DNA from: Candidatus Kuenenia stuttgartensis
Lineage (GTDB): Bacteria > Planctomycetota > Planctomycetia > Planctomycetales > Planctomycetaceae
Reading direction: 5' to 3'
DNA length: 64,000 bases
Assembly: GCA_945904015.1 (NCBI GenBank)
Contig: CAMDPK010000017.1
Coordinates: 1 to 64,000, forward strand
Shown here: positions 1 to 64,000 of the stretch, piece after piece
Layout: each line of letters begins with the position of its first letter
Position numbering within the stretch: position 1 is the first letter of the stretch
Translations under genes and position numbers: made by a program
Notes under the pieces: generated by a model
The model's input: the letters and a program-made list of their open reading frames with translations, nothing else
What the model was told of the DNA's origin: nothing
Database searches by the model: none

Positions 1-1148
1 GGCGTCAGCTTGCCTTGGCAATACACCGTGCGGCCGAACTCGCCGCCCCAGACGACCAGCGTCTCGTCGAGCAGGCCGCGCTGCTTGAGGTCTCGGACCA
101 GCGCGGCACACGCTTGATCGACGTCGCCGCATTGCAGACGCAGGTCCGACGGCAAGTCGTAATGCTGATCCCAACCGCGATGATAAAGCTGCACGAACCG
201 CACGCCCCGCTCGACCAACCGCCGAGCCAGCAGACAATTCGCCGCGAACGAGCCGGGACGCCGAGCCTCTTTGCCGTACAACTCAAACGTGGATTCGCTC
301 TCGCGAGACAGGTCGGTCAGTTCCGGGACGGCGGTCTGCATGCGGAACGCGGTTTCGTATTGCGCGATGCGTGTTTCAATCTCGGTGTCGCCGAGTTTTT
401 CAAACCGCTGCTGATTGAGTTCGGCGAGCGTGTCGAGCATCCGTCGCCGCGAATCGGCCGACAGTCCCGGCGGGTTCTTGAGGAACAAGACTGGATCGCC
501 GTCGGTGCGGAACTGCACTCCTTGATGCTGCGACGGCAGGAACTCCGCACCCCACAACCGCGCGTACAACGGATCGGCCGGCCGAGCGGCACTGCCTCGC
601 GAGAGCAGCACGATGAAGGCAGGTAGGTTTTCGTTGGCTCGGCCAAGTCCGTGACTGACCCAGGCTCCGAAGCTCGGCCGGCCCGGCTGTTGGTGCCCGG
701 TCTGCAAGTACGTCACGGCCGGATCGTGATTGATCGCTTCCGTCGTGACGCTGCGGATCACGCACAGGTCATCGACGACGCCAGCCGTGAAGGGCAACAA
801 CTCACTGACCCAGGTGCCGCAGTCGCCGTGCTGAGCGAATCGAAAGGCCGACGCGGTGACCGGCAGGCTCGCCTGCCCCGACGTCATGCCGGTCAGTCGC
901 TGAGTCCCTCGCACCGACGCGGGCAATTCCTGTCCGTGCCATTCGCGCAGCTTCGGCTTGTCATCCAGCAGGTCCACTTGCGAAGGCCCTCCGTGCATGA
1001 ACAGCGAGATGATGCTGCGAGCCTTCGGCGCTCGATGCGGCGGCACTGCGAACCCACCGTCGGCCAACATCGCTGCGAGCGCGGTGGCTCCGAAGCCAAG
1101 GCTCGATTGCTTCAGCCAATCGCGGCGTGTGGGGAGGCGGGACATCAT
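1..1148 (-). CDS. DUF1501 family exported protein, C-terminus cut by window edge
   Basis: A reading frame with no stop runs from ATG at 1148 (second ATG at 1145) off the left end, giving at least 382 codons. The N-terminus carries a twin-arginine-like signal, [18 protein letters not shown], followed by the family hallmark [18 protein letters not shown] at about residue 50. DUF1501 proteins are abundant in planctomycetes, resemble the alkaline phosphatase/sulfatase fold and usually sit next to DUF1549/DUF1553 genes. Their enzymatic role is not established. Here the upstream co-directional gene is pdxJ, separated by a palindromic repeat, so the usual partner is not adjacent on this side. A second DUF1501 gene lies at 23092-24438. 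Confidence 0.85.
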
Positions 1149-1199
1149 CGTTTCTCGATCGGCAACAAGTTTGAACTCGGATTTCAGGCGTGGCTAAAC

Positions 1200-1294
1200 T
1201 AACCCGAAGCGTCAGCGAGGGCGAGTGCTCCGAACGACGATGTTCTTGCATCGCAGCTCTGTGAAGCGCCCGCCATCGCTGACGCTTCGGGTTA
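1200..1294. repeat. Palindromic element, 24-bp arms, overlapping the pdxJ stop
   Basis: Arms at 1200-1223 and 1271-1294 are inverted copies with one or two mismatches. The core reads AACCCGAAGCGTCAGCGAGG. The outer TTA of the right arm, read on the minus strand, is the TAA stop of pdxJ. The same element recurs at 8820-8878 with perfect arms. Confidence 0.9.
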
Positions 1295-2023
1295 TTTTGT
1301 CTGGCAGATCGCGACATATCGCCGCACGGCTTCCGACATGCCGAACTCCAGCGCGTCGGCGATCAGGGCATGACCGATGGAAACTTCTTCGACCAGCGGC
1401 ACGGCTCGCAGGAACGGGCCGAGGTTGTCGAGATTCAGATCGTGTCCGGCATTCACTCCGAGACCGACCTGCTGAGCCGCTTGCGCGGCGGAAGCGTATT
1501 GTGCCAGCGAAGCGTTGCGTCGCGCTGTCGGGAAATCGCGGGCGTAGGGTTCGGTGTAAAGCTCGATGCGATGTGCTCCGGTGACAGGGACGAGCGGCAT
1601 CGCATCGGGCGTTGGGTCCATGAAGATCGAGACACGGATGCCGGCGGCTCGCAGCGGCGGAACGACTCGCATGAGCAAGTCGGCTTGAGCGACGACATCC
1701 CAGCCGTGGTCCGAAGTCCGTTGATCGGGGGCGTCGGGGACCAGCGTGCATTGCTCCGGTCGGACTTCGTGAACGAGCCGCAGGAAGTCGTCGGTCGGGT
1801 AGCCTTCGATGTTGAACTCGACGTGGAGTTCGCAGGTGAGTGCGCGCAGTTCATGGACGTCGCTGGGGCGTGTATGGCGTTCGTCCGGTCGAGGATGCAC
1901 GGTGATCCCGGCGGCTCCGGAGGCGACGCACAGCCGAGCGAATCGGCACACATCGGGCAGGCCGTTGTCTCGTGTGTTTCGCAACAAGGCGACTTTGTTG
2001 AGGTTCGCGCTGAAGGCGGTCAT
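1292..2023 (-). CDS. pdxJ: Pyridoxine 5'-phosphate synthase
   Basis: PdxJ condenses 1-deoxy-D-xylulose 5-phosphate with 3-amino-2-oxopropyl phosphate to form pyridoxine 5'-phosphate, the last ring-forming step of DXP-dependent vitamin B6 synthesis in the cytoplasm. The 243-residue protein has the usual length. It shows the N-terminal NLNKVALLRNTR strand, the phosphate/substrate segment VHPRPDERHTR at about residue 43, EFNIEGYP near residue 70, and the C-terminal GHALIADALEFG phosphate-binding loop. The stop codon lies inside the outer end of a palindromic repeat (1200-1294), and another palindrome (2040-2154) starts 16 bp upstream of the start codon. PdxA and Dxs are not in the window. Confidence 0.95.
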   Translation of the reverse strand: MTAFSANLNKVALLRNTRDNGLPDVCRFARLCVASGAAGITVHPRPDERHTRPSDVHELRALTCELHVEFNIEGYPTDDFLRLVHEVRPEQCTLVPDAPDQRTSDHGWDVVAQADLLMRVVPPLRAAGIRVSIFMDPTPDAMPLVPVTGAHRIELYTEPYARDFPTARRNASLAQYASAAQAAQQVGLGVNAGHDLNLDNLGPFLRAVPLVEEVSIGHALIADALEFGMSEAVRRYVAICQTK

Positions 2024-2039
2024 TGGGTGGGCTTTCGTC

Positions 2040-2154
2040 GTAGCCCTGTCGCTCCGCGACAGGAAAGCCGAACGTCGTTTGGCTTTGGAGAGCGGGTTTT
2101 GGTGACCGAGTCTGTGTGAGATTCGGCTGTCCTGTCGCGGAGCGACAGGGCTAC
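2040..2154. repeat. Palindromic element, 33-bp arms
   Basis: Arms at 2040-2072 and 2122-2154 are inverted copies with one mismatch. They begin with GTAGCCCTGTCGCTCCGCGA and end by pairing to CGGAGCGACAGGGCTAC. The 49-bp loop shows no feature. It occupies most of the gap between the divergent genes pdxJ and 2322. Confidence 0.9.
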
Positions 2155-2321
2155 GGAGACGATATTACCGGCCTGACCTGCGTGCGTTGAGCGACACGGA
2201 ACCAGTCGGGAGTAGCCACAACCCGGCGGGGTGGTATCATGGTCGGCCGTTTCCGTCGTTTTTCGGCGAGCGGACGTATTGGGCGGCGATTCCCGTCCAC
2301 GATTCTTTCGCCGCGAGGTGC

Positions 2322-3047
2322 ATGATGTCTCAGGTTGTCGATCAATTGGAACCTTCCGCCGTCCGCCCCGCCTCGATCGAGCCTGGCTTCGACGAGTTTG
2401 GCTACAAGCCGATTCCGCCGCTGGCTCCGGTTTCCGCACTGTTGGGTGTCTGTGCTTTGTCGGGTCTTCTCAGTCCACTGGGCCTCGTCTTCGGAGTGTT
2501 CGGACTGGTTCTGGGATTCATCGGCCTGCGACAAATCCAGCGAGCCGAGGGTGATCTCGGCGGGCGCAAAATCGCTTCGCTGGGCGTATCGATCTCTGCG
2601 GTCCTGCTCGTGAGCAGCACGGCTCTGCACATCTACTGGTATCAAACCGAAGTGCCCGCAGGGTATCAGCGAATCAGCTTCGGAGCAGACATCTCGAAGA
2701 AGGGGTTCGTCGTCGAAGACGGCGAGGGGCGAGCTCATCCCGACATCGCCGCTTTGGAAGGCAAGCCGCTCTTCTTGAAGGGCTACATGTATCCGGAGGG
2801 GCGGCCGGATGGCATCGTGTCCTTCATTCTTTGTCGAGACAACGGCCAGTGCTGTTTCGGCGGTCAACCCAAGCTGACCGATATGATCAAAGTGAAGATG
2901 ACCGAAGGCCAGACCGCGAGGTTCAGCGACCACATGGTCTCGGTCGCAGGTGTTTTCCGGTTGCGTGATTTGCAAAATTCCGGCAACCTGGAGCCCGCGT
3001 TCGAATTGGAAGCGACTCACTTTGGCCCGGCCAAGACGTCGTATTGA
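2322..3047 (+). CDS. Membrane protein: DUF4190-like N-terminus plus Cys-motif domain
   Basis: The product is 241 residues from ATG 2322 (a second ATG at 2325 fits the GAGGTG ribosome site about as well). Residues about 33-105 form two hydrophobic segments separated by a short GGRKIA-type loop, the layout of DUF4190 membrane hairpins, so the rest probably lies outside the cytoplasm. The C-terminal half holds RDNGQCCFGGQPKLTD. The next gene has the matching motif RDNQICCFGRTPKEYD, so the two C-terminal domains are paralogous and resemble DUF3299-type proteins. No enzymatic role is known. The genes adjoin closely and are probably cotranscribed; the paired cysteines suggest a metal site or disulphide, which is inference. 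Confidence 0.72.
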   Translation: MMSQVVDQLEPSAVRPASIEPGFDEFGYKPIPPLAPVSALLGVCALSGLLSPLGLVFGVFGLVLGFIGLRQIQRAEGDLGGRKIASLGVSISAVLLVSSTALHIYWYQTEVPAGYQRISFGADISKKGFVVEDGEGRAHPDIAALEGKPLFLKGYMYPEGRPDGIVSFILCRDNGQCCFGGQPKLTDMIKVKMTEGQTARFSDHMVSVAGVFRLRDLQNSGNLEPAFELEATHFGPAKTSY

Positions 3048-3070
3048 ATGGAATCGAATCCCGGAGCCTG

Positions 3071-3775
3071 ATGATGACGCTCGGTCCCCGAATGGCTGCG
3101 ATGCTGCTGGCGATGACTTCCGTCACGCTGGCGGTTGGCTGCGGACACTCCGAAGGGAAAGCGTCGAATTCGACCATCACGCTCGGAGCCGCCGCTGAGA
3201 TTCCGGAATCCCCGGCATCGAAGGCGACACCTTCAGAGGTCGTCCCGGTTTCCGCCAGCGATACCCCAATCGTGGAGACCGAGTCCTCGAAGTCGCCCGA
3301 CGTGAAGCCGTCAGCGCCCACCGAACCGGCCGCCGCACCGACGACGGCCGTGACTGATGAGACTCGCACCTTCAAAGTCGAAGGACCAGAGAACTCCATT
3401 CGCGTTAGCTTTGACGACTTCGACCTGCTCAAGGTGATGAACCTCGACCCGGTGCCGCCGGATGCTCCCGAACGATTGCCGAAGTGGCTGAAGGAACTCG
3501 ACGGCAAGCGGATTCGAGTCCGAGGCTTCATGTTCCCACCGTTTCAGGACACTGACATCCGCGGCTTCGTGCTGGCTCGCGACAACCAGATTTGCTGCTT
3601 CGGCCGGACTCCAAAAGAATACGACCTCGTCGAAACCTTCCTGCGCAAAGGAGTGACGACACACTACATTCAGAACCGCCCGTTCGACGTCGTCGGCGTC
3701 TTCCGCATCAAGTCGGAGATCGAGAAGTACTCCGCGATGTACGAACTGGAAGACGCGGTTGTCATTGAGAAATAG
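3071..3775 (+). CDS. Putative lipoprotein with DUF3299-like domain
   Basis: From ATG 3071 the protein has 234 residues. The start has a GGAG site at 3063-3066. A possible TTG at 3044 would overlap the previous stop but places a poor sequence before the signal peptide. The signal ends in the lipobox LAVGC, predicting lipidation at the cysteine. A Pro/Ala/Ser/Thr-rich linker (about residues 25-110) leads to a globular domain with FDLLKVMNLDP, the conserved RVRGFMFPPF segment and RDNQICCFGRTP. The C-terminal domain is homologous to that of the upstream gene, so the pair probably arose by duplication and may act together at the cell envelope. Function unknown. Confidence 0.75.
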   Translation: MMTLGPRMAAMLLAMTSVTLAVGCGHSEGKASNSTITLGAAAEIPESPASKATPSEVVPVSASDTPIVETESSKSPDVKPSAPTEPAAAPTTAVTDETRTFKVEGPENSIRVSFDDFDLLKVMNLDPVPPDAPERLPKWLKELDGKRIRVRGFMFPPFQDTDIRGFVLARDNQICCFGRTPKEYDLVETFLRKGVTTHYIQNRPFDVVGVFRIKSEIEKYSAMYELEDAVVIEK

Positions 3776-3787
3776 CCAAGTGAAATT

Positions 3788-3860
3788 GGCGAGCGGAAGG
3801 TGTCAACCCTCCGAGATCCCGAACCCGAATGACTCGGAGGGTTGACACCCTCCGCTCGCC
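3788..3860. repeat. Palindromic element, 28-bp arms (family with 18156 and 50162)
   Basis: Arms 3788-3815 and 3833-3860 are inverted, with one mismatch and a core of GGAGGGTTGACACCCTCCGC. The loop is 17 bp. The element sits between two exported-protein genes. Related copies are at 18156-18237 and, inside a coding region, at 50162-50260. Confidence 0.92.
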
Positions 3861-3882
3861 AGGAATGAACCAGGAGCCTGCC

Positions 3883-5097
3883 ATGAAATCCCGCTTGCTG
3901 ATTGTTCTCGCCGTCACGTTGCTCGCATCACAGGTCGCTCTGGGTTGTCCGTTTTGCTCCGCCCCGTCGCTGACGCTCAGCGAGCAGTTGACTCAAGCGG
4001 ATGCCGCCGTGCTGGTGAAGTGGGTCGATGGGAAAACTCCGACGGAGAAGTCCGCCGGCAGTACGACGTACGCGATTGTCGAGGTCTCGCGCGGGTCGAA
4101 GGAGACACTCAAGAAGGACGACAAACTGACCGTGCCACGCTATCGAGCCGGTAAAAAGGATGACCTCTTCCTGCTGTTCGGCACCAAGGACAAAGAGATC
4201 GACTGGTCCAGCCCGCTGGAAGTCACCGAGGTCACCTACCAATACATCGTGCAGGCTCCATCGCCGGAATCGCCGACGGCGAAACGGCTGGAGTACTTCT
4301 TGAAGTTCTTGGAGTTCTCGGACCAGCTCGTCTCGAACGATGCCTACGGCGAGTTCGCGAATGCCCCCTACGAGGACATCGTCAAAATCAAGGACAAGAT
4401 GGATCGGGCCAAGATCGCCAAGTGGATCACCAACAAAGAAACCTCGCCAACGCGGATGGGCTTGTACGGGTTGCTGCTCGGCCTGTGCGGCAACGACGAC
4501 GATGCAAAAATGATGGAAAAGAAGATCGAAGAACAGGTCCAAGATTTTCGATTGGGCATCGACGGCTTGATCTCCGGGTACTTGCTGCTGACCGGCGAGA
4601 AGGGAATGGAAACGATCGACAACAGCAAACTCCGCGACAAGAAGGCTCCGTTCAGCGAGACCTATGCAGCGATGCAGGCGTTGCGATTCATGTGGACCTA
4701 CGGCAACGGCCGCGTCAGCAAGGAACGCTTGCGACAGTCGATGCGCGAGCTGCTCGACCGCCCGGAACTCGCCGACCTCGTCGTCGCCGACCTCGCCCGC
4801 TGGGAAGACTGGTCCGTTCAAGACCGTCTGATGAAGCTTTACGGGCAAGGGGAGTACTCGATCCCGTCGATCAAACGTGCCATCGTCCGCTACCTGCTCA
4901 CCGCCGCGAAGGTCCAACCCCCGAAGGCCGAGGAGCCTAAAAAAGAAGATCCCAAGCAAGAGGATCCAGCGGCACCCAAGCCGAAACCGGAAGTCCTCCC
5001 CGCCTCCGTACTGCAAGCCCGCGCCAACCTCGAAAAGCTCCGCGAGACGGATCCAAAGACAGTCAAAGAAGCGGAACGATTCTTCTTCTTGCAGTGA
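3883..5097 (+). CDS. Exported protein, tandem paralogue 1
   Basis: The product is 404 residues from ATG 3883 behind an AGGAG site. A signal peptide (MKSRLLIVLAVTLLASQVALG) is followed at once by CPFCSAPS, so the mature protein begins with a CxxC pair. The body is mostly helical; a Lys/Glu/Pro-rich stretch lies at about residues 345-375. The next gene encodes a close homologue with the same CPFC start and shared blocks such as GLYGLLLGLCG and DLARWEDWSVQDRLM. I do not recognise a characterised family. The signal peptide and N-terminal CPFC suggest an envelope protein that might bind a metal or form a disulphide; this is inference only. Confidence 0.75.
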   Translation: MKSRLLIVLAVTLLASQVALGCPFCSAPSLTLSEQLTQADAAVLVKWVDGKTPTEKSAGSTTYAIVEVSRGSKETLKKDDKLTVPRYRAGKKDDLFLLFGTKDKEIDWSSPLEVTEVTYQYIVQAPSPESPTAKRLEYFLKFLEFSDQLVSNDAYGEFANAPYEDIVKIKDKMDRAKIAKWITNKETSPTRMGLYGLLLGLCGNDDDAKMMEKKIEEQVQDFRLGIDGLISGYLLLTGEKGMETIDNSKLRDKKAPFSETYAAMQALRFMWTYGNGRVSKERLRQSMRELLDRPELADLVVADLARWEDWSVQDRLMKLYGQGEYSIPSIKRAIVRYLLTAAKVQPPKAEEPKKEDPKQEDPAAPKPKPEVLPASVLQARANLEKLRETDPKTVKEAERFFFLQ

Positions 5098-5111
5098 GGC
5101 GTGAGGCAGTC

Positions 5112-6269
5112 ATGCGACGTCAAATTCACACCATCGGCGTCTGCATGCTTCTGCTGTTGGCGATCGGTCCAACGCGAAATGCGTGGGCCTGTCCGTTCTG
5201 CGGGCCGCCTCAATCTCGGTTGAGCGAGCGATTAGCCAAGAACGACGTCGCGGTTGTGGCGGAATGGCTTGAGGCGTCGCAAGCCAAAAATGCAACCGAT
5301 GGAAGTACGCGATTCCGAGTCATCGAGCGGATTCGCGGCCCCGAAGGCAAGCTCGTATTTGCCAAAGGAGACCGCATCACGTTGCCTCGCGAATGGCGGG
5401 CGGAAGCGAGACAGCACTGCTTGCTGTTCGGACGCAAGGAAGAGGAACTCCTGTGGGAGACTCCGGTGCCGCTGTCCGACGAGGCGTATCAATACGTCTT
5501 GAAAGCTCCGGCGATCGACGAGCCGGTCGGAAAGCGACTGGAGTACTACCTTGGGCACCTAGAATCGAGCGACTCGCTGATTGCGATGGACGCGCTGGCC
5601 GAGTTTGCCGTCGTCCCGTATGCCGATGTTGCCACATTGGCGAAAAAGCTGCCGCGAGAAAAATTGCGCGGCTGGCTCGCCGACGAGCAAACCGTTCCCC
5701 ATCGGTTGGGTTTGTACGGCATGATGCTCGGCTTGTGCGGCATGGAGAAAGACGCAGAGACTTTGCGAGCCAGAATCGAAACTCCGAATCCCGGATACCC
5801 CTTCGGCCTGGATGGGGTCGCGTTTGGCTATCTCCTACTGACGAAGTCCGACGGCCTGGACATTCTCGATGAAATCAAACTTCGCCCCACAAAGACCAAC
5901 TCGACAGAGCTGGCCTCGCTCATGGCGGCGATGCGAGTCATGTGGACCGACGGCGGTGACCGCATCCCGCGCGAGCGGCTGCGGCGGTCGATGCGGCTGT
6001 TACTGGATCATCCTGAAGCTGCCGAAAAGGCGATCACCGACCTCGCTCGTTGGGAAGACTGGTCGATCCAGGATCGCCTGATGAGTCTTTACGGTGCCGA
6101 CGGCTTTGATGATCGCCACACGCGCCAGGCGATCGCGGGATATTTTCTCGCAGCCACGAAGGCCGAGTCGGCCACGACGAAGTTGCAGGCTCGCGCAAAT
6201 CTCGACAAGCTCCGCCAACGTGATCCGGCAATCGTCAAGAATGCCGAGCGATTTATTCGGGGCGAGTGA
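5112..6269 (+). CDS. Exported protein, tandem paralogue 2
   Basis: The product is 385 residues from ATG 5112. An in-frame GTG at 5094 overlaps the previous stop, but the ATG lies at the natural start of the signal peptide (HTIGVCMLLLLAIG). After cleavage the protein begins CPFCGPPQSRLSERL, matching the upstream paralogue. Shared segments include KRLEYYLGHLESSD, GLYGMMLGLCGMEKD and DLARWEDWSIQDRLMSLYG. It lacks the Lys/Pro-rich insert of paralogue 1. The 14-bp gap indicates cotranscription and a tandem gene duplication. Function unknown. Confidence 0.75.
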   Translation: MRRQIHTIGVCMLLLLAIGPTRNAWACPFCGPPQSRLSERLAKNDVAVVAEWLEASQAKNATDGSTRFRVIERIRGPEGKLVFAKGDRITLPREWRAEARQHCLLFGRKEEELLWETPVPLSDEAYQYVLKAPAIDEPVGKRLEYYLGHLESSDSLIAMDALAEFAVVPYADVATLAKKLPREKLRGWLADEQTVPHRLGLYGMMLGLCGMEKDAETLRARIETPNPGYPFGLDGVAFGYLLLTKSDGLDILDEIKLRPTKTNSTELASLMAAMRVMWTDGGDRIPRERLRRSMRLLLDHPEAAEKAITDLARWEDWSIQDRLMSLYGADGFDDRHTRQAIAGYFLAATKAESATTKLQARANLDKLRQRDPAIVKNAERFIRGE

Positions 6270-6324
6270 CAAAGCTCGTACAGCGTTGGAAACGTGCCCC
6301 GCGATTTCAACAACGGGGGTCGAG

Positions 6325-7515
6325 ATGTTTGCGTTGGATGCGGTGCAGCAGGCGTTGCGGCAGTTCGGATTTGATGGCTGGCTGTTGTACGACTTTCGGG
6401 GCAGCAACATGCTGGCTCGGCGAGTGCTCGATATGGGAGAGCTGCCGGTCACATCGCGGCGGTGGTTTTACTTCGTACCGGCCCACGGTGAACCGCTGCG
6501 GTTGGTGCATCGCATCGAGACCGGTGCTCTCGATCATCTGCCGGGACCGAAGACGGTCTACCTGAAGTGGCAGGAGCTCGAAGCGGGCATCGCGCAACTG
6601 CTCGGCGGCATGCAGCGGGTCGCGATGGAATACTCGCCGCGGAACGGCAACCCGTATGTTTCCCGCGTTGATGCCGGGTTGGTCGAGATCGTGCAATCGC
6701 TGGGCATCGAAGTCGCATCCTCGGGCGATCTGATTCAGCTCTTCGAGGCGGCGTGGGACGACGACCAAATCCGCTCGCACTTCGCGGCCGAGAAAGTCAC
6801 CGACAGCGCGTACGGTGTCGCCTGGAAGTTCATCGCCGACGAAGTGCGGTCGCGCGGCGAGACAAATGAACTCGCGGTGCGAGACGTCATCATGGATCAC
6901 TTCGCCAAACATGGCGTGACGACGTATCACCCCCCGATCGTCGGTGTCGGGCCAAACTCCGGCGATCCGCACTACGAGACCGGCACTGGCACCAACACGA
7001 CGATTCGAAGCGGCGACTTCGTGCTGATTGATTTGTGGGGCAAGCTCGATCAACCGAGGTCGGTCTACAGTGATCTGACCCGCACCGGGTTTGTCGGAGA
7101 GACTGTTCCGCAGCACATTGCGGAAGTGTTCGCGATCGTGGCGAAGGCTCGCGATGCGGCGATCGCGTGCGTGAAGGCGGCGTTCGCGGCCAAGCGACCG
7201 CTGCAAGGTTGGGAAGTCGACGACGCCTGCCGAGCCGTCATCGTCTCGGCAGGCTACGGCGACCGCTTCGTGCATCGCACGGGGCACAGCATCGGTCAGG
7301 AAGTCCACGGCAACGGAGCCAACATGGACAACCTGGAAACTCACGAGGAGCGATTGATCCTGCCGCGAACCTGTTTTTCCGTCGAACCGGGCATCTACTT
7401 GCCGGAATTCGGCGTGAGGTCGGAGATCAACGTCTTCGTCGATCCGCAGAGCGAGGTGCATGTCACCGGCGGCGCACTCCAGACCGAGGTTGTGCCGATT
7501 CTGGCCACGTTCTGA
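6325..7515 (+). CDS. M24 family metallopeptidase (Xaa-Pro aminopeptidase-like)
   Basis: A 396-residue protein of the pita-bread fold. Enzymes of this family remove N-terminal residues, often before proline, using two divalent metal ions. The C-terminal half shows the expected ligands in order: DLWGK and the later D of YSDLTRTG, the histidine of HRTGHSIGQEVHG, then EPGIYLPEFG and RSEINVF. The N-terminal half is the creatinase-like domain. The start at 6325 follows GGGGGTCGAG; longer in-frame extensions upstream run through the previous gene and are unlikely. Substrate preference (Xaa-Pro dipeptidase or aminopeptidase P) cannot be told from sequence alone. Confidence 0.85.
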   Translation: MFALDAVQQALRQFGFDGWLLYDFRGSNMLARRVLDMGELPVTSRRWFYFVPAHGEPLRLVHRIETGALDHLPGPKTVYLKWQELEAGIAQLLGGMQRVAMEYSPRNGNPYVSRVDAGLVEIVQSLGIEVASSGDLIQLFEAAWDDDQIRSHFAAEKVTDSAYGVAWKFIADEVRSRGETNELAVRDVIMDHFAKHGVTTYHPPIVGVGPNSGDPHYETGTGTNTTIRSGDFVLIDLWGKLDQPRSVYSDLTRTGFVGETVPQHIAEVFAIVAKARDAAIACVKAAFAAKRPLQGWEVDDACRAVIVSAGYGDRFVHRTGHSIGQEVHGNGANMDNLETHEERLILPRTCFSVEPGIYLPEFGVRSEINVFVDPQSEVHVTGGALQTEVVPILATF

Positions 7516-7695
7516 CCGGGCACGCGAACCCGCAGTATTTGCCCATCTTTCCTATTTCAACACTTCACGTCTGCGCATTCGGACAGTATTTTCCTGGCGT
7601 CTCTGCGCGCCCCGCTGTTGGAGTTGGCTGGGTTGGGCGTCGCGGCAACGTCTCTGTTCAGCCAGCGAGTGGTTCACATTGAAAAGGAAAGCAGC

Positions 7696-8718
7696 ATGAA
7701 GAAACTTCTTTGGGTCAGCCTCGCGGCCATCGGGTTGATGGCACTCGCGAGCAGCCCCGCTTCCGCCGACAACTATTGTCGCCCGGCCTGTCAACCCGCC
7801 TGTCCGGCTCCGGCCCCCTGCATGGTCGAGCGGACGGTGCTTGTGCCGCAGATGACGACAGAGACTCGCAGGGTCTGCATGATCGAGTGTCGTCCGGAAA
7901 TGCGCACAAAGAAAATCAACGTCTGTCGGATGATCGAGGAAACGAAGGAAGTCCAATACGAGTACTGCGAATGGCGACAGGAAGTGAAGACTCGCCAAGA
8001 GACCTATCAGGTTCTGGTGCCGGAGTGGAAAGACGTCACGACCGAATACACCGTGATGGTCCCGCACATCGAGAAGCATCAAGGTGTCCGCAAGGTTGCG
8101 AGGTGCGTCCCCAGCGTCGAGAAGCGCACCGTCTGTGAGCACACAGGTCACTGGGAAGATCGCTCAGTCCAAGTGCAAACTTTCGTCCGCGGCTGCGATG
8201 CTTGTGGCCGTCCGATCTGCTGTCCGCAAACCACGACCTGCACTCAAAAGGTCTGGGTTCCGGAAGTCGTTCAGAAGGAGATCGAGGTCACGGTTCACAA
8301 GGTCGTTTGCGAAGATCAGCCCTTCGAATACGAAGTGACCGTCTGCAAGCCAGAGAATAAGACTTGCACTCAGAAGGTCTGCACACACAAGTGCGAGACG
8401 AAGACTCGCGACGTCTGCTACACCGTTTGCGTCCCAGAGAAGAAGACAGGGACTCGCACCGTGACCTGCTGCAAGCCGGTCATGGAAGAGAGGGAAGTCC
8501 AATGCACCGTGATGGTGCCGTACAAGGTTGAGAAGGATGTCCAAGTCTGCGTCTGCAAGATGGTCGAGAAGAAGATTCAAGTCGCGGTCTGCTGTCCACA
8601 ACCGGCGTGTGCTCCGGCTCCGAGCTGCTGCCCGACTTCGACTTGCTGTCGGCCAGTCGCTTCGTGTTGCTCGCCGGCTCCGACGTGCTGCGGAGCGGCC
8701 CCAAGCTGCTGTCGCTGA
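7696..8718 (+). CDS. Cysteine-rich YTV-type cell-wall protein
   Basis: A 340-residue exported protein with signal peptide MKKLLWVSLAAIGLMALASS and a start preceded by AAAAGGAAAG. The mature protein is full of cysteines and of short repeated strands alternating E/V/T and CxxC-like patterns, for example EYTVMVPHIEK, CYTVCVPEKK and CTVMVPYKVEK. The tail is a run of paired cysteines (PSCC, STCC, ASCC, PTCC). Proteins with this YTV repeat were described as components of the proteinaceous cell wall of planctomycetes such as Rhodopirellula, where disulphide cross-linking is thought to hold the wall together. It is a single-gene unit followed by a strong terminator. Confidence 0.82.
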   Translation: MKKLLWVSLAAIGLMALASSPASADNYCRPACQPACPAPAPCMVERTVLVPQMTTETRRVCMIECRPEMRTKKINVCRMIEETKEVQYEYCEWRQEVKTRQETYQVLVPEWKDVTTEYTVMVPHIEKHQGVRKVARCVPSVEKRTVCEHTGHWEDRSVQVQTFVRGCDACGRPICCPQTTTCTQKVWVPEVVQKEIEVTVHKVVCEDQPFEYEVTVCKPENKTCTQKVCTHKCETKTRDVCYTVCVPEKKTGTRTVTCCKPVMEEREVQCTVMVPYKVEKDVQVCVCKMVEKKIQVAVCCPQPACAPAPSCCPTSTCCRPVASCCSPAPTCCGAAPSCCR

Positions 8719-8758
8719 CCGTTGACGTGCGGGCGAGACGCCCAAACCACAAAATCCA

Positions 8759-8794
8759 CCCAGGCTCGTGCGAACGGGCCTGGGTATTTTGTTG
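8759..8794 (+). terminator. Rho-independent terminator after the YTV gene
   Basis: The stem CCCAGGC (8759-8765) pairs with GCCTGGG (8778-8784), with a 12-nt loop and the T-rich tail TATTTTGTTG. It starts 40 bp after the stop codon. Confidence 0.75.
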
Positions 8795-8819
8795 CGCGGT
8801 CCGAAACCGGGCCTCAATG

Positions 8820-8878
8820 TAACCCGAAGCGTCAGCGAGGGCGTCGTCACGGTTCGCCCTCGCTGACGCTTCGGGTTA
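8820..8878. repeat. Palindromic element, perfect 24-bp arms
   Basis: Arms 8820-8843 and 8855-8878 are exact inverted copies with an 11-bp loop. They share the sequence of the element at 1200-1294, AACCCGAAGCGTCAGCGAGG. Confidence 0.93.
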
Positions 8879-8974
8879 CATCGCGGCACGCTGCTCCCAA
8901 CATGAACAATTCTGGATAAGCTTCCGCCCTGTTCGGCGAATGACCGGGCAAATATTGCGAGACGATTTGACGCC

Positions 8975-9595
8975 ATGAACAGTGACGCTGTGAATGCAAC
9001 CAACTCCACCATGAAACGCGAGCGACCGTCGTTTTCGGCCCGGATCAAGCGGACTTTCGGCCCGGTGCTCCCCGGTTTGGTTTTGGATTTTGCGGATTTT
9101 TTCTCTCTGACTCGCACCGTTGGACCTTGGGCCAGCTTCCCGATTGGGTTCGTCATTGGCATCTGGTTGAGTCTGTACTATCCGTTCGGTTTTGGCTGGC
9201 GGCTCGTCATCGCGCTGGGATCGGGCCTTTACACGCTGACTCCCGGCACCGAGTACATCCCGCTGGCGACCATCCTGACTTGCTTGGGACGATTCATCGA
9301 GTCTTCGCCGGAGACGACCATGACAACGACCGATTCCACCAGTCGTGACAGCATCGTTGCGAGCGACGAACCCGTTCGCCGAGGACCATCGACTTCCACG
9401 AAGGCCGCGTGTCCGGAATGTGGTTCGTCATCGCTGAGGTACGGCGAAGTCGCTCAACGCTTCGTCCCATCAGGAAGCAGCGTGTGGGCGAAGGGGCACG
9501 AGATCAATGCCTTTGTCTGTCTCGAATGCGGCTTCGTCGGCCACTACCTGGCCAGCAGCGATTTGGAGAAATTGCGAGAGGACAAGCCGTCGTAG
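8975..9595 (+). CDS. Small membrane protein with C-terminal zinc ribbon
   Basis: A 206-residue protein of unknown family. Residues about 45-100 contain two hydrophobic segments (ASFPIGFVIGIWLSLYYPFG and a second around LVIALGSGLYTL), so it is probably membrane bound. A Ser/Thr-rich linker leads to a C-terminal zinc ribbon with CPECGSSSLRYG and, 40 residues later, CLECGFVGHYL (two CxxC pairs). The ribbon is likely cytoplasmic and may mediate protein or nucleic acid contact; this is inference. It stands alone between a palindromic element and a compound repeat. Confidence 0.65.
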   Translation: MNSDAVNATNSTMKRERPSFSARIKRTFGPVLPGLVLDFADFFSLTRTVGPWASFPIGFVIGIWLSLYYPFGFGWRLVIALGSGLYTLTPGTEYIPLATILTCLGRFIESSPETTMTTTDSTSRDSIVASDEPVRRGPSTSTKAACPECGSSSLRYGEVAQRFVPSGSSVWAKGHEINAFVCLECGFVGHYLASSDLEKLREDKPS

Positions 9596-9609
9596 CGGTC
9601 CCGATTCAG

Positions 9610-9724
9610 TCCTTCTCCCTTCGGGAGAAGGTGGCCGAAGGCCGGATGAGGGACTCGATTGCAGTTTGATTGTCGATTTCCGTACCGACCCTCACCCCGA
9701 CCCTTTCCCAAAGGGAGAGGGAGG
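9610..9724. repeat. Compound palindromic element (family with 41657-41753)
   Basis: Two small hairpins lie about 36 bp apart. The first, 9610-9652, has inner pairs CTTCTCCC/GGGAGAAG and GGCCGAAGGCC. The second, 9689-9724, has CCCTTTCCCAAAGGG. The same two modules occur in the opposite orientation at 41657-41753. It occupies the space between two convergent genes. Confidence 0.8.
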
Positions 9725-9751
9725 AAGACGGCATCGCGACACACTCGACGC

Positions 9752-11233
9752 TCAGCCCTTGATGACACCGATCGGTTTCATCCGCGCGACCTTCTTCGAC
9801 AGGCCAGCTCGATGGACGACGTCCACGACCATGTTCACGTCTTTGTAGGCATCGGGTTGTTCTTCCGCGAGACCCTTCCAGCTTTGAGCGCGGGCCACGA
9901 CTCCTCGGCTGAGTAATTCCTTGTCGATGCGTCGGCCTTGGGACAACTCGACCGCTTTCGTGCGACTGAGGACTCGGCCGGCTCCGTGACAGGTCGTGCC
10001 GAAGGTTTGATCCATGCTGCCCTGCTGACCGACGAGCACCCAGCTCGCGCGGCCCATGTCACCGGGGATGAGGACCGGCTGCCCGACCGCTCGGTAGTGC
10101 GTTGGGACTTCTGGATGACCGGGCGGAAACGCGCGAGTCGCCCCTTTGCGATGTACCCAGACTTTGCGTTGCTCGCGGCCGACGGTGTGCTCCTCGAACT
10201 TGGCGATGTTGTGAGCGACGTCGTACATCAAGCTCATCTGCAACTCTTGCCACGGTCGGTTGAAGACCGACTCGAAGACTTCGCGAGCTTGCCAGGTCAG
10301 CAGTTGCCGATTGCAAAATCCGAAGTTCGCAGCGGCGCGCATCGCGCCGAGGTAGTGCTGCCCTTCGGGGCTGAGCACCGGAGCGCACGCGAGTTGCCGA
10401 TCCGGCAGCACGATCCCGTATTTCTCTGGGACGCCGCGCAGATGCAGCAATGCGTCGTCGCAGACTTGATAGCCCAGGCCGCGCGAGCCGGAATGAATCA
10501 TCACGCAGACTTGGTCCTTTTTCAGGCCCAGCACGTCAGCGGCTTGTTCGTCGAAGATCGACTCGACGATCTGCACCTCCATGAAGTGATTGCCAGAGCC
10601 GAGCGTGCCACACTGACTCGCCCCGCGCTGGATCGCTCGATCCGAGACGTTGCCCGGTTCGGCTCCGTCGATTCGGCCGCGAGCTTCGGTGTTTTCGATG
10701 TCCGCCTCGGTCGCGAGGCCGCGGCGCTGCAAGTAACCGACTCCTTCGCCCATCAACTCGCGCAGTTCGGTCATGTTGAAGTGATACTTGCCGGAGCGAC
10801 CGACACCGGTCGGCACGTTTTTGAACAGCTCGTCGATCAGCCGAGTCAGATGCGGTTTGACGTCGTCATGCGTCAAGTTCGTGCGAATCAGCCGCACGCC
10901 GCAGTTGATGTCGTAACCGACTCCGCCGGGCGAGATGACGCCCCCCTGATCGGGATCGGTCGCGCACACGCCACCGATCGTGAAGCCGTAGCCCCAATGA
11001 ATGTCGGGCATCGCGAGACTGGCGACTTGAATTCCCGGCAACGTCGCGACGTTCGCGACTTGTTCGGGAGCCTGATCGTGACGGACCTGCTCGATCAGTT
11101 CGTCGCTGGCGTAGATCAAGCCATCGACGAGCATGCCGATCTTGTACGACTTGGGAATCTTCCAGCAACAGTCGTTGAGTCGAATCAACGGACCATCGAA
11201 ACCGGGTTTACCCATCGGATACATCCGCTTCAT
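9752..11233 (-). CDS. rtcB: RNA-splicing ligase RtcB
   Basis: RtcB joins RNA 2',3'-cyclic phosphate (or 3'-phosphate) ends to 5'-OH ends using GTP and Mn2+. The 493-residue protein has the usual length and key motifs: DINCGVRL with the metal-binding cysteine, GSGNHFMEVQ, HSGSRGLGYQV, YDVAHNIAKFEEH, HRKGATRAFPPGH, and CHGAGRVLSR with the histidine that takes GMP. Alternative starts at 11224 and 11215 exist. All overlap the 3' end of the upstream receiver/FHA gene, so the two are translationally linked. In bacteria RtcB commonly serves RNA repair. The archease activator and RtcA are absent here. Confidence 0.95.
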   Translation of the reverse strand: MKRMYPMGKPGFDGPLIRLNDCCWKIPKSYKIGMLVDGLIYASDELIEQVRHDQAPEQVANVATLPGIQVASLAMPDIHWGYGFTIGGVCATDPDQGGVISPGGVGYDINCGVRLIRTNLTHDDVKPHLTRLIDELFKNVPTGVGRSGKYHFNMTELRELMGEGVGYLQRRGLATEADIENTEARGRIDGAEPGNVSDRAIQRGASQCGTLGSGNHFMEVQIVESIFDEQAADVLGLKKDQVCVMIHSGSRGLGYQVCDDALLHLRGVPEKYGIVLPDRQLACAPVLSPEGQHYLGAMRAAANFGFCNRQLLTWQAREVFESVFNRPWQELQMSLMYDVAHNIAKFEEHTVGREQRKVWVHRKGATRAFPPGHPEVPTHYRAVGQPVLIPGDMGRASWVLVGQQGSMDQTFGTTCHGAGRVLSRTKAVELSQGRRIDKELLSRGVVARAQSWKGLAEEQPDAYKDVNMVVDVVHRAGLSKKVARMKPIGVIKG

Positions 11234-12482
11234 TCTGCATGGTCGACTTCTTGCGGACGATGTCCCAATGGGCTTGGATGACGTCAGCCGCTTCGTCGGC
11301 GGTGGGCTTGTCCGAGAGAAAGAGTGCGACTCCTTTGCGGTCGGCCTTTTCCTGAACTTTCGCTTGCTTCGGATTGTAGAAGGTTGTGGAGTTGACGTCG
11401 CGATCTTGTCCGACCAGCCGGAAGGTCATCGAGCCGACTTTGAGCAAGCCGCCAGGTTCGAGCAGAACTTCTCCGGTGATGCGTTCGTTGTCGATGAACG
11501 TGCCGGCTTCACTACCGAGGTCATTGACGAGGATCCCCCTTGGGGTCGGCTTGAGAGTGCAATGTTTGGGAGCGATGCCCTCGCCCGTCTGTTTGAGTTG
11601 GCAGGAATGGCCGCTGCCAAGCGTGATCTCGTAGTCAGGCAGCATCAGCTTCTTGCCTTTAAGCGCGCCGGTCAAAATGCGGAGCACGCGCAGCGAACTG
11701 GCCAAGGCCGCTCGCGAGAGCGGGGCACCGATGATCGAGAGAGCGCCGATTTGTCGCTTCTGACACTTGGGGCAGGTGCGGGCCTTTTCGAGATCCGCCG
11801 AGAAGAGTTTGTAAAACGTGCCGCAATGCTGGCATTTGACGGACAGAAACCGCATCGGATCGTTCAGGGCGTTGGCCGTCGCGGCATCCGCCAGTTTGAC
11901 GATCATCGGATGCACGCTGCGTTCGGGGACTTGCACCATCGCCTGGCATTGCGAGCAAGTCACGATTTTGCCGCGGTATTCGAGCTTCTCTTTCATGCGA
12001 TGTCCGCATTTGCAACGGAATCGAATCTCCCCTTTTTCTTTCCCTTCTCGTTCGTCGGCTTGTCGATCCCAAACGGCTTTGGCCACTTCGCGGATCGTCG
12101 TGACGAGAGTTTTCGGCTCGCAAGGCCGCGTGATGTAACCGTCAGCTCCTAGTTTCGACGCCAAGTTTTGTGCGGCTTCCAATTCGATCTCGGAGTAAAT
12201 CACGACCGGGAGAAAACGGTCCTGTTTCTTCAAGCGTTCACAAATCTCAAAGCCGCTCTCGCCGGGCAAGATCAACGTCAGCAGCACCAAGTCCGGGCGA
12301 TCCAGCGCGAGGCTGCCATGTACCTGACCGCCATCTTTGAAAACCTTGGCGTCAAATCCGGCCTGGTCCAGAACGGATTTCGTTCCTCGCGCGGACTCTT
12401 CGTTGTCGTCCACCACCATGATGTAACGGACCACCGCGCGCTGCCCGCCAAGGTCACCAGACTCCTGAATGTCTCGCGCCAT
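11208..12482 (-). CDS. Degenerate receiver - zinc ribbon - FHA protein
   Basis: A 424-residue protein from ATG 12482 (GTGAGG upstream). Residues 20-135 form a response-regulator receiver with the acid pair D25/D26, but the phosphoacceptor position is threonine (LVLLTLILPGESG, T69) and the conserved lysine is arginine (YITRPCEP, R119). Two zinc ribbons follow (CKCGHRMK...CSQC and CQHCGTFYK...CPKC, about residues 155-245). A C-terminal FHA domain (about 268-350) keeps DLGSEAGTFIDN but lacks the usual GR and SxxH residues (LGSGHSCQL, IAPKHC). Both signalling domains therefore look unable to use canonical phosphate chemistry. It overlaps rtcB by 26 bp and is probably cotranscribed with it. Confidence 0.8.
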   Translation of the reverse strand: MARDIQESGDLGGQRAVVRYIMVVDDNEESARGTKSVLDQAGFDAKVFKDGGQVHGSLALDRPDLVLLTLILPGESGFEICERLKKQDRFLPVVIYSEIELEAAQNLASKLGADGYITRPCEPKTLVTTIREVAKAVWDRQADEREGKEKGEIRFRCKCGHRMKEKLEYRGKIVTCSQCQAMVQVPERSVHPMIVKLADAATANALNDPMRFLSVKCQHCGTFYKLFSADLEKARTCPKCQKRQIGALSIIGAPLSRAALASSLRVLRILTGALKGKKLMLPDYEITLGSGHSCQLKQTGEGIAPKHCTLKPTPRGILVNDLGSEAGTFIDNERITGEVLLEPGGLLKVGSMTFRLVGQDRDVNSTTFYNPKQAKVQEKADRKGVALFLSDKPTADEAADVIQAHWDIVRKKSTMQNEADVSDG

Positions 12483-12659
12483 GCCTCACCGTAAATAATG
12501 TCGGCTCACGGTCCGGACCGAAACGAAATGACAACTCGGTCGAAGTGATCAGGGACCGCTCCCGGAAGCCGCAGGAGTATGCCGTCGTCGTCTGAGACCA
12601 GCAATTAGCCGCAGCTCGTTTCTGGCGAATTGGCGGATCGAGCGGCTCAAAGTCAGAGA

Positions 12660-13613
12660 TTATCCGTCGCCAAATCGCTGGCCTGGCTGGATCGGATAAC
12701 CTCTCAGGAAGTCGGCTGCGGACATCGGGCGTTTCCCCTCTGGCTGAAGCGATTCCAACGAGACGGCATCCTGGCCGGACTTCACCAGCAATTGCCCCGC
12801 AAGCGACGGCAACACCAAGCCGCAAGCAGCGGTCGTCGAGTCTGCAACCACGCTCACCTGCGGGACGATGACTCGCAGCGGCGGATGATCCGCTCGAAGC
12901 CAATGCGAGAACGCTTTGGGCCACGGCTGCATCGCTCGAACGTGGCAGGCGATCTCGGTCGCGGTTCGGGTCCAGTCAATCTCACCATCCGATTTGCTGA
13001 GCCGCCGTGCGTACGAGGCTTGCGAATGATCCTGCGGCTGCGGAGTTGCGGTGCCGGCATCAAGCTGCTCGACGACGCGCATCAGCACCGGCACCGCGAA
13101 TGTGCCGAGTCGCTCTTCCAACGCTCCCGACGTTTCGTCCGGTCCGATCGGAGTCCGCTCGATGGCCAGCACTGGGCCGGCATCCAATTCGCGAACGATT
13201 TGAAAGATCGTGATGCCGGTCTCGGTGTCGCCGACCCAAACCGCATGCTGAATCGGAGACGCACCGCGATGTTTGGGCAGAATCGAAGCGTGGACATTGA
13301 TCGCGCCGAGCCTCGGCAGGCTCAGCAACTTGTTCGACAGAATTTGCCCATAGGCCGCCACGACGTACAAATCGGCCTGCCAACTGGCCAACACGTCGAG
13401 CGATTCGGGAGCACTCGCCTTCGCCGGTTGAAACACCGGCAACTCGCGAGCGATGGCCAACTCCTTCAGCGGATTGCGATGCTGATGATGACCGGCTCCG
13501 GTTCGATCCGGCTGAGTCACCAGACCAACGACCGTGTGCCGCGAATCGAGCAACCCTTGAAACGTCGGTAGCGCAAACGATCCGGTCCCCAGCATCGCAA
13601 TCCGCAGTGTCAC
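12660..13613 (-). CDS. fmt: Methionyl-tRNA formyltransferase
   Basis: Fmt transfers a formyl group from 10-formyl-THF to initiator Met-tRNA. From GTG 13613 the protein has 317 residues, the expected length, and starts VTLRIAMLGTGSFALPTFQ. A longer frame to 13697 would run through the upstream gene's C-terminus. Catalytic landmarks are INVHASILPKHRGASPI (Asn and His of the active site) and DTETGITI (Asp). The C-terminal tRNA-binding domain follows from about residue 190. It sits downstream of def and a small unknown gene on the same strand, so formylation and deformylation are encoded together. A 177-bp gap separates it from the next minus-strand gene. Confidence 0.95.
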   Translation of the reverse strand: MTLRIAMLGTGSFALPTFQGLLDSRHTVVGLVTQPDRTGAGHHQHRNPLKELAIARELPVFQPAKASAPESLDVLASWQADLYVVAAYGQILSNKLLSLPRLGAINVHASILPKHRGASPIQHAVWVGDTETGITIFQIVRELDAGPVLAIERTPIGPDETSGALEERLGTFAVPVLMRVVEQLDAGTATPQPQDHSQASYARRLSKSDGEIDWTRTATEIACHVRAMQPWPKAFSHWLRADHPPLRVIVPQVSVVADSTTAACGLVLPSLAGQLLVKSGQDAVSLESLQPEGKRPMSAADFLRGYPIQPGQRFGDG

Positions 13614-13629
13614 GGTGTCATCCCATTTG

Positions 13630-13896
13630 CTAGGTGTGGCCCACTCGGAGCCAGTCTCGCTTGAGTTCGTCGTCACTGGAGATCGTGCCATCTGCACGCC
13701 ACGCGGCCAGATTCGTCAAAACCACCATGACTGGATTGGTGCCGTCGCGAGCCTTCACGAATATGGCGGCTTCGTCCGCATCGGTGAAGAAAACATCCTC
13801 TTCGGTGTTTTGGAGACCGAAGCCTTCCTGCACCATGCGGAGAATGTCTGCTTCTTCTGGAGTCAGTGGTCGCCGATTCAAAGGCACTCCGATCAT
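13630..13896 (-). CDS. Small hypothetical protein between def and fmt
   Basis: An 88-residue acidic protein, start ATG 13896. Sequence features are PLTPEEADILRMVQEGFGL at the N-terminus and DEAAIFVKARDGTNPVMVVL in the middle; there is no signal peptide or membrane segment. It lies 34 bp after def and 16 bp before fmt on the same strand, so all three are probably one transcript. I do not recognise the family. Placement inside the def-fmt pair is unusual. Confidence 0.6.
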   Translation of the reverse strand: MIGVPLNRRPLTPEEADILRMVQEGFGLQNTEEDVFFTDADEAAIFVKARDGTNPVMVVLTNLAAWRADGTISSDDELKRDWLRVGHT

Positions 13897-13930
13897 GACG
13901 ATGTCCGCACCAATCCCTTTTCCAACGCCT

Positions 13931-14509
13931 TCACAATCCCTTTTCCAACGCCTTCAGTTGTCGCTTGATCTCGTCGTCGGGAGGGAACTGTCCGATCGAC
14001 TGTTGTTTGCGGAAGTCCGACTCGAATCCGAGCAACCTTGGCTCGACCTTCAAGCGGTCATCCGGTGTGAGCCGATCGACAAACAGCACGCCGTCGAGAT
14101 GATCGGTCTCGTGCTGCACGACGCGAGCCGGCAAATCGTCGAGGTCCATCTCGAAACCAATACCTTCGAGGTCAAACGCCTCGACCACAATCTCCTCGGC
14201 TCGGTCCACGTTGGCGTACAGGCTCGGCAGACTGAGACAGCCTTCCTCACCCGTCGTGGTCCCTTTGCGGCGGCGGATGCGAGGGTTGAGGAACACAATT
14301 TCCTCGTCCTTCTCTGCCGGGTCGGCCGTCACGTTGACGATAAAGAATCGCAGCGGCAGCCCGACTTGATTGGCCGCGAGTCCGATTCCCTTCGCCGAGT
14401 ACATCAAGTCGAACATCTCGCGCACGACGGAGCGAAGCTCTTCGTTGATCGACTGGATCGGCTTCGCCTTCCAACGCAAAGCGGGATGGCCATACTGCAC
14501 AATCTGCAT
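13931..14509 (-). CDS. def: Peptide deformylase
   Basis: Def removes the N-formyl group from nascent proteins using Fe2+ or another metal. The 192-residue protein starts MQIVQYGHPALRWKAKP at 14509. All three family motifs are present: GIGLAANQVG, EEGCLSLP with the metal-binding cysteine, and QHETDHLDG with two metal histidines and the catalytic glutamate. Two isoleucines in the first motif region and the short C-terminal helix resemble ordinary bacterial enzymes. The 3' end carries a tandem duplication of about 22 bp that spans the stop codon (13912-13955). Confidence 0.95.
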   Translation of the reverse strand: MQIVQYGHPALRWKAKPIQSINEELRSVVREMFDLMYSAKGIGLAANQVGLPLRFFIVNVTADPAEKDEEIVFLNPRIRRRKGTTTGEEGCLSLPSLYANVDRAEEIVVEAFDLEGIGFEMDLDDLPARVVQHETDHLDGVLFVDRLTPDDRLKVEPRLLGFESDFRKQQSIGQFPPDDEIKRQLKALEKGL

Positions 14510-14621
14510 GAGACTCTCGACGGGACAGAGATTTTCGGACTCAGATGGACAACGGCGGAGGATTATAGCCGTCCCCGAAACGTGGTCGAGCAGCGACGAG
14601 TTTGCCACAATCCCCGCCCAA

Positions 14622-14680
14622 CGTGGGGCAGGTTTTCAACCTGCCCGCCCTGACTTGGCAGGTTGAAAACCTGCCCCACG
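14622..14680. repeat. Palindromic element, perfect 24-bp arms
   Basis: Arms 14622-14645 and 14657-14680 are exact inverted copies containing GGGGCAGGTTTTCAACCTGC, with an 11-bp loop. Each arm is itself partly palindromic. It fills the gap between the divergent genes def and the HDAC-like gene. A second copy is at 42243-42296. Confidence 0.93.
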
Positions 14681-14690
14681 CGAGGCCGCG

Positions 14691-15626
14691 ATGACACTCC
14701 TCTTCACCGACCCAATTTTTCTCGAACACGACACCGGCCAGCATCCGGAGAAACCGGAGCGGCTTCGCAGCATCACCGCCAAGCTGGCCGCACAAAAGCT
14801 CGATCAAGCCTGCGCGAAGGGGGAAATCGCCGTCGCATCGCGCGAGCAACTTCAGCGAGTCCACTCAGCCGGGCACATCGGCCGAGTCGAACGCTTCTGC
14901 AAAGACGGCGGCGGAAGGATCGAGGCCGACACCGTGTGCAGCCGACGTTCGTTCGAGGTCGCAGAACGAGCCGCCGGCACAGCCTGCGCGGCAGTCGATC
15001 AGGTTTTGAAAGCAGACGCGAAACATCGCCGAGCGTTGTGCCTGATCCGCCCTCCAGGACATCACGCGCTCGCGAACGATCCGATGGGTTTTTGCTTGTT
15101 CAACAACGTGGCGATCGCCGCGCGGCAGGCTCAGACGCACGGACTGCGGCGCGTGCTGATCGTCGATTGGGACGTGCATCACGGCAACGGCACACAGGAC
15201 ATCTTCTACGAGGACGGTGAGATCCACTTCTTCTCAGCACATCGCTCGCCGTTTTATCCCGGCACCGGCGATGCCGACGAAACCGGCAAAGGGAAAGGCT
15301 TGGGAGCGATCTTCAATCTGCCGGTGAAGTTCGGCACGGCACGACGCGAGTACCTCACTCGGTTCGAGACGATGTTGATCGACGCCGCGAAGCGCTGCCG
15401 GCCAGAATTGGTGCTGATCAGCGCGGGTTTCGATGCGCACGCTCAAGATCCGATCGGTTCGCTCGGCTTGGAGACCGAAGACTTCGCGACGCTCAGCAAG
15501 CTGGTGCTCGGCGTCGCGAAAGAGCATTGCGGCGGAAAAGTCGTGAGTCTGTTGGAAGGGGGCTACAACGTCACCGCGCTGGCCGACTGTGTCGCTCTGC
15601 ATTTGAGCGTGTTGAACGGCGAGTAG
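14691..15626 (+). CDS. Histone deacetylase-family hydrolase (acetoin utilisation/APAH-like)
   Basis: A 311-residue zinc hydrolase of the arginase/deacetylase fold. Motifs: RPPGHHA (the tandem catalytic histidines), [16 protein letters not shown] (zinc ligands Asp and His), [27 protein letters not shown] (second zinc Asp) and EGGYN with the active-site tyrosine region. Bacterial members deacetylate acetyl-lysine in proteins, acetylpolyamines or small amides; the substrate cannot be assigned from sequence. The start at 14691 lies 10 bp after a palindromic element, and another palindrome begins at the base right after the stop codon. Confidence 0.9.
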
Positions 15627-15734
15627 AACGTAGCCGTCACGCTCCGCGTGACGAGCCGAACACTTCCCAGCGCGTTGTTCAATCGGAGTCTCTTGAATCA
15701 CTCGGCTCGTCACGCGGAGCGTGACGGCTACGTT
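15627..15734. repeat. Palindromic element, perfect 33-bp arms
   Basis: Arms 15627-15659 and 15702-15734 are exact inverted copies with the core GTAGCCGTCACGCTCCGCGT and a 42-bp loop. It begins immediately after the HDAC-like stop codon and ends 5 bp before the convergent hsp20 stop, so it fills the intergenic space and may act as a two-way terminator. Confidence 0.93.
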
Positions 15735-15739
15735 CGCGG

Positions 15740-16138
15740 CTATGTCGTCTGCACCTGGATCCGGCGCGGTTCCGGCTTGTCGGCTTTGGGCAGGACGACT
15801 TCCAGCACGCCGTTGTTGAGCTTCGCGGCGATGTGCTGGTGATCGACCTCATCGCTGAGGATGAACGACCGCAGGAAGTCACCGGTCTCGTATTCTTGGT
15901 GCAGCAGCCTCGCGTTGTCCGGCACACACTGTTCCATGCGGCCGAAGAGCGTCAGCTTGTTGTCCTGCACCTGAAGATCCAACGTGTCGAGCGACACACC
16001 GGGCAAGTCGGCACGCAGGATCAACCCTTCGTCGGTTTCGTAAATGTCGATCGGTGGCGTGAAGACATGCCGCTCGACTGGCGGATGCGGTGCCGGAGTG
16101 TTTCCGTTCTTGGCGGTGTGAGTCAGTTCGGTGGTCAT
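15740..16138 (-). CDS. Small heat-shock protein, Hsp20 family (second of pair)
   Basis: A 132-residue protein starting [13 protein letters not shown] at 16138. Residues about 35-120 form the alpha-crystallin domain: [40 protein letters not shown] and [13 protein letters not shown] (the VLEVVLPK strand corresponds to the family I-x-I/V region). Small Hsps hold unfolded proteins in an ATP-independent way. It follows another hsp20 gene on the same strand with an 89-bp gap that holds a palindrome. The N-terminal arm is short and charged, unlike that of its neighbour. Confidence 0.9.
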
Positions 16139-16161
16139 GGCGAATGCCTTTGGATACTGGA

Positions 16162-16219
16162 GTGCCACGGCAGTCTCAGCCGCGGATTCTACAACGCACG
16201 GCTGAGACAGCCGTGGCAC
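16162..16219. repeat. Palindromic element, 21-bp arms
   Basis: Arms 16162-16182 and 16199-16219 are inverted with one mismatch and contain GCCACGGCAGTCTCAGCCG. It lies between the two hsp20 genes. Confidence 0.88.
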
Positions 16220-16227
16220 GAATTCGA

Positions 16228-16671
16228 TCACGTTCCAAACGCGACCGGAATTTGGCGGGGCTTCACTTCTTCTGCTTTGGGCAAATGGACCTTCAAGATG
16301 CCGTTGACGAATTCAGCCGAGAGCTCCTCTGACTTCACTCGGTCGGGGAGCGAGATCGAGCGTTGCCAGACTCCGCGCGGACGTTCTTGACGGCGATAAC
16401 GCTCCTCGGCGGCACCGTCGGGGCTGACGTGACGGCCCGTCATCGACAGCACGCCGTTGGCGATGGTCAGCTCAAGCTCTTCTGATTTGACCCCTGGCAG
16501 CTCGGCTGTGATGAGGTACTCCGACGGCAACTCGTACAAGTTGACCGGCGGATACTGGCGGCCGAAGCGAATTCCCTGGAATGACAGGTTGACGCTTTGC
16601 AACAGCCGATCGACTTCCCGCTCCAGGTCGTGGAACGCATCCCAACTGTGTCCCCAACGAAAGAGAGCCAT
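16228..16671 (-). CDS. Small heat-shock protein, Hsp20 family (first of pair)
   Basis: A 146-residue protein starting [20 protein letters not shown] at 16671. The N-terminal amphipathic arm is the usual class A type. The alpha-crystallin domain spans about residues 40-135: [40 protein letters not shown] and [17 protein letters not shown], with the I-L-K-V strand. The protein is probably cytoplasmic and oligomeric. It shares only the domain pattern with the next hsp20, so the duplication is not recent. No CIRCE or ROSE-like element was recognised upstream. Confidence 0.92.
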
Positions 16672-16931
16672 GATTGTTCTCCGATTGACAGCGTGAACTG
16701 GCGATCCCTCGCAAGGCAAAGAGTGTGCCGAGTGATTCCCTCGACGGCGGGCGGCTCTCAAGCTCTTTTCTGATGGGCAGTTAGCGGTCTCGTCCGTGAA
16801 CCGAGCGATCGGAGGATTGGCTGCCAAGGTTGCAGTGAAGGGTCTCGCGGCGGATCGGCTGCCAGATTCGCTCGGCGCGATGGCTTTGGCTAAGCTGATT
16901 CAGAGTCCCGTCCCGGTCACGAAAGGCGATC

Positions 16932-17444
16932 ATGTCCGAGTTGAATCCGCATCACGCCGTTTATGTCGGCAGTTTTGATCCGCTGACACTGGGGCATCTC
17001 GACATCATCCGCCGGGGTGCCGCACTGTTCGACAAGCTGACGGTTGGCATCGGCCTCAATCCAGACAAGCAGCCGCTGCTCACCCCGGACGAGCGCGAGT
17101 CGATGTGCCGGCATGTCCTCTCGCCGTTCAAAAATGTCGAGGTGAAATGCTTTGAGGGGCTGACCGTCAACTTCGTACGCGACTGCGGATCGGCCGTGAT
17201 GCTGCGTGGTGTCCGCACGCTGACGGACATCGAGCTCGAATTCACGTTGACGCTCGCCAACCGAGCACTCGACCCGGCCATCGAGACTGTCTTCCTGATG
17301 GCCAGCGAAAAATACTCGCACATCTCCAGCAGCCTCATCAAGCAGATCGCCAGTCTGGGACGCGGCAACACGGCGGAGCAACTCAAATCGTTTTTGCCGC
17401 TCGAGATCATTGCGCCGCTGCTGGCGAAATATCCCGATCGATAA
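16932..17444 (+). CDS. coaD: Phosphopantetheine adenylyltransferase
   Basis: CoaD adenylates 4'-phosphopantetheine in the fourth step of coenzyme A synthesis. The 170-residue protein has the nucleotidyltransferase motif YVGSFDPLTLGHLDII near the N-terminus, the substrate segment RGVRTLTDIELEF, and the C-terminal ATP motif SHISSSLIKQI. Length and architecture match the bacterial hexameric enzyme. The gene is followed by an AT-rich heptad inverted repeat. Confidence 0.95.
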   Translation: MSELNPHHAVYVGSFDPLTLGHLDIIRRGAALFDKLTVGIGLNPDKQPLLTPDERESMCRHVLSPFKNVEVKCFEGLTVNFVRDCGSAVMLRGVRTLTDIELEFTLTLANRALDPAIETVFLMASEKYSHISSSLIKQIASLGRGNTAEQLKSFLPLEIIAPLLAKYPDR

Positions 17445-17459
17445 CCGCAGTGAAAAGAA

Positions 17460-17529
17460 TTTTCGATTGCCGATTTTTGATTTTCGATTGTGAACCGCAT
17501 TCTCAATCAAAAATCGAAAATCAAATCAA
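17460..17529. repeat. Heptad inverted repeat, AT-rich
   Basis: The left part, 17460-17490, reads as 7-bp steps TTTTCGA, TTGCCGA, TTTTTGA, TTTTCGA. The right part, 17504-17529, is the inverted counterpart built from ATCAAAA/ATCGAAA units. A closely related array is at 34422-34506. Confidence 0.85.
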
Positions 17530-17540
17530 GGAGAACTCTC

Positions 17541-18134
17541 ATGGTCAAAACTGCTTCGACAATGTTGCCGCTGGGAACTGCGGCTCCTGATTTCTCGCTG
17601 CCGAATGTTGATGGGCAAATCGTCTCGCTCAAAGACTTCAAAGGCTCAAAGGGACTGCTGGTCGCATTCATCTGCAACCACTGCCCGTTCGTGGTCCACA
17701 TTCGATCGGAGTTCGCGAAGTTCGCTCGCGAGTACCAAGCCAAAGGAATCGCGATCGTCGGCATCAGCTCCAACGATGCCACCGCGTTCCCAGCCGACGG
17801 TCCTGAAAAGATGCAGGCCGAAGCCGCAGCGGCGGGCTACGAGTTTCCGTACTTGTTCGACGAAACGCAGTCGGTCGCAAAAGCCTATCGGGCGGCTTGC
17901 ACGCCGGACCTGTTCCTGTTCGACGGTCATCAAAAGCTGGTCTATCGCGGCCAGTTCGACGACAGCCGGCCGACGAACGGAGTTCCCGTCACTGGCTCGC
18001 ACTTGCGAGCTGCGTGCGACGCGGTTCTCGCTGGCAAGACCATCGAAGATGGTCAGCAACCGAGCATCGGCTGCAACATCAAATGGCGGCCGGGCAACGA
18101 ACCCAACTACTTCACCGGCCATCCGGCGGAGTGA
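17541..18134 (+). CDS. Thioredoxin-fold peroxiredoxin-like protein (AhpC/TSA family)
   Basis: A 197-residue cytoplasmic protein from ATG 17541 behind AAGGAG. The fold signature is APDFSLPNVDGQIVSLKDF, then FICNHCPFVVHIRSEF, with a CxxC pair in the position of the redox-active cysteine. A typical peroxiredoxin T-x-x-C motif is replaced by this CNHC form, which is widespread in bacterial proteins annotated only as thioredoxin family. The segment LYDETQSVAKAY-like (LFDETQSVAKAYRAACTPDL) and the final NEPNYF also belong to that group. The electron donor and substrate are unknown. Confidence 0.82.
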   Translation: MVKTASTMLPLGTAAPDFSLPNVDGQIVSLKDFKGSKGLLVAFICNHCPFVVHIRSEFAKFAREYQAKGIAIVGISSNDATAFPADGPEKMQAEAAAAGYEFPYLFDETQSVAKAYRAACTPDLFLFDGHQKLVYRGQFDDSRPTNGVPVTGSHLRAACDAVLAGKTIEDGQQPSIGCNIKWRPGNEPNYFTGHPAE

Positions 18135-18155
18135 CCTTCGGGCATTTAAGTCCGA

Positions 18156-18237
18156 GGCGAGCGGAGGGTGTTAACCCTCCGAGTCCGGCAAACGATGTGA
18201 CGTCACTCACTCGGAGGACTGACGTCCTCCGCTCGCC
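18156..18237. repeat. Palindromic element, 28-bp imperfect arms
   Basis: Arms 18156-18183 and 18210-18237 are the GGCGAGCGGAGGGT family seen at 3788 and 50162. The right arm has diverged in its middle (GACTGACGTCC), giving several mismatches. It lies between two convergent genes. Confidence 0.88.
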
Positions 18238-18247
18238 TCGGAATGAA

Positions 18248-19315
18248 TCAGTTCTGCTCATGCGGACGTGACCCCAGCCGCTGTCGCAACAGCGCGGCGC
18301 GGGCCACGTTCCGTTCCGCCGATTCGAGCTGTCGCTTGCGAACTTTTTGCAAATGCGCCGGCTGCGTCGTGATCAGCAACTCGTTGATCGTCGGAATCTC
18401 CAGCTTGCCGATCAGTCCGAGGTTGATGCCCAGCCGCACGCTCGACAGCAGATGCAACGTCTCTTCCGACGTGATGGTCTGGGCGCTGCTGAGGATGCCG
18501 AACGCTCGCGAGATTTGATCGTGCAGCCCTTCGCGGTTGTCGTTGAGCAGACTCTCGCGAGCCTTCCGTTCATATTTCAGAATCGACGGGATGACTTCCT
18601 GCACGGTTTGAATCAGCGACTCCTCGCTGTGGCCAAGCGTGACTTGATTGGAGACTTGATAGAAGTCCCCCATCGCCTGGCTGCCTTCGCCGTACAAGCC
18701 GCGCACGGCCAGCCGCAGCCGCTGCAACGCCTGGAAGACTTTTTGCAACTCCTTCGTGAGCACCAATCCCGGCAGGTGCAGCATCACGCTGACACGGATG
18801 CCGGTGCCAACGTTCGTTGGGCATGCGGTCAGATAGCCCAAGCGGTCGTCGAAGGCGAACGTCACCTCGCGGCTGAGCAGGTCGTCAATGCGATTGATTT
18901 CTCGCCAACAATCATCGAGCGCGAAGCCGCTATGAATGACTTGCATCCGCAAGTGATCCTCTTCGTTGATCATCAGGCTAATGTTTTCCTCGTCACTGAC
19001 GGCCACGCCGCGCGGGCCGGATGCTTCCGAGTGCTCGCGGCTAATGAGCTGCCGCTCGACCAAAAACTGCCGATCCAGCGAGTCCATCTCGCTGACCGGG
19101 AGGAACTCCAATCCGTGCGACAGCGGCAAAGCGGTCACGCGGTCGCGGATCAATCCGACGATTTCCGACTTTGCCGTGTCGTCCGCTTTGCTGGGAAACG
19201 GGAAGTCGGCCAAGTTGCGAGCCAACCGAATGCGGCTCGACATGATGATGTCCGATTCCGGCCCCGTGCCACGCAACCATTCTCCGCAGTGCGGAGCCAG
19301 TGCATCCAAATCCAC
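18248..19315 (-). CDS. mcsB: Protein arginine kinase McsB
   Basis: McsB phosphorylates protein arginines and, in Firmicutes, marks proteins for ClpCP. The 355-residue protein starts at GTG 19315 behind AAGGAGA; a longer frame exists but lacks a site. Motifs of guanidino kinases are clear: SSRIRLARNL near residue 24, NEEDHLRMQ (catalytic glutamates and substrate loop) and CPTNVGTGIRVSVMLHLP (ATP-binding signature). The C-terminal part keeps SEETLHLLSSVRLGINLGL. The partner genes mcsA, clpC and ctsR, usually adjacent in Firmicutes, are not here, so partners would have to be elsewhere. It is divergent from the ROK gene. Confidence 0.93.
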   Translation of the reverse strand: MDLDALAPHCGEWLRGTGPESDIIMSSRIRLARNLADFPFPSKADDTAKSEIVGLIRDRVTALPLSHGLEFLPVSEMDSLDRQFLVERQLISREHSEASGPRGVAVSDEENISLMINEEDHLRMQVIHSGFALDDCWREINRIDDLLSREVTFAFDDRLGYLTACPTNVGTGIRVSVMLHLPGLVLTKELQKVFQALQRLRLAVRGLYGEGSQAMGDFYQVSNQVTLGHSEESLIQTVQEVIPSILKYERKARESLLNDNREGLHDQISRAFGILSSAQTITSEETLHLLSSVRLGINLGLIGKLEIPTINELLITTQPAHLQKVRKRQLESAERNVARAALLRQRLGSRPHEQN

Positions 19316-19452
19316 GATTGATCTCCTTCCGTGTGTTCGCCGGGCAGAATACCGAAGCCAAGCTCGGCCTGCACGTCGCGGCCGATGTCCGATTTCCCAA
19401 ACTCGAATGTCCCTCGTAAAGTTCGCATCGCACTCTCTTCGCAAGGACAACC

Positions 19453-20475
19453 ATGTATCTCGGCATCGAAATCGGCGGGACGAAATTGCAACTCGGAGTC
19501 GGCACAGGCAACGGCCCACCGCTCATCGCGCTTGAACGACGCACCGTCGAACGGACTCAGGGAGCGGCAGCGATTCGGGAGCAAATTCTCGAAGCGGGGC
19601 GAAAACTCGTCGGCCAGTATCCGATCAAGCGGATCGGTTACGGCTTCGGCGGTCCGGTGAATTCGATGACCGGCCGAGTCATCACCAGTCATCAGGTCGA
19701 AGGCTGGACGGACTTCCCAATCGTCGATTGGACACGCGAGGCGTTCGGCGTTCCCGTGCGGTTAGGCAACGACTGCGACGTCGCCGCGCTGGCGGAAGCA
19801 ACCTACGGCGCTGGTCGCGGACACGGCACCGTGTTTTACATCACGGTCGGCACCGGCATCGGTGGCGGCTTGGTCATCGACGGGCAATCGCAGGGAGCTG
19901 GTCGGCTCGCGATCGCCGAGATCGGCCATCTGCGCCCCGGCCCGCTCGCCGACGATCCGCACGCGACGGTCGAGTCGCTCGCCGCCGGCCCCGGCATCGA
20001 GGCCGCCGTGCGAGCACTGCTCACTGGACAAGCTCGGCATCCGCTGATCGTCGCTGGAGCGTTCGCACCTCAAGACGTCTCCGTCGATTGGCCTACCGGT
20101 CGCGAATCGGAAGCGGCCGACAACGACACCGCCGATCTGCTCGGCCGCTGTCTCGGCAAGATCGAGGGACTCGATGCCAAGGCGATCTCGCAAGCCGCCG
20201 CCGCAGGAAACCGCATCGCGCGAGCGGCTCTGCATCAAGCGCACGTCGCGCTCGGCTGGGGGATCGCGCAGATGGTGACACTGCTCTCGCCAAACGTTGT
20301 CGTCATCGGCGGCGGCGTCTCGCTGATGGGCGAAGAACTCTTCTTCGAGCCGCTGCGTCGCCAAGTACATCGCTTTGTTTTTCCACCGCTGGCTAGTTCT
20401 GTTCTTCTCGTTCCCGCAGCACTTGACGAAGAGGTCGTCGTTCACGGGGCAATTGCTCTCGCGGCGACCGCGTGA
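19453..20475 (+). CDS. ROK family sugar kinase/regulator-like protein
   Basis: A 340-residue protein with the actin-like ATPase fold. The N-terminal phosphate loop is YLGIEIGGTKLQLGVG, followed by GYGFGGPVNSMTG, GNDCDVAALAEATYGAG, YITVGTGIGGGLVIDG and the adenosine motif NVVVIGGGVSLMG. There is no N-terminal helix-turn-helix, so it is a kinase rather than a NagC-type repressor. The usual ROK zinc motif CxCGxxGCxE is absent; the matching region reads AEIGHLRPGPLADDPHATVE, keeping the GH but not the cysteines. The catalytic aspartate position is held by GNDCD. Substrate unknown; glucokinase is the closest general label. Confidence 0.82.
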   Translation: MYLGIEIGGTKLQLGVGTGNGPPLIALERRTVERTQGAAAIREQILEAGRKLVGQYPIKRIGYGFGGPVNSMTGRVITSHQVEGWTDFPIVDWTREAFGVPVRLGNDCDVAALAEATYGAGRGHGTVFYITVGTGIGGGLVIDGQSQGAGRLAIAEIGHLRPGPLADDPHATVESLAAGPGIEAAVRALLTGQARHPLIVAGAFAPQDVSVDWPTGRESEAADNDTADLLGRCLGKIEGLDAKAISQAAAAGNRIARAALHQAHVALGWGIAQMVTLLSPNVVVIGGGVSLMGEELFFEPLRRQVHRFVFPPLASSVLLVPAALDEEVVVHGAIALAATA

Positions 20476-20641
20476 TCGAGATTGAGGCAGATCATTCAAC
20501 CGAATTCAGGCGTGGTCTCTGCCGTCGCGACTGGCAAATTGTGGCGATCGACGATGCGGATTCCGGGACTCGGCGTTGCAGCCGTTCGGATCGAGCCATA
20601 AAACCTTACAGATGTCTCGAACGTCGGAAGGTGCTGGTCCA

Positions 20642-23065
20642 ATGGCTCGATTGCGAATTGCCGCTGTGGTCACGGGGATTTTGCTGAGCTTCGCCTCGGC
20701 CAGAGCCGAGTTGCAGGTCAGCCCGGCTGTGATTTCGCTCGATCGGCCGGAAGGGTCGCAACAGATCCTCGTGACTGAGGTCGAAGGGGATCGGCGGCGC
20801 GATGTGACTCGCGAAGCTCGCTATGAAATTGCAGCTCCGGCTCTCGCCAACATCGCGACCGATGGGCTGTTGCGACCTGCGGGCGAAGGGACGACACAGC
20901 TCACCGTGAAGTTCGGCGACAAGACCCTCAACGTGCCGATCACGGTCTCCGGTTTGTTGAAGCCGGTGCCGGTCTCGTTCAGCTACGAAGTGGTGCCGAT
21001 CCTGACCAAAGGACGCTGCAATGCCGGCGGCTGTCACGGCAAGGCCGAGGGGCAGAACGGTTTCAAACTGAGCCTGTTCGGCTTCGACGCGGTGGCCGAC
21101 CACGACGCGATTTTCAAAGAGGCCAAGGGGCGACGCCTGTCGCTGACCGATCCGACGGCCAGTCTGCTGATGATGAAGGGGACCGCCACGATGCCTCACG
21201 GCGGCGGGCGAAAGATCGAACCGAACAGCCCCGCCGAACATCGCCTGCGCCGCTGGATCGCCGAAGGGGCCGAGTTCGTAGTCCCGCCTTCAGGCGGAAT
21301 GCCCGTGGAACGGCACGTCGTCGGCATCGAAGTCGAACCGGCTCAAGTCGTGATCGCGGCGAACGGGACGCAGCAGTTGCGAGTCACCGCCATCGACGAC
21401 GCCGGCGGCAAGCGCTGTGCGACGGTCGAAGCCGACTACATCTCGAACGCGACGCACGTCGCCGACGTCAACACGCGCGGGCTCTTGCAAGCCAGCGATG
21501 TGCCGGGTGAAGCGGCGATTCTCGTGCGATATCTCGGTCACGTCGCCGTCTGCCGAGCGGTGATGCCGCGGCCCGGCAGCACGTTCGCTCGGCCGACAGA
21601 AAACAACTTCATCGACAAGCATGTCTGGGACAAGCTGACACGGCTCGGCATTCCTCCCAGCGAACCGATCGACGACGCGACGTTCATCCGCCGAGCATTC
21701 CTCGACGTGATCGGCACGTTGCCGACCGCCGCCGAAGCTCGCGCGTTCATCGGCGATGCGTCGGCCGACAAGCGAGCCAAGCTCGTCGACTCGCTGCTGC
21801 AACGGCCGGAGTACGCCGAGTACTGGGCAATGAAATGGTCCGACTTGCTCAAGGCCGACAAGCTCAAGATCACGCCGCAAGGAACCGTCGGCCTGACTCG
21901 CTGGCTGCGAAAGCAGTTCACCGCGAACCGGCCGTACAACGAGATGGTCCACGAGATCCTCACGATCCAAGGCCCGACACAAAGCGAAAGCCCCGCCTCG
22001 TTTTTCAAGACGCTCGACACCCCGGAAGTCACCAGCCGAGCGGTCAGCCAGTTGTTCCTCGGCGTGCGGATCGAGTGTGCTCAATGCCATCACCACCCCA
22101 GCGAACGCTGGAGCCAAGACGACTACGCCGGCCTCGCCGGATTCTTCTCCGGCACGGTGGTCAAAAAGTTGCCGGACGGTACCGATGCCATCGTCGCTCG
22201 CGCGGGCACGGACCAAAAACATCCGCGCACCGGTGAGCTCGTCCCGGCGCGAGCGCTCGGAGCGAAGACGGCCGACTTCACGAACGTCATCGACCGTCGA
22301 GTCGTCCTCGCCAACTGGATGACCGCTCCCGACAACCCGTTCGTCACGAAGGCCATCGCGAATCGGCTCTGGGCGCACTACTTTGGCCGCGGCCTCGTCG
22401 AGCCGATCGACGACAACCGCGCGACGAACCCCGCGACCAATGAACCGCTGCTCGCCGCGCTCGAAGCGCATCTCAAAGAAGTGAAGTACGACCTCAAGGC
22501 GTTCACGCGCACGCTGCTGCTGTCGCGAGCCTATCAGCTCGGATCGGCGAATGATCTGAACCGCGATGACCGCCAGCACTTCTCGCACGCTCGACCGAAA
22601 ACGCTCCCGGCCGAAGTGCTGCTCGATGCGATCAGCCAGACGACCGGCGTCCCTGAAAAGTTCAACGGCTGGCCCGATGGAGTCCGCTCGATCCAAGTTT
22701 GGGACAACCGGATGCCGTCGTACTTCTTCCGCATCTTCGGCCGTCCCGTCCGAGCCACCGTCTGCGAATGCGAACGGAGCAACGAACCAAGCATCTCTCA
22801 GGCGTTGCACCTGCTGAACTCCCCCGAAGTCCACGCCAAGCTGACTCACCGCCACGGCCTGGCTCGCAAACTCGCCGCGACCCCCAAGTCCAACGACGAA
22901 CTGGTCGATGAAATCTACCTGAGCACCCTCACCCGCTTTCCGACCGCCGAAGAAAAAGCGCTGATGGCCACCGCCTTCGAGGCCGCCGGAGCCAACCGGT
23001 ATCAAGCGGTCGAGGACGTGCTTTGGGCGGTGCTCAACACAAAAGAGTTTCTCTACAATCACTGA
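20642..23065 (+). CDS. DUF1549/DUF1553 exported protein with Ig-like domain
   Basis: An 807-residue planctomycete-type protein from ATG 20642. It has a signal peptide (ARLRIAAVVTGILLSFASAR), a Big-2-like domain (about residues 22-115), then RCNAGGCHGKAEGQNGFKL near residue 125, which resembles the family cytochrome-like motif but with four residues between the cysteines. DUF1549 (about 325-540) includes IECAQCHHHPSERW, a true CxxCH. DUF1553 (about 555-790) includes PFVTKAIANRLWAHYFGRGL and LLNSPEVHAKL. The gene is followed 26 bp later by DUF1501, the standard pairing. Function is not established; the pair has been proposed to act in polysaccharide processing at the envelope. Confidence 0.9.
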   Translation: MARLRIAAVVTGILLSFASARAELQVSPAVISLDRPEGSQQILVTEVEGDRRRDVTREARYEIAAPALANIATDGLLRPAGEGTTQLTVKFGDKTLNVPITVSGLLKPVPVSFSYEVVPILTKGRCNAGGCHGKAEGQNGFKLSLFGFDAVADHDAIFKEAKGRRLSLTDPTASLLMMKGTATMPHGGGRKIEPNSPAEHRLRRWIAEGAEFVVPPSGGMPVERHVVGIEVEPAQVVIAANGTQQLRVTAIDDAGGKRCATVEADYISNATHVADVNTRGLLQASDVPGEAAILVRYLGHVAVCRAVMPRPGSTFARPTENNFIDKHVWDKLTRLGIPPSEPIDDATFIRRAFLDVIGTLPTAAEARAFIGDASADKRAKLVDSLLQRPEYAEYWAMKWSDLLKADKLKITPQGTVGLTRWLRKQFTANRPYNEMVHEILTIQGPTQSESPASFFKTLDTPEVTSRAVSQLFLGVRIECAQCHHHPSERWSQDDYAGLAGFFSGTVVKKLPDGTDAIVARAGTDQKHPRTGELVPARALGAKTADFTNVIDRRVVLANWMTAPDNPFVTKAIANRLWAHYFGRGLVEPIDDNRATNPATNEPLLAALEAHLKEVKYDLKAFTRTLLLSRAYQLGSANDLNRDDRQHFSHARPKTLPAEVLLDAISQTTGVPEKFNGWPDGVRSIQVWDNRMPSYFFRIFGRPVRATVCECERSNEPSISQALHLLNSPEVHAKLTHRHGLARKLAATPKSNDELVDEIYLSTLTRFPTAEEKALMATAFEAAGANRYQAVEDVLWAVLNTKEFLYNH

Positions 23066-23091
23066 GAATCACTGAGCCTTTGGAGCCAATC

Positions 23092-24438
23092 ATGCTCAAC
23101 TTCCAATTGCCTTCTGTTGGTCATCGCTTCTGTGACGGTCTGACTCGCCGACAAACATTGCGACTCGGAGCGACCGGCTTGTTCGGCGGCCTGACGTTGC
23201 CTCAACTTCTGCGAGCGGAAGAGGCCAACAAGACCGAGCGAGTGCGCGAGGCAAAAGCCAAGTCGTGCTTGTTCATTTTCCTCGAAGGCGGGCCGCCACA
23301 GCAGGACATGTGGGATCCGAAGCCGGATGCTCCGTCTGAAATTCGTGGGCCATTCGAACCAATCTCGACCGCGCTGCCAGGCGTGATCTTCACCGAGCAC
23401 TGCAAGAACTGCGCGAAGATCGCCAACAAGTTCACCGTCGTCCGCAGCCACAGTCACGCCGACAACGGACACGCGACCGGTTATCACTACGTCATGACCG
23501 GACGCCGCGCGGCGTTTGCCGACGGCGAGTATCCGCTCCCCACCAACGAGCTGTTTCCGTCGCTCGGTTCGATCGTGGCGCGGGAACTCGGCAGCAGCGG
23601 AACCGTGCCGCCGTACATCAACATGCCGCATCCGATGTCCGCCGGTGGACCGGGCTTTTTCGGTGCCGAGTTTTCTCCGTTCGTCATCGAAGCCGACCCC
23701 AGCCAACCGGACTTCGAGGTCCGCGATCTCGCCAAGATCGACGGCGTGTCGGCCCAGCGCTCCGACCTGCGCCAAAAACTGCTCGCCGGACTCGAACAAC
23801 GCCAGCCGCGTACCGGCCGAGCCGCCGCGATGAGCACCTATTACCAGAAGGCTCGCGACTTGATCACGTCGCCGGAGGCTCGCAAGGCGTTCGACATCCA
23901 ATCGGAACCGGCCAACGTGCGTGAGTCCTACGGCATGACGCAGATCGGCCAGAGCGCATTGCTCGGACGCCGACTCATCGAAGCCGGTTGCCGTTTCGTC
24001 GGCGTGGATGCTCCCGGCTGGGACGTCCACTTCAATTGTTTCCCCAGCTTGGTCAATGACCTGATTCCGCCCGCCGATAAAGCGTTCGCCGCGCTGATCA
24101 CCGACTTGGAACAGCGCGGACTGCTCGACAGCACGCTGGTCGTGATGATGGGGGAGATGGGCCGCACTCCGCGCGTCAACGCGCAAGCCGGCCGCGATCA
24201 CTGGTCGATGGCGCAGTGCATCCTCTTCGCCGGTGGCGGAGTGAAGCCGGGCCAAATCATCGGCTCGACCGACAAGCAAGCCGCGTATCCGACCAGCGAT
24301 CCGATCAGCGTTGCCGATCTGCTGCGCACGATCCACACGCTGCTGGGGATCGACGCCTACCGCGAATACGACGACCCGCTCGGCCGTCCGGTGCCGCTGG
24401 TCAACGGCGGCAAGGTCATTCCGGGGTTGATTGCTTGA
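23092..24438 (+). CDS. DUF1501 family exported protein
   Basis: A 448-residue protein from ATG 23092 (TGGAGCC upstream). The N-terminus has a twin-arginine-like signal, LTRRQTLRLGATGLFGGLTL. The core matches DUF1501: CLFIFLEGGPPQQDMWDPKP, VRSHSHADNGHATGYHYVMT, DAPGWDVHFNCF and VVMMGEMGRTPRVN. The histidine/aspartate pattern resembles alkaline-phosphatase-fold metal sites, but activity is undemonstrated. It is cotranscribed with the DUF1549/1553 gene and acts with it outside the cytoplasm, by inference from conserved pairing. The paralogue at the left edge is only generally similar. Confidence 0.9.
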   Translation: MLNFQLPSVGHRFCDGLTRRQTLRLGATGLFGGLTLPQLLRAEEANKTERVREAKAKSCLFIFLEGGPPQQDMWDPKPDAPSEIRGPFEPISTALPGVIFTEHCKNCAKIANKFTVVRSHSHADNGHATGYHYVMTGRRAAFADGEYPLPTNELFPSLGSIVARELGSSGTVPPYINMPHPMSAGGPGFFGAEFSPFVIEADPSQPDFEVRDLAKIDGVSAQRSDLRQKLLAGLEQRQPRTGRAAAMSTYYQKARDLITSPEARKAFDIQSEPANVRESYGMTQIGQSALLGRRLIEAGCRFVGVDAPGWDVHFNCFPSLVNDLIPPADKAFAALITDLEQRGLLDSTLVVMMGEMGRTPRVNAQAGRDHWSMAQCILFAGGGVKPGQIIGSTDKQAAYPTSDPISVADLLRTIHTLLGIDAYREYDDPLGRPVPLVNGGKVIPGLIA

Positions 24439-24493
24439 GCGATTGAAGCATCGCTCGTTTGACAGGCGCGTTCGTGTGCGGGATACCTCGCCC

Positions 24494-25471
24494 ATGCAAT
24501 ACGCCCAAGAACTCTCGATTGCCGTCGCCGCTGTTCGTCGAGCGGCGGAAGTTTGCCGCAACGTTCAACGTGCAATCCCGACCGCGATGGAAAAGCAGGA
24601 CAAGAGTCCGGTGACCATCGCCGATTTCGCCAGCCAGGCGGTCATCTGCCGCGCACTCGGTGAAGCGTTTCCCAATGATCCAATCATTGGAGAAGAAGAC
24701 TCCGCCGAGCTGCGTCTGCCAGAAAACAAGCCGTCGCTCGACCAAGTGCAATCGGAGCTGAATCGCATCGGATTGAACGCTTCGTCGGAGGAGATCTGCC
24801 GGTGGATCGATCGCGGCGGCGCGAGCTCGTTTGGTCCGAGATTTTGGACGCTCGACCCGATCGACGGCACGAAAGGCTTTCTGCGCGGCGAGCAATATGC
24901 GGTCTCGCTGGCGTTGATCATCGACGGCAAGATCACAGTGGCGATTCTCGGCTGCCCAAATTTGCCGCTCGAACCGGGCGGGGCCACCGATGCTGGCACC
25001 CTCTTCTTCGCGGTGCGCGGTCAAGGTGCGAGCGTACAGTCGTGCTTCGGCGATTCCGTTGCCGCGCCGGTGCGTGTCACATCCACGTCGAGTTGGGCCG
25101 ACGTGCGGTTGTGTGAATCGGTCGAATCAGGACACAGTGCGCACGACCGCTCGGCGATGATCTCCGCTTCGTTGGGGATCGTGAAACAGCCGGTGCGGCT
25201 CGACAGCCAAGCCAAGTACGCGGTGGTCGCGCGCGGCGAAGGTGACGTCTATCTCCGCCTGCCGACCAAGAAGGACTATCGCGAGAAAATTTGGGATCAT
25301 GCGGGTGGAGTGTTGGTAGTCGAAGAAGCCGGTGGCAAGGTGACTGACATCGACGGAGAGCCGTTGGAGTTCACGCACGGCCGCGAACTCTCCGCCAATC
25401 GCGGAGTCGTCGTCACGAACGGCCACTTGCACGACGACGTGCTGCGAGCAATTCGAGAACATGTGGGCTGA
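24494..25471 (+). CDS. 3'(2'),5'-bisphosphate nucleotidase, Hal2/CysQ type
   Basis: A 325-residue Mg2+-dependent, lithium-sensitive type phosphatase that removes the 3'-phosphate from PAP/PAPS in sulfate assimilation and nucleotide recycling. Metal-binding motifs are present: PIIGEEDSA, WTLDPIDGTKGFLRG and WDHAGGVLVVEEAGG. The EEICRWIDRGG insert before the DPIDGT motif and the overall length match eukaryotic Hal2/SAL1-like members more than the 250-residue CysQ. The start ATG 24494 lies 55 bp after the DUF1501 gene. Inositol monophosphatase activity is a possible alternative. Confidence 0.87.
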   Translation: MQYAQELSIAVAAVRRAAEVCRNVQRAIPTAMEKQDKSPVTIADFASQAVICRALGEAFPNDPIIGEEDSAELRLPENKPSLDQVQSELNRIGLNASSEEICRWIDRGGASSFGPRFWTLDPIDGTKGFLRGEQYAVSLALIIDGKITVAILGCPNLPLEPGGATDAGTLFFAVRGQGASVQSCFGDSVAAPVRVTSTSSWADVRLCESVESGHSAHDRSAMISASLGIVKQPVRLDSQAKYAVVARGEGDVYLRLPTKKDYREKIWDHAGGVLVVEEAGGKVTDIDGEPLEFTHGRELSANRGVVVTNGHLHDDVLRAIREHVG

Positions 25472-26002
25472 GTCTACATGCGATGCGTGAACAACGCACA
25501 AAGCGTTTTGCGATTTCGGCAGCCGTATCGCCGTCCAACAAACGCACCCGAAGCGTCAACGAATCGAGTGGATTGTCCGGAAACTCGTTGACAGATTGCG
25601 ACGAGCAAGAAAACTCGTCTTGCCTCACTTTCACCTGACGTGATAATCCACCGGGTTGAAATGCCTCCCCAACTTCGCTGGTAGCTCCCAGGAAGGGCAT
25701 GGTCCGGCGAATTCTTAAGTTGTTCTTCGCTGACAAGTCGGCTTTGGCCAAGGAAGGTCGGACCCGCACGTCTCGGGATTGCTTCGCGGTGATGATGCCG
25801 CGATCCCTCGCTGCGTGAGACGCCCGTCCTAATTGGCCAATCGCTTGCGCGTCGCGCGAAGGCTGAGTTTTGTTTTCCATCCTCGTCCCCCACATCCCAC
25901 GAAATGACCACTGAAGAACAACCAACTTTCCGCTGTCGGCTCGTGATGCCGGCGGCGGCAAGCCCCTAACACGCCTTTTTCCTCCTCACAAGGAACGGTG
26001 CT
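25472..26002. other. 531-bp gap before prkA; doubtful minus-strand reading frame
   Basis: No convincing gene. A minus-strand frame from ATG 25883 to 25413 (156 codons) has GAGG just before the start, but it overlaps the end of the phosphatase gene. Part of its sequence (TLRV) comes from a decayed copy of the AACCCGAAGCGTCA repeat at about 25545-25560. The final 40 bp hold the prkA ribosome site (AAGGAACGG). A prkA promoter is expected here but was not pinned down. Confidence 0.4.
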
Positions 26003-28057
26003 ATGTCGACTGGTCTCGAACTCCTGCAAAACATTTCCTCAAAACATAGCCCCGAGGCCTTCCGCCAAGAACATTGGGTCGGCACGTTCCCGGACTATCT
26101 CGACATCAGTTGCCAGCAGCCCGGCGTGAACCGCACGGCGTATCAGCGGCTGTACGACATGGTCATGTCTTACGGCACTTACAAGGTCGAGAACTCCAAA
26201 GAAAATCTCGTCCGGTACAAGTTCTTCGACGACCCAGATCACGGCGGCGAAGACGCCATTTTCGGCCTGACCAAGACGCTGATGGATTTGGTCAACGTCT
26301 TCAAATCCGCCGCGCTCAAGTACGGCAGCGAGCGCCGCGTACTGCTGTTGCACGGCCCGGTCGGAAGCTCGAAAAGCACGATCGCCCGCCAATTGAAGCG
26401 CGGGTTGGAGCACTACAGTTGGACCGACGCCGGAGCGTTGTATTCGTTTGGCTGGAAGGAAACCGACGGCAGCATCACCTGGTGTCCGATGCACGAATCG
26501 CCGCTGCAGCTCGTGCCGGACGCTCAGCGTGATTCGGTCCGCGAGTTCGTCGACACGAACCGCAAGGCCAAGGTCGGCGAGCACGAATATCCGCTCGAAT
26601 TCACGGGCGAACTCTGCCCGCTGTGCCGCTACGAATTCCGCGAACGGCAAATGCAATACAACGGCGACTGGACCAAGGTGGTCGAAGACATCGTCGTCAA
26701 ACGCATCTTCCTGTCCGAGCAAGACCGCATCGGCATCGGCACGTTCCAGCCCAAGGACGAGAAGAACCAGGACAGCACCGAACTGACCGGCGACATCAAC
26801 TACCGCAAGATCGCCGAGTTCGGCAGCGAGTCCGATCCGCGAGCGTTCAACTTCGACGGCGAGTTCAACGTCTCGAACCGCGGCATGATCGAGTTCATCG
26901 AAGTGCTGAAGCTCGACGTCGCGTTCCTGTACGACCTGCTGGGCGCGTCGCAAGAGCACAAGATCAAGCCGAAGAAGTTCGCTCAGACCGACATCGACAC
27001 GGTCATCATCGGCCACACCAACGAACCGGAGTACCGCAAGCTCCAGTCGAACGAATTCATGGAAGCTCTGCGCGACCGCACGATCAAGATCGACGTGCCC
27101 TACGTCACGACGCTCAGCGACGAGATCCGCATCTACACGAAGGACTACAACGAGAAGCGTGTCCGCGGCAAACACATCGCCCCGCACACGCTCGAAACTG
27201 CGGCCATGTGGGCGGTGCTCACGCGGCTGGAAGAACCCAAGCATCACGGCCTGAGCCTGCTGCAGAAAATGAAGCTTTACAACGGCAAGACGCTCCCCGG
27301 CTTCACGACGGACAACATCGTGCAACTCCGCCGCGAAGCCAAAGCCGAGGGCCTGCACGGCATCAGCCCGCGCTACGTCCAGGACAAGATCAGCAACGCG
27401 CTGGTCGTCAACCCGTCCGCCACCAGCCTCAATCCGTTCATGGTCATGAAGGAGTTGGAAGGTGGCCTCAAGCATCACTCGCTGGTCGGGGCCGAAGAGG
27501 TCCGAGAGCGCTATCGCCAACTGATCTCGGTCGTGCGTGACGAGTACACCGACGTCGTCAAGAACGAAGTCCAACGAGCCATCGCCGCCGACGAAGACGC
27601 GCTGATGCGGCTCAGTTCGAACTACATCGACAACGTCAAAGCCTACACGCAGCGTGAAAAGGTGAAGAACAAATTCACTGGCGAAGAGGAGCAACCGGAC
27701 GAACGCTTGATGCGCTCGATCGAAGAGCGAATCGACATCCCGGAAACTCGCAAGGACGACTTCCGCCGCGAGATCATGAACTACATCGGAGCCTTGGCTC
27801 TCGACGGCAAGAAGTTCGACTACAAGACCAACGAACGCCTGCAAAAAGCGCTGGAGATGAAGCTCTTCGAGGACCAGAAAGACACGATCAAGCTGACGAG
27901 CCTCGTGTCGAACGTCATCGACAAAGACACTCAAGAAAAGATCGACATCGTCAAAAGCCGCCTCATCCGCAACTTCGGCTACAACGAAGAGTCGGCGACC
28001 GACGTGCTGCAATACGTGGCCAGCATCTTCGCACGAGGGGATTCGAAGAGTGAATGA
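26003..28057 (+). CDS. prkA: PrkA-type serine protein kinase (YeaG family)
   Basis: A 684-residue protein of the PrkA/YeaG family, which pairs an AAA+ ATPase core with a C-terminal kinase-like domain and works in stress and stationary-phase or sporulation responses. The start has AAGGAACGG. Walker A is [17 protein letters not shown] at about residue 123; a zinc-like segment [12 protein letters not shown] follows near 215. Later landmarks are [20 protein letters not shown] and the arginine-rich sensor segment [13 protein letters not shown]. Its conserved partner yhbH (DUF444) lies at 29699, separated by 1.6 kb of small genes and toxin-antitoxin debris; spoVR, the usual third member, is absent. 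Confidence 0.94.
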
Positions 28058-28518
28058 CCATGAAGCTGTGGTATCGACGGCTTGGCCGACCAGCAAAGTT
28101 ATTCTGGTTTGTTCTTGGAATGATTTGGCTGAGTGTCGGCTTGGCTGTGCTCTGCAAAGGAGCCTTGATTGCCTTTCACCAACATTACTACCAGCGTGAT
28201 CTGGCAATCATGAGCTTGCCGGGAAGTGGGCCAATCTTGAGTCCGACAATTGACGATTTTGAGTGGCATCGCGATTCATTGGTTCGCCTTGGCGTGCTCC
28301 ATGAAAAAACGATTCATTTCACTGTTCTTCCAGTTCCATCGGCCGAACGGACAGCCTTTTTTCGAGGAGCGATGGCTCGCCGTTCAAATGCCGCGTACTG
28401 GGAGTCACCAGAAGAGCCGCCGAGCAGAATGACGGTCTGGGGCACTAAAGAAGAAGTCGAACATTGGGAACATTACGTCAAAGCACATGAGGCACAACTC
28501 AACCAGGCAGGACACTGA
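28054..28518 (+). CDS. Hypothetical single-span membrane protein
   Basis: A 154-residue protein overlapping the prkA stop by four bases (ATGA); an ATG at 28060 is an alternative. One strong hydrophobic segment ([20 protein letters not shown], about residues 15-40) is followed by a soluble domain rich in charged and aromatic residues. No known family. The base composition is lower in GC than in its neighbours, as for the following toxin-antitoxin debris, suggesting that this block was inserted between prkA and yhbH. Confidence 0.6.
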
Positions 28519-28561
28519 AGACGCAGCGACACAGGCACACACCCATTTCCAGGGCATCGCG

Positions 28562-28650
28562 ATGACACCAAACACCATTCATCTCGCCGAGACAACAAAG
28601 GCTCTCGTGGACGAAGCCCGCGACAAGCGGGCGTCTCGCCCAACAACTTC
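28562..28650 (+). pseudogene. Truncated antitoxin copy
   Basis: Starting at ATG 28562 the translation MTPNTIHLAETTKALVDEAR matches the first 20 residues of the antitoxin at 28939 (MTPDDIRLPETTMTLVAEAA). The upstream 25 bp are also alike (CCAGGGCATC versus CCAAGGCATC). Homology stops at about 28612, where a fragment of a GCGGGCGTCTCGCCC repeat begins. This is a duplicated, broken copy. Confidence 0.7.
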
Positions 28651-28667
28651 GATCGGAGTTTTCTCAG

Positions 28668-28898
28668 TTGAGCACAAAGGATTTGATTCAACAGGAGATC
28701 GACAAGGTCGAAGAGGCTCGGCTGCCGGCGCTGTACGAGTTGGTCAAACGGTTCGCGATGCCGAAGACGGATCAGCCGCCAGCTTCCGAGACGCTCATGG
28801 ACCGACTCCAGATGATTCGTCTTTCCGCGCCGCCGGACTTTTCCGTAAACCACGAACAGTACGCCAGCGGAGCGAAAAGTTTTGATGAAGTTCGCTGA
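28668..28898 (+). CDS. DUF2281-like antitoxin
   Basis: A 76-residue protein starting at TTG 28668, with GGAG nine bases upstream. The sequence TKDLIQQEIDKVEEARLPAL and YELVKRFA is typical of small antitoxins that precede VapC-type PIN toxins. The C-terminus ends GAKSFDEVR. Its stop overlaps the start of a PIN-like stub (28885), as in a normal antitoxin-toxin overlap, but the toxin is cut after about 12 codons. It may therefore be an orphan antitoxin. Confidence 0.7.
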   Translation: MSTKDLIQQEIDKVEEARLPALYELVKRFAMPKTDQPPASETLMDRLQMIRLSAPPDFSVNHEQYASGAKSFDEVR

Positions 28899-28921
28899 CA
28901 CCAACTGTTTTCTCACGCTCA
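28885..28921 (+). pseudogene. Stub of a PIN-domain toxin
   Basis: ATG 28885 begins MKFADTNCFLTLI, the classic first strand of a VapC PIN domain with the first catalytic aspartate. It overlaps the DUF2281-like antitoxin stop by 14 bp. After about 12 codons the sequence passes, still in frame, into the leader of the next antitoxin; the rest of the toxin is missing. Confidence 0.65.
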
Positions 28922-28938
28922 TCATCCAAGGCATCAAC

Positions 28939-29223
28939 ATGACACCGGACGACATCAGGCTTCCTGAAACGACAATGACTCTCGTTGCCGAAGCCGCCAA
29001 GAAGGAGGGGGTTTCGCTGAACGAGTTCGTCGAAAAAGCGATCCAAGAGCGTCTCGCTGCACAACGACGTCATCCGCGAGAGCGATTCGTCACGCCCAAG
29101 AAGGCCCCCGAAATGACCCAAGAAGAATGGAGGCAGTTCGTGATGCGCATGGCCGGAAGCATTCCAGACCCCACCTTCCGGCGACATGACCAAGGCACAT
29201 TTGAGCAACGAGACGAGCTGTGA
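28939..29223 (+). CDS. Ribbon-helix-helix antitoxin
   Basis: A 94-residue protein from ATG 28939. Residues 3-45 (DDIRLPETTMTLVAEAAKKE then GVSLNEFVEKAIQERL) follow the ribbon-helix-helix/HicB-like antitoxin pattern: a short strand, then two helices with the SLNEF turn. The C-terminal half, rich in Arg and Pro (FVTPKKAPEMTQEEW), would be the toxin-binding tail. The stop codon overlaps the GTG start of the following vapC by four bases (GTGA). The antitoxin frame is intact although its toxin is interrupted. Confidence 0.72.
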   Translation: MTPDDIRLPETTMTLVAEAAKKEGVSLNEFVEKAIQERLAAQRRHPRERFVTPKKAPEMTQEEWRQFVMRMAGSIPDPTFRRHDQGTFEQRDEL

Positions 29224-29630
29224 TCACACACTTGCTCGATACCAACGCTTGCATCCAGTAGTTGCGTCATCCCGCCACTTCACCGGTCGCCGCACGCCTC
29301 GCGAACGAGATGGCTGGAGCCGTCGTCATCTGCTCGGTCGTGAAAGCGGAACTCCTCTATGGAGCGGAACGCAGCCAACATCGTGAGCGAAGTTACAACC
29401 AGTTGGAAGATTTCTTTGAAACCCTCGTTTCGGTGCCGTTCGATGACCAAGCTGCCATCGAATATGGCGTCCTTCGCACGCAATTGGAAACTCAAGGCCG
29501 AACGATCGGACCCAACGATCTGTTGATCGCTGCGATTTCTCTGGCGAACGATTTGACTCTGGTCACTCACAACATCGGCGAATTCAATCGTGTTTTGGGA
29601 TTACGAATTGAGGATTGGCAGCAGGCATAA
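29220..29630 (+). pseudogene. VapC-type PIN toxin interrupted by TAG at codon 14
   Basis: From GTG 29220 the frame reads MITHLLDTNACIQ, then TAG (29259-29261), then continues LRHPATSPVAARLANEMAG in the same frame to 29630. The rest is a complete PIN domain: VKAELLYGAERS (catalytic Glu), GPNDLLIAAISLANDL (Asp) and LVTHNIGEFNRVLGLRIEDW. The stop replaces a position usually tyrosine or tryptophan in this family (xxYLR), so a single base change explains it. The start overlaps its antitoxin as in working pairs. A downstream TTG at 29262 could restart translation but would lose the first catalytic Asp. Confidence 0.85.
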
Positions 29631-29698
29631 CGACCGCTTGTTTTGAATGACTCATCAACGAATCATCAAAGAGAAGGCCGCGATCAAAAGGTGTTCCC

Positions 29699-30808
29699 AT
29701 GACAAGAGCCATCGACCGAGACGTGCAACGATTCAAGGAGATCGTCAAAGGGCGAGTCCGCAAAGATCTGCGCCGCTACATCACTCATGGAGAGATGACC
29801 GGTCGGCAGGGGCGGCGGCTGGTGACGATCCCGGTGCCGAGCATTGATATCCCGCACTTCCGCCACGGGCAGAAGGGATCGGGCGGGGTCGCTCAGGGCG
29901 AAGGGGAAGTCGGGCAGCCGATTGGCAGTGGCGGCAATCAGGGAGACGGCGAAGGCCAGGCCGGCAGCGAGCCAGGGAGCGGACATACGCGCGATGTCGA
30001 GATCTCCATTGAAGAGTTGGCCAAGATGCTTGCTCAGGAATTGGAACTGCCGAACATTCAGCCGAAAGGTCACGACTCGCTCAAAACGCAGAAGGACAAA
30101 TACAGCAGCATCCGGCAAACCGGCCCCCAGTCGCTGCGGCATTTCAAGCGGACCTACAAGCAGGCGCTCAAGCGCAGCATCGCCTCGAACGACTACGACC
30201 TCCTCAAGCCGAAGATCGTGCCGATGAAGGAAGATCAGCTCTACCGAAGCTGGAAGACGATTTCCGATCCGCAAGCCAACGCGGCGATCATCTACATGAT
30301 GGATGTGTCTGGCTCGATGACGCAGGAGCAGAAAGAGATCGTCCGCACCGAATCGTTCTGGATCGACACTTGGTTGCAGAGCCAATACGACGGCGTGCAG
30401 GTGCGGTACGTCATTCACGATGCGGTTGCCAAAGAGGTCGATGAAAACACCTTCTATCACACTCACGAGAGCGGCGGCACGCGGATCAGTTCGGCGTACA
30501 CGGTCGCCAAGCAAGTCATCGAGCGAGATTTTCCGACGGACGATTGGAACATCTACATCTTCCAATTCAGCGACGGCGACAACTGGGGCGAGGACAACGT
30601 CAGTTGCCTGCAAATGCTGATGACCGACCTGTTGCCGGTCTGCAACCTGTACTGCTACGGCCAAGTGAAAAGCCCGTACGGCAGCGGCGACTACATCCGC
30701 GAACTGAAGCGGATCAACGGCAAGCACGACAACCTCGTGCTCTCAGAGATTCCGAATCGAGACGCGATCTACGATTCGATCAAGCTATTCCTGGGCAAAG
30801 GGAAGTAG
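29699..30808 (+). CDS. yhbH: YhbH/YeaH-family protein (DUF444)
   Basis: A 369-residue cytoplasmic protein from ATG 29699 behind AAAAGGTG. The N-terminal third contains a Gly/Gln-rich linker (GSGGNQGDGEGQAGSEPGSG). The C-terminal domain is von Willebrand-A-like, with the metal-dependent adhesion motif IYMMDVSGSMTQEQKE and later HTHESGGTRISSAY and FQFSDGDNWGED. This gene is the conserved partner of prkA across bacteria and is needed with it in stationary-phase stress and sporulation. Here the two are parted by 1.6 kb, so coupled translation is lost though a shared transcript is possible. Confidence 0.93.
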   Translation: MTRAIDRDVQRFKEIVKGRVRKDLRRYITHGEMTGRQGRRLVTIPVPSIDIPHFRHGQKGSGGVAQGEGEVGQPIGSGGNQGDGEGQAGSEPGSGHTRDVEISIEELAKMLAQELELPNIQPKGHDSLKTQKDKYSSIRQTGPQSLRHFKRTYKQALKRSIASNDYDLLKPKIVPMKEDQLYRSWKTISDPQANAAIIYMMDVSGSMTQEQKEIVRTESFWIDTWLQSQYDGVQVRYVIHDAVAKEVDENTFYHTHESGGTRISSAYTVAKQVIERDFPTDDWNIYIFQFSDGDNWGEDNVSCLQMLMTDLLPVCNLYCYGQVKSPYGSGDYIRELKRINGKHDNLVLSEIPNRDAIYDSIKLFLGKGK

Positions 30809-30815
30809 CTAAATT

Positions 30816-30872
30816 CCAGCACGACGCGCCAGCGAGTGGTCTCAAGAATCACTCGCTGGCGCGTCGTGCTGG
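30816..30872. repeat. Palindromic element, perfect 23-bp arms
   Basis: Arms 30816-30838 and 30850-30872 are exact inverted copies of CCAGCACGACGCGCCAGCGA plus 3 bp, with an 11-bp loop. A related element forms the end of the coding region at 61594-61645. Confidence 0.93.
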
Positions 30873-30922
30873 TTTCAAGAGGCGTTCTTGCGAAGAAGTT
30901 TTGGATGACAGGGAGGTCGTCG

Positions 30923-31681
30923 ATGCGAGTGTCTGGCATTATTCCCGCGCGGCTGAAATCAACTCGGCTGCCGCGAAAGCTGTTGCTGGCGGAGACCGGC
31001 CGGCCGCTGATTCAGTACACCTGGGACGCCGTCTGCCAAGCAAAGTCGCTGTCAGAGGTCATCATCGCGGCGGATGACGACGAGATCGTCCGAACCGTGC
31101 AGCGATTTGGCGGCCGATGTGAGATGACCGGAGAACATCCCAGCGGGACCGATCGAATTGCTGAGGTCGTGCGGAGATGCTGCTCCGAATCGGAAGTCAT
31201 CGTCAACATCCAAGGGGATGAGCCAGAGATCGACCCGGCTCACATTGACCTGCTGGTCAATTTGATGGAGTCGAATCCGAGTGCGTCGATGGCGACGCTT
31301 TCCACGCCGATCACTTCGCGGGAGCAACTCGAAGATCCGTCCTGCGTGAAGGTCGTCTGCGGCTCGGCGGGGCAGGCGTTGTATTTCAGCCGCTGTCCGA
31401 TTCCGTTCTGCCGCGACCGCAATCCGGACGAGTTGCTGGCGTCCGATTCTCCGTGGCGGCTGCATTTGGGCATCTACGCCTACCGGCGAGAATTCTTGCT
31501 GCGGTTGACAACACTGCCGCCGTCTCGGTTGGAACAGTGGGAAAAACTCGAACAACTGCGTGTGCTGGAAGCGGGCGAAACGATCCTGGTGGGCGAGGTC
31601 GCGCACCGGTCGGTTGGCATCGACACGCCGGAGGATTATGCTCGGTTCGTCGTTCGACAGCGCGGCCGTGCGGCGGCGTGA
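30923..31681 (+). CDS. kdsB: 3-deoxy-manno-octulosonate cytidylyltransferase
   Basis: KdsB makes CMP-Kdo from CTP and Kdo for lipopolysaccharide synthesis. The 252-residue protein starts MRVSGIIPARLKSTRLPRKL at 30923 behind AGGGAGG. Other motifs are AADDDEIV, GGRCEMTGEHPSGTDRIAE and VNIQGDEPEIDP, which bind CTP and Mg2+, and LEQWEKLEQLRVLE near the C-terminus. Its presence, with the OmpH/Skp gene at the right edge, supports an outer membrane with Kdo-containing LPS. The next gene is pyrG, which makes the CTP this enzyme uses. Confidence 0.95.
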   Translation: MRVSGIIPARLKSTRLPRKLLLAETGRPLIQYTWDAVCQAKSLSEVIIAADDDEIVRTVQRFGGRCEMTGEHPSGTDRIAEVVRRCCSESEVIVNIQGDEPEIDPAHIDLLVNLMESNPSASMATLSTPITSREQLEDPSCVKVVCGSAGQALYFSRCPIPFCRDRNPDELLASDSPWRLHLGIYAYRREFLLRLTTLPPSRLEQWEKLEQLRVLEAGETILVGEVAHRSVGIDTPEDYARFVVRQRGRAAA

Positions 31682-31697
31682 ACGATCCTTTGGAAGT

Positions 31698-31773
31698 GCG
31701 AAACTCGAAATCCGAAACTCGAAATCCGCAGGCATCGCCTCGGTCTTCGAGTTTCGGATTTCGAGTTTCCCGC
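31698..31773. repeat. Heptad inverted repeat
   Basis: The left part, 31698-31728, reads in 7-bp steps AACTCGA, AATCCGA, AACTCGA, AATCCGC. The right part, 31745-31773, is its inverse (TCGAGTTTCGGATTTCGAGT). It lies in the kdsB-pyrG gap and ends just before the pyrG ribosome site. Confidence 0.88.
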
Positions 31774-31795
31774 AGGGATGGAGCCTGGGGGGATC

Positions 31796-33436
31796 ATGAG
31801 CAAGCATATTTTCGTGACCGGCGGTGTGGTGAGTTCACTAGGCAAGGGGTTGACGTCGGCGAGCATCGCGTGCCTGTTGGAAAAACGGGGCCTGCGCGTG
31901 CGAATGCAGAAGCTCGACCCGTACATCAACGTCGATCCGGGGACGATGAATCCCTACGAGCACGGCGAAGTCTATGTGCTCGATGACGGCTCGGAGACAG
32001 ACCTCGACCTCGGCCACTACGAACGATTCTCGAACGGGCCACTGTCTCGCAAATCGAATTACACGACCGGGCAAATTTATTTGAAGGTCATCGAGAAGGA
32101 ACGCCGCGGCGAGTTTCTCGGCAAGACGGTGCAAGTCATTCCGCACATCACCGACGAGATCAAAGCGGCGGTGCGCGGCTTGGCGGGACCGGATGTGGAC
32201 GTCGTCATCACGGAACTTGGCGGCACGGTCGGCGACATCGAGGGACTGCCGTTCCTGGAAGCGATCCGTCAGATTCCGCTGGAGATCGGCAAGGATCATT
32301 GCCTCTTCATCCATCTAACGCTGGTGCCGTATTTGAAAGCCGCGAAGGAGATGAAGACGAAACCGACACAGCACAGCGTAGGCCTGCTGCGGCAGATTGG
32401 TATTCAGCCGGATGTCCTGGTGGTCCGCACCGAACGGCCGATGGGCGAGGAGAACGCCGCCAAGATCGCGCTGTTTTGCAATGTCGAGAAGAACGCGGTC
32501 ATCGAAGAGGTCGACAAGGAATTCTCGATTTACGAAGTTCCGCTGGGGCTGGTCGATCACGGTTTGGATCAGCTCATCGTCGACAAGCTCAAGCTGAATG
32601 CCGGCCCGTTGGACATGTCCGACTGGCGCGACTTGATGCACCGGATGCGGCACCCGGAACACGAAGTGACCATCGCCGTCGTCGGCAAATACATCGAGCA
32701 CCGCGATGCGTACAAGTCGATCTACGAATCGCTCGATCACGCCGGCGTCGCGAATTCTGCGCGAGTCATCATCAAGCGAATCGAGGCGGAAGAACTGGAA
32801 CAACAAGGTCCGGAGATGTTGCTCAAGGGAGTCGATGGGCTGCTCGTTCCAGGCGGCTTCGGCATGCGTGGCGTCGAGGGCAAAGTGCAGGCGGTGCGAT
32901 TCGCTCGCGAGTTCGAGATCCCGTATTTCGGCATTTGCCTCGGAATGCAAACAGCCGTGATCGAGTACGCTCGCAACGTCCTGAGCCTCGAAAACGCCGA
33001 TTCCACCGAATTCAGTTCCGACACGCCGCACCCGGTCATCTGCATGTTGGAAGATCAGAAGACAATCGTGAAAAAGGGTGGCACGATGCGGCTGGGTGCT
33101 CACCCGTGCGTCTTGCATCCGGACTCGAAATCGGCGGAGGCTTACGGAACCGAACAGATCTCCGAGCGGCATCGGCACCGCTACGAATTCAACCCGGAGT
33201 ACCGCTCGCAATTCGAAGAATCCGGAATGCTGCTGGCTGGGACGAGTCCAGACGGCAAGCTGGTCGAGGTCGTAGAACTTCCCGATCATCCGTGGTTCGT
33301 GGCCGTGCAATTCCATCCGGAATTCAAATCGAAACCGCTCACCCCGCATCCGCTCTTCCAAGGCTTTGTCGCCGCCGCGTTGCAGCGGCATCACGAACGG
33401 GTGCAGATGCCGGTCAGTCGAAGTGAGACCGAGTGA
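31796..33436 (+). CDS. pyrG: CTP synthase
   Basis: PyrG aminates UTP to CTP using glutamine and ATP. The 546-residue protein starts [18 protein letters not shown] at 31796, after GGGGGGATC. The synthase domain (1-265) carries the P-loop-like start, [20 protein letters not shown] and [10 protein letters not shown]. The class I glutaminase domain (about 290-540) has the nucleophile in [13 protein letters not shown] and the His/Glu pair in [12 protein letters not shown]. It overlaps truB by four bases (GTGA), so the two are translationally coupled. Confidence 0.97.
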
Positions 33437-34386
33437 ACGGCTTTCTGAACATCGACAAACCGCAAGGGCTGACATCGCGGTCGGTCGTGGACCACATCAA
33501 TCGGCTGCTGCGTGAGCGCGGGCTCACACGCGGCACACTGCCGAAGGTTGGCCACGCGGGAACGCTCGATCCGCTGGCGACCGGAGTTCTCGTCGTTGCC
33601 GTTGGCAATGCGACGCGATTGATCGAACTGGTGCAATCGCGACCGAAGGATTACCGCGGGACGTTTCTGTTTGGAAAACGGAGCGATACGGACGATGTCT
33701 CCGGGCAGGTTGTCGAGGGAGACGCGGCGCGAGCGACGTCGGTCACTCGCGCCGAATTAGACACCGCGCTCGACGGATTTCGTGGCCGCATCGAGCAAGT
33801 GCCGCCAGCGTTCTCAGCGGTGCGAGTCGCGGGCCGTCGCGCGTACAGGCTCGCGCGGCGAGGTGAAGAAGTTCAACTTCAGGCAAAGACCGTCGAGATC
33901 CATCGGCTGGAAGTCGTCCGATTTGAACCGCCGGAATTGACGCTCGACATCGAATGCGGTTCTGGGACGTACATCCGCTCGTTGGGCCGCGACCTGGGAA
34001 ACCTTCTGAACTGCGGAGCGGTCATGTCAGCACTCGTCCGCACGCGAATCGGCCCGTTCGAGCAATCGCAGGCGATCTCGATCAGCGACTTCACCGCGGA
34101 ATCGGTCGTGTCCGAACTGTTGCCGTGTGCCGTCGCCGCGAAGCATCTGCCGGCGTATGTCTGCGATGAGTCGGAATCGGTGAGTTTGAGTCACGGGCTC
34201 AGCATCGTTCCGCGCGAGTCGGCTTGGCAGCCGCCGAATCCTGGCCATCCGGAGGTCTTTGCATTCGTCGATTCCGTCGGGACTTTGCTCGCGATCGGCG
34301 GCTGGGATCATCGGTGGCCGGAATTGCGGCCACGGCTCAATCTGATCGCCGCGCGTGGACCCGAAGAGGCAGGAAACGGCTCTTGA
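33433..34386 (+). CDS. truB: tRNA pseudouridine-55 synthase
   Basis: TruB converts U55 to pseudouridine in the T-loop of tRNAs. The 317-residue protein starts at GTG 33433 overlapping the pyrG stop ([20 protein letters not shown]). The catalytic aspartate is in [19 protein letters not shown]. Other landmarks are [38 protein letters not shown] and [15 protein letters not shown]. The C-terminal region is the PUA-like tail. Neighbours rbfA and ribF, often near truB, are not present. Confidence 0.95.
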
Positions 34387-34421
34387 TCGACTGGCCGACA
34401 CACGGTACTCAGTGCGCGGCG

Positions 34422-34506
34422 ATTTTTGATTTTTGATTTTTGATTTTCGATTGAGAAAGCGGACTGCGGTTCAATCGAAAATCAAAAATCTGCAATCGAA
34501 AATCCT
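34422..34506. repeat. Heptad inverted repeat, AT-rich
   Basis: The left part holds three TTTTTGA units then TTTTCGA and TTGAGAA. The right part, about 34472-34506, is the inverse (TCAATCGAAAATCAAAAATC). It is related to the array at 17460-17529 and lies in the truB-plsC gap; the following gene lacks an evident ribosome site. Confidence 0.88.
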
Positions 34507-34537
34507 CCGGCCACTTCATCCGTCTCGACCAACTCGC

Positions 34538-35305
34538 ATGACGCCTGACCAACTCGCTCAATTGGTGTTGCTGGCCTATGCCGTGATCGCGGTCGGGTTG
34601 GTGTTGCTGTCGGTGCGACGTTGCCGAGATGGCTGGAGGGTCTGGCTGCTGTATTTTGTGAATCGGCTGTACGTCGGGTTCATGTTTCGCTGGCGAGCCA
34701 ACGGCCGTTGCCCGTACCCGGAGTTCAGCGGAGCGATCATCTTGTCGAATCATCGCAGCCCGTTGGACCCCATGTTGGCTTGGATGAACTCACACTTGCG
34801 GTACGAAGAGCCTGCTCGGTCGACTCGCGTCATCGGTTATCTGATGGCCCGCGAATACTACGAACAGCCCGGCCTGGTCGGCTGGATCGGCCACGCGATG
34901 CAATCGATTTCGGTGGATCGAGATGGCCACGACATCGGTCCGACTCGCGAGGCGATTCGACGGCTCGAACAGGGCGACCTGATTGGCATCTTCCCCGAGG
35001 GTGGCATCAACATGGGCGAGGGATTGCGTGCCGCGAATCCTGGCATCGCGTTCCTGGCACTGAAGGCCGGAGTCACCATCATCCCGGTTTACATTCACGG
35101 CGCACCGCAGGGAGAGAGCATGATCGAGCCGTTCTATACTCCCAGCCGCGTGCGAGTGATCTACGGCACGCCTATCGACCTGAGTCCGTGGCAAGGCCAA
35201 CGCAAATCGCAAGAGCTGCTACAGGCCCTGACCGACGCGCTGATGCGCAAGCTGGCCGATCTGGGGGGCGTGCGGTACATGCCATCAGCCGACGAGGCGA
35301 AGTGA
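34538..35305 (+). CDS. 1-acyl-sn-glycerol-3-phosphate acyltransferase (PlsC family)
   Basis: A 255-residue membrane-associated acyltransferase. The N-terminus has a hydrophobic segment (LAQLVLLAYAVIAVGLVLLS). The catalytic NHxxxxD motif is IILSNHRSPLDPMLAW, followed by the glycerol-phosphate-binding IGIFPEGGINMGEGLRA and a VIPVYIHGAP-type motif (TIIPVYIHGAPQG). PlsC acylates lysophosphatidate in phospholipid synthesis; related enzymes also acylate other lipids, so the exact acceptor is uncertain. No Shine-Dalgarno sequence is seen before ATG 34538, where a heptad repeat occupies the leader. Confidence 0.87.
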   Translation: MTPDQLAQLVLLAYAVIAVGLVLLSVRRCRDGWRVWLLYFVNRLYVGFMFRWRANGRCPYPEFSGAIILSNHRSPLDPMLAWMNSHLRYEEPARSTRVIGYLMAREYYEQPGLVGWIGHAMQSISVDRDGHDIGPTREAIRRLEQGDLIGIFPEGGINMGEGLRAANPGIAFLALKAGVTIIPVYIHGAPQGESMIEPFYTPSRVRVIYGTPIDLSPWQGQRKSQELLQALTDALMRKLADLGGVRYMPSADEAK

Positions 35306-35704
35306 CCTGAAGCGTGGCGAAGCCACACCTCAGTGCAAAGTGAAGAGTGAGAACTGCAAAGTGCAAAATGCCGGCGACACGCAAGCGGTCTGTTCGACAT
35401 TTTTCATTTTGCACTCCTCACTTTGCACTTTGCACCGCATCGGTCGGTCCTGCCGCTTGCCTGCTGCCAGAGACACCTTGACCCTTTCTCGCGACCGGAC
35501 GTACTGTCCCGCCCCATTCCTTCCGCTCGGCGATCTGGCCGAGCAATTTCCTGTCTGAATTTCCCACCGTTCCATTCCTTCCGATTGTTTCACCGTCAGC
35601 CGCATGCGTGCGCATCGTCGCGTCGTTCAGATGCTGCGCTGTCACGCACGCCTGCGGCTCGCGGTGAAACGAGTCACCTGCCCTGTCCTTTCGGGAGCAA
35701 CGTC
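35306..35704. other. 399-bp gap: heptad inverted repeat plus leader of the FlgI-like gene
   Basis: Positions 35331-35370 read TGCAAAG, TGAAGAG, TGAGAAC, TGCAAAG, TGCAAAA in 7-bp steps. Positions 35405-35434 are the inverted copy (CACTCCTCACTTTGCACTTT). The rest, 35440-35700, shows no gene; it should hold the promoter and ends with a GGGAG ribosome site at 35694. The same heptads recur at 60249-60382. Confidence 0.75.
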
Positions 35705-37690
35705 ATGAAGGCGTTTCGACTCAGCATTTGCCTGTCTCTGAGCCTGCTGTTGGCCGGCTCGATCGTCGGCTGTCAAGACTTCAAGCTATTGCCGTCCAAA
35801 CTGCTGCGCTCGCAGTCACCGGACAAGCAGGACGAAGAAGCCGAGAAGGACGACGAGAAAGACAAGGAATTCGAGACAAAAGTCGAAACGCCGATGATTG
35901 GCGATTACGCCGGATTCGCAAATTTGAATCTGGTGACCCTGGAAGGTGTCGGTCTGGTCGTCGGCCTGGACGGGACCGGTGGTGATCCACCCCCATCGAG
36001 CTATCGCGAAATTCTGGCGGACGACATGCGTCGCCGAGGCATCGACGATCCCGAAACGATCCTGCGTTCACCGAACACCGCGCTGGTCATCGTCCGCGCC
36101 TACCTGCCGCCAATGATTCGCAAAGGCGAGGCCTTTGACGTCGAGGTTCGCGTGCCCGACGGGGACACGACCAGCAGCCTCAACGGCGGCTGGCTGCTCG
36201 AAACAGAACTGTCCGAGTCGGCCATCATTCCCGGCCAGGGTGTGATGAAAGGTCACATTTTGGCCAAGGCGAAGGGACCGATCATGGTCACGTCCGGCGA
36301 AGGGAAGTCGGACAGCACTGGTCTGAAACGGCGTGGAAAAATCCTCGGCGGCGGTGCCTCCAAAAAAGACCGTGACCTGCGCATCCAACTTCGCAGCGAC
36401 TTCCGCAGCGTGCGGCAGTCGAAACGCATCGCCGACAAGATCGGTCAGCGGTTCTTCGCTTACAACGAAAGCGGCCTGCGCGAACCTTTGGCCAAAGCGC
36501 TCACCGATCAGACGATCGAGTTGAAAGTGTTGCCCCGCTACAAGGACAACTATCCGCGGTATCGTGAAGTCATCCGCAACATCGCGTTCCGCGAGACGCC
36601 CGTTGCACGGCATGTCCGCATGGAGAAACTGAAATCACAATTGCTCGACCCCGACACGACAGAAATTGCGACGTTGCAATTGGAGGCGATCGGCAACGAA
36701 GCCATCCCCATTCTCAAGACGGGACTGAAGCATCCCGACTTGGAGGTTCGTTTCAACGCGGCGGTCGCACTGGCGTACCTCGGTCAGGCCGAGGCAGTGC
36801 CGGTGCTCGGCGAGGCAGCCGTCAGCGAACGAGCCTTCCGGGTGTACGCGCTCGCGGCGCTCTCGACGATCGACGATGGTGAGGCCCACCTGTTGCTGCG
36901 CAACCTGACCAACGCACAGACAGACGCTTCCGGCAAGACGATCGACAGCGCGGAACTCCGTTACGGAGCCTTCCGCGCATTGTGGACGCTCGACAAACGC
37001 GACCCGTATCTCAACGGCGACATGATGAAAGAGGTCAACTCCGACCGCGAACTGTTCGCCTTGCACACGCTGCCGACCACTGGCGAGCCAATCATCCATC
37101 TGACTCAGCATCGCCGCTCGGAGATCGTTCTCTTCGGCGAAGACCAGCGGTTCAAAACTCCTCTGGCCGTGCGAGCTGGAAATCACATCCTCGTCACTGC
37201 GCAGCCGGGCACGGATCGCATCGTGATTTCCAAGTACCAGGCCGGCCAGGCGGACAAACGCAAAGAGGTTTCGACGCGTGTGGCGGAAGTCATCGGCACC
37301 GCCGTCGATTTCGGAGCCAGCTATCCCGACGTCGCCCAACTGCTGCTGCAAGCTGCCAAGCAACAGAACCTCACCAGCCAAATCGAAATCGACGCCCTGC
37401 CGCAAGGTGGCCGTGAGTACGTCCGCAAAGAGGACTCGGCCAAATCCAATGGCAAGAAAGTCCGCGTCGGCAACGCGAACCTCGTCCCGAACTTCGTCCC
37501 GAACCTCAAAGACGACGGCGATGCCAAGCCCGTGCTCGATGAAGCCGTCGAGAAGCAAACCTCCGCACCCGACGAATTGACGCAGTCTGAAACTGACTCG
37601 AACGGCACCGCGTCCGTCGCGGATGCTCGCAAGTCCTCATCTGCTGACGACGCCGATCGACGCTGGTTCGAGTTCTGGAAACGGAAGTAG
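35705..37690 (+). CDS. FlgI-like (P-ring) lipoprotein with HEAT-like repeats
   Basis: A 661-residue protein with a lipoprotein signal (LSLLLAGSIVGC) from ATG 35705. After a Lys/Glu/Asp-rich linker, residues about 75-290 resemble flagellar P-ring protein FlgI: NLVTLEGVGLVVGLDGTGGD, SYREILADDMRRRGI, RAYLPPMIRKGEAFDVEVRV and TSSLNGGWLLETEL. A region of HEAT-like helices follows (about 315-430: LQLEAIGNEAIPILKTGLKH). The C-terminus is acidic and low in complexity. FlgI proper is about 365 residues, lacks a lipobox and has no HEAT repeats. No other flagellar gene is nearby. Planctomycetes carry such proteins in several copies; the role here is unknown. Confidence 0.8.
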   Translation: MKAFRLSICLSLSLLLAGSIVGCQDFKLLPSKLLRSQSPDKQDEEAEKDDEKDKEFETKVETPMIGDYAGFANLNLVTLEGVGLVVGLDGTGGDPPPSSYREILADDMRRRGIDDPETILRSPNTALVIVRAYLPPMIRKGEAFDVEVRVPDGDTTSSLNGGWLLETELSESAIIPGQGVMKGHILAKAKGPIMVTSGEGKSDSTGLKRRGKILGGGASKKDRDLRIQLRSDFRSVRQSKRIADKIGQRFFAYNESGLREPLAKALTDQTIELKVLPRYKDNYPRYREVIRNIAFRETPVARHVRMEKLKSQLLDPDTTEIATLQLEAIGNEAIPILKTGLKHPDLEVRFNAAVALAYLGQAEAVPVLGEAAVSERAFRVYALAALSTIDDGEAHLLLRNLTNAQTDASGKTIDSAELRYGAFRALWTLDKRDPYLNGDMMKEVNSDRELFALHTLPTTGEPIIHLTQHRRSEIVLFGEDQRFKTPLAVRAGNHILVTAQPGTDRIVISKYQAGQADKRKEVSTRVAEVIGTAVDFGASYPDVAQLLLQAAKQQNLTSQIEIDALPQGGREYVRKEDSAKSNGKKVRVGNANLVPNFVPNLKDDGDAKPVLDEAVEKQTSAPDELTQSETDSNGTASVADARKSSSADDADRRWFEFWKRK

Positions 37691-37794
37691 GAGCTAGGGA
37701 TTTAGGGCTAGGGGTTAGGCAAGACAATGAAAACCAACCCCACCTCCCTGATCCGTTCTCCCTAACCCCCAGCCCCTAACCCCTAGCCCCTCCT
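37688..37794. repeat. Heptad inverted repeat, G/C-skewed
   Basis: The left part, about 37690-37719, reads CTAGGGA, TTTAGGG, CTAGGGG, TTAGGCA. The right part, about 37760-37792, is its inverse (CCTAACCCCCAGCCCCTAAC). It fills the gap before smc, and no Shine-Dalgarno sequence remains before the smc ATG. Confidence 0.87.
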
Positions 37795-37802
37795 CACCCG
37801 CC

Positions 37803-40800
37803 ATGCTCAAGTCGCTCGAAATGTTCGGCTTCAAGAGCTTCGCGGATCGCACGCGCTTCGACTTCTCGCGCGGGATCACCTGCGTCGTCGGGCCGAACGG
37901 ATCGGGCAAGAGCAACGTCGTCGACTCAATCAAGTGGGTGCTGGGCGATCAAAGCCCCAAGAGTCTCCGCGGCAAAGAGATGACCGACGTGATCTTCAAC
38001 GGCGCGTCGGGTCGCAAGCCGGCCGCGTTCGCGGAAGTGCTGCTGACGTTCGACAACTCATCGAAGTGCCTCACGCTGGACTCCGCCGAAGTGCAGATTG
38101 GCCGGCGCATCTGGCGCAACGGCGATTCGGAATATCTGATCAATCAACAGACCGCTCGGCTGAAGGACATCAAGGATCTATTCCTCGGCACGGGGGCTGG
38201 CTCGTCCGCGTACAGCATCATCGAGCAAGGCCGAGTCGATCAAATCCTGCAATCGAACGCCGCCGCGCGCCGCCACGTCTTCGAGGAAGCCGCAGGGGTG
38301 TCGCGTTACAAACTTCGCAAAGAAGAGGCGACTCGCAAGCTCGAACGTGTCGAGCAAAACCTGCTGCGGCTGCGCGACATCGTCGATGAGGTCGAATCGC
38401 AGCTCAATTCGATGCGCTCACAAGCCTCCAAAGCCAGCAAGTTCCGCGAGATCTCCGCCGAGTTGCGCGAGTGGTGGTTCGGCCTCGCCGCCGACGATCA
38501 TCGGCATTTCTCCGCGCAGTTGGCAACTGTCGAAGCGGAGCTGCACACCGGCGAATCCGAACTCGCCGAGCTGTCGTCACGGCAACAAGAACTCGAACAA
38601 AAGCTCTCGGTCTACGACGCCGAGATCTCCGAGGTCGATACGCGCCAGCGACACGCCGAACGGACTGCCGCTGGCAATCGCGAGAGCGTCGTCCGCCAGG
38701 AGGCGACACTGCGGCATCTCACCGCTCGCCAAAAAGAACTCGGCTCCGACTTGGACCGCCTGCGTCGGCAGCGAACCGTCATGCACGGCCGCTCCTGCGA
38801 GCTGACCGCCGAACTGCATCGCTCGGAAGAAGAGTTGTCGTCCGGCGATGCCGAGCACTTGCGGCTGCGAACTGCGATCTCCGACACAGAAAAACAACTG
38901 TCGGAACTCGCGTCGCAACTCAAAGCCAATCAATCGACACTCGACCGCGAGCGTCAAAAACAACTCGAACTGACGCAGCAGGCCAGCGCGACGCAGCAAC
39001 GTGTCAACAACTTGCACTCGCAACGAGACGCCGCGAACTCCGCTGCGATCTCCGCCAGTCAGCGATTGGATCAGTGCGTCTCCAGCACCGTTTCGGCACA
39101 GTCCGAGGTCTTGCGCCGGCAAGCGGCCGTCGATGCCGTGCTCAGCGAAGTCGCGTCGCTCGACAGCCGAGTCCGCGAAGTCCGCGACCGCCAACAGCAG
39201 CTCATCGCCGAGCAAGATCGTTTGCAGCAACAACTCCGCGAACAACGCGAAGACCGCAGCGCCCGGCAATCGCAACAAGCGGTCCTCGAAGACCTCGAAC
39301 GCCGGCAAGAGGGACTCGGCATCGGCGTGAAGGAAATCCTCAGTCGAGCACAATCCTCCGACTACGCTCCCTGGACCAGCATCCTCGGCAGCGTCGCCGA
39401 CCTGCTCGAAGCCGATCTCGACGAAGCCGCGATCCTCGAAGTCGCTCTCGGCGCGCGAGCCCAACTCATCGTCGTCCGGGAGATGGCCCCGGTTATCGAG
39501 TACCTCAACAGCGGAGCGAGTCGGTTGTCGGGCCGAGTGGGATTCGTCGAAGTGGGGAGTGGGGAGTGGGGAGTGGGGAGTGAAGACACTTCCAGCCCAC
39601 ACCAGATGTCCCTTTCCGTACTCCCCACTCCCCACTCCCCACTCCCCACCCTCCCCGGCGTCATCAAACGCGCCGACCAACTCGCAAGTCTCAAAACCGC
39701 GCTGCCCGGATTGGCCGAGGCGTTGCTCGGTACGACATGGGTCGTCGATACGCTCGACACCGCGCTGCGACTTGCCGCCGGCGAAGGTGAAGGCTGCCGC
39801 TTCGTCACACTGCAAGGTGAGCTGCTCGAAGATGACGGCACGTTGTTCGCCGGGACGGTTCGCAGCGAGTCCGCGCTGCTGACTCGACGCAGTGAACTGC
39901 GACGGTTGAAAAACGACCTGCTGCGTCTCGACCGCACGATTGCCGACGGTGAACGGCAACTGTCCGACGTTTCTCAATCGCTCAAAAACGTCGAACGCGT
40001 GATCGAGAGTGCCACGTCTGAGAAACAAGACCTCGCCGACCGACTCGCTCACGCGCGGTCGGACGTGCATGCCCAGCGGCAGGAGGTCGAACGTTTCTCC
40101 AAAGAGCGGGACGCGATCCTCGCCGAAGCCGCGCGATTCGAGTCGCTCGCCGCCGAACTGGCTCTGCAAATCGATCAAGCTCAGCGAGAACACGCCTGGT
40201 TCGACGACAACCTCGCCAGCCTGCGCGACTCATTCGCCGCACTCGAGGCCGACGTTTCTGGCCACGAGTCGCAACGGCAACTGCTGACGCAACAGCAAGT
40301 CGATCAGCGATTGGTCCTCGCCAAGCACGAAGAACGGCTGCAAGGCTTGCGATCGACGGTCGTCCGTTTGCAGGAGGAGCAGCGGCAGCGCGACGAACAA
40401 TTCGACGAAGCCGAACGCCGCCTGCAAGCCGCCGCCGCGCAGATGCGGCAACTCAACTTGCAGATGCTCAACACGAACGCCGAGCTGTGGGAACTGCAAC
40501 TGCTCGACGAGAAATTCGCCGCCGAGGTCACGTCGATCCTCGCTGACAAGGATCAACTGCGGACCCAAAAGTCCTCCTTCGCCGAGGAAGAAGCTCGTCT
40601 GCGAGCCGCTCGCCGCGAACTCGCCGACCGCCTGCACGCAAACGAAATCGCCGCTCGCGACGCTCGCCACCAATTGCAAGTCTGCGCAGAACGCATCGAA
40701 GAGGAATACCAAATGACGCTCGACGAAGTCGTCGCGTCGGGTGCGTCGGCGTTCGCGAAATGGCGGGAAGAAAGTGGGGAGTGGGGAGTGGAGAGTGGAG

Positions 40801-41633
40801 AGCAAAAGGAAGCAGCCTTCGGCACGGCATCGGAAGCTGGTGTAACATCAGAAGCGGATGTCGCGTCGCAGGATGTGGACTCGGTTTTCACTCAAACTTC
40901 CTCACTCTCCACTCCCCACTTCACCGAAGTTCGCCCGGAACTTGAAGAGCGAGTCAATCGCTTGCGTCGCAAGCTCAAGATGATGGGCAGTGTGAACACC
41001 GACAGCCTCAAAGACCTCGACGAACTGGATGGTCGCTACCAGCACCTCAGTTCGCAGTTGCAAGACCTCGAAGAGGCCAAGGCCACGCTCGAAGAAATCA
41101 TCCGCCAGATCAACGGTGAGAGTCAGCGGATGTTTCTGGAAACCTTCGAGGCGATCCGTGTGCAGTTCCAAAACTTGTTCCGCAAGATGTTCGGTGGCGG
41201 CGAGGGAGACATCATCCTCGAAGATCACAACGACGTCCTCGACTGCGGCATCGACGTGGTCGCGCGTCCCCCCGGCAAAGAACTGCGGAGCATCTCGCTG
41301 CTGAGCGGTGGCGAAAAGACGATGACCGCCGTCGCACTCTTGATGGCGATCTTCCGCAGCAAGCCCAGCCCGTTCTGCATCCTGGACGAAGTCGACGCCG
41401 CCCTGGATGAAGCCAACGTCGAGCGCTACAGCGGCGTCGTCCGCGAATTCAAGACCGCCACGCAGTTCATCATGATCACGCACAACAAACGCTCGATGCA
41501 GATCGGCGACATCCTCTACGGCGTGACGATGGAACAAAGCGGTGTCTCGAAACGCATGTCCGTTCGCTTCGAAGATGTCAGCGAGGACGGCAACTTCCGC
41601 ATGTCGCCGGCACCCGGCGCGAATGCGGCTTGA
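37803..41633 (+). CDS. smc: Chromosome segregation ATPase SMC with two in-frame repeat inserts
   Basis: SMC condenses and segregates DNA as an ATP-driven homodimer. The 1276-residue protein is about 90 residues longer than usual. Walker A is [20 protein letters not shown], the signature is [15 protein letters not shown] and Walker B is [16 protein letters not shown], so both ATPase halves are complete. Two inserts encoded by heptad repeats interrupt it: residues about 584-616 inside the hinge ([20 protein letters not shown]) and 991-1040 in the descending coiled coil ([14 protein letters not shown] onward). Both keep the frame. No scpA or scpB is nearby. Confidence 0.95.
39552..39649. repeat. 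Heptad inverted repeat inside smc (hinge)
   Basis: Arms 39552-39581 and 39620-39649 are perfect 30-bp inverted copies made of GTGGGGA heptads, with a 38-bp loop. The plus strand carries four GGGG runs separated by AGT (39554-39578), a G-quadruplex motif. The element is read through in frame by smc. Confidence 0.95.
40773..40920. repeat. Second heptad repeat inside smc (coiled coil)
   Basis: The left part, 40773-40802, is AGTGGGGAGTGGGGAGTGGA then GAGTGGAGAG. The right part, 40905-40920, is the inverse CTCTCCACTCCCCACT. The 102-bp loop codes for a Ser/Thr/Ala-rich stretch without heptad coiled-coil pattern. It is related to the array at 39552. Confidence 0.88.
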
Positions 41634-41656
41634 GCGAGGTATGTCAGCGACTTTTG

Positions 41657-41753
41657 CTCCCTCTCCCTTTGGGAGAGGGCCGGGGTGAGGGAGCCAATCG
41701 TTCTTGAATCCCTCATCCGGCCTTCGGCCACCTTCTCCCAAGGGGAGAAGGAC
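41657..41753. repeat. Compound palindromic element between smc and the gntR gene
   Basis: Two modules, 41657-41693 (CTCCCTCTCCCTTTGGGAGA) and 41710-41753 (CCCTCATCCGGCCTTCGGCC), correspond to the element at 9610-9724 in reverse orientation. It lies 24 bp after the smc stop and could end the smc transcript. Confidence 0.85.
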
Positions 41754-41793
41754 GGGTTCGTCGTCGATCCCCGCACGAAATCAAAACGACCGC

Positions 41794-41822
41794 TTGCCAT
41801 TTCTCAGCCGAGTGCTTACTGT
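41794..41822 (+). promoter_or_regulatory. Sigma-70-like promoter of the gntR-ABC operon
   Basis: TTGCCA at 41794-41799 and TACTGT at 41817-41822 are separated by 17 bp. The -10 box overlaps the left half of the operator at 41819-41840, an arrangement expected for repression. ATG 41851 follows with GGAG at 41840-41843. Confidence 0.6.
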
Positions 41823-41840
41823 ACTGGCCATCTAGTACAG
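41819..41840. promoter_or_regulatory. Probable operator for the GntR/YtrA-type regulator
   Basis: The perfect inverted repeat CTGTACT-N8-AGTACAG (41819-41825 and 41834-41840) sits directly between the promoter -10 and the ribosome site of the regulator gene. Regulators of the YtrA subfamily bind palindromes with GTACT half-sites upstream of their own ABC operons, so autoregulation is likely. Confidence 0.7.
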
Positions 41841-41850
41841 GAGTCACGGC

Positions 41851-42240
41851 ATGTTTCTCCGCATTGATCCCGACAATGGTTTGGCGATTTACGATCAAGT
41901 CGTGCGGCAAGTGAAGTTCGCCATCGCGGGCGAGGCTCTCAAATCGGGGGACTTGGTCCCCTCCGTCCGCGAATTGGCTCGCGACTTGGCGATCAACCCG
42001 AACACCGTCTCGCGAGCCTATCTGCAACTCCAGCACGACGGCGTGCTCGAAACTGTGCGCGGCCTTGGCCTGTCGGTCTCAGTGGGTGCCGCCAAACGCT
42101 GTCGGGCCGAAGGGGGCAAATTGATTCGCGAACGCTTGGCGCAAGTCTTCGACGAAGCCCGCCTCAGCCATCTCGATCCCGACGAACTTCGCAAGATGGT
42201 CAGCACTGAACTGGAGTCAGCCCTGAAGCGGAAGGATTGA
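41851..42240 (+). CDS. GntR family regulator, YtrA subfamily
   Basis: A 129-residue DNA-binding protein. Residues 10-80 are the GntR winged helix: IYDQVVRQVKFAIAGEALKS, GDLVPSVRELARDLAINPNT and VSRAYLQLQHDGVLETVRGLG. The short C-terminal helical tail without a large effector domain marks the YtrA subfamily, which controls adjacent ABC transporter genes. The palindrome at 41819-41840 is the likely binding site. The next two genes encode an ABC ATPase and permease. A palindromic repeat begins 2 bp after its stop and separates it from the ATPase gene. Confidence 0.92.
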   Translation: MFLRIDPDNGLAIYDQVVRQVKFAIAGEALKSGDLVPSVRELARDLAINPNTVSRAYLQLQHDGVLETVRGLGLSVSVGAAKRCRAEGGKLIRERLAQVFDEARLSHLDPDELRKMVSTELESALKRKD

Positions 42241-42242
42241 TT

Positions 42243-42296
42243 GTGGGGCAGGTTTTCAACCTGCCCGCCCCCTGGCAGGTTGAAAACCTGCCCTAC
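42243..42296. repeat. Palindromic element, 23-bp arms
   Basis: Arms 42243-42265 and 42274-42296 are inverted with one mismatch, containing GGGGCAGGTTTTCAACCTGC, with an 8-bp loop. Same family as 14622-14680. Within a presumed operon, it could lower read-through from gntR into the ABC genes. Confidence 0.92.
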
Positions 42297-42309
42297 GAAA
42301 GGTCTTCAC

Positions 42310-43236
42310 ATGGAACCGATCATCCAACTCAGCGGCATCACGAAACGCTTCGGCCGCGAGATCGCACTCGATGACGTCTCGTTCGAGGTGCCGCGCGGAG
42401 TGGTCTTCGCTTTGCTCGGCGAGAACGGCGCGGGGAAGACCACATCCATCCGCTGCATGTTGGGACTGGCCGAACCGGACGAGGGTGGCATCAAAGTCCT
42501 TGGACTCGACAGCCGCCGCGAGCATTTGAAGATTCGGCAAGCGGTCGGCTACATGCCCGATCGGCCGACGCTGTACGACTGGATGACCGTCGCCGAACTC
42601 GGCTGGTTCACCGCCGGTTTCTACGGCGGCGAGTTCCTGTCGCGCTTCGAGCAACTCGCACGGCAATACGAACTGCCGCTTGATCGGCCGCTCAAGGCGT
42701 TATCGAAAGGGATGCTGGCCAAGGCCGCACTCTCGCTCGCGTTGGCCCACGACCCGGAGTTGCTGATCCTCGACGAACCGACCTCCGGCCTCGATCCGCT
42801 CGTGCGTCGCGAGTTTCTGGAGCAGATGGTCGATCGTGCCGCCGCTGGAAAGACCGTCTTCCTTTCCAGCCATCAAATTGCCGAGGTCGAACGAGTCGCC
42901 GACATGGTCGCGATCCTGCGCGGCGGCAAACTGGTCGTGGTCGAGAAGCTCGAAGTCCTCAAAGATCAAATCCGCGAGCTGACCTTCACGCTGGCCGACG
43001 ATCTTCCCGAACCGCCGCGCGTCCCCGGCGAAGTCCTCCGCCAACAACGCCGCGCGCGACAATGGCAACTGCACGCTCGGCATCTCTCGGAGTCCGACAT
43101 CGCCGCCGTCCGAATCGTCACCGGCGTCATCGAGTTGGAAGTCCGCCGGCCGAGCCTCGAAGAGGTTTACGTGGCCTTCATGCGTGGCAACACGACGAAC
43201 TCCGCCGTGACCCCGAACACCGAGGTGCCCGCATGA
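42310..43236 (+). CDS. ABC transporter ATP-binding protein
   Basis: A 308-residue ATPase from ATG 42310. Walker A is LLGENGAGKTTSIRCMLGL, the signature is ALSKGMLAKAALSLALA (LSKGM in place of LSGGQ) and Walker B is LLILDEPTSGLDPLVRRE, with the H-loop in VFLSSHQIAEVERV. The LSKGM variant is typical of YtrB/CcmA-like ABC-2 exporters. Regulation by the YtrA-type protein upstream and a four-base overlap (ATGA) with the permease gene indicate a three-gene operon. The cargo is unknown; YtrA-linked systems are often cell-wall or antibiotic-responsive. Confidence 0.93.
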   Translation: MEPIIQLSGITKRFGREIALDDVSFEVPRGVVFALLGENGAGKTTSIRCMLGLAEPDEGGIKVLGLDSRREHLKIRQAVGYMPDRPTLYDWMTVAELGWFTAGFYGGEFLSRFEQLARQYELPLDRPLKALSKGMLAKAALSLALAHDPELLILDEPTSGLDPLVRREFLEQMVDRAAAGKTVFLSSHQIAEVERVADMVAILRGGKLVVVEKLEVLKDQIRELTFTLADDLPEPPRVPGEVLRQQRRARQWQLHARHLSESDIAAVRIVTGVIELEVRRPSLEEVYVAFMRGNTTNSAVTPNTEVPA

Positions 43237-46043
43237 ACGCCGCAATTCTTCAACGTCTGATCTGGAAAGAGTACCGCTTCCTGCGTTCGTTCTGGCTATC
43301 GACGCTGCTGCTCGCAGTCGGTGCGAGTGTCGGTGCTTGCTATTTGTGGAAGTGGTTCAATCACCGAATGCCAACCGGCGAAGATTTCTTTTTTCTCGCC
43401 ACCGTCGCCGGTTGCCTGTATTCGCTGGGCGTTGGCAGCATGTCGTTCGCAACAGAACACGAGTTATCGACCGTTGATTTCCTCCGTCGGCTGCCTCTGG
43501 ATGCGAGACATCTTCTGGTCTCAAAAGTCGCCGCGGCAGTGCTCAGCCTTGTTGGGCTGAAACTGGTGCTGTGGTTTGTGGCCAGTCTGTTTTGGATGGT
43601 CACGCAGGGACAAATCGACGTTCAATCGGTGTGGATCATCTGGTCGCGCGGCTTGTTGGTTGAGCTGGAATTCTTTGCGTGGGGAGCCGTTTGTTCGTTG
43701 CTGTCTCGACAGCCGCTGCTGACGATCACTTTGAGCGTCGGACTGCATTCCTTGCTGGTTCACATCTTGTTGCCGAATCTGCTGCCACACGCTGAATTGT
43801 GGGGCATTCTGCCCGGCTATGAACGGGCCATGCTGGGCCGAGCGATGTTTGCCGTGCTCCTGCTGGCAACGCTGACAGTGCTCTCGGAAAAATGGATTCG
43901 ATCCGCTGAGCCTCTGTCGCTCGCTCCGGCTTGGTGGAAGCGATTTTCGGTTCGGCCGCGCGTGAATCAGGATCGCTGGCTCGCGGGGAAATCCTCGGCC
44001 ACGCTGATCGGCCAACTCGCTCGTTTGAGTTGGCTGCAATGGCGGCAATCGCGAAGTCTCTGGACGGCCTTGGGAATCCCGTTCGTTCTGGGCGGTATTT
44101 GGAAGTGGTCTCGTCTCTTGCGGCACGACGAGCTCAACGTGCTGTTCGTGGTCTCGACCGGCCTTTTGTGTATTGGCTTGGGTGTGAGCGTCTTTCACGG
44201 CGAGCAAGTTCGCAATCGCTTTCGCTTTTTCACCGAACGGGGCATCAATCCGGCACGAGTCTGGTGGGGACATCTGCTTGTGTCGCTGTTGCCACTGGCC
44301 GTTGCCGTCACCGGATATTTGTTGGTTCTCGTCCCCGAAATGTTCCCTGGGTTTCCGTCCGGGGCACAGCCGCAAGTCTTTGAGCGTTACGTCCAGCCTG
44401 TGGTACTTTCGATGATCACTGCTTTCGCAACCGCTCAATTGATGGGACTCTTGTTGCGCAACGCGCTCGTGGCCAGCGCAGCCACGCTGGTCGCGTTGAT
44501 CATCCAAGGAGTTTGGTTCGGCATCTTGATGGGTTGGAGTTTTATCGATCTCGATACGCAACTGGTCATTGGTTGTCTAGGTTTCGTTCCGTTGCCTCTG
44601 AGTTGGCTATGGATCAGCCGTTGGTACGCGGGCCACTGGATTCTGGAACGGCAGAGCCGGGCAGTTCGCGTCCGGCTGTGTGCGTGCTTCCTCGTGCCGT
44701 GGCTGCTGGCCTCGTGCGGAATCATGGCGTTTCGTGTCTTGGAGGTTCCGGGAATCGGCGTCGAACCACCGACTCGCGAAGAATTGCTGACGCTCAACGA
44801 CGAAGAGCGGCAGACGGCTGCGATGTATCAAGCGGTGCATGATGCAATTCATCCGCCAGTTTCGAAGGCTGTGATGACGGACCAATTGCAAGTTTCCGGT
44901 GACGATCCCATTCAGGCAGTACACGACCTGATCGCCGCACGGGATCTGGCGATCGAGAATCGACTGCAAGAGTCTGCCGAACTGGTTGAAGATTTAATGA
45001 CCGCGTCACTCCGCCCCGTGGGGGCGATTGCCGGTGATCCCGCTCAGCAACGGCGAACCGTCGATTTGTTGTTCCGAGCGATCGTCGCGGCGGAGCATCA
45101 AGCCGGCGAAGCGAAGGATTGGCCTCGCTCGCTGGAGTTGTGTTCGACGGCCATGCGAGTTCTGAATCACTGGCGACACAGCGGAAGTTGCGCCGACAAC
45201 ATGTCGAGTCGTGATTATGAGCGGCGTGTGTTGGACCTTCTTAGGCAGCGACTGGCAACAGTCACGCTCACGGCTGACCAATACCGCAGCGTGGCTCGCC
45301 AAGTCGCGTCTTGGGACCAGTCGTTCTTCACGTCCACATTCCCTCGCAACTGTGGTTGGAGCTACCGTGAAGCCATTGACCTTCTGCGAAGCGGTAGGCA
45401 ACCGATGGAAGCGTCTGGATGGGAAGCGAGAAGGGTTATTGAAGACGCTTGGTTGCGGCGATGGTTGCCCGGTGAAACAACTCGTGCTGACCGGCTGTTG
45501 CGGCTCGAATATGCGCTCGCGCGAACCGATCCCTGGCGCGATCAGAGTCAAATGATCGGCGGTCAATCAGTCGTCGCACGACTGAATCAAGTGACAGCGC
45601 TGCGCTGGAAAACTCCCATTGTGCCAGCGCTCATTGGAAACGTTGCGACGCATGGGGAATGGTCAGGAACAACGTTCGCATTGCAGCTCGCCCCCATTTC
45701 CGCTCGGAATCTCGTCCTGCGAACGTGGCTGGAATTGCAGGCTCTGAAGATCGAGCTGGGCGAATGGCCTGCGTCGCTGGACAGCTTGCAGAAACAAGAC
45801 CCGTATGGCGACTGGATCGAATACCGACCTCGCGGCGTTTTGGAAACAACAGCACTGGGACCAATCGTTGTTCGCGGATTGAGTTCCGAAAAGCTCGAAC
45901 TGCACGGCGACGAGCCCTGTCTCGTCTATTTCCGCCAAGCACAACATCGAATGCCCTTGCCGGAAGCCCTCATCTCCAGAAAGAACGACGACGACCGCCG
46001 CTCGTTGGCGGGCAGCCTGCTCGTCGAACTGCTCGACAAATGA
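43233..46043 (+). CDS. ABC-2 type permease with large C-terminal extension
   Basis: A 936-residue membrane protein overlapping the ATPase gene by four bases. The N-terminal half (to about residue 500) has around twelve hydrophobic segments: the first is WLSTLLLAVGASVGACYLW, others include LGIPFVLGGIW and HLLVSLLPLAVAVTGYLLVL. This resembles two ABC-2 permease halves fused in one chain. From about 510 on the protein is soluble, with PPTREELLTLNDEERQTAAM and LELCSTAMRVLNHWRHSGS, and ends LAGSLLVELLDK. This extension of about 420 residues is unlike ordinary ABC-2 permeases (250-400 residues) and is probably outside the membrane. Function of the extension unknown. Confidence 0.8.
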   Translation: MNAAILQRLIWKEYRFLRSFWLSTLLLAVGASVGACYLWKWFNHRMPTGEDFFFLATVAGCLYSLGVGSMSFATEHELSTVDFLRRLPLDARHLLVSKVAAAVLSLVGLKLVLWFVASLFWMVTQGQIDVQSVWIIWSRGLLVELEFFAWGAVCSLLSRQPLLTITLSVGLHSLLVHILLPNLLPHAELWGILPGYERAMLGRAMFAVLLLATLTVLSEKWIRSAEPLSLAPAWWKRFSVRPRVNQDRWLAGKSSATLIGQLARLSWLQWRQSRSLWTALGIPFVLGGIWKWSRLLRHDELNVLFVVSTGLLCIGLGVSVFHGEQVRNRFRFFTERGINPARVWWGHLLVSLLPLAVAVTGYLLVLVPEMFPGFPSGAQPQVFERYVQPVVLSMITAFATAQLMGLLLRNALVASAATLVALIIQGVWFGILMGWSFIDLDTQLVIGCLGFVPLPLSWLWISRWYAGHWILERQSRAVRVRLCACFLVPWLLASCGIMAFRVLEVPGIGVEPPTREELLTLNDEERQTAAMYQAVHDAIHPPVSKAVMTDQLQVSGDDPIQAVHDLIAARDLAIENRLQESAELVEDLMTASLRPVGAIAGDPAQQRRTVDLLFRAIVAAEHQAGEAKDWPRSLELCSTAMRVLNHWRHSGSCADNMSSRDYERRVLDLLRQRLATVTLTADQYRSVARQVASWDQSFFTSTFPRNCGWSYREAIDLLRSGRQPMEASGWEARRVIEDAWLRRWLPGETTRADRLLRLEYALARTDPWRDQSQMIGGQSVVARLNQVTALRWKTPIVPALIGNVATHGEWSGTTFALQLAPISARNLVLRTWLELQALKIELGEWPASLDSLQKQDPYGDWIEYRPRGVLETTALGPIVVRGLSSEKLELHGDEPCLVYFRQAQHRMPLPEALISRKNDDDRRSLAGSLLVELLDK

Positions 46044-46160
46044 CCTAAATGCTGAAACGGATCTCGTCGCCGCCACCGATGACGGCTTCATTGCCTTCGG
46101 TGCGGAACTGTCGACAAGCGACAGACTCTTTGCGGCCAGTCCTCGGTGAACTCACGAAAC

Positions 46161-46198
46161 GCGAATGCCGCAGTGACTTCAATCACTGCGGCATTCGC
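46161..46198. terminator. Strong hairpin between convergent genes
   Basis: GCGAATGCCGCAGTGA (46161-46176) pairs perfectly with TCACTGCGGCATTCGC (46183-46198), with a 6-nt loop. It lies between the permease (plus) and the pyrophosphatase (minus), so it may terminate both. A T-rich tail is weak on either side. Confidence 0.6.
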
Positions 46199-46232
46199 TA
46201 CCAAAAGGAAATCGCTCTGGTCGTGTTGTCGA

Positions 46233-48926
46233 TCAAATCTTCTTCGGAATTCGCATGGAGTAGAACGAACGCCAGACGAAGACCAGCGAGATGGCCAACA
46301 TCACGACGCCGATGTACGGCGTGTAGTTGGTCGTGTTGTTGGCGTCTGCGGCGTGCTTGAACTCCAACGCGATCTCCACCGCCAGCAACCCGAACAGGGT
46401 CGAGAACTTGATGATCGGGTTGAGCGCGACCGAGGTCGTGTCCTTGAACGGATCGCCGACGGTGTCGCCGACGACGGTGGCCTCGTGCAGCGGCGTTCCC
46501 TTTTCTTTCAGATCGACTTCGACGTACTTCTTGGCGTTGTCCCACGATCCGCCGGCGTTGGCCATGAAGATCGCTTGGAACAGACCGAACACCGCGATCG
46601 AGATCAGGTACGCCACGAAGAAGTTCGGATCGAAGAACGCGAACGCCAGCGTGATCGTCATCAGAGCGATGAAGATGTTCCACATCCCCTTTTGAGCGTA
46701 CTGGGTACAGATGCGGACGACGGTGATCGAGTCTTCGAGGTCGGCCTCCTTCTTGGTGAGGTCCATATTCTTCTTAATGTATTCGACCGCTTGGTAAGCC
46801 CCGGTGGTCACCGCTTGCATCGACGCGCCGGAGAACCAGTAAATCACCGCGCCGCCACAAATGAAGCCCAGCAGCACGGGGGCATCGGTCAGGCTCAGGT
46901 GCAGCAGGCCGGCTTTCTCCAGCAGCAAGATGATCGAGAAGATCATCGTGGTCGCACCGACCACGGCAGTGCCGATCAGTACCGGCTTGGCGGTCGCTTT
47001 GAACGTGTTTCCGGCGGAGTCATTAGATTCCAAGAAGTGCTTGCCGAGTTCAAAATTCGGCACGAAGCCGAAGTCGCGCTCGATCTCTTCTTTGATGCCA
47101 GGGATGTGCTCGGTCTGAGCGAGTTCAAACACCGACTGAGCGTTGTCCGTCACCGGGCCGTAACTATCGACGGCGATCGTGACCGGGCCCATGCACAGGA
47201 AACCGAAGGCAACAAGTCCGAAAGCGAACACCGAGGCATGAGCCGGATCTCCCATGAGGAAGCCCAATCCCAGCAAGCTGACAAAGTACGCACCTGTCAT
47301 CAAACCCGCCATCAGCATCCCGGTCCAAAATGCGCTGAAGTTGCCAGCGACCAAGCCAGAGAGAATCGTCAGAGATGCTCCCCCTTCGCGGGACGCGGTC
47401 ACGATCTCATGGACGTGCTTGGAATGCGAACTGGTGAAGACCTTCGTGAATTCGGGAACCAGCACAGCGGCCAGCGTTCCGAAACTGATGATGCTGGCAA
47501 GCTGCCACCAGAGTCCCTTGATGTTCTCGGGATCAACCCCTGTCACGGACAGATCGCGGATCAGCAGCCAGCTCATTCCGAACGACGTTGTGATGCACAG
47601 CATCGAGGCGATCCAAATCAAGCGGGTCAGCGGTTGTTCAAAATCGAATTCTTTCAGACCTTTGTACTTCGCCTCGGAGATCGCCTGGTTGATGAAGTAC
47701 GAGGCTCCGGACATGAAGTCCATCAGGAATCGCATCGCGAAAATCCAGACGATCAGCTTGGCCTGAATCTCAATGCTCGGTACGGCCAGCGTGATGAACG
47801 AGATCAGCGCGACGCCGGTCACGCCGTAGGTTTCAAAGCCGTCGGCCGTCGGGCCGACCGAGTCACCCGCGTTGTCGCCGGTGCAGTCGGCGATCACACC
47901 GGGATTGCGCGGATCATCTTCCTTGACGTTGAAGACGATCTTCATCAGATCGGAACCGATATCGGCGATCTTCGTGAAGATGCCACCGGCGATTCGCAGA
48001 GCCGACGCACCCAGCGATTCGCCGATCGCGAAGCCGAGGAAGCAGATGCCGACTACTTGACGATCCACGAACAACAGGATGACCACCATCATGACTAGTT
48101 CGAGCGAGATCAGAAACAACCCGATCGACATGCCCGCTCGGAGCGGGATGTTGACGACGTCCCACGGCACACCGCGCAGAGCAGCGAAAGCCGTGCGACA
48201 GTTGGCGTACGTGTTGACTCGGATGCCGTAGTACGCGACGCAGTACGAGCCCCCCATGCCCACGACGGCAAAGAACAGGACCAACAGCACCTTTTTGATT
48301 GGATCAATCGGCTCCGGGGCGGCGGTCACGGTGATCGTGTCGCTATTCGCCGTCCATTGTTCGGGGGTCACAGCCGTCTGGAGCTTCGCGAGGAACTCGG
48401 CTTTGTTGGCAGCCTTCTGGCCCTTCACGGTTTCGAGGGCTTTGAGAACATCCTCCGGGACTTTCTCCAAACGTAATTCTTGAACCGTGCGATCCGTCAG
48501 TTCCATCTCGCCCGAGTGGCCGAAGCCGAGCAAGTAATAGGAGATCGCCGCTGCGATCAGCACAAAAAGCATCAGCAGGAACTTACCCTGCTGGATGAGG
48601 TACGTCTTGCACGTCTGAAAGATGATCTCGGCCACGTTGAGCATCGAGTTATGCGCGGGCAGCTTGTGAATCTGCATCCGCAGATAAATGCTGATCCCCA
48701 GCGTGAAGCAGATGACGAACGAACCGTAGAAGAGCAGGTTAAACGCACTGATGCCTCCCAAAGTGTCGAACGTTCCCGCTCGCAAATTGGGGATCGCCAA
48801 ATCCGCTTCGCTCGCCGGAAGTGCGGTCGCGGTCAGCAGCAGCACCGCCAGGCAAAAGAGGATTGGCTTCAAGCTCCGCAGAGCAACATCCACCGAGGCC
48901 AGCAACGCGACGCCAATTCGCTTCAT
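46233..48926 (-). CDS. hppA: Membrane-bound proton-translocating pyrophosphatase, divergent type
   Basis: This integral membrane enzyme couples pyrophosphate hydrolysis to ion pumping. From ATG 48926 (GGAGTGAGGGA upstream) it has 897 residues, longer than the usual 660-770. Metal and substrate residues are kept: GGIFTKIADIGSDLMK, EDDPRNPGVIADCTGDNAGD, VDSYGPVTDNAQSVFEL, GGSWDNAKKYVE and VVGDTVGDPFKD. The canonical DVGADLVGKVE stretch is altered (DIGSDLMKIVF). The GNTFKA motif has the lysine linked to K+ independence. A charged insert of about 75 residues follows GFGHSGEMELTD. These traits suggest the divergent, K+-independent H+-pumping subfamily. Proton rather than sodium pumping is inferred. 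Confidence 0.92.
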   Translation of the reverse strand: MKRIGVALLASVDVALRSLKPILFCLAVLLLTATALPASEADLAIPNLRAGTFDTLGGISAFNLLFYGSFVICFTLGISIYLRMQIHKLPAHNSMLNVAEIIFQTCKTYLIQQGKFLLMLFVLIAAAISYYLLGFGHSGEMELTDRTVQELRLEKVPEDVLKALETVKGQKAANKAEFLAKLQTAVTPEQWTANSDTITVTAAPEPIDPIKKVLLVLFFAVVGMGGSYCVAYYGIRVNTYANCRTAFAALRGVPWDVVNIPLRAGMSIGLFLISLELVMMVVILLFVDRQVVGICFLGFAIGESLGASALRIAGGIFTKIADIGSDLMKIVFNVKEDDPRNPGVIADCTGDNAGDSVGPTADGFETYGVTGVALISFITLAVPSIEIQAKLIVWIFAMRFLMDFMSGASYFINQAISEAKYKGLKEFDFEQPLTRLIWIASMLCITTSFGMSWLLIRDLSVTGVDPENIKGLWWQLASIISFGTLAAVLVPEFTKVFTSSHSKHVHEIVTASREGGASLTILSGLVAGNFSAFWTGMLMAGLMTGAYFVSLLGLGFLMGDPAHASVFAFGLVAFGFLCMGPVTIAVDSYGPVTDNAQSVFELAQTEHIPGIKEEIERDFGFVPNFELGKHFLESNDSAGNTFKATAKPVLIGTAVVGATTMIFSIILLLEKAGLLHLSLTDAPVLLGFICGGAVIYWFSGASMQAVTTGAYQAVEYIKKNMDLTKKEADLEDSITVVRICTQYAQKGMWNIFIALMTITLAFAFFDPNFFVAYLISIAVFGLFQAIFMANAGGSWDNAKKYVEVDLKEKGTPLHEATVVGDTVGDPFKDTTSVALNPIIKFSTLFGLLAVEIALEFKHAADANNTTNYTPYIGVVMLAISLVFVWRSFYSMRIPKKI

Positions 48927-49301
48927 GGTTCCCTCACTCCTTGAAGGCCGATTCTTGGAACAAATTCCGTGGCGAGAAGAATCGCCGAACGCTCTCCGTT
49001 GGCCTCCGCGAGTTTCATCCGTCAGCCGCGACAATCGACCGCTCTGCCGCCGCCACGACGAAACTCCAGCCTGAACAGGCCGGGGATTCTAGGGGGTTTC
49101 ATCGGAGCAACAAGAGACCATCAAGGGGTCGGGAGTCTTTTTCTGTTTGGGCAAATGGCGCTCGGAAATCATCTGGAGAATTGAGCGATCGGTAGGGTGG
49201 GACCAGCGCAGCGCCGGCCCATCAAAACTTTGTGAATTGGTGGGCCGGCGCTGCGCTGGTCCCACCCTACGATTTGAAAAATGGCAGCCGCTCTCTCGCG
49301 C
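48927..49301. other. 375-bp gap with a palindromic element; hppA leader
   Basis: No gene is visible. Next to hppA lies the leader with the ribosome site. At 49192-49221 and 49241-49270 there is a perfect 30-bp inverted repeat (GTAGGGTGGGACCAGCGCAG and on), listed separately. A promoter for the minus-strand hppA is expected around 48950-49050 but no confident -35/-10 pair was found. Confidence 0.6.
49192..49270. repeat. Palindromic element, perfect 30-bp arms
   Basis: Arms 49192-49221 and 49241-49270 are exact inverted copies, with a 19-bp loop. The core is GACCAGCGCAGCGCCGGCCC. It lies between hppA and the following minus-strand gene. Confidence 0.94.
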
Positions 49302-51317
49302 TCACGCCTTGCGGATGAAGTGCGCCGCGTAGCTGCGGACTTGTTTGCCGTTGAGCACATGCACGATTCGGAGTTGCTGAATCGTCTCCTGGCTGAAGCG
49401 GCCGAGCGGGACGTGGATCAGTTTCTTGCCGTGCTTCTTGGCGAGCCGTCGCCAGCCGGGACCGGGGGGCGATTCGCTGAGCACAGCAATGTGCCGGCAT
49501 TCGCTGTGGACACAGGCGGCGGCGAGCAGTCGCTCTTCCATCGTATCGGTGAAGTCGAATTGCGGGTTGCTCCAAACTTCTGGGATCGGACGGGGTGGGA
49601 ATAGGAACATCGCGCCGCCGTAGCTGGCGGCTCCAATGCCGGGACCGACCATCTCGCGGCCGAAGTCGGTCGCGAACAACGCCAGCGTCGATTCGTCGTG
49701 ATGCTCGGCCATCCAAGTGATTCGCCACGGATAGTCGCGCGGGTCGGCCGGCGAATCGAAAAACATCAGCACGCAATCGAGCGTCCCGCGCGTCGGCGGG
49801 CAGACCTTCACGTACAACTCGCCGGTGTGCCAGTTCCGCAGCGTTTCGCGAATGTCGAGTCCGTCCTTCAGACTCGTCGAAAACTTTTCGGTGCGCACGA
49901 GGTCCGCACCCAGCATTGCCAATGCGGCCTCTTTGACGTGCGTGCGAAATTTTTCGATGGCGACATCCTCTTCCGGCCACGAGCACTGATGAAACGGATT
50001 CCAGCGCTGCCGCCATTGATCCTGATCGATCTTCGGAGCCTTCGGCTTGAGTTCCAGCGACCGCCAGACAATCGCCTGTCCCGGCAAGCGACTCTTCATG
50101 CGCACGACATCGCCATCCGGAAGCTGCGCGACGCCGTTGGTCATCCGTAGTTGCTGCTCCTGGCGAGCGGAGGGTGTCAACCCTCCGAGTTGTGTCGAGT
50201 CATTGACTTGGGAATCGCCCGGCCCTTGGTTGCTCGGAGGGTTGACACCCTCCGCTCGCCAATCAATTTGGTTGTATTCGTACTCTCGCGCCACCTCGGC
50301 CAGCGTGATTGCGAACTGGTCGCCGGCGATTTGCTTGGCGGCAAGGATCAGCGAATACAAATCGGGCGTCATGCGACGTTCGATCAGGCACAGGTTGCGG
50401 ACGTAATGCAGAAACGTTCGCAGCGTCTTGGGAGTGATCTTGCGCGCTCGCGATTTCAGCTCGTGGCGATAACGGTCGCGAGTCGCCAGCAGCAGCGCTT
50501 TCACCCCGTCGATCGACAAGTTCTCGTCGTCGTCCAGCGACTGCCGAGCTTGCTCGTACAAGCCGGTGATGAACGGCAGCTCGCCGAGCCAAAAGAGATG
50601 CGTGAGCGGATCGTTGACGTAGGTCTCCGTTGACTCCACGTCGTCGTTCTCGGCGAGATCCTCACGTCGGTCGTGATAGGCGTCTTTGACCCACGGCCAG
50701 TCCATCATCGAACAGACGAAGAGAATCCGCTCATGTCGCCGCTCGAGTTCGCGCAGCCGATTCGCCATCCAGACGACACGCGCCTCCGGCTGTCCTTCGG
50801 GGATGCGCGGCACGGTCGGCATCAACGCCGCCGCGAAACGGTCGATCGACACCTGCTTGACCGGATACGGATCGGGATAAAACGCCGCGAGGCTGACGAA
50901 GTTGGCTGTTTCGACATCGATGAACGCTCGCGGCATCCGTTCTTGCAGAGCGATCCGCAGCGCGGCGATCACCGGCTGACAGGGATCAATCGGCACATAA
51001 CTGCACGATTTCAATTCGTCCTGGCCGTCCGACCGCGATGCGAACGCATCTGCCGCCAACTCGTCTTCGCTTTCGCTTCCATCCGGTTGCCAACTCTCGA
51101 ACGACAATGGCTCGGGCTGCACGACCAGCGACAAGCTCGGCAGCTCGGCGACCGCCTCCTCGACTTGCTCCTGAAACGATGGAGGCAGCGGCACCGCCAG
51201 ACAATCAAACTCCTGAGCCAGCATCACGCGGCGGACTTCAATGGCGAAATCCCCGCTGCCGTGGATCACCGGCAACACCCAAATGCGGTCACTGAGTTGC
51301 AAGAAGTTCGAGAGCAT
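49302..51317 (-). CDS. Large protein of unknown function with in-frame palindromic insert
   Basis: A 671-residue soluble protein from ATG 51317 (MLSNFLQLSDRIWVLPVIHG). The N-terminal part, with VIHGSGDFAIEVRRVML then FDCLAVPLPPSFQEQV, faintly recalls TraB/EreA-like folds, but I cannot assign a family. ERHERILFVCSMMDWPWVKD near residue 200 and the C-terminal half (GWRRLAKKHGKKLIHVPLG at the end) look well conserved in style, with no signal peptide. Residues about 353-386 are encoded by a complete 99-bp palindromic element (50162-50260) and form a Gly/Pro/Asn-rich stretch. It is divergent from the small gene at 51339 with a 21-bp gap. Confidence 0.7.
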   Translation of the reverse strand: MLSNFLQLSDRIWVLPVIHGSGDFAIEVRRVMLAQEFDCLAVPLPPSFQEQVEEAVAELPSLSLVVQPEPLSFESWQPDGSESEDELAADAFASRSDGQDELKSCSYVPIDPCQPVIAALRIALQERMPRAFIDVETANFVSLAAFYPDPYPVKQVSIDRFAAALMPTVPRIPEGQPEARVVWMANRLRELERRHERILFVCSMMDWPWVKDAYHDRREDLAENDDVESTETYVNDPLTHLFWLGELPFITGLYEQARQSLDDDENLSIDGVKALLLATRDRYRHELKSRARKITPKTLRTFLHYVRNLCLIERRMTPDLYSLILAAKQIAGDQFAITLAEVAREYEYNQIDWRAEGVNPPSNQGPGDSQVNDSTQLGGLTPSARQEQQLRMTNGVAQLPDGDVVRMKSRLPGQAIVWRSLELKPKAPKIDQDQWRQRWNPFHQCSWPEEDVAIEKFRTHVKEAALAMLGADLVRTEKFSTSLKDGLDIRETLRNWHTGELYVKVCPPTRGTLDCVLMFFDSPADPRDYPWRITWMAEHHDESTLALFATDFGREMVGPGIGAASYGGAMFLFPPRPIPEVWSNPQFDFTDTMEERLLAAACVHSECRHIAVLSESPPGPGWRRLAKKHGKKLIHVPLGRFSQETIQQLRIVHVLNGKQVRSYAAHFIRKA
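50162..50260. repeat. Palindromic element inside a coding region, perfect 28-bp arms
   Basis: Arms 50162-50189 and 50233-50260 are exact inverted copies of the family at 3788 and 18156; the loop is 43 bp. Total length 99 bp equals 33 codons, and the host gene reads straight through. Confidence 0.96.
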
Positions 51318-51338
51318 CGAAGCCTGAGCTCTGTTACG

Positions 51339-51626
51339 ATGACGCCCATGTTGGACGCGCCAAAACAGAATTGGAAACGGTACGCAGAATTGTGCGAAGC
51401 TGAGCACACCCGTTGGCTACGCAGCCTGACGGTTCAGCAGTCCTGGGAACTGTATCGTTCGCTGTTTGACTTCGCCTCGCAATTGAGCGACGGCAAATCC
51501 CCTGATCCCGTGGCGGTGCAGCGACGTTGGGAAGAGAAGCTGGCGAACCGCCAACGCTTGGTCGCCGCCTTCGCAAAATTGGACGAGTGGCGACGTGACA
51601 AACGATCTAACAAAAACGCTGGCTGA
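51339..51626 (+). CDS. Small hypothetical protein upstream of a nucleotidyltransferase
   Basis: A 95-residue, mostly helical, charged protein (ATG 51339; ATG 51348 is equally possible). Segments are NWKRYAELCEAEHTRWLRSL, QQSWELYRSLFDFASQL and RRWEEKLANRQRLVAAFAKL. It overlaps the next gene by 32 bp, so the two are translationally coupled. Small helical proteins paired with minimal nucleotidyltransferases often form toxin-antitoxin systems, and that is a reasonable guess here; it does not show the HEPN RxxxxH motif. No family recognised. Confidence 0.65.
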   Translation: MTPMLDAPKQNWKRYAELCEAEHTRWLRSLTVQQSWELYRSLFDFASQLSDGKSPDPVAVQRRWEEKLANRQRLVAAFAKLDEWRRDKRSNKNAG

Positions 51627-52182
51627 TCTGACGACGTGGTTGCGACGCGAAGAGGTGGCGTTCGCGGTCATTGGAGGCTTGGCCGTGGGGGTTCGCGGCG
51701 AGCCTCGATTCACGGCGGACGTCGATGTCGTCGTTGGCCTGGATTTGGACGACGCCCTCCAGTTGGTGGACCGGTTGTCCGACAGTCCCTTTCAGCCGTT
51801 GTTTCCCGATGTCGCCGAAGTGGTGCGGACTTCGTTCATCTTGCCGCTGCGTCATCTCGCCACCGGTGTCAGGGTCGATGTCGCGATCGGACTTTCCGGA
51901 TTTGAGCGGCAACTCCTGGCTCGCGCCGACGAGGTCACGATTGCGGGCTTCACCGCGCCGGTGGCCACCGCCGAGGATTTGATCCTGATGAAACTCCTGG
52001 CCAGTCGCCCGCGCGACACCGATGACGCCGAGAAGCTCACCCAAAAACATGGTCCCAGTCTCGACTGGAATTACCTCATTGCAACCGCCCAGCAATTGGA
52101 CGAAGCGCTCGCCTTAGACGTGACGACTCCGCTGCAACAACTCCGCGATCGTCATGCGCCGAATTCTTCTGCCACATCTTGA
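51595..52182 (+). CDS. Nucleotidyltransferase-fold protein (MNT/AbiEii-like)
   Basis: A 195-residue protein from GTG 51595. The fold signature is AVIGGLAVGVRGEPRFTADV with DVDVVV right after, giving the GG and two metal aspartates; the third carboxylate is probably in TGVRVDVAIGLSGFE. Later AEDLILMKLLASRPRDTDDA matches the helix conserved in AbiEii/DUF1814-type and related proteins. Such proteins serve as antitoxins or toxins that transfer nucleotides to proteins or tRNA. The overlapping upstream gene is the likely partner. Confidence 0.75.
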   Translation: MTNDLTKTLADLTTWLRREEVAFAVIGGLAVGVRGEPRFTADVDVVVGLDLDDALQLVDRLSDSPFQPLFPDVAEVVRTSFILPLRHLATGVRVDVAIGLSGFERQLLARADEVTIAGFTAPVATAEDLILMKLLASRPRDTDDAEKLTQKHGPSLDWNYLIATAQQLDEALALDVTTPLQQLRDRHAPNSSATS

Positions 52183-52268
52183 GTTTAGTCAACGCCTTGG
52201 CCGTTGATCACCGGGCGCGGTATCAATCCCGGCTCGACCGACCAATTCCCGTCAGCGAGATTCTCGCC

Positions 52269-52901
52269 ATGTATCTGCCAAAATCCTTTGAAGTGACCGA
52301 CCCAGACAAACTGGCCGAGATCATTCGCCGCTTCAGTTTCGCGACGCTGATCACGACGACTGACAGCGTGCCGTTCGCGACGCACTTGCCGGTCTTGCAT
52401 CGGCCTCAGCCCGGAACTGCGGGAGTTCTGATTGGCCACGTCGCGCGAGCGAATCCGCAGTGGCAACACTTCGCGAACCAGACCGAATCGCTGGCGATCT
52501 TTTCCGGGCCGCATGCCTACGTCTCGCCATCGTGGTACGCGACCGAGTTGGCCGTCCCGACGTGGAATTACATCGCGGTGCATGCCTACGGCGTCCCGCG
52601 CGTCATCGAGGACGAGGCTTGGTTGGAAGCTCTGCTCGACGAGATGGTCCAGCGCTACGAAGCGAACCGTCCTCAACCGTGGCCGAATCAGTTGCCAACG
52701 GACTTCCGCCGCAACCTTTTGAAAAGCATCGTTGGGTTCGAGATGCCGATCTCACGCATCGAAGGCAAGTTCAAGCTCAGCCAGAACCGGCCGGAGCAGG
52801 ATCGAACCAACGTCGTTCGCGAACTGAGCGGCTCGAAGAATCCCGACGCTCAAGCAGTTGCCGATTGGATGCGAGCCGACAAGAACCTCCCCAGCGCGTG
52901 A
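52269..52901 (+). CDS. PaiB-type FMN-binding protein
   Basis: A 210-residue split-barrel flavin-binding protein. It starts MYLPKSFEVTDPDKLAEIIR, the standard family start (an upstream in-frame TTG at 52179 is less likely). Conserved parts: RFSFATLITTTDSVPFATHL, HVARANPQWQHF, SPSWYATELAVPTWNYIAVH and LLKSIVGFEMPISRIEGKFK, then KLSQNRPEQDRTNVV. PaiB was described as a negative regulator of sporulation and protease genes in Bacillus, but many members are simply FMN-binding proteins of unknown role. It stands alone. Confidence 0.9.
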   Translation: MYLPKSFEVTDPDKLAEIIRRFSFATLITTTDSVPFATHLPVLHRPQPGTAGVLIGHVARANPQWQHFANQTESLAIFSGPHAYVSPSWYATELAVPTWNYIAVHAYGVPRVIEDEAWLEALLDEMVQRYEANRPQPWPNQLPTDFRRNLLKSIVGFEMPISRIEGKFKLSQNRPEQDRTNVVRELSGSKNPDAQAVADWMRADKNLPSA

Positions 52902-52988
52902 GTGAAATTGAAAGCGCTCGCAACACCGCCTCGCCGTGCCAGCGGTGATGTTGCGAGCGGCTCAATCGTCAAGAAACTCAGCGGAGAA

Positions 52989-53261
52989 TTAACGGCCGAA
53001 GAACGTCTGACGGAGCCAAGCGTTCTTGCGTTGTTCCGCTTCCCACATGCCTTGGAACAAGTTCGGGCGTTGCTCTTGGTAGTAGTACTGCTGCTGCGGT
53101 TGCTGCTGTTGCGGTTGAGCGTACTGGACTTGCTGTTGCGAGTAGTTCGCTCGGCCGTCGTCCCAAGCCATGAACATGAAGCGTCGTTCGCGAGCGCTCG
53201 CTGAATCCGACATGGCGGCCACTCCGGCCAACGCGATCAATCCCAAAACAAACTTGCGCAT
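52989..53261 (-). CDS. Small exported Gln-rich protein
   Basis: A 90-residue protein from ATG 53261 behind AAAGGGA. Signal peptide RKFVLGLIALAGVAAMSDSA, probable cleavage after SASA. The mature part is dominated by Gln and Tyr (YSQQQVQYAQPQQQQPQQQY) and ends NLFQGMWEAEQRKNAWLRQT. A low-complexity secreted or envelope protein; function unknown. It is transcribed away from the chemoreceptor gene. Confidence 0.7.
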   Translation of the reverse strand: MRKFVLGLIALAGVAAMSDSASARERRFMFMAWDDGRANYSQQQVQYAQPQQQQPQQQYYYQEQRPNLFQGMWEAEQRKNAWLRQTFFGR

Positions 53262-53723
53262 ACGATCCCTTTCGTGTGAGTAGTGCGGCGAACTCGCCGA
53301 CTTGTTGTGCGGCGAACTCGCCGATGTGCCGAAGCCTCCAAGGAGGGAACTCCAAAAACGTCGGTGCGACCCAATCGCTTCTCGACGACTCTCGGTGATC
53401 GGCAAACTTTGCCGGTCGGCCGAACCGGCAAATGCTGCCGGTCAGCGAAACTCGCCGGGTGACTGGTGGACGTGACGGTCGCAACGGTCGCGCGAGCAAC
53501 CGCCGCTCTGCGCAATTTCCAGCCGACCAACCGCTGTAATCGGGACGGGCCGCGTGATGCCAAAAAGCCACAACCCCGCAAAGGCTTCCCCACTCGGAAG
53601 CCGTTTGCCTTTCGGGATTCATGGCGCATTTTCCCTCAGCTTCGTGCGCGGAGTCTTCGCGGACTCGGTGTGCCGCGAGCGGTGTTGTGCGGAGCGGACA
53701 GTGTTTTCCACGAGGGTGATGAC
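53262..53723. other. 462-bp gap with an 18-bp direct repeat
   Basis: GTGCGGCGAACTCGCCGA occurs at 53283-53300 and again at 53307-53324 (24-bp period); each copy contains the palindrome GGCGAACTCGCC. Short GCCGGT-rich inverted sequences follow at 53415-53460. No gene is supported. Divergent promoters for the small exported protein and the chemoreceptor gene should lie here. Confidence 0.6.
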
Positions 53724-56321
53724 ATGGATCAGTCGAATGGTTCGGGAAATCGCGAGACGAGTTCGGGCTGGTTCCGATCCGTCAGCACCAGCATTCGCAG
53801 CAAGTTGCTGTTGGGCATGTTCGTGGTCGCCGTGATTCCGCTGGTGGTGTTGGGGGCTGCCGTGTACTTCAGCGCCGAGCAAGCGGTGATGGCGAAGTCG
53901 GTCGCTCAGTTGGAAGCGATTCGCTCGATCAAGGCGACGCAGTTGCAGCAGCACTTCCAATCGCTGGAAGCTCAGATCGCCACGTTCGCCGAGAACCGCA
54001 TGGTGGTCGAAGCGATGCGAGACTTCCGCGTCTCGTTCCGCACGGCGATCGAGGAGTCCGAAATCACCTCGGAGGAATTGGAGAGTCTCCGCAAGCAACT
54101 TCGCACTTATTACTCCAACGAATTCAACGACGAGTACCGCAAGCACAATCCCAACAAGTCGCTCGACGTCGGCGGTTTGTTCGATGCGTTGGACGACGAG
54201 TCGGTCTATTTGCAGTACGAGTATTTGCGAAGCAATCCGAACCCGCTTGGCCGCAAGCAGCAGTTGGACCGCGCCGGCGACCGCTCGACCTACAGCGATC
54301 ACCACGCCAAATATCATCCGGTGATTCGCAGCTTCCAGGAGAAGTTCGGACTGCGCGACGTTGTTCTGGCGGACCTCGAAACGGGCGACGTCGTTTACTC
54401 GTGCTTCAAGGAATTGGATTTCACGACGTCTCTGAAAGATGGCCCGCACGCGAAGAGCAACTTGGGCCGAGCGTTCGCGAAGGCCGCCGCGGCCGACTCG
54501 CCGGACCTCGTCGCGTTTGTGGACTACGAGCCGTTTGCTCCGTCTTGTGATCAAGCCGCGATGTTTCTGGCCGCACCGATTTTTGACGAAGGCACGAAAG
54601 TCGGCGTCGTCGCTTTTCAAATGCCGATCGACCGAGTCTCGGCGATTCTGAACGAGCGAGCGGGCCTCGGCCAAACGGGCGAGACTTATGCGGTCGGCGC
54701 GGACAAGATGTTCCGCAATGACTCGCGATTCGTCAGCGACCTGCAAGCGAGCGGTCGGATCAAAGGGAAATCGACGATCCTCAATCCAGAGTTCAATCTG
54801 GACACTGAAGCCGCGCTGAGCGTGCTGGCCGGAAAATCAGCGACGAAGCAGTCCGTGGACTATCGCGGTCGCGAGGTGCTCAATTCGTGGCAGCCGATCA
54901 CCATCCACGCCGGCAGCGACGGCGACAAAGCGGTCACTTGGGGGCTGGTTTCCAAGATCGACCTCGCCGAAGTGCGTGAGCCGATCGAGCGGATGTACTT
55001 CACGATGCTGGCAATTGCCCTGGCCGCGACCGTCGTGGTGGTCATTGCTGGATACCTGCTGGCCAGCAACCTCACGCGGCAGACCGACGCGATCACAAAC
55101 ATGCTCGGACAGATCGGCATCGGCAACTTCGAGGCGCGAGCGGCCGTACTCTCGGATGACGAACTTGGCACGGTCGCGATGTCGCTGAATGCGATGTGCG
55201 ACAACACTCTTTCGCTGATTCAGACGCGCGACGAGCGTGACCGGATTCAATTCGCTGTGCAGCGGCTCAAAGAGGAAGTGGCGATCATTGCCAGCGGCGA
55301 TCTGACGCAAGAGGCCGAAGTCACCGACGACCTGACCGGCGGCATCGCCGAGTCGATCAATCACATGATTCACCAATTGCGGACGATCATCGGCAACATT
55401 CACGAGGCGGCAACGCAGGTGACGACCTCGGCCGGCGACATCCGGAAGACGACCGACGAAGTCAGCAGCGGAACCGAGCAGCAATCGTCGCAGATCGTCG
55501 AGACGTCCTCGTCCATCGACGTGATGGCCCTGTCGATTCAACAGGTCTCGCAGCACACCGAGCAATCGGCGAACGTCGCCAACAAGGCTCGTGAGAACGC
55601 GGTGCAGGGGACGCAAGCGGTTCGCAACACGATTCAAGGCATGGAGCGCATCCGCGATCAAGTGCAGGAAAATGCCAAGCGCATCAAGCGGCTGGGTGAG
55701 ACCTCTCAGGAGGTCGGCGAGATCGTGCAACTCATTGGCGACATCGCCGACCGGACGAGCATTCTGGCACTCAACGCTTCGATCCAAGCCGCGATGGCCG
55801 GTGACGCGGGCAAGGGTTTCGCCGTGGTGGCCGAGGAAGTCGAACGGCTCGCCGAACGAGCGAACCAATCGACCAAGCAGATTGAGTCGTTGATCAAGGC
55901 GATCCAAGGCCAAACGTCAGAAGCCATCACCGCGATGGAAGAATGCACGCAGGAAGTGGTCTCCGGATCGAAGCTGGCGACGGAAGCGGGTCAGGCGCTC
56001 GACGAGATTGACATCGTGTCGAAAGACCTGGCGGAATTGATGCGGTCGATGACGCAAGCGACTCGCCAACAGGCCGCCGGGGCGGAAGAGTTGACGAGGT
56101 CGATGAGCGACATTTCGCATGTCACGCAGCAAACGGCCTTGGAAACGAAGCAAGCCTCCGAGTCGGTCGGCAATCTCGCCGAGTTGGCCGACGCGTTGCA
56201 GCAGTCGGTCTCCGCATTCCGTCTGCCGCGCACGAAGCCGCGATCGGCTTCAATCTTTGATCACCAGGAAGTGGTCTCCACCAGCCCGATGGGTTCGCTG
56301 ATCCTGAAGGCATTGAAGTAG
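53724..56321 (+). CDS. Methyl-accepting chemotaxis protein, PilJ-like
   Basis: An 865-residue receptor from ATG 53724 with CGAGGG upstream. First membrane span about residues 30-52 (LLLGMFVVAVIPLVVLGAAV), a periplasmic Cache-like sensor of about 370 residues, second span near 432-452 (MLAIALAATVVVVIAGYLLA), then HAMP and a long helical signalling region. The hairpin tip reads IGDIADRTSILALNASIQAA then MAGDAGKGFAVVAEEVERLA, closer to PilJ than to E. coli-type MCPs (TNLLALNAAIEAARAGE). It ends without the CheB/CheR-binding NWETF peptide. It is 35 bp from the hybrid CheA gene, its presumed partner. Ligand unknown. Confidence 0.9.
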   Translation: MDQSNGSGNRETSSGWFRSVSTSIRSKLLLGMFVVAVIPLVVLGAAVYFSAEQAVMAKSVAQLEAIRSIKATQLQQHFQSLEAQIATFAENRMVVEAMRDFRVSFRTAIEESEITSEELESLRKQLRTYYSNEFNDEYRKHNPNKSLDVGGLFDALDDESVYLQYEYLRSNPNPLGRKQQLDRAGDRSTYSDHHAKYHPVIRSFQEKFGLRDVVLADLETGDVVYSCFKELDFTTSLKDGPHAKSNLGRAFAKAAAADSPDLVAFVDYEPFAPSCDQAAMFLAAPIFDEGTKVGVVAFQMPIDRVSAILNERAGLGQTGETYAVGADKMFRNDSRFVSDLQASGRIKGKSTILNPEFNLDTEAALSVLAGKSATKQSVDYRGREVLNSWQPITIHAGSDGDKAVTWGLVSKIDLAEVREPIERMYFTMLAIALAATVVVVIAGYLLASNLTRQTDAITNMLGQIGIGNFEARAAVLSDDELGTVAMSLNAMCDNTLSLIQTRDERDRIQFAVQRLKEEVAIIASGDLTQEAEVTDDLTGGIAESINHMIHQLRTIIGNIHEAATQVTTSAGDIRKTTDEVSSGTEQQSSQIVETSSSIDVMALSIQQVSQHTEQSANVANKARENAVQGTQAVRNTIQGMERIRDQVQENAKRIKRLGETSQEVGEIVQLIGDIADRTSILALNASIQAAMAGDAGKGFAVVAEEVERLAERANQSTKQIESLIKAIQGQTSEAITAMEECTQEVVSGSKLATEAGQALDEIDIVSKDLAELMRSMTQATRQQAAGAEELTRSMSDISHVTQQTALETKQASESVGNLAELADALQQSVSAFRLPRTKPRSASIFDHQEVVSTSPMGSLILKALK

Positions 56322-56356
56322 CGTGGGCAAGGCCCACCCTACTTCGGGAGTGACCC

Positions 56357-59300
56357 ATGAGCCGCGAAGCAATCGAGAGTTTCGTCGATGAGATTCGCGA
56401 CGATCTGCCGCGGATGCGTCGCGCCTTTGCGAACATCCATGCTTGGCCCGACGATCACGACGCGCTGCTCGAAGCCCGTCGGATGACGCACTCGATCAAA
56501 GGCACAGCCGCGCTGGTTGGCGTCCACACGCTCAGCGACATCGCGGAACGTCAGGAAACTCTGTTGAAGCAGCTCCTGACCAGTCATCGCGCCATGGACG
56601 ATCGGCTCCGCGACACGCTGGAGCAGATGGCCGACACCATCGAGTCGTACGCCGCCGGATTGCTGGAAGGGACCGTGCCGGAACAACGTCTCCTCGCGAC
56701 CGCAACCAACCTCTGCAATCGCCATCTGACGGCCGAGTTGTTTTCGCCAGATGCGTTCGGTCCCGAACCGTCTGCCGAATACGGCGAGGACTTCCATGAC
56801 GTGGTGCTCGGGCATTTGCGCGAGATGGCGGAGAAGCTCGACATCTACCGCCGTGATTTGACTCGTTGGGATTTGTTGTCGGATGTCAGTCGCTTGACAC
56901 AGTCGCTGCGAGAGGACGTCGAAGTCGCTGGCTGGCAGGACTTCTCGCAGTTGACGCAGCGTGCCGGAGTGTTGTTGCAGCGGATACTCGACCGCAGCGT
57001 GCCTCCCACGGAGAGCGCGGCGGATTGTCTGCAAGCCTGCGTTGATGCGCTCGAACAACGGATCGACCAGGAATTGGACGAAGCGATCCTGCGACAGCTT
57101 CATGACCGGATCGACGAATTGTGCATCGCTGGCCCGCCAGCGTGCGTGGATGAGAACTCCGAAACTTGTAGCCCAGGCTCTTGTGGCCTGGAGGATTCGA
57201 TCGGGGAAACGAATCAACCGACCCACAAGGGGTCGGGCTACAGTGAGGCGGAGTCCATCGAACTCGATGATCGCACCGAACTCTCCGAAGAGATGCTCGC
57301 GGTCTTCACCGAAGAGGCCGAGGATCATCTGCGATTGATCTACTCCGCGTTCACCGAGTTGACGGAGAACGCGGGACGGATGAGCGCGATTCAGGACGTG
57401 CGCCGTTCGGCGCACACGATCAAAGGAGCGGCTGGGTCCGTCGGATTGCGGTTGGTCTCGAAGTTGTCGCATCGCATGGAGGATTTGCTCGACGTCTTGT
57501 TCCGCGCGCAGCAGCCGGTCACTTCCAGCGCGCTCGCGCTCTTGTACGACACGACGGATGCCTTGCAGGATTTGGTCCACGGCAACTTCGCGGCCGAGGG
57601 CATGCAGGTCACGGTCGCGCAGATCTTCGATAGCTACGACGCGCTGTTGCAGTGCTCAGTGGTCAGTGGTCAGTGGTCAGTGGAATCCGACCGAGAGCCG
57701 ATCTCACAACCGATCGACACTGCCGCCGAAGATCGGGAGGGCGAGGCTCCCGCCGAGCCAAATCCCATCGACACCGAAGGCTCGGCGGGAGCCTCGCCCT
57801 CCCAAATCGCGGACACGACGGCATCCGATGTTGTGGCATCACCCAACGAACTCGTTGTGCAGGATGTTTTGCCGATGCTGACTGCGTGGAATCGGTTGTC
57901 CGAACCGATCACGGCATTGCCCACTCAGGATACGGAGAAGGTGGCTCAACGAGACGGGCCGAAGAAATCTGGGGAATCACTGCGAGTGCCGCTTGCCAAG
58001 ATCGACTCGTTGGTGCGCGAAGTCGGCGAGCTGATGATGAACCGGACTTCGTTCGAGCAACGGATGTCCGACTTCGGTCGATGTCTGGAAGAAATGCAGC
58101 GCGGCGTCGAACGGATGCGAAACGTGTCCCACGACCTCGACTCGAAGTACGGCGTCGGAGCGTTGGGAGGACGTCAGCGGCTGTGGGGCGACGGAGCTTC
58201 GTTACTGCCTGGCGGCCGACGATTACCCGGAGAATCGAACGACGAGTTTGATGCGCTCGAGCTCGATCGGTACACCGAGTTTCATTTGCTGTCGCGATCT
58301 CTGGCCGAGACGACGACCGACATTGGTACCGTCGGTCAAGAGTTACGAACTCTGATGTCCGACTTCGAACAGTTGCTCGGTCGGCAAGGCCGGCTGTCGC
58401 GCGACACACAGGACCGATTGATGCGGATGCGGTTGTTGCCGCTGGCGACCCTGGCCGACAAGCTGCATCGCACCGTGCGAGTCGTCGCCGCTCAGCAACA
58501 CAAAGAGGTCGAGTTTCTAATTCAAGGAGGCGACACCGAAATCGACAAGTTGGTGCTGGAAGAGCTGGCCGATCCGCTGATGCACCTCTTGCGAAACGCG
58601 GTCGATCACGGATTGGAAGATGCGGCGACTCGACAAGCAGCGGGCAAACCGGAACGAGCGACGATCCGCGTGCAGGCGTTTCAGCAAGGGACACAGGTCG
58701 TGCTTCGCATCGTCGATGATGGCCGCGGTTTGAACTTCGAGGCAATCCGAGAAACCGCCGTCCGGCAGGGTTTAGTCACGGCCGACGAAGCGGTGAACCG
58801 CAGCGAAGAAGAGTTATCGGCGTTGATCTTTTTGCCCGGCTTCAGCACGGCGCGCGAGATCACCGAAGTCTCCGGCCGAGGCGTCGGCATGGACATCGTC
58901 CGGGACAAAGTCCAAAAACTGAAAGGGACGATCCGCGTCGATTCGCAAGCGGGACAGGGGACGACGTTCACGATTCGTCTTCCGATGACGCTGGCTGTCA
59001 CCCGCGCGATGCTGCTGCACGCTTCCAACGAGACGTTTGCGATGCCGATGCAGTCGGTCGTGCAAATTTTGCGTTTGGAGCGAGCGGAGATTGATCTGCT
59101 GGGACCGTCGCCGGTCATCCGTTTGGGCGAAGAGACGTTGCCGTTCGTGTACCTCTCGGAACGGTTGGGCCTGCGTCAGTCGGCGGACAAGACCTCGCCA
59201 ACGATGCCGGTGCTCGTGCTGGCGGATGGGGATCGAAAGGTCGCGATCGCTGTCGACAAGATTCTGCCGGGGCGCGACATCGTTGTGAAAACGCTCGGCA

Positions 59301-59845
59301 CGCATCTCCGCAAAGTGCGCGGCTTGATCGGCGCGACGTTGATGGGTGATGGCTCGGTGGTCCCGATTCTCGACGCGGCCGATCTGGTCGGGCCGATGAC
59401 TCGGACGATGTCCGTGATTTCGGCTCCGCATCATCCGGTGCATCGCGACGAGACGCCGACGATCATGGTCGTCGATGACTCGGTCAGCGTGCGTCGCGTG
59501 ATGTCCAATCTGCTGAAAAACTCCGGCTGGTCGGTGCTCGACGCGAAGGATGGACTGGATGCCGTCGAAAAGTTGCAAAACGCCGAACGCTCGCCGAATC
59601 TGTTCTTGCTGGACATCGAAATGCCACGCATGGACGGCTACGAGTTGCTGACCTCGCTGCGCTCACGAGCCGAGTACCGCGACACGCCGGTCGTCATGGT
59701 GACCTCTCGTGCCGGAAACAAGCATCGCCAAAAAGCGATGCGGTTGGGTGCCACCGACTACGTCGTCAAGCCGTACCAGGACAGCGAACTGCTGTCGCTG
59801 GTGGGCCGCTTGCTGGCCGTGCCACACGCGGAGGCGTTGGCATGA
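56357..59845 (+). CDS. Hybrid CheA histidine kinase (ChpA-like) with three repeat inserts
   Basis: An 1162-residue chemosensory kinase. Two HPT domains carry phosphohistidines H45 (MTHSIKGTAALVG) and H353 (SAHTIKGAAGSVG). A dimerisation region (about 545-650) is followed by the kinase domain (HLLRNAVDHGLED near 745, VDDGRGLNFE, SGRGVGMDIV), a CheW-like domain (about 878-1015) and a C-terminal receiver with D1086 (LFLLDIEMPRMDGYE) and VVKPYQ. This order matches type IV pilus kinases (ChpA/PilL) rather than flagellar CheA. Three repeat elements sit in the linkers: residues 271-296, 434-442 and 460-483. No cheW, cheR, cheB or pil gene is adjacent. Start ATG 56357 follows GGGAG. Confidence 0.93.
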   Translation: MSREAIESFVDEIRDDLPRMRRAFANIHAWPDDHDALLEARRMTHSIKGTAALVGVHTLSDIAERQETLLKQLLTSHRAMDDRLRDTLEQMADTIESYAAGLLEGTVPEQRLLATATNLCNRHLTAELFSPDAFGPEPSAEYGEDFHDVVLGHLREMAEKLDIYRRDLTRWDLLSDVSRLTQSLREDVEVAGWQDFSQLTQRAGVLLQRILDRSVPPTESAADCLQACVDALEQRIDQELDEAILRQLHDRIDELCIAGPPACVDENSETCSPGSCGLEDSIGETNQPTHKGSGYSEAESIELDDRTELSEEMLAVFTEEAEDHLRLIYSAFTELTENAGRMSAIQDVRRSAHTIKGAAGSVGLRLVSKLSHRMEDLLDVLFRAQQPVTSSALALLYDTTDALQDLVHGNFAAEGMQVTVAQIFDSYDALLQCSVVSGQWSVESDREPISQPIDTAAEDREGEAPAEPNPIDTEGSAGASPSQIADTTASDVVASPNELVVQDVLPMLTAWNRLSEPITALPTQDTEKVAQRDGPKKSGESLRVPLAKIDSLVREVGELMMNRTSFEQRMSDFGRCLEEMQRGVERMRNVSHDLDSKYGVGALGGRQRLWGDGASLLPGGRRLPGESNDEFDALELDRYTEFHLLSRSLAETTTDIGTVGQELRTLMSDFEQLLGRQGRLSRDTQDRLMRMRLLPLATLADKLHRTVRVVAAQQHKEVEFLIQGGDTEIDKLVLEELADPLMHLLRNAVDHGLEDAATRQAAGKPERATIRVQAFQQGTQVVLRIVDDGRGLNFEAIRETAVRQGLVTADEAVNRSEEELSALIFLPGFSTAREITEVSGRGVGMDIVRDKVQKLKGTIRVDSQAGQGTTFTIRLPMTLAVTRAMLLHASNETFAMPMQSVVQILRLERAEIDLLGPSPVIRLGEETLPFVYLSERLGLRQSADKTSPTMPVLVLADGDRKVAIAVDKILPGRDIVVKTLGTHLRKVRGLIGATLMGDGSVVPILDAADLVGPMTRTMSVISAPHHPVHRDETPTIMVVDDSVSVRRVMSNLLKNSGWSVLDAKDGLDAVEKLQNAERSPNLFLLDIEMPRMDGYELLTSLRSRAEYRDTPVVMVTSRAGNKHRQKAMRLGATDYVVKPYQDSELLSLVGRLLAVPHAEALA
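57167..57242. repeat. Palindromic element in the CheA linker (first)
   Basis: Left TGTAGCCCAGGCTCTTGTGG (57167 on) and right CCACAAGGGGTCGGGCTACA (to 57242) pair with several mismatches. It codes for a Cys/Ser/Gly/Thr-rich linker between the first HPT region and the second. Confidence 0.75.
57656..57682. repeat. Direct heptad repeat in the CheA linker
   Basis: Four nearly identical steps of CAGTGGT (57656-57682) follow each other without a clear inverted partner. They add SVVSGQWSV to the protein just after the second HPT domain. Confidence 0.82.
57735..57803. repeat. Palindromic element in the CheA linker, perfect 25-bp arms
   Basis: Arms 57735-57759 and 57779-57803 are exact inverted copies (GGGAGGGCGAGGCTCCCGCC onward) with a 19-bp loop. 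The 69-bp length equals 23 codons; the peptide is REGEAPAEP...EGSAGASPS. Confidence 0.95.
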
Positions 59846-59991
59846 GGCTTCCTCGAATCGTGTTTTCCGCCGTGTTGCATTTTGTCAACCGGCAATTCGA
59901 TGAGAATCGGCAGGAACCCTCTGGCGATGAGGCCCACGTCAAATATCGTGACCGCTCGCCAATCGGCGACGTCGTCCACTCTCAAATCTGA
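59842..59991 (+). CDS. Possible 49-residue protein overlapping the cheA stop
   Basis: ATG 59842 overlaps the CheA stop (ATGA) and opens a frame of 49 codons, MRLPRIVFSAVLHFVNRQFD and on, with a GGAGG-like site (GGAGGCG) 8 bp upstream. The coupling geometry suggests translation, but the sequence is short and shows no recognised motif. Confidence 0.3.
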   Translation: MRLPRIVFSAVLHFVNRQFDENRQEPSGDEAHVKYRDRSPIGDVVHSQI

Positions 59992-60026
59992 GTTCGATTT
60001 CAAATCTGTTTTCGGGGGCCAAGAAC

Positions 60027-60248
60027 ATGAAGGGCAAAGGGGCAGAAGTTCACGCGTGGTCGGTCAGCTTTCTGGCAGGGTCAGACAGCCCAAGTCACTC
60101 GACTCGCAAAGAGTGCGTCTTTCTGACCGACGGAGTCGATCTGGGGCAGCTCCAAAACGAAGTCGAACTGCGCTACAGCGTCGGCGGCCGAAACGTGGAC
60201 ATCCTGGAGATCAAAGCGCTTGGGGCGATCGGGAACTGCAAGACCTGA
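60027..60248 (+). CDS. Small hypothetical protein
   Basis: A 73-residue protein from ATG 60027, rich in alternating strands (KECVFLTDGVDLGQLQNEVE, LRYSVGGRNVDILEIKALG). No signal peptide or membrane segment. It lies downstream of the CheA gene and upstream of a heptad repeat. The ribosome site is poor. The sequence looks protein-like rather than random, but I do not recognise a family. Confidence 0.5.
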   Translation: MKGKGAEVHAWSVSFLAGSDSPSHSTRKECVFLTDGVDLGQLQNEVELRYSVGGRNVDILEIKALGAIGNCKT

Positions 60249-60382
60249 GTGCAAAGTGAAGAGTGCAGACTGCAAAGTGCAAATTGACCGGAAGCGATTG
60301 GTGGATTCGCGTCGGCCGCACTTCGCTGTTGGTTCTGGCCGGCATTTTACACTTTGCAGTCTGCACTCTTCACTTTGCACTG
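60249..60382. repeat. Heptad inverted repeat (family with 35331)
   Basis: The left part, about 60249-60286, reads TGCAAAG, TGAAGAG, TGCAGAC, TGCAAAG, TGCAAAT. The right part, about 60347-60381, is the inverse (TTTGCAGTCTGCACTCTTCA). It lies 95 bp before dcd. Confidence 0.88.
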
Positions 60383-60476
60383 TCTTCGTCTCGCCGCTCA
60401 TTTGCCACCCACCCTCGAAGCCTCTACCTTCCCGCCGCTGTCTGCGATCACGTCCTCCCCAGCCCTGGGACTTCCG

Positions 60477-61052
60477 ATGATCCTCTCCGGCAACGAGATC
60501 AAAGCCCAGCTTGGCACCAGTATTGTCATTGAGCCGTTCGATGAAGCGCAGCTCAATGCCAACAGCTACAACCTGCGCCTGCACAATGAGCTGCTGGTCT
60601 ACGAAGAGATCGTGCTCGACATGCGGCGGCCGAATCGCTTTCGCCGCTACACGATTTCTGAAGACGGCTTCGTCCTGAACCCGAATCAGCTTTACCTCGC
60701 GCGCACGATGGAACGGACTGAGACGCATAATCTCGTACCAATGCTGGAAGGCCGCTCGTCAGTCGGCCGCCTGGGCTTGTTCGTGCATGTGACGGCCGGG
60801 TTCGGCGACGTCGGCTTCTGCGGCTTTTGGACGTTGGAGATGTACGCGATCCAGCCCGTGCGAATTTATCCGGGCGTGCCGATCTGCCAGATCTTTTACC
60901 ACGAGATTATGGGTGACATCACCGAGTACCACAGCGACAAATATCAAAACAACCACGACATCCAGCCCAGCATGTTGTTCAAAGAATGGCAGGCTCAGAA
61001 AGACCCGCAATTGCGGCTGGCGTTCGGCGGCGAGCAACGGGCTGAAATGTGA
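60477..61052 (+). CDS. dcd: dCTP deaminase
   Basis: Dcd deaminates dCTP to dUTP, feeding thymidylate synthesis; the family includes bifunctional enzymes that also hydrolyse dUTP. The 191-residue protein starts MILSGNEIKAQLGTSIVIEP at 60477. Conserved parts: QLNANSYNLRLHNELLVYEE, EGRSSVGRLGLFVHVTAGFG and FWTLEMYAIQPVRIYPG, with the glutamate in TLEMY as catalytic base, then QNNHDIQPS. Length and motif order fit the trimeric Dcd/Dut fold. Whether it is bifunctional cannot be decided here. Confidence 0.93.
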   Translation: MILSGNEIKAQLGTSIVIEPFDEAQLNANSYNLRLHNELLVYEEIVLDMRRPNRFRRYTISEDGFVLNPNQLYLARTMERTETHNLVPMLEGRSSVGRLGLFVHVTAGFGDVGFCGFWTLEMYAIQPVRIYPGVPICQIFYHEIMGDITEYHSDKYQNNHDIQPSMLFKEWQAQKDPQLRLAFGGEQRAEM

Positions 61053-61108
61053 CGAACTGAAACTGGCGGCTCGTTCTGGAATCCTTGTTCGGAAATCGGA
61101 GTGGCTGG

Positions 61109-61654
61109 ATGAAGTCAGCGGAGACGACTCACAAGGCATGGCGGCTGAAGCAGGTCGTTGCGGGCGGGCAAACCGGAGTCGATCGCGCGGCGTTGGATGT
61201 GGCTTTGGAGTTGGGCATTCCGTGCGGCGGCTGGTGCCCGAAAGGACGTCGTGCCGAAGACGGGCCGATCCCAGAGTCGTACCCGCTGAAAGAATCTCCC
61301 ACGACCAACTACGCCGAGCGGACCGCATTGAACGTCAAGGACTCCGAGGGGACGCTGATTCTTTCGTTGGGATCGTTGCGCGGCGGAACTGCGCTGACCA
61401 AGACGTTCGCCGAGCGATATCGCCGGCCATGTTTGGTGGTCGACCTGCGCGACGCGACGGCGAAGCGGGTCCATGATTGGTTGGAGGAGAACTCGATTCG
61501 AATCCTCAATGTCGCCGGGCCGCGAGAAAGTTCGCAGCCGGGAATTGCGCGACAGGCGGCGGCGTTTTTGCGGATGTTATTCGGCGATTCCCGCCCGACG
61601 CGCCAGCGAGAGGTCGTGCCCAAAACCCCTCGCTCGCGCGTCGGGCTGGTGTGA
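61109..61654 (+). CDS. Putative molybdenum carrier/SLOG-type protein with repeat-derived C-terminus
   Basis: A 181-residue protein from ATG 61109 of the putative molybdenum carrier (cpYpsA) family, Rossmann-like SLOG fold. Core motifs: VVAGGQTGVDRAALDVALEL, GIPCGGWCPKGRRAEDGPIP and SLGSLRGGTALTKTFAERY. The family name comes from a molybdenum-binding member; the nucleotide-binding GGQTGVDRAALD loop is the most conserved part. Residues 162-179 (TRQREVVPKTPRSRVG) derive from a palindromic element (61594-61645), so the tail differs from ordinary members. It is close to dcd on the same strand. Confidence 0.85.
   Translation: MKSAETTHKAWRLKQVVAGGQTGVDRAALDVALELGIPCGGWCPKGRRAEDGPIPESYPLKESPTTNYAERTALNVKDSEGTLILSLGSLRGGTALTKTFAERYRRPCLVVDLRDATAKRVHDWLEENSIRILNVAGPRESSQPGIARQAAAFLRMLFGDSRPTRQREVVPKTPRSRVGLV
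61594..61645. repeat. Palindromic element at the 3' end of a coding region
   Basis: Arms 61594-61614 (CCCGACGCGCCAGCGAGAGG plus T) and 61625-61645 are inverted with two mismatches; the loop is 10 bp. Related to 30816-30872. The host gene ends 9 bp after it, so the element supplies its last codons. Confidence 0.88.
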
Positions 61655-61667
61655 GACGGCGAACCTC

Positions 61668-62705
61668 TCAACCAGATGCGCCGAGGAACGGCAGTTCGCG
61701 TTCGGCCGCCAGCTTGGCGACGGCGAAGGCGCACGCCGCGTCGGAAACTCGCGGGCCGAACAGCTCAGGCAGCGAGGTGATGGTCGCGTTTTTCAATCGC
61801 GGCGTCTGTGCGGCGACTCGCCGAGCCAAGAACGAACCGCTGCCGGAAATCAGCACGTTTTCGCAGGATCCTGGCATCCGCGATGCGACTTTGTCGGCGG
61901 CTTCACACAACCGCTGGAGTTGTGTTGCGGCGATGTGCTCGGCGATGCGGTGCGTGTCTTCGGTCGTGATCTCGGTCGTGTCGCCGCCGATGGAACGCGC
62001 GATTCGGTCGTGAGCTGCAACCAACGTCGCGGGCCGGCCATTGGCGGTCAAACAATCTGCGGAGTTCTCTGCGATGTCGCCCAACGTGAGATAGACGTCA
62101 AAGATCGTTGCGAACAATTCGGCGGCGACGGCACAATCGATTCCCGCCAGCGGGACGCAATCGGTCAGCGCGCACAACGGAGTGCGGCGGACTCCGCAAT
62201 AAACCAATTCGCCCGATTGCAGACGTTCGATGTCCGTGCGGCCGGTCGGCAACGGCAGCCCATCGACCAACGGAATGAGATCGGTCGTCGTCGAACCAAT
62301 GTCGATGAGCAGCGCCGAACCGCGCGGGACTAAACGGCCCACAAACGTGGCCTGTGCATGCCAGTTCGCGGCCGCGGTGAGTCGCGGTTCGTCACGCGCT
62401 TCTTGCGTTGACGCAAACTCTCCCGACGTTTGCCAGACGAAAATTGGACGTTTTCCCGCGACAACTTCGACGGTTCGCAGCACTCGGTCGATTCCGTCCG
62501 ACTTGGTCGCAAAGCAGTCGGCCAGCTCGGCGGTCATTGTCACCGCGAGCAACTCGGCAGCCGAAAACCGATCCATGATTGGGACGAGCACATCGATCAA
62601 TCGGTCCGGCGAACGCCAGATTTCTAGCGGGATCGACAGCGCCGCGGCGGTCTCGGTTGCCGCTTTGATGTTCGCTCCGCCGATGTCGAGACCAAGCACA
62701 CGCAT
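61668..62705 (-). CDS. H4MPT-linked C1 pathway protein (hydantoinase-like, MfnF-like)
   Basis: A 345-residue ASKHA-fold protein from ATG 62705. The N-terminus VLGLDIGGANIKAATE is the phosphate loop; LIDIGSTTTDLIPLVDG is the second, and LISGSGSFLARRVAAQ the adenosine motif. This family (hydantoinase/oxoprolinase-like) occurs with tetrahydromethanopterin/methanofuran C1 genes in methanogens, methylotrophs and planctomycetes; the archaeal homologue MfnF couples the amine and furan parts of methanofuran. No other C1 gene is in the window. It is divergent from the Rieske gene, with a G-rich heptad array between them. Confidence 0.85.
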   Translation of the reverse strand: MRVLGLDIGGANIKAATETAAALSIPLEIWRSPDRLIDVLVPIMDRFSAAELLAVTMTAELADCFATKSDGIDRVLRTVEVVAGKRPIFVWQTSGEFASTQEARDEPRLTAAANWHAQATFVGRLVPRGSALLIDIGSTTTDLIPLVDGLPLPTGRTDIERLQSGELVYCGVRRTPLCALTDCVPLAGIDCAVAAELFATIFDVYLTLGDIAENSADCLTANGRPATLVAAHDRIARSIGGDTTEITTEDTHRIAEHIAATQLQRLCEAADKVASRMPGSCENVLISGSGSFLARRVAAQTPRLKNATITSLPELFGPRVSDAACAFAVAKLAAERELPFLGASG

Positions 62706-62710
62706 GTTTT

Positions 62711-62748
<38 letters not shown>

Positions 62749-62829
62749 ACAGACTGATGTCGCTCGCGAAGAGTACCGTTGCCGAGTCACTCCGAAAACG
62801 AACACGTCCTCGGAAAGGAAAATGCACCG

Positions 62830-63135
62830 ATGTCTGATTGGCAGAAGTTGATTGCGGCGTCCGACGTGCCGGTCGGCAGTGGCAGAGAGTTCGCCGTGAG
62901 CGGCCGGATCGTTGCGCTGTTCAATGTCGATGGGCAGTTTCAGGCCATCGACGGCATTTGTGCTCACCAAGGCGGGCCACTGGCGAAGGGACAGCTCGTC
63001 GCCGGCGTCGTGACGTGCCCGTGGCACGGTTGGCAATTTCAGGTTGCCAACGGTCAGCACTGCCTGAATCCGCGCATCTGCCAAACGACGTTTGAGGTCA
63101 AGGTCGAATTGGGAGACGTGTTCGTGCGCGTGTAG
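62830..63135 (+). CDS. Rieske [2Fe-2S] ferredoxin
   Basis: A 101-residue small Rieske protein from ATG 62830. The cluster ligands are in CAHQGGPL (C-x-H) and CPWHGWQF (C-x-x-H), separated by 17 residues, the compact NirD/biphenyl-dioxygenase ferredoxin type. It is soluble and has no signal peptide, so it carries electrons in the cytoplasm to an oxygenase or reductase that is not encoded nearby. An assimilatory nitrite reductase small subunit is a possible alternative, but no nirB is adjacent. Confidence 0.92.
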   Translation: MSDWQKLIAASDVPVGSGREFAVSGRIVALFNVDGQFQAIDGICAHQGGPLAKGQLVAGVVTCPWHGWQFQVANGQHCLNPRICQTTFEVKVELGDVFVRV

Positions 63136-63325
63136 CGGCCAAGCACCGACGGTCAGACTCGTATTGACGCAATTCCGAAGGTGTGCAGAATACGCCGCCC
63201 TTCGTCCGGCCTGCGTTGAAGTGACGCGATCCGCGACCGAGTGCCATGCGAACGAATCCCCAGGTCGGGGATGGTTCGACTTGCCCGATCAATTCCGTCT
63301 CGGCTAGCAAAGGAGTGCGTCTGCC

Positions 63326-64000
63326 GTGAGAAAACTTCTACTTTCATCCGCTGTGTTGGCCGGCTTGGCCAGCGTGTTCGTCAACGCCTACGGCCAAAAT
63401 GCAGGCACCGGCGGCGCCAAGAAAGCGGCGACACCGGCGGCGGCCGCCGCGTCACAGGCCGAAGCTCCCCACAAGATCGCGCTGATCGACATGGGCCGCG
63501 TCTTCAAGGAATACAAGAAGATCGAAGTTCTCAAAGAGGACTGGAAAGCGGAGTTCTCCGTCAGTGAAGAAAGCGCCAAGAAGATGACGGCCCAAGTCCA
63601 GCAGGTCATCGAACAGATGAAAGACTTCAAGCCCGGCAGCCCGGAGTACATCAATCTCGAGAAAAAGCAGACGGATCTGGGTGCCAAGCTCGGCGCGTTC
63701 AAACAAACCGCTCAGCGCGAGCTGCTCCGCAAGGAAGCCGACCTGCTCAAGACCGTGTACCTCGAAACGATGGACGTCGTCGAGAAGTTCGCGGATCGCT
63801 TCGGCTACACGCTGGTGATGCGCTTCAACTCGGACACATTCGAGGGTGAGGACATGAGCAAGATGCAGTTGGTGATGAACCGCGTGATCGTCTTCCACCG
63901 TGCGGAGGACGACTTGACGGACGGCGTCATCAAGTACCTCAACCGCCAATTCGACGGCGGCCAACCGAAGGCGGCAAGCGCTCCAGCCGGTGCTGGCGGA
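63326..64000 (+). CDS. OmpH/Skp family periplasmic chaperone, cut by window edge
   Basis: Start GTG 63326 behind AAAGGAG; 225 codons to the window end without a stop. Signal peptide RKLLLSSAVLAGLASVFVNA is followed by an Ala-rich linker. The family strand IALIDMGRVFKEYKKIEVLK marks the start of the OmpH domain, then a long helical arm (MTAQVQQVIEQMKDFKPGSP and on) and a second strand near GYTLVMRFN. Skp/OmpH chaperones carry outer-membrane proteins across the periplasm. Its presence supports an outer membrane. The expected lpxD/fabZ neighbours would lie beyond the window. Confidence 0.87.
   Translation, partial: MRKLLLSSAVLAGLASVFVNAYGQNAGTGGAKKAATPAAAAASQAEAPHKIALIDMGRVFKEYKKIEVLKEDWKAEFSVSEESAKKMTAQVQQVIEQMKDFKPGSPEYINLEKKQTDLGAKLGAFKQTAQRELLRKEADLLKTVYLETMDVVEKFADRFGYTLVMRFNSDTFEGEDMSKMQLVMNRVIVFHRAEDDLTDGVIKYLNRQFDGGQPKAASAPAGAGG

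Follow-up and report, generated by a model that had tools for sequence, protein, structure and literature searches.

The window (the whole 64-kb stretch of DNA that was analyzed) carries on its forward strand an smc gene at positions 37803–41633, an open reading frame of 1276 amino acids in which Pfam recognizes an SMC_N domain over residues 1–1249 (E = 1.6e-68) and an SMC_hinge domain over residues 527–658 (PF06470, E = 1.7e-9; positions 39381–39776, same strand). Inside the hinge-coding part lies a palindrome built of heptads, which we call site I. Its left arm (39552–39581) consists of four GTGGGGA units followed by GT, its right arm (39620–39649) is the exact reverse complement of the left, and each arm is translated on the smc strand as 10 residues. 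The 2 arms, of 30 nt each, are 100% complementary and stand 38 nt apart, separated by a spacer at 39582–39619. The earlier note on this DNA had described a perfect 98-bp palindrome; the arms are perfect but the spacer is not, so the 98 bp do not form one perfect palindrome. That 2 exact 30-bp arms of GTGGGGA heptads are translated in frame within the smc hinge was confirmed, and the note's view that the gene apparently works is supported. Allowing up to 2 mismatches, the 15-mer AGTGGGGAGTGGGGA occurs 13 times in the 64-kb window, against 0.05 expected; all 13 lie in smc, which also holds 10 of the 48 copies of GTGGRGAGTGGRGA in the genome of the window (G000). In 464 kb of real sequence, 112 inverted repeats scored at least 16, versus 0 after one block shuffle. 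As RNA, the left arm alone is predicted to form a G4 at −30.6 kcal/mol, while the whole insert is predicted to prefer a hairpin, at −73.4 kcal/mol.

A second heptad palindrome with the GTGGGGA unit, absent from the earlier note, occupies positions 40774–40920 of smc, in the C-terminal half of the protein at about residues 991–1040 (site II). Its left arm (40774–40801, core 40780–40797) has four GTGGGGA/GTGGAGA heptads, and its right arm lies at 40899–40920 (core 40903–40920), both on the forward strand. Directly past the smc stop codon, at 41651–41755, there is a repeat of the CTCCCTCTCCCTTTGGGAGAGGG type, similar ones being present at L263 6129 and at L149 9377.

The site I insert corresponds to about residues 584–616 (33 residues) and thus lies within the hinge domain. 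We modeled SMC residues 501–740 as a single chain with AlphaFold2, using 38 homologues, and obtained a confident hinge fold (mean pLDDT 84.7), which Foldseek matched best to SMC hinges, with 5h69 and 1gxl first. The insert (residues 84–116 of the segment) is predicted, at low confidence, to be a loop between 2 hinge strands (segment residues 81–83 and 120–123). The pLDDT stays below 50 at segment residues 90–109, that is, at 20 of the 33 insert residues, which suggests that the insert may be disordered. Because the alignment has a variable-length stretch at this position also in distant bacteria and strands flank the insert in the model, the insert seems to lengthen a natural loop.

Sites I and II of smc across the genus

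In all 12 genomes of the genus, every one of them a draft, smc was matched without inner stop codons (in G002 and G008 only up to a contig end), and in all 12 genes the stretch between GRVGF and GVI.RADQL is variable, with 57 to 186 nt. We scanned 33 smc genes (these 12 and 21 from outside the genus) for inverted repeats with a score of at least 14. Within the genus, palindromes were scored at site I in 8 of the 12 genomes, at site II in 3 and nowhere else, so that 11 of 11 fell on 2 sites, although the genomes are related and the 11 are therefore not independent. None of the 21 outside genes had a palindrome at either site as placed by motif (site I was unplaceable in 2 of them and site II in 1), and two had one elsewhere.

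The sequences at site I, sorted into classes by eye, differ widely among relatives. GTGGGGA heptads occur in G000 and, with an altered right arm, in G011; G005 has GTGGCGA/GTGGAGA heptads, G009 has GTRGGCA, and G006 has GGGGCGA, as does G007, whose palindrome scores below the threshold. The inserts of three sister smc genes are REP-like: GGCGAGCGGGGCGGCGTCAGCCCCCCGG in G004, ...GTTAGCCCCCGG in G001, which resembles the G004 insert, and AACCCGACGCGTCAGCGAGGGCG in L052, the record from G008. The stretches in G002, G003, and G010 seem to be one-armed. The case that the earlier note had named as speaking against its reading, relatives with the same residues and no palindrome, is found by half: G011 keeps most residues of the left arm, and in its decayed palindrome 28 of the 32 pairs remain.

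In the SMC protein tree, one clade unites G001 with G008 and a second (support 90/90) the remaining ten genomes. The latter splits into 2 groups with heptads in both, and the heptads of site I may therefore date from the common ancestor of these ten genomes and have been replaced in G004. We compared the arms found by the palindrome scan in five species of one group (G003, being one-armed, was excluded). Site I arms were 84–100% alike within a species (mean 91%), against 68–97% between species for the left arm (mean 79%) and 55–93% for the right (mean 71%), a comparison that is biased by the picking of elements for complementary arms and in which the 2 ranges overlap, the left arms of G000 and G011 being 97% alike. 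The spacer motif GTGAAG was at first taken to prove that the site I elements descend from one another's ancestor, a reading that was dropped, since the motif could be a heptad variant; by eye, a longer agreement looks homologous only for G006 and G007.

Heptad palindromes in the rest of the genome

Outside smc, G000 has 13 places with GTGGRGA, in 12 stretches, and all of them lie within long open frames. Judged by eye, nine are clear pairs, those in L123, L126, and L130 have one full arm, and that in L132 is cut by a contig end. A Pfam domain was found in the open frame of 10 of the 12 stretches, and L130 and L131 had no Pfam match. The domains are asparagine synthase, proton antiporter M, UvrA, class-II tRNA synthetase, PSD1, squalene-hopene cyclase, hydantoinase, Lhr, polysaccharide deacetylase (barely above the cut-off), and, in a MetH-like frame, homocysteine methyltransferase with pterin- and B12-binding domains. 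The insert is not specific to SMC, since UvrA, Lhr, hopene cyclase, the MetH-like protein, and others contain the same heptads in frame. Within the genus, the hopene cyclase and Lhr orthologues carry, as judged from the peptides, other palindrome-like peptides at equal positions, and some orthologues have no insert, for example hopene cyclase near residue 369 in G005, G009, and G011. The UvrA-like frame (L125 1–4863, forward strand, 1621 amino acids) contains at least 2 heptad palindromes (L224 15136 and 16608) and further repeat-like in-frame peptides, and the Lhr helicase frame (L128 874–5766, forward strand, 1631 amino acids) contains, by eye, several palindrome-like inserts of differing kinds.

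We then surveyed 2.064 Mb of G000 for palindromes with a score of at least 16, using our own codon-model gene finder (86% coding). The survey returned 524 palindromes, of which 368 are intergenic, 109 genic, and 47 at gene edges; 90 of the 1432 predicted genes hold at least one, and palindromes of all types reach 1.3 per intergenic kb. The sole control genome, G012 from another genus of the same family, had 13 palindromes in 0.4 Mb, none of them genic. Most of the G000 palindromes are REP-like. Arms with a period of 7 were found in 44 palindromes (26 intergenic, 11 genic, 7 at edges), compared with 0–4 for each of the periods 3–6 and 8–13; period 14, a harmonic, gave 47. The 5′ arm has more G than C in 43 of the 44 heptad palindromes, and in the other 480 the corresponding split is 239 versus 166 with 75 ties. 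This constant polarity argues against random inversion. Divergence is 7.5% between the 2 arms and 17.7% between neighboring units, the arms being closer in 36 of the 44, a difference biased by the picking of elements for their complementary arms. Units differ from locus to locus, and genic arms are richer in G+C (0.63 versus 0.42). About half of all heptads are free of stops on both strands. Whichever of the three frames is used, a tandem array of a stop-free heptad encodes one and the same cyclic peptide, and we considered whether stop-free units are sorted into genes; the idea was rejected, as the stop density did not differ significantly between genic and intergenic heptads (p = 0.15).

Four intergenic examples lie in the window itself, at 31700–31769 (period-7 arms, GAAACTCGAAATCC...), 34421–34504 (GATTTTT units), 35333–35435 (GTGCAAA units), and 60248–60381 (AGTGCAA unit). 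The last starts on the third base of the TGA stop that closes a predicted gene at 60027–60248. Its flanks are kept in nine relatives and were not found in G007 or G010, and most of the relatives that keep them have other heptad units. By eye, these are ATTGCAA in L290, ATTGAAA in L292, AATGGAA in L294, ATTGGTC in L293 and L298, and GATTGGA in L295 and L296; in L291 there is a decayed version of the G000 arms around a related spacer, and L297 has almost nothing at the site. GATTGGA is present in 14 copies in L295 (from G011) versus 3 in L296 (from G009), which could be an assembly effect. The flanks of these 2 records agree in 1302 of 1302 letters before the site and in 2070 of 2075 after it. 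Because the smc genes of G011 and G009 differ, this near-identity over 3.4 kb may reflect recent transfer or a binning error; otherwise the site may be a variable heptad locus. The spacers look, by eye, common to the site (G000 with L291, L290 with L292) while the arms differ, and thus spacers seem to go with the site while arms change.

Likeness to known repeats

The STRR repeats of cyanobacteria are tandem heptanucleotides. In Xanthomonas, Rehm et al. (2015, PMC4692102) describe GGGAATC heptads, a G-rich, G4-capable 7-nt unit with a preference for four copies, of which 2 convergent inverted arrays occur in 70 and 75 cases; the GGGGA(C/T)T repeats of Nostoc are treated alongside. The palindromes described here share this arrangement of tandem G-rich 7-nt units in 2 convergent inverted arrays. 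They differ in that many units are present, whereas one unit type was studied there; in that long open frames contain every one of the 13 GTGGRGA places outside smc, whereas 89–93% of the heptads are intergenic in the 2 Xanthomonas; and in that different units occupy one site in different species.

The earlier note was also reminded of the Rickettsia palindromic elements (RPEs), and the likeness of an in-frame translated palindrome, here in Planctomycetota, is supported. According to a review (PMC10969869), RPEs are palindromes with a length of about 150 bp that fall into ten families, every family having its own conserved peptide; they are read in frame inside unrelated conserved genes, and the review terms their frequency in Rickettsia unusual. 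In our genome, too, in-frame palindromes lie inside conserved protein genes, twice in smc and also in other frames with Pfam domains. As far as that text goes, they are unlike RPEs in forming no dispersed family with a length near 150 bp and a conserved sequence or peptide, since the site I element has 98 bp, elements share heptad arms but not spacers, and units vary by locus.

Intragenic REPs of several species, many of them in DNA repair genes, are reported in the text of Di Nocera et al. (2013, PMC3733652), which counts Planctomycetes among the REP hosts and describes how 2 Xanthomonas carry different REPs at roughly one position of recB; the words SMC, condens, and hinge are absent from that text. 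The elements studied here resemble those REPs in lying inside genes and in the occurrence of unlike palindromes at a common site, and they differ from REPs or REPINs with a RAYT, as far as these are described there, in their heptad arms and in their absence beside the 23 Y1 genes examined. Among the literature matches listed, with subscription papers mostly out of reach, none described heptad palindromes within proteins of planctomycetes.

Probable origin and tolerance of the heptad palindromes

The reading that we prefer, to which we give a probability of about 70%, is that the smc palindrome is one of many palindromic repeats of this genome, with heptad arrays that are repeatedly rewritten and are tolerated in a permissive loop of the SMC hinge. 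The palindrome would then be a pair of convergent G-rich 7-nt arrays facing each other across a short spacer in what is probably a permissive surface loop. Site I would be old, as its sisters hold a palindrome, a decayed one, or an apparent one-armed remnant, and its sequence would be young, with arms that were repeatedly rewritten, both in step. Slippage may add and remove heptads, which would account for the changes in unit number, and one arm may be copied from the other, probably via a hairpin or a template switch in replication, which would account for arms that match each other better than neighboring units do; replacement of whole elements would look similar to arm copying. Such correction is not constant, given the decayed palindromes of G011 and G007 and the apparent single arms of G002, G003, and G010. 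In some species a REP-like palindrome would have taken the place of the heptads. Selection would retain only versions with an open frame, and the peptide is most likely a tolerated, disordered spacer whose changes are probably neutral. The 2 spots in smc thus look like old homes of fast-changing repeats and not like a single odd insertion. More tentatively, heptad palindromes might be written and not inserted at all, by a directional process with a fixed 7-nt step and G-first polarity that extends a short resident sequence on both sides with the same heptads and keeps rewriting the arms in step, in genes and between them. If so, a protein loop would acquire new, still readable peptides in every species. 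Comparison of four loci (smc, hopene cyclase, Lhr, and one intergenic site) showed that palindromes or palindrome-like peptides at shared sites are unlike one another in sister species, a natural experiment on the origin of hairpin repeats, the reason for the 7-nt unit, and the protein loops that tolerate foreign peptides.

Mobility of the heptad palindrome as a MITE-like unit that independently hits tolerant loops is somewhat less probable still. Similar arms do recur at many loci, window 60248 and L263 12734, for example, having a left arm of 36 nt in common without a difference, and the loops are tolerant. However, similarity in the arms does not extend to the spacers (of 81 pairs, 1 beat all 50 shuffles), the 60248 site appears by eye to keep its own spacers, and edge duplications of at least 3 nt, scored as exact repeats touching the scored arm ends, were found in 1 of 44 heptad palindromes against 2 in the control, unlike the target-site duplication of a MITE. 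It is very improbable that the insert owes its presence to selection for a function in the hinge. The earlier note had expected that an insert there should matter, and a variable insert is indeed present throughout the genus; its hypervariability in length and sequence, the low-confidence loop predicted for most of it, and the same heptad peptides in unrelated proteins all speak against this. An assembly artefact at site I is least credible of all: perfect arms are difficult for short reads, and the G000 assembly is a draft (7.43 Mb in 286 contigs, 91.7% complete), but several assemblies that were deposited separately carry related inserts, free of inner stops, at these codons.

The heptad palindrome could also be a REPIN moved by a RAYT (a Y1 transposase), like the REP-like smc inserts of the sisters, which we consider improbable. 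RAYT-type genes are available, with 91 Y1 matches in total, 8 of them in G000 and at least one in 11 of the 12 genomes of the genus, and the first 29 nt of the L052 insert arm match repeats beside a Y1_Tnp gene of G000 (L235) at up to 27 of 29 positions. From these sequence matches, the REP-like inserts themselves were likely moved by RAYT. However, none of the 23 of 91 Y1 matches examined, which include all 8 of G000, has heptads beside it. A palindrome lies near 3 of 3 in a first set and 13 of 20 in a second, the other 7 having none within 900 nt, and none of these palindromes is heptadic, with period-7 scores of at most 0.45, taken from one arm in the second set. As a mover of heptads, RAYT was therefore set aside. 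The GTAG-type tetranucleotide is absent from the foot of the site I hairpin, where the arm begins with GTGGGGA; GTAG occurs within the first 8 nt of 107 of the 480 non-heptad palindromes.

REP-like palindromes are very dense in the window (15626–15735, 49192–49270, 2039–2155, and 50161–50261) and in G000 as a whole, with GTAG..., CGTGGGGCAGGTTT..., GGCGAGCCGGAGGGCGTCAGCCCCCGG, and AACCCGAAGCGTCAGCGAGGG types. At L263 2845–3850, 2 palindromes beginning with GTAGCCCTGTCGCTCCGCGACAGGAAAGCCGA bracket a Y1_Tnp region in a RAYT/REP-like arrangement.
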